NCBI GenBank assembly: GCA_002068935.1
Contig: MWBF01000004.1
Span: forward strand, 1-37,002
DNA length: 37,002 nucleotides
DNA from: Chloroflexi bacterium ADurb.Bin325
GTDB lineage: Bacteria; Chloroflexota; Anaerolineae; CG2-30-64-16
Reading direction: 5' to 3'
Shown here: positions 1-37,002 of the stretch, one piece after another
Layout of the letters: every line of letters begins with the position of its first letter
How positions within the stretch are numbered: the first letter of the stretch is position 1
Program-made: the position numbers and the translations under genes
The notes under the pieces: generated by a model
The model's input: only the letters and a program-made list of their open reading frames with translations
Databases searched by the model: none
Told to the model about the DNA's origin: nothing

Positions 1-147
1 CGAAGAACGCCTGCACGGCCTGCATCCTTTGGCGGCGCTTGCGAGCCGCTCCGGCGTCCTTCGACTGCGGCTGCACTGCGTGCGGCCTCCGCTCAGGATG
101 CCTCCGCTTCGACCCGATTGGGAACTCCTGTCGGCAATCTTCGTGCC

Positions 148-176
148 TTGACACATTCAATTTCGTCCTTCATAAT
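148..176 (+). promoter_or_regulatory. Sigma-70-type promoter of the peptide importer operon
   Basis: TTGACA at 148-153 and CATAAT at 171-176 are separated by 17 bases, a near-consensus housekeeping promoter. It would start transcription near 183 and leave a leader of about 200 bases before the binding-protein gene. The rest of bases 1-380 shows no recognisable gene. The gene's own ribosome-binding site, AAGGAGG at 368-374, lies 6 bases before its ATG. Confidence 0.7.
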
Positions 177-380
177 AGTGCTGTCCTGCACCTGACCGGC
201 CCTGACGCTTTGCCATCTCGCCGGCCTGCGACCATGCTCACCGCGGCCTCCGTCATAAGCTGACCGGTTCGGGAAGATTCGACGTGTGAAGGGAGGTGAT
301 CCGACCATACCACCATCCGCTGATATATCGGATCGTGTACTTTCCGTCTGTTTTTCGTTTCTCTAATAAGGAGGAAGCTG

Positions 381-2078
381 ATGAAACGTTGGTGGCCTGT
401 TCTGTCCCTCCTGGTCGTCCTCACGATGCTGCTGGGCGCATGCGCAACGCCTGCCCCGGGCGCGCCGCAGGTCGTCAAGGAGACCGTCGTCGTCGAGAAG
501 GAGGTCGTCCAGACCCAGATCGTTGAGAAGATCGTCGAGCGCGAGGTCGAGGTCGAATCCGATGTGACCCCGGCCCCTGAGCAGTTGAGCGGCACTTTCA
601 TCGTCGGCCGCGGCGGCGACTCCGTCATCCTCGATATCGGGCCCGCGACCGATGGCGAATCCTGGCGCGTCAGCCAGGAGGTCAATGAGCCGCTCGTCCG
701 CCTGGAGGGCACGAGCACCAAGCCGATCCCCTGGCTGGCTGAGAGCTGGGAAACCGAAGACAGCCAGACCTGGATCTTCCATCTGCGCCAGGGCGTGAAG
801 TTCCACAACGGCAACCCGTTCAACGCGGAAGTCGTGGCGTGGAATATCGACCGCTGGAAGAACCCCGACAATGAATATCGCTTCGGCCGCGCCTTCGAGT
901 ACTATGACTCGGAGTTCGGCGAGGAGACGGGCATCGAGTCGGTCGAGGTGCTCGACGACTACACCGTCAAGATCACGCTGATGCAGCCCTCCGCCGTCAT
1001 GCTCGCCAAGCTCTCGCTGACCGGCGTCTTCGGCATGGTGGACCCGCAGGAGGTCATGGCCCAGGGCGACAAGTACGGCACTGCGGCGGGCACGATCGTC
1101 GGCACCGGCCCCTTCAAGTTCGTCGAATGGGTCCCCGATGATCACATCACCCTCGAACGCAACGACGATTGGTGGGGCGGGCCGCCGCGCCTTGCGAGGA
1201 TCATCTTCCGCTCCATCCCCGACAACTCGGCCCGCTTTGCCGAACTGCAGGCCGGCACCGTTCACCAGGCTGACCTGGCGCAGACCGACCTGCCGGCCGC
1301 CGCGGCCGATCCCAACCTGACTATCTATCAGACGCCTCCGTTGAGCACCGGCTACATCGCGTTCCAGCAGTGCATCGAACCGTTCGACAAGCTGGAGGTA
1401 CGCCAGGCCGTCGCCCACGCGGTGGACTGGGCCGCGCTGATCGAGCCGTTCTACGGCGACTATGGCGAGGCTGCTCAGTCGTTCCAGCCGCCGGCCATCC
1501 TCGGCCACAACCCGAACATCAAGCAGTACGAGTATGACCCGGAGAAGGCCAAGGAACTGCTGGCCGCGGCCGGCCTGCCCGACGGCTTCGAGACCGACTT
1601 CTGGTATCTCCCCGTCATCCGCGGCTACTTCCCCGACTCCAAGCCTACCGCGGAAGCGATCGCGGCCGACCTGGCTAAGGTGGGCATCAAGGTCAATCTG
1701 CAAACCGAGGACTGGGGCGCGTACCTGGATGACCGCAACAACGGCAAGTTCCCGATGTGGATGCTGGGCTGGGGCTCCGACAACGGCGACCCCGACAACT
1801 ACCTGGGCTGGCACTTCTATCACCCGATCGGCGAGCCGAAGGCCGAGGACTGCTACGCCAACGATAAGGTGGCCGAGCTGATCATCCAGGGCCGCGTCGA
1901 GCCCGATCTGGCCAAGCGCGAGGCCATCTACCAGGAGGCCGAGCAGCTCATCCACGACGATGCCGCTCGCATCTCGGTGGTCTGGGTTCCCGGCACTGTC
2001 GTGATGCGCAACGAGGTCAAGGGCTATCTGCCCGTGGTCTTCCGCTCGTGGTACGAGAACCTGTGGCTCGCCAAGTAG
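381..2078 (+). CDS. ABC transporter substrate-binding lipoprotein, peptide/nickel family (SBP family 5)
   Basis: This is the extracytoplasmic binding protein of a DppA/OppA-type importer, 565 residues, which would capture oligopeptides or a similar solute for the permeases downstream. Residues 1-20 form a lipoprotein signal with a positive start (MKRWW) and a lipobox LLGAC ending at Cys21. Residues of about 30-58 are a Val/Glu/Lys-rich low-complexity spacer, a style common in Chloroflexota binding proteins. The body has family-5 features: 'NEPLVRLEGT', 'WIFHLRQGVKFHNGNPF', 'VVGTGPF'-like and 'RQAVAHAVDW' segments. The start is fixed by an AAGGAGG site 6 bases upstream. A strong terminator follows the gene, which would keep the binding protein more abundant than the permeases. 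The substrate is not readable from sequence; peptides, sugars or nickel are all possible for the family. Confidence 0.93.
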   Translation: MKRWWPVLSLLVVLTMLLGACATPAPGAPQVVKETVVVEKEVVQTQIVEKIVEREVEVESDVTPAPEQLSGTFIVGRGGDSVILDIGPATDGESWRVSQEVNEPLVRLEGTSTKPIPWLAESWETEDSQTWIFHLRQGVKFHNGNPFNAEVVAWNIDRWKNPDNEYRFGRAFEYYDSEFGEETGIESVEVLDDYTVKITLMQPSAVMLAKLSLTGVFGMVDPQEVMAQGDKYGTAAGTIVGTGPFKFVEWVPDDHITLERNDDWWGGPPRLARIIFRSIPDNSARFAELQAGTVHQADLAQTDLPAAAADPNLTIYQTPPLSTGYIAFQQCIEPFDKLEVRQAVAHAVDWAALIEPFYGDYGEAAQSFQPPAILGHNPNIKQYEYDPEKAKELLAAAGLPDGFETDFWYLPVIRGYFPDSKPTAEAIAADLAKVGIKVNLQTEDWGAYLDDRNNGKFPMWMLGWGSDNGDPDNYLGWHFYHPIGEPKAEDCYANDKVAELIIQGRVEPDLAKREAIYQEAEQLIHDDAARISVVWVPGTVVMRNEVKGYLPVVFRSWYENLWLAK

Positions 2079-2113
2079 CCGTCTGTCCGAAGGCTACCCT
2101 GGCCTGACCTTGC

Positions 2114-2149
2114 CGTCCTGCTCCTGGCCCGCGGGCCAGGAGCAGGACG
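2114..2149. repeat. Perfect 36-base palindrome downstream of the binding-protein gene
   Basis: The 36 bases are exactly self-complementary around a CGCG centre, so the transcript can fold into a stem of about 16 pairs. It lies 36 bases after the binding-protein stop and about 50 bases before the intrinsic terminator. A stem here could protect the upstream mRNA from 3' exonucleases. There is no T-run, so it is not itself a terminator. Confidence 0.75.
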
Positions 2150-2197
2150 CAGGCGCTCAACGGTTTCTAATCGATTCTAAGCTGACGGCTCGATATC

Positions 2198-2238
2198 GGC
2201 GCAGAGACGCTCCGGTGGAACGTCTCTGCGCCCTTTTT
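2198..2238 (+). terminator. Intrinsic terminator between binding-protein and permease genes
   Basis: A perfect 12-pair stem (2198-2209 with 2221-2232) has an 11-base loop and is followed by CTTTTTCTT. It lies between the binding-protein gene and the first permease gene. Partial read-through would give differential expression within one operon. Confidence 0.88.
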
Positions 2239-2282
2239 CTTACAAGCCCATCCGAAAAACGCTGGCGCCGGCCTCTGGTCGT

Positions 2283-2328
2283 GCCCCTGGCTCGGTCGGA
2301 GACCGGCCAGAGCAGGTTCGGATAGGCC
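2283..2328 (-). repeat. Dispersed intergenic repeat, copy A
   Basis: Read on the minus strand, this segment matches 5734-5782 on the plus strand. The best core, 2283-2314 against 5751-5782, is identical at 29 of 32 positions. Both copies carry a CTATCC motif next to the core. It sits just upstream of the first permease gene. The origin is unknown. Confidence 0.6.
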
Positions 2329-2347
2329 CTTATGGGGAGACGCGCTC

Positions 2348-3352
2348 GTGCTCCAATATATCCTTCGCCGCCTGCTGGCTCTGATCCCGGTGTGGATCGG
2401 GGTGTCTATCCTGGTCTTCGCGCTCATCCGCCTGATCCCCGGCGATCCCGTGACGGTGATGCTGGGCGAACGCGCACGGCTGGCGGACATCGAGCGGCTG
2501 CGCGAGCAGATGGGGTTCAACCGCTCCATCCCGGAGCAGTACTTCGAATGGATGGGCCGGGTGTTGCGCGGCGATCTGGGCGAGTCCATCTTCAACCGCA
2601 TGCCGGTGATGAGCGAGCTGAAGCAGCGGCTGCCCGCGACCATCGAGATCGTCGTCGTGGCCCTGTTCATCGGCGTCATCGTCGGCGTATCCATCGGCAT
2701 CATATCCGCGGTGCGCCGCGATTCGTGGATCGACGTCACCGCGATGTTCGGCGCGCTGATCGGCGTCTCCATGCCCATTTACTGGCTGGCGCTGCTCCTC
2801 ATCTATGCGCTGGCCGTCAATCGGCGCATCTTTCCGCCGAGCGCGCGGCTGGATGTCGACCTGGACGTGGTTCGGCGCACCGGCTTCATGTTGATCGACA
2901 CCGCGCTGATGGGCGATCGACGCCTGTTTCTCAACGCGCTCTGGCATTTGATCCTGCCGGCCTCCGTGTTGAGCACCACCGTCATGCCCATCCTCGCACG
3001 GCTGACGCGGTCGAGCATGCTGGAGGTGCTGCGCCAGGACTACGTGCGCACCGCGCGCGCCAAGGGCCTGCGCGAGAACCGGGTAATCATCGGCCACGCG
3101 CTCAAGAATGCGCTGCTGCCCATCGTGACCGTCATCGGCTTGCAGTTGGGCGGTTTGCTCGGCGGCGCGCTGCTGACCGAGACCATCTTTTCCTGGCCCG
3201 GCATGGGGCTGTGGACCTATCGGGCGATCCTGAGCCGAGACTACCCGATCGTCCAGGGCGCGGTGCTGGTCAGTGCGACCATCTATGTGGTCGTGAATTT
3301 GCTGGTGGATATTTCATATGCTTATCTGGACCCGCGTATCCGGTATCAGTAA
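2348..3352 (+). CDS. ABC transporter permease, DppB/OppB type
   Basis: This is an inner-membrane permease of the peptide/nickel importer family, 334 residues, the usual length for DppB. It opens with the family N-terminus 'LQYILRRLLALIPVWIGVSILVF' style helix and has 'LIRLIPGDPV' after it. About six membrane segments follow. The C-terminal half carries the cytoplasmic EAA-type loop 'YVRTARAKGL' with 'ALKNALLPIVTVIGLQLG', which docks on the ATPase. Start: GTG at 2348 with GGGGAGA at 2334-2340, 7 bases upstream. It pairs with the DppC-type permease 21 bases downstream. No ATPase gene is present, so the importer must use one encoded elsewhere or a shared ATPase. Confidence 0.93.
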   Translation: MLQYILRRLLALIPVWIGVSILVFALIRLIPGDPVTVMLGERARLADIERLREQMGFNRSIPEQYFEWMGRVLRGDLGESIFNRMPVMSELKQRLPATIEIVVVALFIGVIVGVSIGIISAVRRDSWIDVTAMFGALIGVSMPIYWLALLLIYALAVNRRIFPPSARLDVDLDVVRRTGFMLIDTALMGDRRLFLNALWHLILPASVLSTTVMPILARLTRSSMLEVLRQDYVRTARAKGLRENRVIIGHALKNALLPIVTVIGLQLGGLLGGALLTETIFSWPGMGLWTYRAILSRDYPIVQGAVLVSATIYVVVNLLVDISYAYLDPRIRYQ

Positions 3353-3373
3353 GCCACTGTCGCCGAGGCTGCC

Positions 3374-4284
<911 letters not shown>

Positions 4285-4285
<1 letters not shown>

Positions 4286-5694
4286 TGGAAACTAACTCAT
4301 CTCTGTCCGCCGGCCGCGAGAACTCCGACGCGCTGCTGGCGCTGGATCGCGCGCTCTGCGGAGATATCTGGGCCGGCGATGCAGCCGCCCGGCTGTTGGA
4401 GACGCTGTGCGTGGATTACGGGGGGCGTTTTGCGGGCAGCGCGGACTATCGCGGCGCGGCCGAGGCTCTCGCCGAGCAGTGGCGCGCCGCGGGCCTGGCC
4501 GACGTTCACCTCGAAGAGTTCCCCATCATCGGATGGGAGCGCGGGGAGAGCGCGCTGACCATGACCGCGCCGGCGACGCGCGCGCTGCCGTGCATCGCGC
4601 TCCCGCCCGCGCCCGCGTGCGATATCGAGGCGGAGGCGCTCGACCTGGGCTACGGCCTCGACCCCGATTTCGCTGCGGCCGGGGACGCGGTCAAGGGCAA
4701 GATCGTCCTGGTGCGCGCGGGCGCGCCGCCCGGCCAGCGGCCGTCGCATCGGCTGGAGAAGTATATCCGGGCGCAGCAGGCCGGCGCGGCCGCCTTCCTG
4801 TTCTTTGACGGCGAGCCGGGTATGCTGGCCGCGACCGGCAGCCTCCATTCGGACCCCGACGGGCCGTTCGAGACGCTCCTGCCGGGCGCGGGGCTGGCCT
4901 ACGAGACCGGGCTGGAGCTGGCGCGCTGGTTGAGCCGCGGGCCAGTGACGCTGCGGCTGCGCATGACCAACCGGGCGCGGCGCGATGTCTCGTGGAACGT
5001 CGTGGGCGATCTGCGTGGCGCGTCGGCGGCTGGCTCCGGCCCGCAGGTGTTGGTGTGCGGCCATCTGGACGGCCACGATATCGCGCAGGGCGCGATCGAT
5101 AATGCCTCGGGCGTCGTCGCGGTCAGCGAGGTCGCGCGTGCGCTCGCCGGGCAGGCGGACGCGCTCGGCGGGGGCGTGCGTTTCGTGGCCTACGGCGCAG
5201 AGGAACTCGGCATGATCGGCAGCTACGCCTATGCAGCGAGCCACCGCGCCGAGCTGGACGACCTGCGCTTCATCTTTAACCTGGATTGCGTCGGCACCTC
5301 CGGCCCGCTGGGGCTTTACTTGCAGAATTGCAGCGAGCTTACGCCGATCTTCCGGCGTCTGGGCCAGGAGATGGGGGGCGACTACAGCGTCCAGGAGGCG
5401 CTCATCCCGTTCTCCGACCAGTTCCCGTTCACGCTCGAGGGCGTGCCGTCGGCCTTTATCGCCACGGGCGGCGGCGGCCCGCGCGGCTGGGGACATACCG
5501 CGGCCGACACGCTGGACAAGGTGGATGTCCGCGCCATCCGCAATGCCGCGGCCGTGGTCGCGCGGCTGGTCGTGCGCGTCGCGGGCGACCGCGCATGGCC
5601 GGGCCGGCGGCGCACGCCGGATGAGACGCGCGCCGCGCTGCAAGCGCAGGGCGTCGAGGCGCAGTTGCGCCTGCTCGGCGCGTGGCCGTTCTGA
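4285..5694 (+). CDS. M28 family zinc metallopeptidase (aminopeptidase-like) with inserted PA domain
   Basis: The protein (469 residues) resembles M28 aminopeptidases that remove N-terminal residues from peptides using two zinc ions. The likely ligands are in order: His and Asp of 'CGHLDGHD', Asp of 'GAIDNASGVV', the Glu pair of 'YGAEELGMIGS', Asp of 'FNLDCVGTSG' and His of 'GWGHTAADTLDKVD'. A protease-associated domain occupies roughly residues 120-200 ('GKIVLVRAG...EKYIRAQQAGAAAFLFFDGE'). No signal peptide is visible, so it is probably cytoplasmic. It overlaps the permease gene by one base, which suggests that imported peptides are its substrates. The specificity is unknown. Confidence 0.88.
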
Positions 5695-5733
5695 GCGTCG
5701 ACTGGCGAGACGTCTGAACATTCGCCGCAGGCT

Positions 5734-5782
5734 AAGAGCTATCCAGAAGTTGCTCTGGCCGGTCTCTGACCGTGCCAAGGGC
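5734..5782 (+). repeat. Dispersed intergenic repeat, copy B
   Basis: This segment is the inverted partner of 2283-2328, with a core at 5751-5782. It contains 'GAGCTATCC'. Related CTATCC-type motifs occur at 5827-5832, on the minus strand at 5942-5948, and at 32725-32730, all in intergenic DNA. It lies in the convergent gap between the M28 and exporter genes. Confidence 0.55.
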
Positions 5783-5794
5783 GGCTGTTTGGAC

Positions 5795-5821
5795 AGGATT
5801 TACAAGATTTACAGGATTTGA
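5795..5821 (+). repeat. Three tandem 9-base units
   Basis: Three consecutive 9-mers, AGGATTTAC, AAGATTTAC and AGGATTTGA, form a short AT-rich tandem array in the convergent intergenic gap. No function is evident. Confidence 0.6.
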
Positions 5822-5858
5822 TTAGGTCTATCCGGAGATCCGTTCTGACTGGCCCCAT

Positions 5859-5908
5859 CCTCCTCTCCTGACGTGCGCCGAAGGCTCGCACGTCAGGAGA
5901 GGGGGAGT
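5859..5908. repeat. Hairpin repeat in convergent gap, copy 1
   Basis: A perfect 15-pair stem (5863-5877 with 5887-5901) encloses a 9-base loop and is extended by pyrimidine/purine flanks. The right arm, 5883-5908, is identical to 13684-13709. Both copies lie between convergent genes, so the element may act as a bidirectional transcription block. There is no T-run, so factor-independent termination is uncertain. Confidence 0.7.
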
Positions 5909-5950
5909 TGAGGGGGTGAGGCCGGCCTCTCAGCGATTTTTGGATAGGCT

Positions 5951-7783
5951 CTAAAACGTGGTGCGACGCTCCTCCACGAACTGCCGCTCGTAGAGCTCGC
6001 GGTATACGCCGCCGGCGGCCAGCAGCGCGTCGTGCGGCCCACGCTCCACGATCCGCCCGCCCTGCACCACACAGATCAGGTCAGCGTCGCGCACGGTGCT
6101 GAGCCGGTGCGCGATGATGACCGCGGTGCGCCCCTCCAACAGCCGCTTGAGCGCATCCTGGATGAGCGCCTCGGTGATCGTGTCCACGCTGGCAGTCGCC
6201 TCGTCGAGGATGAGGATGCGCGGGTCGGCCAGCACCGCGCGCGCGATGCAGATGAGCTGGCGCTGGCCCACGGAGAGGTTCGCGCCGCCCTCCTGGATCT
6301 GCGTCGCATAGCCCTCCGGCAGCACGCTGATGAACTCGTGCGCGTTCGCCAGTTGCGCGGCGGCCGTGACCTCCGCCTCGGTCGCGTCCAGGCGGCCGAA
6401 GCGGATATTGTCGTCGATCGTCCCCGAAAACAGGAAGGGGTCCTGCGGCACCAGCCCCATCTGGCGGCGCAGCGAGCGCTGCTGCACCGCGCGCACGTCC
6501 AGCCCGTCGATCAGCACCGCGCCGGCCTGAACATCGTAGAAGCGCGCGATGAGGCTGGCGATCGACGTCTTGCCGCCGCCGGTCGGCCCCACGAGCGCGA
6601 CCGTCTGGCCCGGCGCGATCGTCAGATCGATGTCGCGCAGCACGGTCTGATCCTCCAGATAGGCGAACGACACACCGCGCAGCTCGATGCGCCCCTCGAT
6701 CGGCGGCATCTCGATGGCGTCCGGCCGGTCGGCCACCGCCGGCTCGGTATCCAGCAACTCCAGCACGCGCTCGCCGCCGGCCATCGCGGACTGGACCGTC
6801 GTGTAAAGCTGGCTGAGCTCCTGGATGGGCTGGAAGAAGCGCGAGACGTAGGCCAGGAACGCGACTACCACGCCGAGAGTCAGCTCGTCCGCGGCGACGG
6901 CCTTGCCGCCGAACCACAGCACGATCGCGGTCGCCAGCATCCCCAGAAACTCCACGGTCGGCAGGAATATGAAGGAGAGCGACATGGCCTCGACGTGCGC
7001 ATCGCGGTTGGCGCGGTTGACCTCCTCGAAGCGCTCGTAGGAGGCGCCCTCCTGGGCAAACGCCTGGATGACGCGCATCGCCATGATGTTCTCGGCCAGA
7101 TCGCCGACCACGGCGGCCACGCGCGCCCGCGTGTTGCGGAACGCGACCTGCGCGCGCCGCGTGAACAGCAGCGTGGCCAGCAGCATCAACGGCAGGGCGG
7201 TGAAGGTCAGCAGCGCCAGCCGCGGGCTCATCGACAGCATGACGCCGATGATGCCGACGAGCACCACGGTATCTCCGATCAGCGTGACGAGGCCCTGCGA
7301 CAGGAGGTCGTTGATGACGCCGACATCGCTGATGACGCGCGAGATGGTGACGCCGACGATGTGCGTGTCGTGATAGCCGAGGTGCAGCTCTTGCAGATGG
7401 CGGAACAGATCCCCGCGCAGGCCGGACAACACGCGCTGGCCCACCCACGAGAGCAGATACTGCTGGGCCGAGGAGGTCGCATACTGCGCCAGGAAGACGC
7501 CCGCCAGCAGCGCGACCGTCCGGATCAGGCCGGGCAGGTCGCCCTTGGTGATGTCCTGGTCGATGGCGACCTTGACGAGGTAGGGCGCGGCGAGCGCCAG
7601 GCCGGAGGCGACCAGCATGAGCGCCAGCGCCAGCGTCATGCGCCGCGCGTGCGGTCGCAGATAGGCGAGCAGCCGGACGAGGATGCGGCGGTCGAACCCG
7701 CGCCGTTCCAGCGGCTGGCCGAACCGCTCCAGCGCGCCCCCTGGCCCCATGCCGGGGCTGGACGAACCGATCGAGAAAGTCAT
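5951..7783 (-). CDS. ABC exporter half-transporter, catalytically canonical subunit
   Basis: This is a type-IV (ABCB-like) exporter subunit of 610 residues: a six-helix membrane domain (about residues 40-340) fused to an ATPase domain (about 365-600). Visible motifs are Walker A 'GPTGGGKTS', Q-loop 'LVPQDPFLF', a signature that reads LSVGQ rather than LSGGQ, Walker B with catalytic Glu528 ('LILDEATAS'), and the switch His559 ('IIAHRLST'). It is the complement of the exporter encoded at 8773-10572, which lacks the Glu and His but has an intact signature. Together they should form one asymmetric heterodimer. The cargo is unknown; lipids or drugs are typical. Start: ATG at 7783 with a weak AAGG upstream. 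Between it and its partner lies a toxin-antitoxin pair. Confidence 0.93.
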   Translation of the reverse strand: MTFSIGSSSPGMGPGGALERFGQPLERRGFDRRILVRLLAYLRPHARRMTLALALMLVASGLALAAPYLVKVAIDQDITKGDLPGLIRTVALLAGVFLAQYATSSAQQYLLSWVGQRVLSGLRGDLFRHLQELHLGYHDTHIVGVTISRVISDVGVINDLLSQGLVTLIGDTVVLVGIIGVMLSMSPRLALLTFTALPLMLLATLLFTRRAQVAFRNTRARVAAVVGDLAENIMAMRVIQAFAQEGASYERFEEVNRANRDAHVEAMSLSFIFLPTVEFLGMLATAIVLWFGGKAVAADELTLGVVVAFLAYVSRFFQPIQELSQLYTTVQSAMAGGERVLELLDTEPAVADRPDAIEMPPIEGRIELRGVSFAYLEDQTVLRDIDLTIAPGQTVALVGPTGGGKTSIASLIARFYDVQAGAVLIDGLDVRAVQQRSLRRQMGLVPQDPFLFSGTIDDNIRFGRLDATEAEVTAAAQLANAHEFISVLPEGYATQIQEGGANLSVGQRQLICIARAVLADPRILILDEATASVDTITEALIQDALKRLLEGRTAVIIAHRLSTVRDADLICVVQGGRIVERGPHDALLAAGGVYRELYERQFVEERRTTF

Positions 7784-7843
7784 CGGGATGCCTTTGGATT
7801 CGTGTTGTTGGCCTGATGGGGAAAGGGTGTCGGGGTGTCGGGT

Positions 7844-8371
7844 CTAGCCAGGATGGGTGACCTCTCTCTGCCAGGCATCCTTCACGCGCCGCACCAGCGC
7901 GTCGCTGATCCAGATGTCCTCTCGATCCAGGATGGCCTGGAAGATCAGATCGACCTCTTCGGCCGCCAGCAGCCGATGGCGATAGGCTGCCACAATGATC
8001 CCCAGGGTGCCCTTGACGTGCAGGCCAAGCCCCTGCGCCTGCTCGCGCGCAAGCTGATCGTCGAGGAGCACCCAATCGGCCTTTACCTGCTTTGCGAGCT
8101 GAATAACCGCGCGCTCGCCGAGGTGCAAGGACGATTCGGTGTCTGCGACCGGGGCTTCAATCAGCTCGACGTCGGCCACAACCAGCTCACGGCGGGCTAC
8201 GGCCAGTTGGACTGCGTAGGCGTCCTGCTGCCCCAAATCCAGGCCGCGCGTGACGACCTCCTGGTATACCTGGGTCGGCACAAGGATCGGATCGTATAAC
8301 TGGCTCAACAGTCGAACAAGCCCCAGTTTGCCCAGGGCGATCAGTGGGCCCGCGTTGGCGACCGCCTTCAT
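7844..8371 (-). CDS. DUF3368 PIN-like toxin of a UPF0175/DUF3368 toxin-antitoxin pair
   Basis: The 175-residue protein matches the DUF3368 type, a PIN-domain relative generally considered a toxin nuclease. It begins 'MKAVANAGPLIALGKLG', the usual DUF3368 opening with the N-terminal acidic position replaced by Asn. Later it has 'HLGERAVIQLAKQ' and 'VLLDDQLAREQAQGLGL', which carry the Glu and Asp residues expected of the PIN active site. 'KGTLGIIVAAYRHRLL' follows. Its ATG at 8371 overlaps the antitoxin TGA by 4 bases (ATGA), so translation is coupled. Nuclease activity is inferred from the family. Confidence 0.85.
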   Translation of the reverse strand: MKAVANAGPLIALGKLGLVRLLSQLYDPILVPTQVYQEVVTRGLDLGQQDAYAVQLAVARRELVVADVELIEAPVADTESSLHLGERAVIQLAKQVKADWVLLDDQLAREQAQGLGLHVKGTLGIIVAAYRHRLLAAEEVDLIFQAILDREDIWISDALVRRVKDAWQREVTHPG

Positions 8372-8631
8372 GCCAGCTCTTCCTCCACCATCTGCTCGGA
8401 CCAGCGCGGCCGAATGCCCAGGGCGCGAGCCTGGCGGATCATCTCAGGGCGCGAGAGGCCGGCAATTTCGGCTGCGCGGGCAAAGGAGACGATCCCGCGG
8501 GTATAGAGCGTCAGCGCTTCCTGCGCCTTGAGTTGCGCCAGGCCCAAAAGCACCAACTCCTGTAGCCGGCCCTGATACGCGCCAACCTGGCGCGCCAGAT
8601 CATCGGGCAGCTCAAGCACAATTTGCTTCAT
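8368..8631 (-). CDS. UPF0175 family antitoxin
   Basis: This small protein (87 residues from the ATG) has the UPF0175 plan: an N-terminal strand 'KQIVLELPDDLARQV', then 'EALTLYTRGIVSFARAAEIAGLSRPEMIRQARALGI', a helix-turn-helix-like segment, and an acidic tail 'EQMVEEELA'. UPF0175 genes commonly precede DUF3368 genes as antitoxin and autoregulator. A GTG three codons upstream (8640) is possible. The ATG at 8631 is preferred because GAGGTG sits about 6 bases before it. The 4-base overlap with the toxin supports a single operon. Confidence 0.85.
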   Translation of the reverse strand: MKQIVLELPDDLARQVGAYQGRLQELVLLGLAQLKAQEALTLYTRGIVSFARAAEIAGLSRPEMIRQARALGIRPRWSEQMVEEELA

Positions 8632-8687
8632 GACTCCCACCTCACCATTCTGGTCAACTCTCTTCGTTGCTTGCCGCTTTCGAACGC

Positions 8688-8716
8688 ATTGTACATCAGA
8701 GAACTGGCTTCGCCAA
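8688..8716 (-). promoter_or_regulatory. Promoter of the toxin-antitoxin pair
   Basis: On the minus strand TTGGCG (8716-8711) and TACAAT (8693-8688) are 17 bases apart. Transcription would start near 8681, about 50 bases before the antitoxin ATG. The toxin-antitoxin unit therefore looks independently transcribed although it lies inside an exporter gene pair. Confidence 0.6.
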
Positions 8717-8772
8717 CCCGGTCTTGCGCGACTCGGGCTCGTTCATCAGATATTGTTGGCGGGCGATCATTG

Positions 8773-10572
8773 TTACCCCATTTCCCCCGCCCGGAGCGGG
8801 TTTTCGGCGGCTGCTTCGGGCCGCAGTTGCCGGTGATAAACCTCCGTATACAGCCCGGACGTGCGGAGCAGCTCCTCATGCGTGCCGCGCGCAGCGATGC
8901 GGCCCCGTTCGAGCACGAGGATGAGATCTGCGCGGCGCAGCGTGCTGAGCCGCTGTGCGATGACGAAGGAGGTCCGGCCCTCCATAAGTCGCGCCAGCGC
9001 CTGCTGGATGAGATGTTCGGTCTCGGTGTCCACGCTGGCCGTGGCGTCGTCCAGGATCAGGATGCGCGGGTCCTTGAGCAGGGCGCGGGCGATGGCGATG
9101 CGCTGCTTCTGCCCGCCGGAGAGCGTGATGCCGCGCTCGCCCACGTAGGTGTCGTAGCCGTCGGCGGAGGCCATGATGAAGTCGTGCGCCTGGGCCGCGC
9201 GCGCCGCGGCGACGACCTCGGCGTCGGTCGCATCCGGGCGGCCGAACGCGATGTTCTCCCGGATGGGCGCGGCGAACAGCAGCGTCTCCTGCAACACGAT
9301 GCCGATCTGGTCGCGCAGCGAGTTGAGCGTGACCCCGCGGATGTCCCGACCGTCGATCGTGATGCATCCCTCGGTCGGGTCGTAGAAGCGGGGGATGAGG
9401 TTGATGATCGTGGACTTGCCGGAGCCGGTCGCGCCGAGCAGCGCGATGATCTGGCCGGGCCGCGCCTCGAAGCTCACGTCCGACAGCACCTTGTGACGGC
9501 GGAAGTAGGCGAAGGAGACGTGTTCGAAGCGGATATATCCCTGCACCGCGGGCAGCGGCGCGGCGTCCGCGGCCTCGCGGATCTCCGATTCCGTGTCGAG
9601 GATCTCGAAGATGCGTTCGCCGGCGGCCGCAGCCATCGCCAGCGCGGGGATGATATTCCCCACCCGGCGGATCGGCTGGATAAGCTGGCCCATGTAGGTC
9701 GAGAAGGCCACCAGCTCGCCCAGCGTCAGCCGCTGCCGGATGACCAGCCAGCCGCCGAACCCCATGATGACCACCGTGCCGAAGTTGGCGATCAGGTTCA
9801 GCAGCGGCTCGTTGATGGCCTGGAGCCGCGCCTGCCGCGCCGACAGGTCGAACCACTTCTCGTTCTCGCGATCGAAGCGGGCGATCTCCGCTTGCTCCTG
9901 CGCAAAGGCGCGCACGGCCCGGGCCCCGCGCAGGTTCTGCTCCAGCCGGGTCGTCAACGTGGCAAGTTGCTGCTGGATGGTGAGCGAGAGCGGCCGCATC
10001 TGCCTGCCGTAGATAAAGGCGCGATAGCCGAGTAGCGGCACGGTCAGCAGCGCCAGGCCGGCCAGCCCCGGGTTCATCCAGGCCAGCATGACCGCGGTGC
10101 CCAGCGCCAGCACGCCCCCCTCTGCCAGCCGGAGGAGCGCGCGGCCCGTCAGAAAGCGGATGCGTTCGACATCCTGGATGGCCCGCGAGAGCAACTGGCC
10201 GGTCTCGGAGCGGTCATGGAAGGAGAAGGAGAGGGCTGCAAGCCTGGCGTGAAGCGCGTTGCGCAGATCGTAGGCTACGCTCTGCGATGCGGTTTCGGTC
10301 CAGCGGCCCTGAAAGTAGACCAACACCCCGCGCAGCAGCGTCAGGCCAAGCAGCCCGGCCACGGCGCGCGCCAGCAGGCCGGTGTCGTGGCCGCCGATGC
10401 CGCGGTCGATGATCCAGCGGATGAACTGCGGGATGGCAATCGCCAGCCCGGCGATGACGAGCAGCATCAGATAGGAGCCGATCGTCAGACGCCAGTAGGG
10501 GCGGAGATAACCCAACGTCCGCCAGATGATGGCCGCGCTGCCCGCGGACGCCGGTTTGAAAGAGCCCTTCAC
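8773..10572 (-). CDS. ABC exporter half-transporter, degenerate-site subunit
   Basis: This is an ABCB-like subunit of 599 residues, with six membrane helices (about residues 20-330) followed by an ATPase domain. Walker A 'GATGSGKST', Q-loop 'IVLQETLLF' and signature LSGGQ are intact. The catalytic Glu after Walker B is replaced by Asp509 ('LILDDATAS') and the switch His by Gln540 ('VIAQRLST'). This pattern is known from the degenerate site of heterodimeric exporters such as TM287/288 and BmrCD. Its partner at 5951-7783 supplies the catalytic residues. Start: GTG at 10572. A TATAAT on the minus strand at 10616-10611 could be the -10 element, but no good -35 is seen. The PlsC-like gene ends 59 bases upstream on the same strand. 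Confidence 0.93.
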   Translation of the reverse strand: MKGSFKPASAGSAAIIWRTLGYLRPYWRLTIGSYLMLLVIAGLAIAIPQFIRWIIDRGIGGHDTGLLARAVAGLLGLTLLRGVLVYFQGRWTETASQSVAYDLRNALHARLAALSFSFHDRSETGQLLSRAIQDVERIRFLTGRALLRLAEGGVLALGTAVMLAWMNPGLAGLALLTVPLLGYRAFIYGRQMRPLSLTIQQQLATLTTRLEQNLRGARAVRAFAQEQAEIARFDRENEKWFDLSARQARLQAINEPLLNLIANFGTVVIMGFGGWLVIRQRLTLGELVAFSTYMGQLIQPIRRVGNIIPALAMAAAAGERIFEILDTESEIREAADAAPLPAVQGYIRFEHVSFAYFRRHKVLSDVSFEARPGQIIALLGATGSGKSTIINLIPRFYDPTEGCITIDGRDIRGVTLNSLRDQIGIVLQETLLFAAPIRENIAFGRPDATDAEVVAAARAAQAHDFIMASADGYDTYVGERGITLSGGQKQRIAIARALLKDPRILILDDATASVDTETEHLIQQALARLMEGRTSFVIAQRLSTLRRADLILVLERGRIAARGTHEELLRTSGLYTEVYHRQLRPEAAAENPLRAGEMG

Positions 10573-10631
10573 GGAGTTTGTTCCCGTTGTGGAGTATGCG
10601 AATGCGGCCCATTATAGCCCAGATATGGATT

Positions 10632-11567
10632 TCACGAAAGCAGGGTCGGAGGCTGCAAGAACAGGGCCAGTGTCTCCTCGGCGCGGGCGCGGATGCGCGC
10701 CATGCACTCCGGGCCGCCGAGGGCCAGCTCGCTGGCCGGCGTCGGCGCGCCGAAGACGACGCGCGGCGCCAGCTTCAGGCGGTCGGAGAATACAAGCTGA
10801 TAGATGACCTGCAAGAACTCCGCCAGCTTGCGGCGGTCGTGCGCGCGGCGCCGGTAGCGGACGAGCGGATGCCGCGCCCAGCGGGGCGCGACCACCCCGC
10901 CCGCGATGGCGGGGATCAGGACGGCCTGCGGAACCTTGCGCAGGATGAGCTCCAGGCTGGACGACCAGTCGGCCAGCGCGGCGCGTGCTTCCTCCGCCGC
11001 GCTGCGGTAGGCCAGGGGGTCGGGATCCAGGAAGCCGCTGGCGAAGGTCAGGAGGCAGCCGCCCGCCTCGAGGTGGCGGATGGCCGCGCGAACGGCCGCG
11101 AGACGCTTGTATGGATCGCGATCCGTCTGGATCAGGTGTTGCGCGACATGAGGCAGGCAGCGAAAGGCCGCGACCTCGCTGGTCAGCGCCCTGATGTCGG
11201 GCCGCGGCAGGCTCGCGACCAGCGCAAAGCTGTCATACGCGCCAGGGTGGTTGGCCGCGACGAGGAGCGGGCCGGCCGGCGGGATGTTGACCTGGCCGAA
11301 AGCGTCCACCCGCTCGACGAAGTGCGACAACAGCCACTGGCTGCCGGCCGCGGGCCCGTCCTCGCCCACGCGGCGGTCGAACTGCACGGCCAGCGTCGCC
11401 AGGCGGCGCACGGGCCGCGCGACGACGCGGCCGAGCCGCCGCCGGAGCGCGCCGTCGCGCCGCGCGCCGAGCGCGACGAAGATCTCGTCGGTCACGGCCT
11501 GTACCAGCGCCTCGACGGCCTGTACCTCTTGTGTCGTGGCCTCGTTGGCCCCTATCGCGGCTTCCAT
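10632..11567 (-). CDS. PlsC-like 1-acyl-glycerol-phosphate acyltransferase family protein
   Basis: The protein of about 311 residues belongs to the lysophospholipid acyltransferase superfamily. The block 'PLLVAANHPGAYDSF' has the catalytic pattern in the form NHPGAYD, where H-x4-D is expected. A second block, 'KRLAAVRAAIRHLEAGGCLLTFASGFLDPD', corresponds to the substrate-binding region, although the usual 'FPEGTRS' is degenerate. It would act at the membrane on lipid precursors. The N-terminus has three in-frame options: TTG 11600, ATG 11588 and ATG 11567. The last is chosen because a promoter (TTGAAA, 18 bases, TATGAT at 11613-11584) would leave a short leader with GGGG just before it. The exact acyl acceptor is unknown. 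Confidence 0.72.
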   Translation of the reverse strand: MEAAIGANEATTQEVQAVEALVQAVTDEIFVALGARRDGALRRRLGRVVARPVRRLATLAVQFDRRVGEDGPAAGSQWLLSHFVERVDAFGQVNIPPAGPLLVAANHPGAYDSFALVASLPRPDIRALTSEVAAFRCLPHVAQHLIQTDRDPYKRLAAVRAAIRHLEAGGCLLTFASGFLDPDPLAYRSAAEEARAALADWSSSLELILRKVPQAVLIPAIAGGVVAPRWARHPLVRYRRRAHDRRKLAEFLQVIYQLVFSDRLKLAPRVVFGAPTPASELALGGPECMARIRARAEETLALFLQPPTLLS

Positions 11568-11583
11568 GTTGCCCCGCGATGAT

Positions 11584-11613
11584 ATCATATCCGGCCCCAA
11601 TTTGATATTTCAA
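11584..11613 (-). promoter_or_regulatory. Candidate promoter of the acyltransferase gene
   Basis: On the minus strand TTGAAA (11613-11608) and TATGAT (11589-11584) are 18 bases apart. The element overlaps the divergent typA promoter at 11602-11629, so the two cannot be occupied by polymerase at the same time. Confidence 0.45.
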
Positions 11614-11629
11614 CCGTTATGTGTAAAAT
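11602..11629 (+). promoter_or_regulatory. Promoter of typA
   Basis: TTGATA at 11602-11607 and TAAAAT at 11624-11629 are 16 bases apart. Transcription would begin near 11636, placing the hairpin at 11652-11676 inside the typA leader. Confidence 0.6.
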
Positions 11630-11651
11630 ATGGGCGAGCTGGCAGTGACAG

Positions 11652-11676
11652 CCGCGGCAGAAGCCGCGGTTTTTTT
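11652..11676 (+). terminator. Intrinsic terminator in the typA leader (candidate attenuator)
   Basis: A 7-pair all-GC stem (11652-11658 with 11663-11669), a 4-base AGAA loop and seven consecutive T's form a textbook terminator. It acts on the plus strand only. The nearest upstream plus-strand gene ends at 5694, so there is no ordinary transcript for it to end. It lies between the typA promoter and the ATG at 11712, which suggests transcription attenuation or a very short leader RNA. Confidence 0.8.
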
Positions 11677-11711
11677 GTCCGCTCGACAGTCAGTTCGGAC
11701 AGGCAACCGGC

Positions 11712-13598
11712 ATGAACAGACGCACAGACCTCAGAAATATCGCCATTATCGCGCACGTCGACCACGGCAAGACTACCCTGGTCGATGCGATGCTGCGCCA
11801 GTCGAAGGTGTTCCGCGACAACCAGCAGGTGCCGGAGCGGGTGCTCGATTCGGGCGACCTGGAGCGCGAGCGCGGCATCACGATCCTGGCCAAGAACACC
11901 GCGGTGCGCTACGGCGGGGTCAAGATCAATATCGTGGACACGCCCGGCCATGCAGACTTCGGCGGCGAGGTGGAGCGCGTCCTGAACATGGTAGACGGCG
12001 TGCTGCTCCTGGTGGATGCGGTCGAAGGCCCCATGCCGCAGACCCGTTTCGTCCTGCGCAAGGCGCTGGAGCTGGGGCATAAGGCCATCGTGGTCGTCAA
12101 CAAGGTGGACCGGCCCAACGCGCGGCCCGGCTGGGTGGTCGACGCCACGTTCGATCTCTTTGTTGGGCTGGGCGCGACCGACGAACAGGCCGACTTTCCG
12201 ATCGTCTATGCGGTCGCGACCGCGGGCCGCGCGGGGCTCGCGCCCGATGCGCTGGAGAACCACCTCCGGCCGCTCTTCGAGGCGATCCTGGAGACGCTGC
12301 CCGGCCCGCGCGCCGATGCCGGCCGGCCGAGCCAGATGCTCGTCACCAATCTCAGCTATGACGACTACAAGGGCAAGATCGTCCTGGGCCGGCTCTCCGC
12401 GGGCACGCTGCGCCGCGGGCAGCCGCTCGTGCGCTTCGACCGCGACGGCGGGCTGCATCAGGAGAAGGTCAACCAGGTCTTCGTCCATGAAGGGCTGAGC
12501 CGGGTCGAGGTCGATGAGGTCGCCGCGGGCGAGATCGTCGCGCTGACGGGCATCCCCGACGTCAACATCGGCGACACGCTGGCCGATCCGAGCGACCCGC
12601 GGCCGCTGCCGCCCATCGTTGTCGAGCCGCCCACCGTGCGCATGACGTTCGGGGTCAACACCTCGCCCTTCGCCGGCCGCGAGGCGCAATGGTCCACCAG
12701 CCGCAAGCTCAAGGAGCGGCTGGATCGCGAGCTGGAGCGCAATGTCGCGCTGCGCGTGGAGCCGACCAGCTCGGCGGACACCTATCTGGTGAGCGGGCGG
12801 GGCGAGCTACATCTGACCATCCTCATCGAGACGATGCGCCGCGAGGGCTACGAGTTCCAGGTCAGCGCGCCGGAGGTCATCCTACGGGAGGACCCCGACA
12901 CCGGCGAGACCCTGGAGCCGATGGAGGAGGTCTACATCGAGGCGCCCTCGGACTACACGGGCGTGGTCGCGGAGATGCTCGGCCAGCGCAAGGCGCAGAT
13001 GCTGGACATGCACCAGGCGGCCAACGGCACGGTCTACTACACCTATCTCGCGCCGACGCGGGGCATGTTGGGCTTCCGACAGGCGTTCCTGACCGCGACG
13101 CGCGGGACCGGCATCGTCCACACGCTCTTCCACGGCTACGAGCCGCACGTGGGGCCGATCCGCCAGCGCAACTGCGGCTCGCTGGTGGCCTGGGAGGACG
13201 GCGTCGCCACGGCCTATGCGATGTTCAACGCGCAGGAGCGCGGCAAGCTGTTCATCACGCCGGGGGCCGAGATCTACGAGGGCATGATCGTGGGCCGCGC
13301 CGCGCGCGACGAGGATCTGACGCTCAGCGTGACCAAGAAGAAGCATCTGACCAACCACCGCTCGTCGACCGGCGACGAATTGGTCCACCTGGATGCGCCG
13401 ATCGTCATGTCGCTCGATGACGCGATCGAATACATCAGCCAGGACGAGCTGGTCGAGGTCACGCCCAAGAGCATCCGCCTGCGCAAGCGCATCCTCGACA
13501 CCGAGGATCGGAAGAAGGCGCTGAAGGATCGCAATATCGCGCTGGCCGCGGCCAACGGGACCAACGGCGTCAACGGGACGAACGGCAGGGGCGGCTGA
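11712..13598 (+). CDS. typA: Ribosome-associated GTPase TypA/BipA
   Basis: TypA is a translational GTPase of the EF-G family that binds the ribosome and aids growth and 50S maturation under stress. The 628-residue protein has G1 'HVDHGKTT' (residues 15-22), switch region '[12 protein letters not shown]', G3 '[14 protein letters not shown]', G4 'NKVDRP', the domain II beta-barrel and the C-terminal TypA-specific part ('[19 protein letters not shown]', '[11 protein letters not shown]'). The C-terminus ends in an Asn/Gly/Thr-rich tail '[11 protein letters not shown]' beyond the usual family end. The start at ATG 11712 gives the standard '[14 protein letters not shown]' opening; the ribosome-binding site is weak. 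Expression is probably controlled in the leader by the terminator hairpin. Confidence 0.97.
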
Positions 13599-13659
13599 CG
13601 GCTAAAGGCCCATTCGTAGACGTTGAGGCAAGCCAGAGGCTTGCTTCACCCCCATCCTC

Positions 13660-13709
13660 CTCTCCGATCTTGAGCGAGCCTTCGGCTCGCACGTCAGGAG
13701 AGGGGGAGT
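13660..13709. repeat. Hairpin repeat in convergent gap, copy 2
   Basis: The right arm 13684-13709 is identical to 5883-5908. The outer stem pairs 13660-13665 with 13697-13702, and the inner stem pairs 13674-13680 with 13684-13690 around a TTC loop. The central GCCTTCGGC is the reverse complement of the GCCGAAGGC in copy 1. It lies between the convergent typA and URO-D genes, and may block read-through in both directions. Confidence 0.68.
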
Positions 13710-13719
13710 ATTGAGTGCG

Positions 13720-14895
13720 TCAATAATACATGCACTCTCGGTACACATCCAGCACGTACCGATACGTATCGTAGTGCACAGTCGGCGGGATCGAGTGGTC
13801 GGAGGCAAAGACCAGCCGCGCGCCCCGCTCCTTCATCCCGTTGATATAGTCGCGTACCTCGCGGCCGATCAGGTCGCGGTCGTTCGTCTCCCAGATGCGG
13901 ATGTCGAAGCCGCCGACAAAGGCCAGTCTGTCCCCGTACTTCTCCGCAAACGTGAACGGCTCGTTATCGCGCGCCTTGCGCTCCATCGGGTTCAGCCCGT
14001 CGAAGCCGGCCTCCACGATGAGCGGGAGCGCCTTGGCCGTGCTGCCGCAGGAGTGCAGGACCACGGGCAGGTCGTAGCCGTGGAAGAAGTCCACCATCTC
14101 CCGAAAATAGGGGAAGATAAGCTCGCCCAACAGCTTCGGCGACGCAAACAGGCCGTTCTTGTAGCCCAGGTCCTCGTACATCCAGACGCCGTCGGGCAGG
14201 CCGACCTGCTCGAAGAGATAACGATAGTACTGCTGGTGGAAGTCCGTGTAGACCCGGTTGAAATCGTGAATCCACCCGGGATCGGTGATGAGGCTCGAAT
14301 ACATGGTCACATCGCCCATGCTCTGCCGCATGCCTTCCCAGATGAACAGGTGGCCGTAGTGCGCCCAGGCGCCGGCGTCACGGGCCTCGGCCAGGCCGCG
14401 CCGCGTCTTGTCCAGGTCGCTGAAGCGCTCGACATCGAAGGTGAGCAGGTGGGGCCGGTAGTCGCGCTCCCAGACCTCGCGCGATGTCATCAGGAAGTCG
14501 ATGTGCTCCGGCGTGCCCATGCGATGCTTCCAGTACTTGAGCGCCGCGCCTGACCCGTTGCGCTTGACCTTCCACTCGTCGGTCTCTTCGAGGATCTCCT
14601 CGTAGTCGCGCAGCGGGTGCACGTCGAACCAGCCGCCGACGCCGACCATGTCGTAGCCGAAGTGCTGCCACGGCGGGATCGGCTCGACATACTCGCCGGG
14701 GACGATGACATCGTCCCACTGGCCGTCCTCCGGCCGCCAGTACGAGTCGCCGACCTCCTTGTATACGGTGCGCGTGGGATAGCCCTGTTTGACCCACAGG
14801 AAGACCGCATCGGTCCACGGCCCGTCCATGAGCGCCACGCGCTCCGCGTGCCTGCCGCGCAGCAGATTGTCGACGACCTTGCGCCCTGACTCCAT
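13720..14895 (-). CDS. Uroporphyrinogen decarboxylase (URO-D) superfamily protein
   Basis: The 391-residue protein has the URO-D/methyltransferase-type TIM-barrel pattern: 'PVVLHSCGSTAKALPLIVEAGFDGLNPMERKA' matches the conserved metal-binding Cys-Gly-Ser region of the MtaA-like branch. 'RLAFVGGFDIRIWETND' and 'ARLVFASDHSIPPTVHYDTYRYVLD' match the C-terminal blocks. It is probably not a haem enzyme: no other haem genes are nearby and the sequence is closer in style to corrinoid-related or sugar-linked URO-D proteins. Start: ATG 14895 with GGAGG 7 bases upstream; an in-frame extension to 15021 overlaps the nagA promoter and is rejected. It is divergent from nagA. Confidence 0.82.
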   Translation of the reverse strand: MESGRKVVDNLLRGRHAERVALMDGPWTDAVFLWVKQGYPTRTVYKEVGDSYWRPEDGQWDDVIVPGEYVEPIPPWQHFGYDMVGVGGWFDVHPLRDYEEILEETDEWKVKRNGSGAALKYWKHRMGTPEHIDFLMTSREVWERDYRPHLLTFDVERFSDLDKTRRGLAEARDAGAWAHYGHLFIWEGMRQSMGDVTMYSSLITDPGWIHDFNRVYTDFHQQYYRYLFEQVGLPDGVWMYEDLGYKNGLFASPKLLGELIFPYFREMVDFFHGYDLPVVLHSCGSTAKALPLIVEAGFDGLNPMERKARDNEPFTFAEKYGDRLAFVGGFDIRIWETNDRDLIGREVRDYINGMKERGARLVFASDHSIPPTVHYDTYRYVLDVYRECMYY

Positions 14896-14930
14896 GACGT
14901 TGCCTCCGCGTATATGATGGGTGCACGGGC

Positions 14931-14960
14931 ATCTTACACCGTTCGTGCGCCCGTGCGCAA
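14931..14960 (-). promoter_or_regulatory. Candidate promoter of the URO-D gene with overlapping inverted repeat
   Basis: On the minus strand TTGCGC (14960-14955) and TAAGAT (14936-14931) are 18 bases apart. The inverted repeat GCACGGGC (14923-14930) and GCCCGTGC (14949-14956) brackets the -10 and could be an operator. Confidence 0.45.
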
Positions 14961-15014
14961 GTCCGTGGCGCTGTGGAGGCGCGCCTTGATTCGGGGGCGC
15001 GAGTACGCCCTTGT

Positions 15015-15043
15015 TTGACACCCCGCAACCGCTCCTCTATACT
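15015..15043 (+). promoter_or_regulatory. Near-consensus promoter of the nagA-mutS operon
   Basis: TTGACA at 15015-15020 and TATACT at 15038-15043 are exactly 17 bases apart. The leader would be about 27 bases and contains GGGAGGTGG at 15062-15070, 6 bases before the nagA ATG. Confidence 0.82.
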
Positions 15044-15076
15044 GACGCGCCAGTGCAACAAGGGAGGTGGAAGCAC

Positions 15077-16288
15077 ATGCCCACAGGAACATCTCGCCCG
15101 GCGGCGGGGCAGGGCGCGGCCCGCCTGGCCCTCACGAACGGGCGGATCGTGCTGCCCGACCGCATCGCGGAGGGCCTGGCATTGGTGGTCGAGCCGGATG
15201 CCGGCCGCATCGCGGGGCTGGCCGCGGCGGGCGAGCTCGGCTCGGAGACGGACATCGTCGATGTCGAAGGCCGCGCCATCATCCCCGGGCTGGTGGATCT
15301 TCACACGCACGGCGGGCAGGGCTACACCTTCGATATGCCGACGGCGGAGTCGTATGCGCGCATCCTGACGATGAACGCGCGCGCGGGCGTGACCGCGCTC
15401 CTCGGCACGCTCGGCAGCGTCAGCATCGCGGAGGCGGTCGCCTGCCTCGATTTCGGCCGGCGCTGGCAGGCCGCGGAGCACGGCCGCGCGCGGCTCATCG
15501 GCATGTATCTGGAAAGTCCCTACATCTCGCCGGCCCAGGCCGGCGCGCTGGACCCCGCGGGCATCCGCCGCGCGGACGACGGCAGCGCAGAGCCGCTGTT
15601 CGACTGCACCGACATCCTGCGCATCTTCATGCTGGCCCCGGAGACCCCCGGCGCGCTTCCGCTGGTGGAGCGCATGGCGGAGCGGGGCGTCGTCGTCGCG
15701 GCCGGGCACACCGCGGCCAAGGAGGAGCAGATCGTCGCCGCGATCGAGCGCGGCCTCAGCCACGTCACGCATATCTGGAGCGCGATGTCGATGACCGTGC
15801 GCGAAGGCCCCTGGCGCAAGCCGGGCCTGGTCGAGACGGCGCTGGTGGATGAGCGGCTGACGGTCGAGATGATCGCGGACAACCGCCACCTGCCGCGCAC
15901 GCTCATGCGCCTGGCGACCCGCTGCATCCCGCCGGAGCGGCTATGCGCGGTGTCGGACGCCGCGACGGGCGCGGGGCTGCCGGAGGGCACGCGGCTGAAG
16001 CTCGGCCCGGTCGCCTTCGAGGTGCGCGATGGGGTCGGCATGCTGCTCGACGGCAGCGCGTTCGCCGGCAGCACCACGCTCCTGGGCCAGATGCTGCCCG
16101 TCCTGCACGATGTCGTGGGCCTCTCGCTCGTCGACGCGGTGCGCATGTGCAGCCTGACCCCGGCGCGTATCGCGGGCTGGGCCGACCGGATCGGCAGCCT
16201 GACGCCCGGCAAGCTGGCGGACGTCGTCGTGCTCGACGCCGACCTTGCGCTCTGGCGCGTGATGATCGGCGGGCAGTGGCTGGCGTGA
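15077..16288 (+). CDS. nagA: N-acetylglucosamine-6-phosphate deacetylase-like amidohydrolase
   Basis: The family removes the acetyl group from GlcNAc-6-phosphate in amino-sugar and cell-wall recycling. The 403-residue protein has 'IIPGLVDLHTHGGQG' (His-x-His metal site), Glu of 'YLESPYIS', His of 'AAGHTAAKEEQI', His of 'VTHIWSAMS' and Asp of 'AVSDAATGAG'. It ends with the composite-domain motif 'GSLTPGKLADVVVLD'. Two substrate-contact regions differ from typical NagA: 'NAM' is 'SAM', and the 'DGxH' loop is 'DNRHL'. The substrate may therefore differ from GlcNAc-6-phosphate. The start is fixed by the promoter and a strong ribosome-binding site. The mutS gene follows after 37 bases. Confidence 0.82.
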   Translation: MPTGTSRPAAGQGAARLALTNGRIVLPDRIAEGLALVVEPDAGRIAGLAAAGELGSETDIVDVEGRAIIPGLVDLHTHGGQGYTFDMPTAESYARILTMNARAGVTALLGTLGSVSIAEAVACLDFGRRWQAAEHGRARLIGMYLESPYISPAQAGALDPAGIRRADDGSAEPLFDCTDILRIFMLAPETPGALPLVERMAERGVVVAAGHTAAKEEQIVAAIERGLSHVTHIWSAMSMTVREGPWRKPGLVETALVDERLTVEMIADNRHLPRTLMRLATRCIPPERLCAVSDAATGAGLPEGTRLKLGPVAFEVRDGVGMLLDGSAFAGSTTLLGQMLPVLHDVVGLSLVDAVRMCSLTPARIAGWADRIGSLTPGKLADVVVLDADLALWRVMIGGQWLA

Positions 16289-16325
16289 TCTGCGCATAGC
16301 CCGCAACCTTCGACACGGGATCAGC

Positions 16326-19025
16326 ATGACGACACCGATGCGCAGCCAGTATCTGGCGCTCAAAAAACAATACCCGGACATCATCCTCCTGTTTCGCCTG
16401 GGCGATTTCTACGAGACGTTCGACGACGACGCAAAGATCGTCGCGGCGGTCTGCGATGTCGTGCTGACCTCGCGGCCGGTCGGCGGCGATGAGCGGGTCC
16501 CACTGGCCGGCGTGCCCTATCACGCCATCGACGGCTACGTCGCCAGGCTGATCGCCGCGGGGCACAAGGTCGCCATCGCGGAGCAGATCGGCACCGAGCC
16601 GCCGAAGGGGGAAAAGATCGTGCCGCGGGTCGTCCGCCGCGTGGTGACCCCCGGCACGCTCGTTGAGCCGGGGCTGCTGGCCGACAAGCAGAACAACTAT
16701 GTCGCGAGCCTGGTCCTCGACGGCAACCGGGCCGGGCTGGCCCATGCGGACATTACCACCGGCGAATTCGCCACGACCGAGATGCAGGTCAGCGGCACGG
16801 ACGGGCAGGAGCTGGTGCGCCGCGCGGTCGAGGAGCTTGGCCGGCTCGCGCCCGCGGAGCTGCTCTACCCGGCCAAGGATCCGCGCTGGTCCGCGCGCGG
16901 GCCGGCCCAGGACGACCAGGCGCGGGCCGACGGCCTGCCGCCGCAGATCGGGCAGGCGTATCATCTGACCCCATATGCGGCCTGGCGTTTCGAGGAGGCG
17001 ACCGCGCGCGCCGCGCTGCTGGAGCACTTCCATGCGGCGTCGCTACAGAGCTTCGGCTGCGACGACAGCCCGCTTGCGGTGCGCGCGGCCGGCGGGCTGC
17101 TCCAGTATCTGCAAGAGACGCAGAAGGACAACCTGCCCCAGCTCGTCAGCCTGCGCACCTACAGTACGGGCGAGTTCATGGTGCTGGACGAGGCCACCCG
17201 ACGCAACCTGGAGCTGACCGCCGGCCTGCGCGGGGGGACGGCGCAGGGGTCGCTGCTTGGCGTGATCGACATGACCCTGACGCCGATGGGCGGGCGGCTG
17301 CTGCGCCAGCGGCTCAACCAGCCGCTGCTCGACATGGCCGCGATCGAGGCGCGGCTGGACGCGGTCGCGTTCTGGCAGGTCGATGCGTTGCGCCGCGCGG
17401 AGCTGCGCGAGCTGCTGCGCGGGCTGGGCGACCTCGAACGCTGGACCAACCGCTGCGTGCAGGGGATTGCGCTCCCGCGCGACCTGCTGGGCATCCGCGC
17501 GGCGCTCGGCCGGGTCGAGCAAATCGCGGCGCTGGTCGACAGCTACAGCTCGCAGGCCGCGGGGCTGCTCGGCGACGCCCTGCAACCGGGCCGCGCCGCG
17601 GCGCGGCCGGCCTTCGACCTGACGCCGCTGCCCGATCTGGCGCAGCTCCTTGCCGACGCGATCGCTGAGGACCCGCCCGCGACGCTGGCGTCCTCCGGCG
17701 TCATCCGCGCGGGCTACTCGCAGCAGCTCGACGGCATCCATCTCGCCACGCGGGACGCGCGGACGTGGATCGCGGGGCTGGAATCCGCTGAGCGCCAGCG
17801 GACGGGCATCAAGTCGCTCAAGGTCGGCTACAACAAGGTCTTCGGCTACTATATCGAGGTCTCTCAGGCCAACGCCGCGCTCGTGCCGGCGGACTACATC
17901 CGCAAGCAGACGCTCGTCAACGCCGAGCGCTACATCACGCCCGAGCTCAAGGAGTACGAGGCGCTGGTCCTGAACGCGGAGGAACGCATCCTGGAGCTGG
18001 AGGGGCAGCTTTATCGCCAGGTGCTTGGCCAGGTGGCCGCGGCCGCGGCGCGGCTGCTCGCGGCCGCACGCGCGCTGGCCGAGCTGGACGTCAGCGCGGC
18101 GCTGGCCGAGGTCGCGGCCGCGCACCGCTACGTGCGGCCCGCCATCGCGGACGACGGCGTCATCGACATCAAGGACGGCCGGCATCCGGTGGTGGAGCGG
18201 CTGTTGCAGGGCGAGCCGTTCACCCCGAACGACGCGGCCCTGACGCCGGAGGAGTCGATCGTGGTGCTCACCGGCCCGAACATGAGCGGCAAGAGCACGT
18301 GGATCCGGCAGGTTGCGCTCATCACGCTGCTGGCGCAGATCGGGTCGTTCGTGCCCGCGCGCGCGGCGCACATCGGCGTGGTGGATCGCATCTTCACGCG
18401 CATCGGCGCATCGGACGAGATCGCGCGCGGCCAATCGACGTTCATGGTCGAGATGGTCGAGACCGCCAACATCCTGCACCACGCGACCAGCCGCTCGCTG
18501 CTGATCCTGGACGAGATCGGCCGCGGGACGAGCACCTATGACGGCCTGGCGATTGCCTGGGCGGTCGTGGAGTACATCCACAACCACCCGGAGCTGCGCG
18601 CCAAGACGCTGTTTGCGACGCACTACCACGAGCTGACCGACCTGGCGGAGCGGCTGCCCCACGTCGTCAACTACAGCGTCGCGGTCGCGGAGCAGGGGGA
18701 CAGCGTCGTGTTCCTGCACAAGATCGTGCCGGGAGCGGCCGACCGCTCCTACGGCGTGCACGTGGCCCGGCTTGCCGGGCTGCCGCGGCCCGTCGTGACT
18801 CGCGCGCAGGAGATCCTGGCCGACCTGGAGGCGTCCGGCGCGGCCGGCCCGCGGCGTTCGGGCATCGGGCAGCCGATGTTGTTCCAGTTGCCGCTCTTCT
18901 CCGCGGAGGACCCGATCATCGCGGAGCTCAAGGTGCTGGATGTCAACGCGCTCAGCCCGCTCGCCGCGCTGAACAAGCTGTACGAGCTACAGCAGCGGTC
19001 GAGGGCAGGGGAGGGGGAACCATGA
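16326..19025 (+). CDS. mutS: DNA mismatch repair protein MutS
   Basis: MutS recognises mispaired bases and recruits MutL. The 899-residue protein begins with the mismatch-binding block 'LLFRLGDFYETF', with the Phe-x-Glu pair at Phe28 and Glu30. Connector, lever and clamp regions follow ('RTGIKSLKVGYNKVFGYYIEVS'). The ATPase has Walker A 'GPNMSGKST' at residues 650-658, 'DEIARGQSTFMVEM', Walker B 'LLILDEIGRGTSTYDG' and 'FATHYHEL'. Near the C-terminus 'QLPLF' (854-858) fits the pentapeptide that binds the DNA polymerase sliding clamp. A weak ribosome-binding site (GGGA) precedes the ATG. The stop overlaps the DUF364 start by 4 bases. Confidence 0.97.
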   Translation: MTTPMRSQYLALKKQYPDIILLFRLGDFYETFDDDAKIVAAVCDVVLTSRPVGGDERVPLAGVPYHAIDGYVARLIAAGHKVAIAEQIGTEPPKGEKIVPRVVRRVVTPGTLVEPGLLADKQNNYVASLVLDGNRAGLAHADITTGEFATTEMQVSGTDGQELVRRAVEELGRLAPAELLYPAKDPRWSARGPAQDDQARADGLPPQIGQAYHLTPYAAWRFEEATARAALLEHFHAASLQSFGCDDSPLAVRAAGGLLQYLQETQKDNLPQLVSLRTYSTGEFMVLDEATRRNLELTAGLRGGTAQGSLLGVIDMTLTPMGGRLLRQRLNQPLLDMAAIEARLDAVAFWQVDALRRAELRELLRGLGDLERWTNRCVQGIALPRDLLGIRAALGRVEQIAALVDSYSSQAAGLLGDALQPGRAAARPAFDLTPLPDLAQLLADAIAEDPPATLASSGVIRAGYSQQLDGIHLATRDARTWIAGLESAERQRTGIKSLKVGYNKVFGYYIEVSQANAALVPADYIRKQTLVNAERYITPELKEYEALVLNAEERILELEGQLYRQVLGQVAAAAARLLAAARALAELDVSAALAEVAAAHRYVRPAIADDGVIDIKDGRHPVVERLLQGEPFTPNDAALTPEESIVVLTGPNMSGKSTWIRQVALITLLAQIGSFVPARAAHIGVVDRIFTRIGASDEIARGQSTFMVEMVETANILHHATSRSLLILDEIGRGTSTYDGLAIAWAVVEYIHNHPELRAKTLFATHYHELTDLAERLPHVVNYSVAVAEQGDSVVFLHKIVPGAADRSYGVHVARLAGLPRPVVTRAQEILADLEASGAAGPRRSGIGQPMLFQLPLFSAEDPIIAELKVLDVNALSPLAALNKLYELQQRSRAGEGEP

Positions 19026-19777
19026 ACGAGATTCTGGCGCGCATCCTTGCGTCGGTGACGCGCGATGGGCCGGTGAGCGATGTCCGCGTGGGGACGCATT
19101 GGACCATCGTGGCCGCGGAGCTGCCGGGCGGGCCGAGCGCGGGGCTGGCGTCCACGCAGTCCGTCCACGGAGCCGAGCCGGGCGCGGCCACCGTGCGCGA
19201 CGCGGGCAGGCTGATCGGGCGTTCGGCCCGGGAGCTGGCCGGTTGGGTGCAGTCGGATCGGCTCACCGAGCGCAGCATCGGCTTTGCCGCGCTGAACGCG
19301 CTGATCGAGGTCGACGAGGCGCGCTGCGTGGAGCTGAACGCGGCCGACCTCATCGTGGACCGCGGCGCGGGGCGCAACATCGCCATCGTCGGGCACTTCC
19401 CGTTCGTGGATCAGGTGCGCGCGGCCGCGCGGCAGTGTTGGGTGCTGGAACTCAACCCTGGCCCCGGCGATGTGCCGGCCGCGATGGCCGCCGAGGTGTT
19501 GCCGCAGGCGGACGTCGTCGCGCTGACGGGCATGACGCTCGTCAACGACACGTTCGATGGGCTGCTCGCGCTGTGCCGGCCCGACGCCTACGCCCTGTTG
19601 CTCGGCGCGACCACGCCGTTGTCGCCCCATTTCTTCGACACGATGCTGTCCGCCGTCTCCGGCACCATCCTCACCGACATTCCCGCCGCGCTCCTGGCCG
19701 TCAGCCAGGCCGCGGCCTTCCGACAGATCCCGGGCCGCCGGCTGGTGACCATGCTGCGACCGGCCGGCGGGGCATAG
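19022..19777 (+). CDS. DUF364/DUF4213 protein (putative heavy-metal chelation family)
   Basis: The 251-residue protein has the two-part layout of this family: an N-terminal DUF4213 region of about 100 residues, ending near 'SIGFAALNALI', and a C-terminal DUF364 domain with 'IAIVGHFPFVDQVR', 'VLELNPGPGD', 'LPQADVVALTGMTLVNDTFDGLL' and 'LLGATTPLSPHFFD'. The fold is related to the enolase N-terminal and Rossmann-like domains. The activity is unknown, and the metal-chelation label is only a family name. It overlaps mutS by 4 bases (ATGA), so the two are translationally coupled. Confidence 0.83.
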   Translation: MNEILARILASVTRDGPVSDVRVGTHWTIVAAELPGGPSAGLASTQSVHGAEPGAATVRDAGRLIGRSARELAGWVQSDRLTERSIGFAALNALIEVDEARCVELNAADLIVDRGAGRNIAIVGHFPFVDQVRAAARQCWVLELNPGPGDVPAAMAAEVLPQADVVALTGMTLVNDTFDGLLALCRPDAYALLLGATTPLSPHFFDTMLSAVSGTILTDIPAALLAVSQAAAFRQIPGRRLVTMLRPAGGA

Positions 19778-19779
19778 GC

Positions 19780-20364
19780 ATGCGCCTCCCGCTGGATCAT
19801 TTCGACCTGATCGCCCGCTGGTACGACCGGGTGTTGGGCCGCCCGCCGCACGAGAGGCTTCTGCGGCTGCTGGATGCGCGGCCCGGCCAACGGCTGCTGG
19901 ACGTCGGCGGGGGGACGGGCCGGGCGACCGCGCTGCTGGCCGCGGCGGGAGTGCAGGTGATCGTCTGCGACACCTCGCGGCGCATGGTGGAGCAGGCGCG
20001 CGCCAAGGGCCTGCCGGCCGTCCTGGCCAGCGTCACGCGGCTGCCCTTTCCGGCCGCAAGCGCGGATCGGCTCCTCGTGGTGGACGCCTTTCACCATTTC
20101 GTCGCGCCGTCGCCCGCGGTCGCGCAGGCCGCGGGCGCCAGCGAGCTGCTGCGTGTGCTGAAGCCGGGCGGCCGCCTGCTGATCCAGGAGCCGGATTGCA
20201 CCCGCCGCGGGGTCAAGCCGGTCATCTGGATGGAGCGCGTGTTGATGATGGGCAGCCGATTTCTGGACCCCGCCGAGATGACGCGCGTGTTCGAGGCGGC
20301 CGGCGCGCGACGGGTGGCCGAGGAGCGGGATCACTTCAACGTGTGGCTGGTCTTCTCTCGGTGA
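19780..20364 (+). CDS. Class I SAM-dependent methyltransferase
   Basis: The 194-residue protein is a small Rossmann-fold methyltransferase. Motif I 'RLLDVGGGTGRATALLAAAG' binds S-adenosylmethionine. 'IVCDTSRRMVEQARAKGL' carries the acidic residue that contacts the ribose, 'LPFPAASADRLLVVDAFHHF' is motif II, and 'LLRVLKPGGRLLIQEPD' is motif III. The pattern is the UbiE/Methyltransf_11 type. The substrate is unknown. The ATG follows the DUF364 stop after 2 bases, so it is the last gene of the nagA-mutS operon. A much longer in-frame extension back to 19099 is a shadow of the DUF364 gene. Confidence 0.87.
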   Translation: MRLPLDHFDLIARWYDRVLGRPPHERLLRLLDARPGQRLLDVGGGTGRATALLAAAGVQVIVCDTSRRMVEQARAKGLPAVLASVTRLPFPAASADRLLVVDAFHHFVAPSPAVAQAAGASELLRVLKPGGRLLIQEPDCTRRGVKPVIWMERVLMMGSRFLDPAEMTRVFEAAGARRVAEERDHFNVWLVFSR

Positions 20365-20403
20365 GGCGGGCGACGCGGCGCTGAGCTCGTGGCCTGCCCG
20401 TGT

Positions 20404-20859
20404 TCAAAGGCATGGCCGCCAGCCGGCCGGGTCGATCTCCGCGGGGAGGCGTATCAGGTGGGCCGGGCACCCCGCCCGGCAGTCGCTGCTGCCGAAGCCG
20501 ATGATCGGCGCGCTGCTGCCCGGCTGCGCCAGCAGCCAATGCACCCACTCGCACTCGCGCGGCCGGGCCGACGGGATGGCCCAGATGGCGACGACGGGCG
20601 CGATGGCCGTCAGCCTGTCGATGTGCCAGTGCTGGCGGCGCGCGGGGTTCAGATGTCGCGCGACGCGTGCATGAAGCCCGCCGGGGCCGTGCGCGCTGCC
20701 GACATAGGCGTACCGGCCCGCGGGCAGATCGCGGTCGCCCAGCCGGCCTACCGCCAGGCGCACGGGCGCGCGCAGGTCGATGGCAAGCAGATAAGCGCCC
20801 GGCGCGCGCGGCAGGGCCTCAGCCGAGAAAGCGGCTACGCATTCGGCCGAGATTGACAT
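20404..20859 (-). CDS. DUF123 family protein (GIY-YIG-like)
   Basis: The protein of about 151 residues matches DUF123, a family related to GIY-YIG nucleases. It has 'PGAYLLAIDL', 'LPAGRYAYVGSAHGPGGLHARVARHL' (the GIY-YIG-like 'YVGSA' core), 'HWHIDRLT', and the Cys-containing end 'CEWVHWLLAQ...GFGSSDCRAGCPAHLI'. Nuclease activity is not established for this family. Start: ATG 20859 is the first Met before the conserved region, but it has no clear ribosome-binding site. It overlaps the end of the upstream membrane-protein gene by 41 bases, suggesting coupled translation. Confidence 0.83.
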   Translation of the reverse strand: MSISAECVAAFSAEALPRAPGAYLLAIDLRAPVRLAVGRLGDRDLPAGRYAYVGSAHGPGGLHARVARHLNPARRQHWHIDRLTAIAPVVAIWAIPSARPRECEWVHWLLAQPGSSAPIIGFGSSDCRAGCPAHLIRLPAEIDPAGWRPCL

Positions 20860-21508
20860 AATTCGGCATGATCGCCCGTGCGATGGCGTAGAAGGCAAGC
20901 CCGAGCTGGGCGATCAGGGCCAGCCAGAAGCCCCAGCCCGGCGCGAGCGCCGCGCGGTAGACGTCCCGGATGGCGGGCAGAACCCGGCTGAACGACCAGG
21001 CCGGCCAGAGGGCCGCGGCCAGCGCGAGCAGCGCGATCCCAAGCAGGATCGCACGGTCGGGCAGATAGCGCAGGAGCACCGTCAGGGGGAGCGCGGTCAG
21101 GCAGGCCAGGATCGCCAGGGTCTGGAGACGAAATTCAGGCAGGCGCAGCAGGCCGGGCGTCCAGGCCGGCGGCAACATCGCCAGCGCCAGCGGGATCGCG
21201 GCCGCGCCCAGCAGCAGGCGCAGTCCGAAGGGGAGGCTGCGCCGGCTGGCGACCAATGTGGCGGTCAGGCTGGCGCTGACCAGCGGCAGATAGAAGGCCT
21301 CGCGCTGGATCGGGATCTGGCCGGACATGACCGGCGGCAGGAACTTTACATATTCTGCGAGATCTACGCCGGTGATGACCAGCCCTGCAGCCCGGTGCGG
21401 CGTCCACGCGCCGAAGTAGCCGGCCCAGGCCAGCAGCCAGAGCAGCAACACCGGCAGCCAGCGAAGGCCGATCCGCCTGTGCAGCGGGACGCGGCGATAG
21501 GCCATCAT
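20819..21508 (-). CDS. Polytopic membrane protein of unknown function
   Basis: The 229-residue protein is not recognised. It is strongly hydrophobic with about six predicted membrane segments, beginning 'RWLPVLLLWLLAWAGYFGAW' and including 'LRLLLGAAAIPLALAMLPPAW', 'LQTLAILACLTALPLTVLLRYL' and 'AILLGIALLALAAALWPAWSF'. The last segment is followed by a basic tail (GRMRSRFLG). Its ATG lies directly after the TGA of the glycosyltransferase gene, so it is in the polysaccharide operon. A role in the membrane steps of polysaccharide assembly is possible but not shown. Confidence 0.75.
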   Translation of the reverse strand: MMAYRRVPLHRRIGLRWLPVLLLWLLAWAGYFGAWTPHRAAGLVITGVDLAEYVKFLPPVMSGQIPIQREAFYLPLVSASLTATLVASRRSLPFGLRLLLGAAAIPLALAMLPPAWTPGLLRLPEFRLQTLAILACLTALPLTVLLRYLPDRAILLGIALLALAAALWPAWSFSRVLPAIRDVYRAALAPGWGFWLALIAQLGLAFYAIARAIMPNYVNLGRMRSRFLG

Positions 21509-22669
21509 TCACCCCGCCGTCGCCTCGTAGGCCCGCAGCAGGGTCTCCGCCGCGCCGCGCCAGGTGAAGCGCGCGGCCTGAGCCCGGCCCAGGTCGGACA
21601 GACGCGCCCGCAGCACAGCATCGCCCAGCACGCGCGCCATCGCATCGGCCAGCCCGTCCACATCCTCCGCATCGACCAGCAGGGCCGCGGCGCCGGTGGC
21701 CTCCGGCAGGCTGGAGTTGTTGCTTGCCACGACCGGCGTGCCGCACGCCATCGCCTCCAGCGGCGGGATGCCAAAGCCTTCGTATAGCGACGGGAATGCA
21801 AACAGGTCGGCCAGCGTGTAGAGCGCGGGCAGATCGTCATCCGCGATGAACCCGGGGAACAGGACGTGCTCGCTCAGCCCCTCCCTGGCGACCTGGTCAT
21901 AGATGCCCTGGCTCAGCCAGCCCTGGCCGCCGGCCAGGACGAGCGCGTGGGGCAGCCCCGTCTGGCGGCGCAACTGCCCGTAGGCGGAGATCAGGCGGGC
22001 GAGGTTCTTGCGCGGCTCGATGGTGCCCACGAAGAGGATGAACCACTGGGGCAGGCGATAGCGCTCCCGCACGTTGTTGAGCAGGACCGTGTCGCGCACG
22101 GGCCGGAACGTGGGGCCGACGCCCGGCGGCACGACGCTGATCTTGTCCGCCGGCACATCGAGCAGCTCGATCAGATCTTGCCGGGTGTTCTCCGAGTCGG
22201 CCAGCACGCGACGCGCTCGCGCCACGCTGTCCGGCACGCTCTTGCTGAGATAGTCCCGCAGGCCCGGGTCCGCGCAGTCGGGCAGGCGCAGGAAGGAGAG
22301 ATCGTGGATGGTGACGATCCCGGCCGCGCTGCGCAGCGGGGGGAGCGTGAAATCGGGCGAGTGGAAGATGTCGCTCTCGCCGGCCAGCCGTTCCGCGTGC
22401 AGCGGAAGCTTGAGCTTGTGCCAGCCCGCGGTGAGCCAGCGCGCCGGCAGGTTGCTAACCTTGAAGGCGAAGTTGGCGGGCCAGCCGTCCTCGCTCCCGA
22501 GGCCGCGGGTCGGCGCGCTGGCGGCCTCACCCGCGGGCTGGCCCGCGCAGAACAGCGTATAGCGGTTGGCGCGATCCAGCTCGCTCAGCGCCCGCACAAG
22601 CCCGCGCGTGTAGCGGCCAATGCCGGCGCGCTGCCGGATTGCCGGTGTGTAGTCGATCGCGATATGCAC
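21509..22669 (-). CDS. Glycosyltransferase family 4 (GT-B) protein
   Basis: The 386-residue protein is a retaining GT-B glycosyltransferase, expected at the cytoplasmic face of the membrane. It opens with 'MHIAIDYTPAIRQRAGIGRYTRGLVRAL', typical of the mannosyl/glucosyl transferase group. The donor-binding domain has 'FILFVGTIEPRKNLARLISAY', 'LVLAGGQGW' and the conserved E-x7-E block 'LYEGFGIPPLEAMACGTPVVASN'. Start: GTG 22669 with GGGGA just upstream. Neighbouring GtrA and O-antigen ligase-like genes point to cell-surface glycan synthesis. The sugar donor and acceptor are unknown. Confidence 0.92.
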   Translation of the reverse strand: MHIAIDYTPAIRQRAGIGRYTRGLVRALSELDRANRYTLFCAGQPAGEAASAPTRGLGSEDGWPANFAFKVSNLPARWLTAGWHKLKLPLHAERLAGESDIFHSPDFTLPPLRSAAGIVTIHDLSFLRLPDCADPGLRDYLSKSVPDSVARARRVLADSENTRQDLIELLDVPADKISVVPPGVGPTFRPVRDTVLLNNVRERYRLPQWFILFVGTIEPRKNLARLISAYGQLRRQTGLPHALVLAGGQGWLSQGIYDQVAREGLSEHVLFPGFIADDDLPALYTLADLFAFPSLYEGFGIPPLEAMACGTPVVASNNSSLPEATGAAALLVDAEDVDGLADAMARVLGDAVLRARLSDLGRAQAARFTWRGAAETLLRAYEATAG

Positions 22670-22749
22670 GTCCCCGGTCCCCGTAATTCCTGTATGATCC
22701 CAGATCGATGATGGCCCGCGCTCAAAGCAGACGGTTCAGCAGCCCGGCG

Positions 22750-23238
22750 TCACTTGATCCCCTTATAGGTCCACGCCCGGTTGACGAAGAAGTTCCAGAA
22801 CAGGACCACGCCGATCGCCGTAACCTTGGCCAGGTTGTAATCCAGCGGGTCGGGGATAAAGTTCGTGACCAGACGAAAGACGGCCCACAGGATGGCGTTG
22901 TTGATCCCCAGCCCGACGACGTTCACGATCGCAAACTGGCCCAACTGGGTGATGATGGGCCGCTGGCGGCTCTCCGGGAAGGTCCACAGCCGGTTCCAGG
23001 TGAAGTTGCTGATGACCGCCGTCGTAAAGGAGATGCTGTTTGCGGCCAGCAGATGCAGCCCTAGCGCCTTGTGCAGGACGTTCAGCACGGTCAGATCGAC
23101 GACCATGCCGAATGCGCCCACGATGGCGAACTTCAGGAAGCGTTCGACCTCCTTCTGGCGCCCGCCCAGCGGCAGACGGTTGATGATCGGTAAGCGCAGC
23201 AGCCAGGCGAACCAGGGCGAAATATCGAATTGAGACAC
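22750..23238 (-). CDS. GtrA-like membrane protein, paralogue 2
   Basis: GtrA-family proteins are small four-helix membrane proteins linked to transfer of lipid-linked sugars. The 162-residue protein has 'RFLKFAIVGAFGMVVDLTVLNVL', 'ANSISFTTAVISNFTWNRLWTF', 'QFAIVNVVGLGINNAILWAVF' and 'LAKVTAIGVVLFWNFFVNRAWTY', the four segments expected. The start is GTG 23238, with AGGA about 5 bases upstream; a longer in-frame reading lies inside the previous gene's shadow. A 48-base segment (22957-23004) is identical to one in the neighbouring paralogue. It follows that paralogue by 17 bases. Confidence 0.88.
   Translation of the reverse strand: MSQFDISPWFAWLLRLPIINRLPLGGRQKEVERFLKFAIVGAFGMVVDLTVLNVLHKALGLHLLAANSISFTTAVISNFTWNRLWTFPESRQRPIITQLGQFAIVNVVGLGINNAILWAVFRLVTNFIPDPLDYNLAKVTAIGVVLFWNFFVNRAWTYKGIK
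22957..23004 (-). repeat. 48-base direct repeat inside GtrA paralogue 2
   Basis: This stretch is identical base for base to 23463-23510 and encodes FTWNRLWTFPESRQRP in both genes. The sequences diverge on each side. Confidence 0.85.
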
Positions 23239-23255
23239 GCGTCCTGCCAAAACCC

Positions 23256-23714
23256 CTACAGTCCGCGCCACGTCCACAGACGGTTGGCGCTGAAGTTCCA
23301 GAACAGCGCAATCCCGCTCGCGGTCGCCTTTGCGAGGTTCCAGGCCAGGGCGGGCGCGAACAGGCGCTGCCAGACGAGGGCGTGGCTGCCCAGGAAGGCC
23401 AGTTGGTTGATGCCAAGCCCCACGAGATTGACGATAAAGAACTGCCCGAGCTGGCGCGATACGGGCCGCTGGCGGCTCTCCGGGAAGGTCCACAGCCGGT
23501 TCCAGGTGAACGTGTTGGTGACCGCGACCGCAAACGAGCAGGTGTTCGCCAGCCACGGCGGCAGCCCCGCCCAGAACAGCAGCAGGTTCAGGATGGCGAA
23601 GTCGACCAGGAAGCCGGATGCGCCGACGACACCGAACTTGATGAAGCGCTTGATCTCCCGCGTGCCCCGCCCGCCCGTCAACGCATCGATACGTCCCGCC
23701 AATGTCTCAAGCAA
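23256..23714 (-). CDS. GtrA-like membrane protein, paralogue 1
   Basis: A 152-residue GtrA-family protein with four membrane segments: 'RFIKFGVVGASGFLVDFAILNLLLF', 'ANTCSFAVAVTNTFTWNRLWTF', 'QFFIVNLVGLGINQLAFL' and 'LAKATASGIALFWNFSANRLWTW'. The best start is TTG 23714, with AGGAGAGG upstream, overlapping the end of the ligase gene by 8 bases; a TTG five codons later is an alternative. It is a clear paralogue of the next gene, presumably from local duplication. GtrA proteins often assist flipping or transfer of lipid-linked sugars; here the partner could be the GT4 enzyme. Confidence 0.84.
   Translation of the reverse strand: MLETLAGRIDALTGGRGTREIKRFIKFGVVGASGFLVDFAILNLLLFWAGLPPWLANTCSFAVAVTNTFTWNRLWTFPESRQRPVSRQLGQFFIVNLVGLGINQLAFLGSHALVWQRLFAPALAWNLAKATASGIALFWNFSANRLWTWRGL
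23463..23510 (-). repeat. 48-base direct repeat inside GtrA paralogue 1
   Basis: This is the partner of 22957-23004, identical over all 48 bases and in the same reading frame. It covers the loop after the second membrane segment. Confidence 0.85.
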
Positions 23715-25164
23715 GATCGGCCTCTCCTGATCCCGGCCTGTCCCCGGTCGCGGCGATGACCGCGCACAGGAGGAGCGCGAGCTGCAACTGGATATGCTGG
23801 ACGAACAGGTTATCGAACAGGCTGTGCACCGTGATGTAGACCCATGCGCCGAGCACGCCGACGCCGAGCGCGGACGCCCAGGCGACCACGCCCCGCGCAT
23901 GCGCCCGCCGCCATAGCATGATCGGCGTCAGGAGCCAGAAGGCCAGAAACGCGCCCGCGCCGAGGGCACCGGTCTCCGCCAGGAAGTTGATGAAGACGTT
24001 GTGCGCATGCCCCAGCGGCTCGTACCAGTGCGGCAGCCGGTAGGCGGGATAGGCCACGGCATAGTTGCCGATGCCCACCCCCAACCACGGATGGTCTTCG
24101 AACATGCGCCAGCCCGCCTGCCAGTGGGCCAGGCGCTCCAGCACCGAGAAGTTGGCGTCGGTGATCTCGGTGCGCGCGGGGTCAGGCCCGCCGAAATAGC
24201 CGCCCAGGTCGCTGAGCCTGTCGCCGATCGAGCCGGGCAGCGCCGCGCGGCCGGCCGTCGCGATCAGCAGGCCGAGCAGCAGGGCGGCCAGCAGGCCCAG
24301 CAGGGCCGTGCGCCGGTTGCGCAGCCCCACGGTCGCCAACAGGCCGGCCGCGGCGCCCAGCCAGGCCCCGCGCGACCAGCTCATCAGGATGCCCAGGGCC
24401 AACAGTCCGCCAACCGACCCGAAAATCCCTGCGGCGACCGCTTCTCGCAGCGTCCGTCTGCGCCGCCACTGCCCGGCCGCGGCCAGCGCCAGGCTGACGG
24501 CCGGCGGCAGCAGATAGCCCAGGTAGCCGGCGTATGGGTTGGGCTGCCGAAAGGTGCCGTGGGCGCGCATGAAGCGGCCCAGCAGGACGAACGCCTCCGG
24601 CCCCACCTGGCGCGCGAACTGGTAAGCGCCGAGCAGAGCCTCCGCGCTGACCGCGACCAGCAGCGCGGCGATCAGCCAGCGGGCGCTGCGCGGGGTGAGG
24701 ATCTGGCAGCCCACCAGGTAGACCGCGGCGAACTCCGCCCACTTCAGCCATTCCGGCAGGCCCTCGCGCCACGATTCGGCCTGTGTGAGCGACAGGCCGG
24801 CCAGCCAGACGAACACCAGCAGGGGGATGGCCAGGGGCGGACGGCGGAAGACGATGCGGCGGCGCGCGATGCCCTGGGCCAGCCAGGCTATCGTCACCAG
24901 CCCGACCAGAAGATCCGCGGGCTTCACCACGGGCAGGGAGAGCAGGCCGCCGAGCGGGATGGAGAGCCCGATGGCCGCCAGCCCGACGGCCGGCGCGATC
25001 AGCACGGCCAGGACAAGCCCCGCGATGGCCAGGGCCGCCGCGCTCCACGCCGGCGGCGCGCCGGCGAGCCAACAGGCCAGCGCGGCCAACACCCCGGCAT
25101 TGAGCAGGGTGCGCCGGGCCTGTGTGCGTCCCCCCAGGTAAGCCATGCCGGCGATTGCGCCCAT
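23707..25164 (-). CDS. O-antigen ligase / Wzy-type polymerase family membrane protein
   Basis: The 485-residue protein has about 12 membrane helices and the Wzy_C/O-antigen ligase pattern. The large periplasmic loop contains 'HWQAGWRMFEDHPWLGVGIGNYAVAYPAY' and 'GHAHNVFINFLAETGALG', whose His is conserved in ligases and polymerases. It would join or polymerise lipid-linked glycans on the outer face of the membrane. Start: ATG 25164 with GAGG 4 bases upstream. It is the first gene of the polysaccharide operon and is read from the promoter at 25255-25227. Whether it is a ligase or a polymerase cannot be told. Confidence 0.88.
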   Translation of the reverse strand: MGAIAGMAYLGGRTQARRTLLNAGVLAALACWLAGAPPAWSAAALAIAGLVLAVLIAPAVGLAAIGLSIPLGGLLSLPVVKPADLLVGLVTIAWLAQGIARRRIVFRRPPLAIPLLVFVWLAGLSLTQAESWREGLPEWLKWAEFAAVYLVGCQILTPRSARWLIAALLVAVSAEALLGAYQFARQVGPEAFVLLGRFMRAHGTFRQPNPYAGYLGYLLPPAVSLALAAAGQWRRRRTLREAVAAGIFGSVGGLLALGILMSWSRGAWLGAAAGLLATVGLRNRRTALLGLLAALLLGLLIATAGRAALPGSIGDRLSDLGGYFGGPDPARTEITDANFSVLERLAHWQAGWRMFEDHPWLGVGIGNYAVAYPAYRLPHWYEPLGHAHNVFINFLAETGALGAGAFLAFWLLTPIMLWRRAHARGVVAWASALGVGVLGAWVYITVHSLFDNLFVQHIQLQLALLLCAVIAATGDRPGSGEADLA

Positions 25165-25191
25165 GTACCTCGACGATGCGAGCTGAACTGT

Positions 25192-25211
25192 CCGGGCGCG
25201 CGTGCGCCCGG
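25192..25211 (-). other. GC hairpin in the polysaccharide operon leader
   Basis: An 8-pair stem (25192-25199 with 25204-25211) encloses a 4-base loop in the 5' leader of the minus-strand operon, about 30 bases before the ligase ATG. It has no T-run. It may stabilise the leader or be incidental. Confidence 0.4.
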
Positions 25212-25226
25212 CCTCGAATCCGCGCC

Positions 25227-25255
25227 ATGATACGGCAAAGGGGACGCTTTGTCAA
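25227..25255 (-). promoter_or_regulatory. Promoter of the polysaccharide operon
   Basis: On the minus strand TTGACA (25255-25250) and TATCAT (25232-25227) are 17 bases apart. Its -35 directly abuts the -35 of the divergent plus-strand promoter. Confidence 0.8.
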
Positions 25256-25283
25256 TTGACGGCTGCTTAACTTATGGTATACT
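25256..25283 (+). promoter_or_regulatory. Promoter of the DsbA-like gene
   Basis: TTGACG (25256-25261) and TATACT (25278-25283) are 16 bases apart. Together with the minus-strand -35 it makes the perfect palindrome GTCAATTGAC at 25251-25260. Confidence 0.75.
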
Positions 25284-25338
25284 GGGTAACTCGCGGGCCG
25301 ACAGAGGCCCGAATCCACTATCGATGGAGCACCTGTCT

Positions 25339-26094
25339 ATGGCGAAACAACGCACCCAATCGTCTAAAACTGCCGCGCGGCCTGCGGCCTCCCGGCCGGC
25401 GGGCGCGGGGAAACCCCGAACAGCCAGGCAACCGCCCGCCCGCAAGGGCTCACGAACGATGCTGCTGGCGATCGTGATCGGGGTGGTGGTGCTGGCAGCA
25501 GCGCTCATCATCTATGCGATCAGCAGCTCCAACAAGCCCATCGTCGCCACCGAGCGGGTCGGCGAGGGCGCGGTCTGGGGCGCGGCCGATGCGCCGGTCC
25601 TGATCGAGGCTTACGAGGACTACGGCTGCCATTTCTGCGCGCAGTTTTCCCAGACGACGGGCGAACAGATCCGCGCGGAATACGAGAAGACCGGCAAGGT
25701 GCGCTTCGAGTTCAAGAGCTTCATCATCGGCGGGGAGCCGACCCGGAACGCGGCCAACGCGGCGGAGTGCGCGGCGGATCAGGGCAAGTTCTGGGACTAC
25801 CACGATGTGCTCTTTGCGCGGCAGGGCACCAGCGCGAACCCGTTCAGCGCGGCGGCCTTGAAGCAGTATGCCGCGGACCTGGGGCTGGACACGGTGCAGT
25901 TCAACCGCTGCGTGGACTCCGGCCAGCACGTTCGCGAGGTCAACGAGGACAGCCGGATCGCGCGCGGCCGCGGGGTGCAGGCGACGCCGACCTTCTTCAT
26001 CACCTCGCCGGGCGGGACCCAGCGGATCGAGGGCGCCGAGTCCTTTGCGACCTTCAAGGGCGCCATCGATGCGGCCCTGGCCTCGGTGCAGTAG
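25339..26094 (+). CDS. Membrane-anchored DsbA-like thiol-disulfide oxidoreductase
   Basis: The 251-residue protein has a basic N-terminus, a single membrane helix at about residues 41-60 and an extracytoplasmic thioredoxin-fold domain. The redox site is Cys97-His-Phe-Cys100 in 'YEDYGCHFCAQFSQT', and the cis-proline loop is 'GVQATPTFFI'. It would form or isomerise disulfides in exported proteins. Two further Cys residues ('AAECAADQ', 'FNRCVDSG') are typical of the Thioredoxin_4/DsbA group. Start: ATG 25339 with GGAG 9 bases upstream; ATG 25324 is the alternative. It has its own promoter, divergent from the polysaccharide operon. Confidence 0.9.
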   Translation: MAKQRTQSSKTAARPAASRPAGAGKPRTARQPPARKGSRTMLLAIVIGVVVLAAALIIYAISSSNKPIVATERVGEGAVWGAADAPVLIEAYEDYGCHFCAQFSQTTGEQIRAEYEKTGKVRFEFKSFIIGGEPTRNAANAAECAADQGKFWDYHDVLFARQGTSANPFSAAALKQYAADLGLDTVQFNRCVDSGQHVREVNEDSRIARGRGVQATPTFFITSPGGTQRIEGAESFATFKGAIDAALASVQ

Positions 26095-26104
26095 TGCGAA
26101 GGTA

Positions 26105-26186
26105 TCTTCGTGTAGCCATTGCATTAAATACGAGTAAACACCGAAGGTAATTGTTTCTCAAAAAGACTCAATAGGCTACACGAAGA
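26105..26186. repeat. AT-rich segment bounded by 13-base inverted repeats
   Basis: TCTTCGTGTAGCC (26105-26117) and its exact complement (26174-26186) flank 56 bases that are about 30% GC by count, far below the surroundings. No target-site duplication is seen. It could be a small non-autonomous element or a long hairpin in the 3' region of the DsbA-like gene. Confidence 0.5.
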
Positions 26187-26215
26187 CGGCGGGCCGGGGC
26201 AACGGCCGCGAAGAA

Positions 26216-26259
26216 GCAAAGGGGGCGTCGGTCGAACATCCGCCGATACCCCCTTTTGC
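26216..26259. terminator. Bidirectional terminator between convergent DsbA-like and mtnP genes
   Basis: GCAAAGGGGG (26216-26225) pairs with the CCCCCTTTTGC end (26249-26259), with an inner TCGG/CCGA pairing. The plus-strand reading ends in TTTT and the minus-strand reading in TTT. The position between convergent genes fits termination in both directions. Confidence 0.75.
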
Positions 26260-26287
26260 GCGCTCAGAGATGCGCTGGCCTGCCTCG

Positions 26288-27160
26288 TCAGTTGCCGAGC
26301 AGCAGCGCCAGGCGGGCCAGGACCTCGGGCGGGACGGCCGCGGGGTTGGTGATGATGGCGTCGCGCACGCCGGCGGAGTAGGGGGAGGGGGGCGCGCCGC
26401 GCAATGCCATGATCGCGTTGACGACCGAGGCCTTCGCAACCTCCACGTTGGCCTGAAACTGCCGCACCACCTGATCTACCGTGACGGGCGCCTCGGTCTC
26501 GTGCCAGACATCGTAATCGGTCACATGCGCCATCGTTGCATAGCTCATGCCGGCCTCGCGCGCGAGAAAGGCCTCGGGGCTTGCGGTCATGCCGATGATG
26601 GCGAAGCCGAGCTGCTGGAAGGCGCGGCTCTCGGCCTTCGTGCTGAAGCGCGGCCCCTCGACGGTGACGAACGTGCCCCCGCGATGGACGTGATGGCCGG
26701 TGTCCGCCACGGCCTGCGCGCAGACCTCGCTGAGATAGCCGCAGAAGGGATCCGCGACGGATACGTGAACGACGACGCCCGCGGTCCCGACATCCGGATC
26801 ATCGAAGAAGCTCGATGCGCGCAGCCGCGTCCGGTCATAGATCTGATCCGGCACGACGATATCGCCGGGCCGATACTGCAACTGAAGGCTGCCGCACGCG
26901 CTGAGCGAGATCAGATATTCGACGCCCAGCATCTTGAAGCCGTAGATGTTGGCCCGGCTGTTCAGCCGACTGGGGCTGATGCGGTGCCCACGGCCGTGAC
27001 GGGGCAGGAAGGCGACCGGCTGGCCATCGATCTGTCCGACGATATAGGCGTCCGACGGCGCGCCGAAGGGCGTCTTCAGCCGCACCTCCTGCACGTCGCG
27101 CAGCTGCGCCAGGTCATAGACGCCGCTGCCGCCGATCACGCCTACGCGCGTTCTCTCCAT
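26288..27160 (-). CDS. mtnP: S-methyl-5'-thioadenosine phosphorylase
   Basis: MtnP cleaves methylthioadenosine with phosphate to adenine and methylthioribose-1-phosphate, in methionine salvage. The 290-residue protein has the family blocks 'VGVIGGSGVYDL', 'FLPRHGRGHRISPSRLNSRANIY', 'SACGSLQLQYRPGDIVVPDQIYDRT', 'TFVTVEGPRFSTKAES' and 'IGMTASPEAFLAREAGM'. The length is typical. Start: ATG 27160 with AAGGAG 8 bases upstream; an in-frame extension to 27238 overlaps the upstream gene and is rejected. It is the last gene of a minus-strand group with an unknown protein and the CysQ-like phosphatase. Purine nucleoside phosphorylase activity is the main alternative. Confidence 0.93.
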   Translation of the reverse strand: MERTRVGVIGGSGVYDLAQLRDVQEVRLKTPFGAPSDAYIVGQIDGQPVAFLPRHGRGHRISPSRLNSRANIYGFKMLGVEYLISLSACGSLQLQYRPGDIVVPDQIYDRTRLRASSFFDDPDVGTAGVVVHVSVADPFCGYLSEVCAQAVADTGHHVHRGGTFVTVEGPRFSTKAESRAFQQLGFAIIGMTASPEAFLAREAGMSYATMAHVTDYDVWHETEAPVTVDQVVRQFQANVEVAKASVVNAIMALRGAPPSPYSAGVRDAIITNPAAVPPEVLARLALLLGN

Positions 27161-27200
27161 ATAGCTGCTCCTTCTTCTTCGCCAGGGCCCGGCCGAGCCG

Positions 27201-28085
27201 TCACCACGGTATCGCGCCGCTCGTATCCACGCCGGCATGCAGGCCCAGGCGTTTAATCATCTGAATTCGATCCCACGGCCGCGCCAGGACGCCGTCGTGG
27301 ATGGCCCACGAACGGCCGCGGACGGTGTCCGCCAGCTCCGGCCGACGAAAGGGCGTCGAGCCGTCGAGCCGACGCCGCAGCTCGCCGTCGCCCGCAAAGC
27401 CGCGCGCGATGGCCACCATCTGCGTGCGCCCGCGCAGATAGTCGAAGCCGCAGCGCTCGAACAGGATCGCCGTATGGTAATAGAGCGGCCGGGCCACGAA
27501 CTCGCGCTGGTTCAGCGCCAGCATGAAGATCTCGAGGCGGTCGTTCAGCCAGCGAAAGTCGCCCAGCCCCCGGCGCACCTGGCCCGGCGCAAGCCCCGCG
27601 GCCAGCGCGGCCTCCTCCGCGGGGAGGTTCCGTCGCCCGGTGCCGTGCAGCGTCGATTCGCCGTCCGGCAGCACGTCCGTGTCGAAGCGCGGGCCGCGCA
27701 TGTCTTGCAGCCGCGCCCAGACCACCTCGATCCGGTTGAAGGGCGTATCGGCCAGCTCGAGCTCCGCCATCGGCTCGGACGTATCGGCGGCGTGAAACAG
27801 CTCCAGGCGATAGGCGCCGACATCCGCATCGACCTGGATGAAGACCAGCGGCCGGCCCTGCGGGTCGGTCAGGCGGATCGGGTCGATGCCGTGCTGCATC
27901 AACAGATGGATCGGCACGAGGCTCTGGAAGAGCATGCGCTGGCGCTGCAAGTCCCACCGCGCGACCTCGCGCAGCGAGATGGGCTGACACTGCGCGTCCG
28001 CGAGGCTGCGGTGCGCGCAAGCCGCGGGGACAGGCTCCCGCGGCTTGCGCTGCGCCGGCAACATCGACGGAACCGCCCGCGACAT
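27201..28085 (-). CDS. Conserved-looking protein of unknown function
   Basis: The 294-residue protein is not recognised. It is probably soluble, with no signal peptide or membrane segments, and is rich in Arg and Asp. The middle part, 'RPLVFIQVDADVGAYRLELFHAAD' and 'MAELELADTPFNRIEVVWARLQDMRGPRF', looks like a beta-rich domain. The C-terminal half has 'FRWLNDRLEIFMLALNQREFVARPLYYHTAILFERCGFDYLRGRTQMVAIARGF', which is helical. The start is ATG 28085, 12 bases after the CysQ-like stop, without a clear ribosome-binding site. The stop is 40 bases before mtnP. Codon use looks like its neighbours. Co-location with mtnP and cysQ suggests nucleotide or sulfur metabolism, but this is only context. Confidence 0.7.
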   Translation of the reverse strand: MSRAVPSMLPAQRKPREPVPAACAHRSLADAQCQPISLREVARWDLQRQRMLFQSLVPIHLLMQHGIDPIRLTDPQGRPLVFIQVDADVGAYRLELFHAADTSEPMAELELADTPFNRIEVVWARLQDMRGPRFDTDVLPDGESTLHGTGRRNLPAEEAALAAGLAPGQVRRGLGDFRWLNDRLEIFMLALNQREFVARPLYYHTAILFERCGFDYLRGRTQMVAIARGFAGDGELRRRLDGSTPFRRPELADTVRGRSWAIHDGVLARPWDRIQMIKRLGLHAGVDTSGAIPW

Positions 28086-28096
28086 GCCGCCCGATC

Positions 28097-28981
28097 CTAG
28101 AAGCCGAAATCCGGGTCGACGCCGGCCTCGTCGAGGACCTGAGCCACTGCATCGGACAGCTCGGCGTGGCGCACGCCGTTGCTGGCGAGGACCCCGAAGC
28201 GGCGCAAGACGTCCCGCTGGTTGTACCTGAGGGGGCGGTTCCAGCAGTCGGTCATCATGCCGCCGGCCTCGCGGACGATGATGTCCGGCGCGCAGGTGTC
28301 CCATTCCTTTGTGCCGGGGTTGGGGTGCACGTAGAATTCGGCCTGGCCGCGCGCGATCAGCCCGATCTTCAGGCCGACGCTGCCGATGCTGCGCTCGCGC
28401 TGGAGACCCATCTGCGCGATCATCTTGTCCACCAGCGCGGGCCGGTGCGATCGGCTGACCACCAGGCGAAACTTTTCGAGCGTCGTCTCGTCCGACACCC
28501 GCAGCGGATAGCGGTCGCCGAATTCGTCCACGAACGCGCCCCGGCCGAGCGCAGCGCCATACAGCACGTCGTCGATCGGCTGATACACCACGCCGGCGAC
28601 CGGCTCCCCGCGTACGGCCAGGCCGATCATGATCACGAACTCGCCGTTGTGCGCGATAAACTCCGCGGTGCCGTCCAGCGGGTCCACGATCCAGACGCGC
28701 TCATGGTTGAGGCGCGAGAAATCGTCCTTGGACTCCTCGGCCAGGATCCCGTCGCCGGGGAAGAGCTGGTTGAACTGTTTGACGAGATAGGCGTTGACCG
28801 CGCGGTCGGCCTCCGTGACCGGCTCGGTGGGATCCTTCCAGCGCACGGTCGGCGGCACCTCGTAGAATGTCCGCACGATCACGCCCGCCTGGCGGGCGAG
28901 CCGAATCGCGGTCTCGAGCTCAGGCGTGTAATCCGGGCGGGCGCCCACGTCGGCGGCATGAATGGGAACAGTAGAATCCAC
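28097..28981 (-). CDS. cysQ: Inositol monophosphatase family protein, CysQ-like 3'(2'),5'-bisphosphate nucleotidase
   Basis: The 294-residue protein belongs to the magnesium-dependent phosphatase superfamily. Metal ligands are in 'GILAEESKDD' and 'VWIVDPLDGTAEFI', and the C-terminal block is 'KEWDTCAPDIIVREAGGMM'. The 'EWDTCAP' form is typical of the CysQ/BPNT branch, which removes a phosphate from PAP made in sulfate assimilation. Inositol or sugar phosphates are alternatives. Start: GTG 28981 with AGGAAG about 8 bases upstream. It lies downstream of ssrA and its terminator. Confidence 0.8.
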   Translation of the reverse strand: MDSTVPIHAADVGARPDYTPELETAIRLARQAGVIVRTFYEVPPTVRWKDPTEPVTEADRAVNAYLVKQFNQLFPGDGILAEESKDDFSRLNHERVWIVDPLDGTAEFIAHNGEFVIMIGLAVRGEPVAGVVYQPIDDVLYGAALGRGAFVDEFGDRYPLRVSDETTLEKFRLVVSRSHRPALVDKMIAQMGLQRERSIGSVGLKIGLIARGQAEFYVHPNPGTKEWDTCAPDIIVREAGGMMTDCWNRPLRYNQRDVLRRFGVLASNGVRHAELSDAVAQVLDEAGVDPDFGF

Positions 28982-29118
28982 GCTGTTTCTTCCTGGTTCG
29001 GTCGATGCGTCTGCGAGCGGTGGAATCCCGGTCGGCAGAAGACCGTTGATCGGCTGACTGCGAGGGCCTTGCCAGCGCCGCGCATCATAGCACAGCCGCT
29101 TGAGACACGCAAGACAGC

Positions 29119-29152
29119 AAAAGGCCCGGCCTGTGCTTCAGGTCGGGCCTTT
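29119..29152 (-). terminator. Terminator of ssrA
   Basis: Read on the minus strand, a stem formed by GGCCCG and CGGGCC (29149-29144 with 29128-29123), extended by CCTG/CAGG, encloses a 5-base loop and is followed by TTTT. It starts 4 bases after the mature tmRNA end. Confidence 0.8.
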
Positions 29153-29155
29153 GCA

Positions 29156-29563
29156 GGTGGAGATGCCGGGAGTCGAACCCGGGTCCGAAACAAACAGTCG
29201 CAAGCGTCTACAAGCTTAGTCTCTGATTTGAATTTCGCCGGACGGTCCAGCAGAGACCACCGTCCGCTAGCCCGGCTAGCCGAGGGTCTTGAGCTCGCCT
29301 ATCGGCGTCCGCGAGCCGCACCTTACGGTCTATGACGATGCACCTCGACGCCGCCTGGCCCCATCGAGGGCACCGGATCACCTTACGGCGATCTTTTGTT
29401 CACGTTCCTTACGCGGCCAACGCGAAAGCGTTGTTGCGAGCGGTCGGGAAAGCGAACGCATTGCCAGTGTTGGCATTTGTGTTTTTGCTCTGGATTTGCG
29501 AGGTGAGAGCGCCTCGGTCTTGCAGCTTACGCCTTATCTGCCCCGTCGAGACCAGTCATCCCC
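29156..29563 (-). ncRNA. ssrA: Transfer-messenger RNA (tmRNA)
   Basis: tmRNA rescues stalled ribosomes and tags the nascent chain for degradation. The 5' end (GGGGATG, 29563-29557) pairs with CATCTCC (29165-29159) to make the 7-pair acceptor stem. The next bases, GGTCTCGACGGGG, match the conserved 5' D-arm, and the T-arm has GGTTCGACTCC. The CCA end is not fully encoded (CCT). The likely resume codon is GCC at 29474-29472, nucleotide 90 of the RNA. It opens a 21-codon tag beginning ANTGN and ending NAFALAA, with TAA at 29411-29409. The length, about 405 bases, is typical. smpB lies just upstream on the same strand. Confidence 0.96.
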
Positions 29564-29575
29564 ATCGACAGCCGT

Positions 29576-29604
29576 ACGATAACACAAAACGTCTGTTCGG
29601 TCAA
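29576..29604 (-). promoter_or_regulatory. Promoter of ssrA
   Basis: On the minus strand TTGACC (29604-29599) and TATCGT (29581-29576) are 17 bases apart. Transcription would start near 29569, a few bases before the mature tmRNA 5' end. Confidence 0.65.
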
Positions 29605-29619
29605 ATGCGCCGCGGCCGG

Positions 29620-30096
29620 TCATTCGCGCTCGTACTCGCGCAGCGCACGGGCCAGGTCGCGGTCGGCGTCGCGTTCGGCCACGGCATCCCGCTTGTCGTA
29701 CAGCCGCTTGCCGCGCACGAGCGCGATCTCGAGCTTGGCGCGGCCGTCCTTCAGATACATGCTCAGCGGCACGATCGTCCAGCCGCGCTCCGAGACCTTG
29801 GCCTGCAACTTGCGGATCTCCTGTCGGTGCAACAGCAGCTTGCGCTCGCGCCGCGGCTCGTGGTTCTCCCGGTTGCCGAAGTCGTAGGGCGAGATGTGGA
29901 CGTTGACCAGCCAGGCCTCCCCCTTGCGGATCTGCACGAAGCCGTCGCGCAGGTTGACGCGCGCCGCGCGCACCGACTTGATCTCGGTACCCGTCAGCGC
30001 AATGCCGGCCTCGTAGCGATCCTCGATGAAGTAGTCGTGCTGCGCCTTGCGGTTGGCCGCGATGTGTCTGACGCCGCCCTCGCTCTGCTTGCTCAC
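29620..30096 (-). CDS. smpB: tmRNA-binding protein SmpB
   Basis: SmpB binds the tRNA-like domain of tmRNA and takes it to stalled ribosomes. The 158-residue protein has the OB-fold blocks 'IAANRKAQHDYFIEDRYEAGIALTGTEIKSVR', 'LRDGFVQIRKGEAWLVNVHISPY' and 'RKLLLHRQEIRKL', then the basic 'RGKRLYDKRDAVAERDADRDLARALREYERE' tail that enters the mRNA channel. Start: GTG 30096 with AAGGAG 5-6 bases upstream. It follows the second S41 protease by 9 bases and precedes ssrA by 56 bases, so the two tagging components are adjacent. Confidence 0.97.
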   Translation of the reverse strand: MSKQSEGGVRHIAANRKAQHDYFIEDRYEAGIALTGTEIKSVRAARVNLRDGFVQIRKGEAWLVNVHISPYDFGNRENHEPRRERKLLLHRQEIRKLQAKVSERGWTIVPLSMYLKDGRAKLEIALVRGKRLYDKRDAVAERDADRDLARALREYERE

Positions 30097-30105
30097 TGCC
30101 GCTCC

Positions 30106-31452
30106 TTACTTGCCCTGCAGCAAGTACTCGACCGCGCGGTCCAACTGCGGGTCGCGGCCCGCCTCGTGATCCTCGTTGGTGAAGGGGACGACGATATCGG
30201 GCTCCAGCCCCTGCCCGTGGATCGCCCGATCCTTCGGCGTGAACCAGCGGGCAATCGTGATCTTGAGCTGCGAATCGTCGCTCAGCACGTTGGAGAGCTG
30301 CACCGAGCCCTTGCCGTAGGTCTTCTCGCCGATCAGGACGCCCGTGCCCGCGTCCTGGATCGCGCCGGCCACGATCTCCGATGCGCTGGCGCTGCCGCCA
30401 TCGACCAGCACCGCCAGAGGAATGTCGCCCAGGAGGTAGCGGCCCCGCCGCGGATGCACCTCCTCGTTGCCGTCCTTGTAGCGCTCGATGAGGATGTTGC
30501 CCTCCGGCACGAAGTAGCTGCCGACCTGGATGGCCGAGTCGAGCAGGCCGCCCGGGTTGCCGCGCAGATCCAGGACGATGCCGGCCGGCTTTTTGGCGAC
30601 GGCCGCGCTCAGCGCGACGGCCAGCCGCCGCGGGGCCAGCGTGCTGAAGTCGGTCAGCGCGATATATTCAATCTTGCCGTCGGCCAGGGTCTTCGTCTCG
30701 ACGACCTGGAGCTCGATGCGCGCGCGGGTGACGGTGACGTCGAACGGCTTGTCGTTGCCGCGACGGATGGTCAGCGTGACCTGGGTGCCGCGCGGGCCGC
30801 GGATCCGGCTGACCGCGGCGTTCAGATCCAGGTTGGTTATATCCTGGCCGTCGACCGCGATCACGACATCGCCCACGCGCAGCCCGGCCTTCTCCGCGGG
30901 CTGGTCGGCGAACAGATATTGCAGCTCGACCCCGCCGTCGGCGGCCAGGTTCACCTGCGCGCCGATGCCCTCGAACACCCCCTGCATGTCCATGTTGAAC
31001 ATCGCCGCCTCTTCGGGGTCGGCGAAGGTGGTGTGTTTGTCGCCCAGGCTGGCGAGCACCCCGCGGATCGCCGCGTAGGTGACCTCCTTGCCCTGTGGCA
31101 GGTCGCCATAGAACTGTTGTTCCAGGAGCCGCCACGCCTCGTCGAACAGCTCGATATCCAACGGGCTGTCGTCGGCCTGCTGCCCGAAGAACGGCATATC
31201 GCCCGTGGCCCGACGGCTCGACGCCGGCGTCGCGGTGGGCTGCGCCGTCGGCTGCGCGGCCAGCTCCTGGTCCGCGGACGGACAGACCAGCTCCTGCGCG
31301 ACTTCGACCGACGGCCGGGCTGCGGCCGGGCTGCGACTCTGGATCGCCACGCCGGCGCCGAGGCCGACGCTGAACGCGGCCAGGCCAAAGGCGACAGCCG
31401 CGACGGCGATGACGAAGAGTTTAAGCAGGGCAGTGGATGTATTCTGTTTCAT
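30106..31452 (-). CDS. S41 family carboxyl-terminal (tail-specific) protease, second copy
   Basis: The 448-residue protein has an N-terminal membrane helix (about residues 9-37, 'LLKLFVIAVAAVAFGLAAFSVGLGAG'), so the catalytic part is outside the cytoplasm. A Pro/Ala/Thr-rich linker follows, then a PDZ domain ('EGIGAQVNLAADGGVELQYL...AGLRVGDVVIAVDG') and the S41 core ('VLDLRGNPGGLL'). The catalytic Ser is the second Ser of 'GGSASASEI'; the Lys is in 'GEKTYGKGSVQ', spaced as in Tsp/CtpA. These proteases cut proteins from unstructured C-termini. Start: ATG 31452, weak ribosome-binding site. It is a paralogue of the next upstream gene and sits 9 bases before smpB. Confidence 0.92.
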   Translation of the reverse strand: MKQNTSTALLKLFVIAVAAVAFGLAAFSVGLGAGVAIQSRSPAAARPSVEVAQELVCPSADQELAAQPTAQPTATPASSRRATGDMPFFGQQADDSPLDIELFDEAWRLLEQQFYGDLPQGKEVTYAAIRGVLASLGDKHTTFADPEEAAMFNMDMQGVFEGIGAQVNLAADGGVELQYLFADQPAEKAGLRVGDVVIAVDGQDITNLDLNAAVSRIRGPRGTQVTLTIRRGNDKPFDVTVTRARIELQVVETKTLADGKIEYIALTDFSTLAPRRLAVALSAAVAKKPAGIVLDLRGNPGGLLDSAIQVGSYFVPEGNILIERYKDGNEEVHPRRGRYLLGDIPLAVLVDGGSASASEIVAGAIQDAGTGVLIGEKTYGKGSVQLSNVLSDDSQLKITIARWFTPKDRAIHGQGLEPDIVVPFTNEDHEAGRDPQLDRAVEYLLQGK

Positions 31453-31528
31453 GGGTTCAACCTACTATACATAACGAATAGCTCGTCGCCCCCGGCTGCG
31501 AGCCGAAGGGCAGGGCGTCGAACGCGAT

Positions 31529-32704
31529 TCAATGTTCGCCGGCAAAATAGGCTTCGGCGCGCGCCAGCTGAGGATCGCGGCCGGCCGCACGATCCTCCTG
31601 CGTGATGTTCACCACGATATCCGGCTCGAGGCCGTTCTTGTCGATCTCGTGCCGCTCCGGCGTCAGCCAGCGGGCGACCGTGACGTGCAGCGAGGAGCCG
31701 TCCGAGAACTCGTGAACCTCCTGGACCGAGCCCTTGCCGTAGGTCTTTTCGCCGATGAGCAGCGCGCCCTTTTCGTCGCGCAGCGCGCCGGCCACGATCT
31801 CCGAGGCGCTGGCGGTGCCGGCGTCGACCAGGATCAGCGTCTCCCAGTCGTGCGCCGGGCTGCGCACCGGCTTCACCGGGTAGAAGCGCTCCTGGCCGCC
31901 GCGCTTGATCTCGCGCAGGACGTTGCCGCTCTTGAGGAACTGGCTGGTAATCTCCACCGCCGCATCCACCAGGCCGCCGCCGTTGCCGCGCAGATCCAGC
32001 ACCAGGCGTTCGACGCCCTGCGAGGCCAGCTCCGCCAGGCCGGTGCGCAGTTCCTCGCCCGTGCGCTCGCCGAAGATGCTGATGTGGACATAGCCCGTGT
32101 GCTGTTCAGCATCGAGCACGCGCCACTCGACGCTCGGCGTCTCGATGCGCTCGCGCGTCACACTGACGTCGAACGGCTCGCCGTCGGGGCCGCGGCGGAT
32201 GCGCAGCACGACCTGCGTGCCGACATCCCCGCGCACCAGGACCACGATCTCGTCGACCGGCATATCGCTGGTGATGACCGTCCCATCGACAGCCAGCAGG
32301 ATATCGCCGTCCTGGATGCCGGCGCGGGCCGCGGGCCGATCCCGCATGACGGTCAGCTCCATCTCGCCGGCCTCGTTGCGGCCCATGTATGCGCCGATGC
32401 CGCCGAAATGCCCGCGCAACTGGTCGCGCTCGACCTCGCGCGGCGCGGGCTCCACGAACACGGTGTAGGGGTCGTTGTAGCTGGCGACCAGGCCGTGCGC
32501 CGCGCCGTACACCTGCTTCTGCGCGGCCGGCGCCTCGCCGATGAAGCTTTTATCGAGCAGGCTCCGCACCTGCCACAGGAGGTCGAAGTCCGCGATGTCC
32601 GCGGCGGCCGCCTGGTGCGTGCCCAGGCCGTAGCCCAGCAGAAAGACGCCGCCGGCGATCAGACCGATGATCAGGCCGGTTGCAAAGCCTCGCCACCAAC
32701 GCAT
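31529..32704 (-). CDS. S41 family carboxyl-terminal (tail-specific) protease, first copy
   Basis: The 391-residue protein has one N-terminal membrane helix ('GFATGLIIGLIAGGVFLLGYGLG'), a PDZ domain ('GIGAYMGRNEAGEMELTVM...RAGIQDGDILLAVDG') and an S41 core ('LVLDLRGNGGGLVDAAVEI'). Catalytic Ser lies in 'AGTASASEIVAG' and Lys in 'GEKTYGKGSVQ'. The spacing between them is the same as in the paralogue downstream. Start: ATG 32704 with GGAAGGG about 6-8 bases upstream. It is the first gene of the S41-S41-smpB-ssrA group. A tandem duplication is likely, with the second copy carrying a longer linker. Confidence 0.92.
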   Translation of the reverse strand: MRWWRGFATGLIIGLIAGGVFLLGYGLGTHQAAAADIADFDLLWQVRSLLDKSFIGEAPAAQKQVYGAAHGLVASYNDPYTVFVEPAPREVERDQLRGHFGGIGAYMGRNEAGEMELTVMRDRPAARAGIQDGDILLAVDGTVITSDMPVDEIVVLVRGDVGTQVVLRIRRGPDGEPFDVSVTRERIETPSVEWRVLDAEQHTGYVHISIFGERTGEELRTGLAELASQGVERLVLDLRGNGGGLVDAAVEITSQFLKSGNVLREIKRGGQERFYPVKPVRSPAHDWETLILVDAGTASASEIVAGALRDEKGALLIGEKTYGKGSVQEVHEFSDGSSLHVTVARWLTPERHEIDKNGLEPDIVVNITQEDRAAGRDPQLARAEAYFAGEH

Positions 32705-33041
32705 GGTATCCCTTCCGAGTAGAGCCTATCCGAATGGCCTGGGGGAGCGGTCGCGCCCCGCCGCGCGGGACGAAGCGCCCGCGCCCGTGTGCATTATGCT
32801 ACGGGTCGCGGCGCGGACACCGTAATGCGTCGCACCAAAGCCCGCGCCGCGATGAGAGCAGATCGCGCGGCTGCACATCGCAACGGCGCCGGACGAAGGA
32901 AGCGCTCCCCTGCTCGCACATTTCTGCTGTATTATGTCAAATTAGTGTGTATTTATGCATATAAATCTACATAACATACATAGTGTGAACGTATAATCCG
33001 AGCATTAAGTAGACATAATAAGTATCGTTGTGGCCGTGACT
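32705..33041. other. Intergenic region with a CTATCC motif and an AT-rich patch
   Basis: No gene is visible in these 337 bases. A CCTATCC motif like those near 2323 and 5741 lies at 32725-32731. Bases 32921-33030 are only about 29% GC by count, in a genome otherwise well above 60%. A 9-base inverted pair, TATTATGTC (32930-32938) and GACATAATA (33012-33020), spans the patch. The promoter for the first S41 gene should lie here, but no convincing pair of hexamers was found. Confidence 0.5.
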
Positions 33042-33736
33042 TCAATAGAAATACATGACCGGCCACCTGCGCCGTTCCGCGGCGCGGCGCAGCCGCGTGT
33101 TCGGGTTCACCGCGACGGGATGGCCGACCGCCTCCAACAGCGGCAGGTCGTGGTGGCTGTCCGAGTAGAAGTAGCACTCGCCCAGGTCGAGGCCGTGCGC
33201 CTGGGCATACTCCCCCGCCAGGAGCACCTTGCCCGCCCCATAGCACGCAGGTTCTATTATGCGGCCCGTGAAGCGACCGTCCACGATCTCGAGCTGCGTC
33301 GCCAGATACGCCTTGTGCAGCCCGAATGCCTGCGCCACGGGCTGGACCGCAAACTGGGTTGCGGCCGAGACGATGGCGACGTGATGGCCCCGCTCCCGAT
33401 GCCAGTCGATCCGCTCCGCCGCGCCCGGCGCGATGTAGTGGCGCAGCATCGTATCGAACCAGTCCCGGCTCAGCCGCCACGCCTCGTCCGCGCCGGTCCC
33501 CACGGTGTGCTGCATCAGGCGGCTCATCAGCCGCGGGAAGTCGGTCAACCCCAGAAAGTAGCCCAGCGTCTGCGCACTTATGTAAACCCATTTGTGCCAG
33601 CTCACGTAGCCGATCTCGCGCAGATAGCGCAGATAGAGCCGGCCGGAGCTGGCCGACAGGAGCGTGTTGTCCATGTCGAAGAAGGCGCCGGCGCGCCGCG
33701 GCGCAGCCTCATCTACCGTCGAAAGTTGCCGCTCGC

Positions 33737-33740
<4 letters not shown>
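33042..33740 (-). CDS. HAD-superfamily subfamily IB phosphatase (SerB-like)
   Basis: The 232-residue protein has the HAD motifs in order: 'GAFFDMDNTLL' with nucleophile Asp22 and acid Asp24, 'VAIVSAATQF' (motif II), Lys of 'CYGAGKVLLAGEYA' and 'CYFYSDSHHDLPLLEAVG' (motif IV). The helical cap of about 80 residues after motif I is that of the IB group, which includes phosphoserine phosphatase and phospholipid-related enzymes. The substrate cannot be told. Its ATG at 33740 overlaps the hflX stop by 4 bases, so translation is coupled. Confidence 0.88.
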
Positions 33741-35059
<1,319 letters not shown>

Positions 35060-35076
35060 AAGCGCTTCTCCTGAGA

Positions 35077-36240
35077 TCAGAACTTCAGCTTGCGCATCCG
35101 CTCGATGGCCGCCGCGACGCGCTCGGTCGTCTGGCCCACGGAAATGCGCAAATAGCCCTCGCCGTGCTGGCCGAAGGCCACGCCGGGCGTCAGGCTGACG
35201 CCGGCCTCCTGCAACACCTTCTCGGTGAAATCGGTCGATGTGTAGCCGTCCGGCACGCGCGGCCACAGATAGAGGCTGGCCGCCGGCCTGGCGACCGACA
35301 CCCGCCAATCCTGGACGAGCATCTCGTACAGCATATCGCGGCGGCGCTGATACTCGCGATTGCGCTCGACGATCCACGTCTGATCGCCCGTCAGCGCCGC
35401 GGCCGCCGCATCCTGGATCGCCAGAAAGATGCCGCTGTCGATGTTGCTCTTGACCTGCAACAGCGCCTTGAGCGCGACCGCGTTGCCGACCGCCATCCCT
35501 ACGCGCCAGCCGGCGAGGTTGTGCGACTTCGACAGCGAGTTGAACTCGACGGCGACCTCCTTTGCGCCCGGCACGGCCAGCAGGCTCGGCGCGCGGTAGC
35601 CGTCATAGCCGACATCGGCATAGGGCGCGTCGTGGCACAGCAGGATGTCGTGGCGACGGCAGAATGCGACCGCCTCCTCCAGAAACGCCATCGGCGCGAT
35701 CGCAGCCGTCGGGTTGCTCGGATAGTTGAGCCACATCAGCCGCGCCCGGTCCGCGACCGCGGCGGGGATCGCGGCCAGATCCGGCAGGAACGCGTTCTCC
35801 TCGCGCAGCGGCATGTCGTACACCTGCCCGCCGACCATCAGCGCGCTCATGCGGTAGGCTGGATACCCCGGATCGGGCGCGAGCACCAGGTCGCCGGGGT
35901 CCAGCCAGGCCAGCGCCATATTGGCGATGCCCTCCTTCGAGCCGATCAGCGGCAGCACCTCGGTCGCGACGTCGAGCGCCACGCCGTAGCGCTGCGCATA
36001 ATAGTCGACCATGGCCTGGCGCAGCCGCGGCGTGCCCGCATAGCCCGCATAGCCGTGGTTCGTGGGCGTATTGGCCGCGCGCGCGAGCGCGTCGATGATC
36101 GCCTGAGGCGGCGGCCCGTCCGGGCTGCCGATGTCGAGCTTGATGACGTCCACGCCCTGCTTTGTCAGGGCCTTGATCCTGGCGTCCAGGGTGGCGAAGA
36201 AGTATACGGGAAGCGATCCCAGCCGATGGGCAGGTCTCAT
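35077..36240 (-). CDS. dapL: PLP-dependent aminotransferase, LL-diaminopimelate aminotransferase type
   Basis: The 387-residue protein is a fold-type I aminotransferase. It has 'IKLDIGSPDGPPPQAIIDAL', 'GYAGYAGTPRLRQA', 'PDPGYPAYR', 'LNYPSNPTAA' (Asn176), Asp204 and Tyr207 in 'CHDAPYADVGYDG' and the PLP lysine Lys238 in 'FNSLSKSHNLAGWRVG'. The pattern is that of the DapL branch, which converts tetrahydrodipicolinate directly to LL-diaminopimelate in lysine and cell-wall synthesis. An alanine- or aspartate-type aminotransferase is the main alternative. Start: ATG 36240 with GGAG 8 bases upstream. The M28 gene ends 25 bases upstream, and hflX follows. Confidence 0.87.
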   Translation of the reverse strand: MRPAHRLGSLPVYFFATLDARIKALTKQGVDVIKLDIGSPDGPPPQAIIDALARAANTPTNHGYAGYAGTPRLRQAMVDYYAQRYGVALDVATEVLPLIGSKEGIANMALAWLDPGDLVLAPDPGYPAYRMSALMVGGQVYDMPLREENAFLPDLAAIPAAVADRARLMWLNYPSNPTAAIAPMAFLEEAVAFCRRHDILLCHDAPYADVGYDGYRAPSLLAVPGAKEVAVEFNSLSKSHNLAGWRVGMAVGNAVALKALLQVKSNIDSGIFLAIQDAAAAALTGDQTWIVERNREYQRRRDMLYEMLVQDWRVSVARPAASLYLWPRVPDGYTSTDFTEKVLQEAGVSLTPGVAFGQHGEGYLRISVGQTTERVAAAIERMRKLKF

Positions 36241-36265
36241 GCAGGCGTCTCCAATGGCGAAGGCG

Positions 36266-37002
36266 TCAACGGCCTTCCGCGCTCCAGCTTCCGCCCTCCA
36301 GCAGCACCTCGATGACCCTGCCGACCCGCCTGAGCGACTCAGGCGACAGCTTGTCGAGCGTGTCGTGGGTGGTGTGCCAGTAGGGGTAGTCGAAATCGAT
36401 GATGTCCGCCGCGGGGATGCCCGCGCGCAGAAACGGCGTATGATCGTCGATCATGGAATACTTCGGGGTCGGCAGGAACGTGTCGCCGTACCCCAGGCTG
36501 TCCGCGATCTGCCAGATGCGCTCCACGAGCGCCGGGGTCGAGGTCCGCTCCTTGTAGAGCTGCAAGTCGCTGTCGCCTACCATGTCCAGGACGATCACGA
36601 ACGCGGGCGTCACGGTCAGGCTCTCGGCCATATGCGTCGAGCCGGCGATGAAGTCCCAGCCGGCGATGCGACCGTTGTCCTCCGCATCGAAGAAGGTCAG
36701 CCACACCTCGTTGGTCAGCCGTGTCTTATCGAGGCTGCGCGACAGCTCCAGCAGCACGGCGACGCCGCTCGCGCCGTCGTTTGCGCCGGGCACCGGCTGC
36801 CGCCTGAGGCGGCCGTCAGGGTCGTTGTCCGCATGCAGCCGGGTATCGTAGTGCGCGCCGATGATGGCGACCGGGCCGCGGCCCTTCCCCGCCCTGGCGA
36901 TGATGTTGCGGCCGGGCGTCCCGCGATAGGTGAAGGTCTGATACTCGATCTCCCAGCCGTTCTGGCGCAGCACCTTGCTGATGTATTCGGCGGTGCGGCG
37001 GC
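36266..37002 (-). CDS. M28 family metallopeptidase, N-terminus beyond the window
   Basis: The reading frame is open to the window edge, so the first part is missing. The visible 245 residues have the M28 metal-site pattern: 'IIGAHYDTRLHAD' (His, Asp), 'PGANDGASGVAVLLEL' (Asp), 'FFDAEDNGRIAGWDFIAGS', where Glu-Asp stands for the usual Glu-Glu, 'VLDMVGDSDLQLYKE' (Asp) and 'YWHTTHDTLDKLSPESL' (His). The 'DAEDNG' and 'DMVGD' forms resemble the glutaminyl cyclase-like branch of M28. It is therefore either a zinc aminopeptidase or a cyclase-like relative. It differs clearly from the PA-domain M28 at 4285-5694. Confidence 0.88.
   Translation of the reverse strand, partial: RRTAEYISKVLRQNGWEIEYQTFTYRGTPGRNIIARAGKGRGPVAIIGAHYDTRLHADNDPDGRLRRQPVPGANDGASGVAVLLELSRSLDKTRLTNEVWLTFFDAEDNGRIAGWDFIAGSTHMAESLTVTPAFVIVLDMVGDSDLQLYKERTSTPALVERIWQIADSLGYGDTFLPTPKYSMIDDHTPFLRAGIPAADIIDFDYPYWHTTHDTLDKLSPESLRRVGRVIEVLLEGGSWSAEGR

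Follow-up and report, generated by a model that had tools for sequence, protein, structure and literature searches.

A putative transcription attenuator between the promoter and the coding sequence of typA in Chloroflexota

Premature intrinsic terminators are known upstream of translation genes, rimP and rpsL among them (Naville and Gautheret 2010, PMC2965389), and in the rimP-leader the terminator lies 4-130 nt from the gene; the main text of that study mentions neither typA nor bipA nor Chloroflexi. Proteins that act in trans can bear on intrinsic terminators: CspB and CspD of B. subtilis are reported to have favoured termination at some sites (PMC8307031). BipA, the product of typA, is important for maturing the 50S subunit at low temperature (PMC8313970). 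A literature search returned little on the control of TypA/BipA and no description of a typA leader, which is weak evidence of novelty because the search covered few subscription journals. The terminator gate reported here upstream of typA is probably undescribed, its type being already known at rimP and rpsL.

The DNA that we analysed, hereafter the window, is a stretch of 37,002 nucleotides from Chloroflexi bacterium ADurb.Bin325 (assembly GCA_002068935.1, contig MWBF01000004.1, positions 1 to 37,002, forward strand), lying on contig 4 of a 582-contig assembly that is 94% complete. Among named records, the closest relatives of its TypA come from Anaerolineae and other Chloroflexota metagenome genomes. 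Elsewhere the window holds a tmRNA gene (29155-29563, minus strand; full-length match to Rfam RF00023, 151 bits) and, near each other, two MsbA-like ABC transporter genes (5951-7783 and 8773-10572, both minus strand). The features of the typA locus are these:

10632-11600, minus strand: divergent gene upstream of typA, with weak similarity to acyltransferases (weak matches to OlsF and Acyltransferase; codon-position composition)
11602-11607, plus strand: -35 hexamer TTGATA (consensus scan)
11601-11606, plus strand: alternative -35 reading TTTGAT (aligns with TTTGGC/T of relatives)
11624-11629, plus strand: -10 hexamer TAAAAT (consensus scan)
11634-11638, plus strand: transcription start predicted near 11636 (by spacing from the -10)
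11650-11671, plus strand: terminator hairpin AGCCGCGGC-AGAA-GCCGCGGTT (terminator scan and folding; paired changes in seven relatives)
11670-11676, plus strand: T7 run of the intrinsic terminator (sequence; T-run kept in seven hand-aligned relatives)
11712-13598, plus strand: typA (bipA), translational GTPase, 628 aa (TIGR01394, 895 bits against a cut-off of 757; BipA_C domain)

The plus-strand promoter at 11602-11629 that a preliminary description of this locus had proposed was recovered by the consensus scan as TTGATA, 16 nt and TAAAAT, with 10 of 12 consensus matches, and promoter-like sites of such quality number two against 0.4 expected when 11000-14500 is scanned on both strands. At the position of the window's -10, relatives carry an extended -10, TGTGGTANNAT, and by eye the window's -35 can be matched to GATTTGG of four relatives (L004, L005, L006 and L083). 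Measured from the start predicted from this -10, the hairpin follows after about 15 bases, in agreement with the gap given earlier; a promoter downstream of 11676 had been named as evidence against the proposed layout, and the same scan gave no promoter-like site between the hairpin and the ATG.

The gene upstream of typA has an uncertain start codon (TTG at 11600 or ATG at 11567), and its own promoter-like site (11584-11613, minus strand) overlaps the typA promoter. G+C by codon position is 0.77/0.51/0.90 for this minus-strand gene and 0.87/0.51/0.76 for a plus-strand ORF that overlaps it, and the weak acyltransferase match is limited to the minus frame; the minus-strand gene is the better supported of the two. 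Because the adjoining gene is divergent, the hairpin is not its terminator, and the earlier observation that no upstream gene on the same strand needs a terminator here is borne out.

The stem pairs 11650-11658 with 11663-11671 around a loop at 11659-11662, and the isolated hairpin has a predicted stability of -16.8 kcal/mol. It had been delimited as a GC-only hairpin with seven T's at 11652-11676; the GC-rich hairpin and the seven T's are there, but the stem begins at 11650 and, with A-T and G-T as the two outermost pairs, is not strictly GC-only. The 41-nt leader folds more stably than its shuffles (z -2.5), and the terminator score of the 110 nt upstream of typA exceeds that of every one of 60 shuffles (p 0.016). 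By itself, the number of terminators is ordinary (two in 3.5 kb against 1.6 expected): what stands above chance is the position and the conservation of this terminator, not the count. An intrinsic terminator lies between promoter and gene, and this order is conserved in relatives.

Ten genomes of the window's order, all of one family and including the window's own, formed the family-level set, and seven of them have typA. The other three (G004, G006 and G007) gave no typA match at E 1e-150 despite being listed as 98-99% complete, and may have lost the gene. We aligned by hand the leaders of seven relatives (L004, L005, L006, L007, L083, L008 and L075) whose TypA proteins are 73-81% identical, L008 being from a different family of the same class. 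In all seven, the order is -10, spacer, hairpin, T-run and ATG. The 5' arm of the hairpin is mostly CAGCCGCGGC in close relatives, and the 3' arm varies yet remains paired: when the window is counted with the seven, pairing holds in 71 of 80 stem cells, with changes on both sides at stem pairs 5, 6, 7 and 9, and about 2% of 3'-arm shuffles equal the observed pairing, these counts coming from a hand alignment that is biased towards structure (MAFFT misplaced the hairpin arms). The hairpin is thus kept in close relatives, where its loss had been named as a ground for abandoning the attenuator reading, and in the wider phylum, with a conserved promoter ahead of it; of the conserved features that an alignment of typA leaders had been expected to bring out, the hairpin with covarying pairs appeared but the alternative fold did not. 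Two leaders (L075 and L105) have two tandem terminator-like hairpins upstream of typA, not one.

To see how far the layout extends, we listed typA loci in 300 Chloroflexota genomes that are at least 90% complete and added 80 further leaders. A strong terminator is present in 52 of 122 distinct Chloroflexota typA leaders, over half falling below the threshold for one. The arrangement of promoter, terminator and typA recurs in many families with unrelated stem sequences; many Chloroflexia leaders have a hairpin without a U-run, some lineages have neither, and in some clades the hairpin stands 8-17 nt from the ATG (L009, L026, L224). Because much of the phylum has this layout ahead of typA, though in differing sequences, the terminator gate is probably real rather than a chance feature.

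Several smaller observations accompany this survey. By eye, a similar hairpin can be made out in four leaders from Thermoactinomycetaceae (L023, L024, L030, L049). L241 and L247 carry a similar insert, GACACTTCGACAGGCTCAGTGCA, between 5' motif and terminator, which points to tolerant spacing. Anaerolineales leaders (L097, L251, L254, L313) share a conserved CCGCACGCCGA about 5-10 nt downstream of the -10, near the predicted start. GTGT comes after the U-run at 16 of 66 typA terminators and 3 of 125 other terminators, figures that ignore relatedness.

Within the same Chloroflexota genomes, the terminator signal was found in 30 of 63 typA leaders, 2 of 22 lepA leaders and 2 of 14 gyrB leaders; lepA is the better control, since gyrB leaders often seem to be without a promoter of their own. 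(One gyrB frame, of about 1126 aa at G000:C30:14266-17607 in L148, is far longer than the 639 positions of the family model and so may contain an in-frame insertion, perhaps an intein; relatives have frames of comparable length.) We also took all matches to two promoter patterns in the loci collected by that stage and asked for a terminator score of at least 15 within 85 nt. As first labelled, 21 of 37 typA sites and 7 of 37 other sites had a terminator after the promoter, and six of the seven scoring 'other' sites proved to be typA leaders missed by the parser (L026, L029, L240, L244, L313, L314). After relabelling, the figures are 27 of 43 typA sites against 1 of 31 others (Fisher p 8e-8), a contrast that is somewhat overstated, since the relabelling was post hoc and applied to scoring sites only, so that the 'other' class may still hide terminator-less typA sites; the sequences share descent, and p-values here do not count independent events. 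Patterns derived from the leaders matched at typA only (5 of 41 genomes in a single family of Anaerolineales, 2 of 10 in the window's order), which, the patterns being drawn from typA leaders, shows that the leader is unrepeated in those genomes and not that attenuators are absent at other genes. Median hairpin stability is -15.4 kcal/mol in typA leaders against -18.3 kcal/mol at other terminator-like sites in the loci (p 0.02), the same direction as the lower stability of 5' terminators in an earlier survey (PMC2965389).

How might such a gate be set? The GTCCG/CGGAC stem that had been put forward as a competing fold is present (11677-11681 with 11696-11700) and cannot compete with the hairpin, because it lies entirely downstream of the U-run and does not overlap it; it is also absent from relatives. 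The least probable account of all is a switch in the RNA itself, in which the 5' segment of the leader pairs with the 5' arm of the terminator and blocks termination. Of 22 Anaerolineales leaders, most have a GCCGA close to the predicted start that is complementary to UCGGC in the 5' arm (mean z -1.24), with GCCGG/CCGGU in one clade, and antiterminator pairing in this subgroup is a weak candidate; against it, the compensatory event is a single one and the five pairs are weak beside the terminator. Such pairing was not seen in the window's family (mean z +0.26) or in the remaining leaders outside that family and Anaerolineales (mean z -0.09), and since no mutually exclusive antiterminator was found in the window's family, an RNA-only switch is unsupported. 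Some single folds made it attractive to pair the RNA 5' end with sequence downstream of the U-run, but as a general feature this was rejected, since 4 of 65 leaders reached p<0.05 (mean z -0.08; the window and L083 were read from the wrong -10 in this test). Inspection of the window's family by eye found no start codon at a common position from the start site to the hairpin, and no shared candidate for the translated small ORF that a ribosome-mediated attenuator has ahead of its terminator. No Rfam covariance model reached its gathering score in the leader, a tfoR match of 13.8 bits against 70 being at chance level. The motif AGCCGCGG was considered as a possible mimic of the 530 loop of 16S rRNA; the idea was set aside, as the motif does not occur beyond the family and GC-rich DNA readily yields short matches.

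The remaining alternatives keep the hairpin and change its role. If it were an ordinary insulator against upstream transcription, with the true typA promoter further downstream, it would resemble the many other intergenic terminators, including the one upstream of the lepA promoter in this genome; the divergent neighbour, the conserved promoter upstream of the hairpin in relatives and the want of any promoter-like site from the hairpin to the ATG make this very unlikely. That the hairpin serves mainly in translation initiation or in stabilizing the mRNA, with an incidental U-run, we consider improbable: the strong hairpins that many Chloroflexia have in this position but with no U-run, and those close to the ATG, would fit, but every hand-aligned relative has kept the U-run, and so have many clades with GC-rich genomes that are not related to one another. 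A stronger contender, though still an unlikely one, is a fixed partial terminator that holds typA output down at one constant level and senses nothing. In its favour, the pairing test gave no antiterminator fold in the window's family, and inspection of that family's leaders by eye gave neither a leader peptide nor a binding motif in common. A weaker promoter would suffice for that end, yet the terminator has been kept over great divergence while its sequence changed, which is an argument of plausibility only; active regulation, as opposed to a fixed partial terminator, is our inference.

We therefore lean, with some confidence, towards a promoter-proximal transcription attenuator in the typA leader. 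The preliminary description had read the layout in this way, and the conserved promoter followed by a hairpin with compensatory changes supports it there, whereas the alternative fold that it proposed does not hold and no antiterminator pairing was found in the window's family. RNA polymerase would start about 15 bases upstream of the intrinsic terminator, whose elements, like those of the promoter, are seen in the sequence, and some polymerases would stop in the T-run, freeing an RNA of about 40 nt, so that typA mRNA would be made only by those that read through. Because neither a leader peptide nor a general self-competing RNA fold was found, read-through set in trans is favoured, and the fraction would probably depend on some influence on the polymerase or on the hairpin as it emerges, for instance that of an RNA chaperone, a Nus factor or temperature. 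Given that BipA acts in low-temperature 50S maturation (PMC8313970), cold is a reasonable first candidate signal and no more; that the attenuator is phylum-wide and senses cold or the state of ribosome assembly through a trans-acting factor, with TypA made when 50S maturation falters, is a speculative extension that we regard as improbable.

A conserved terminator gate would offer a direct handle on typA control through leader read-through and, if the reading is right, would add Chloroflexota to the bacteria in which premature terminators control translation genes. Leader-peptide attenuators (those of amino acid operons, and the bmrC leader, PMC4191407) likewise have a terminator between promoter and structural gene, but the 15-45 nt before the hairpin in typA leaders contain no common small ORF and leave little room for a ribosome. 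Cold-shock proteins at intrinsic terminators (Bae et al. 2000, as summarized in PMC8307031) offer the parallel of a trans-acting RNA chaperone that alters read-through, a role that at the typA leader is our proposal only. Closest are the rimP- and rpsL-leaders (PMC2965389), which, as characterized there, also place a premature intrinsic terminator between promoter and translation-related gene and, in the case of rpsL, have no sequence or structure common to all species; the difference is that the gene here is typA.
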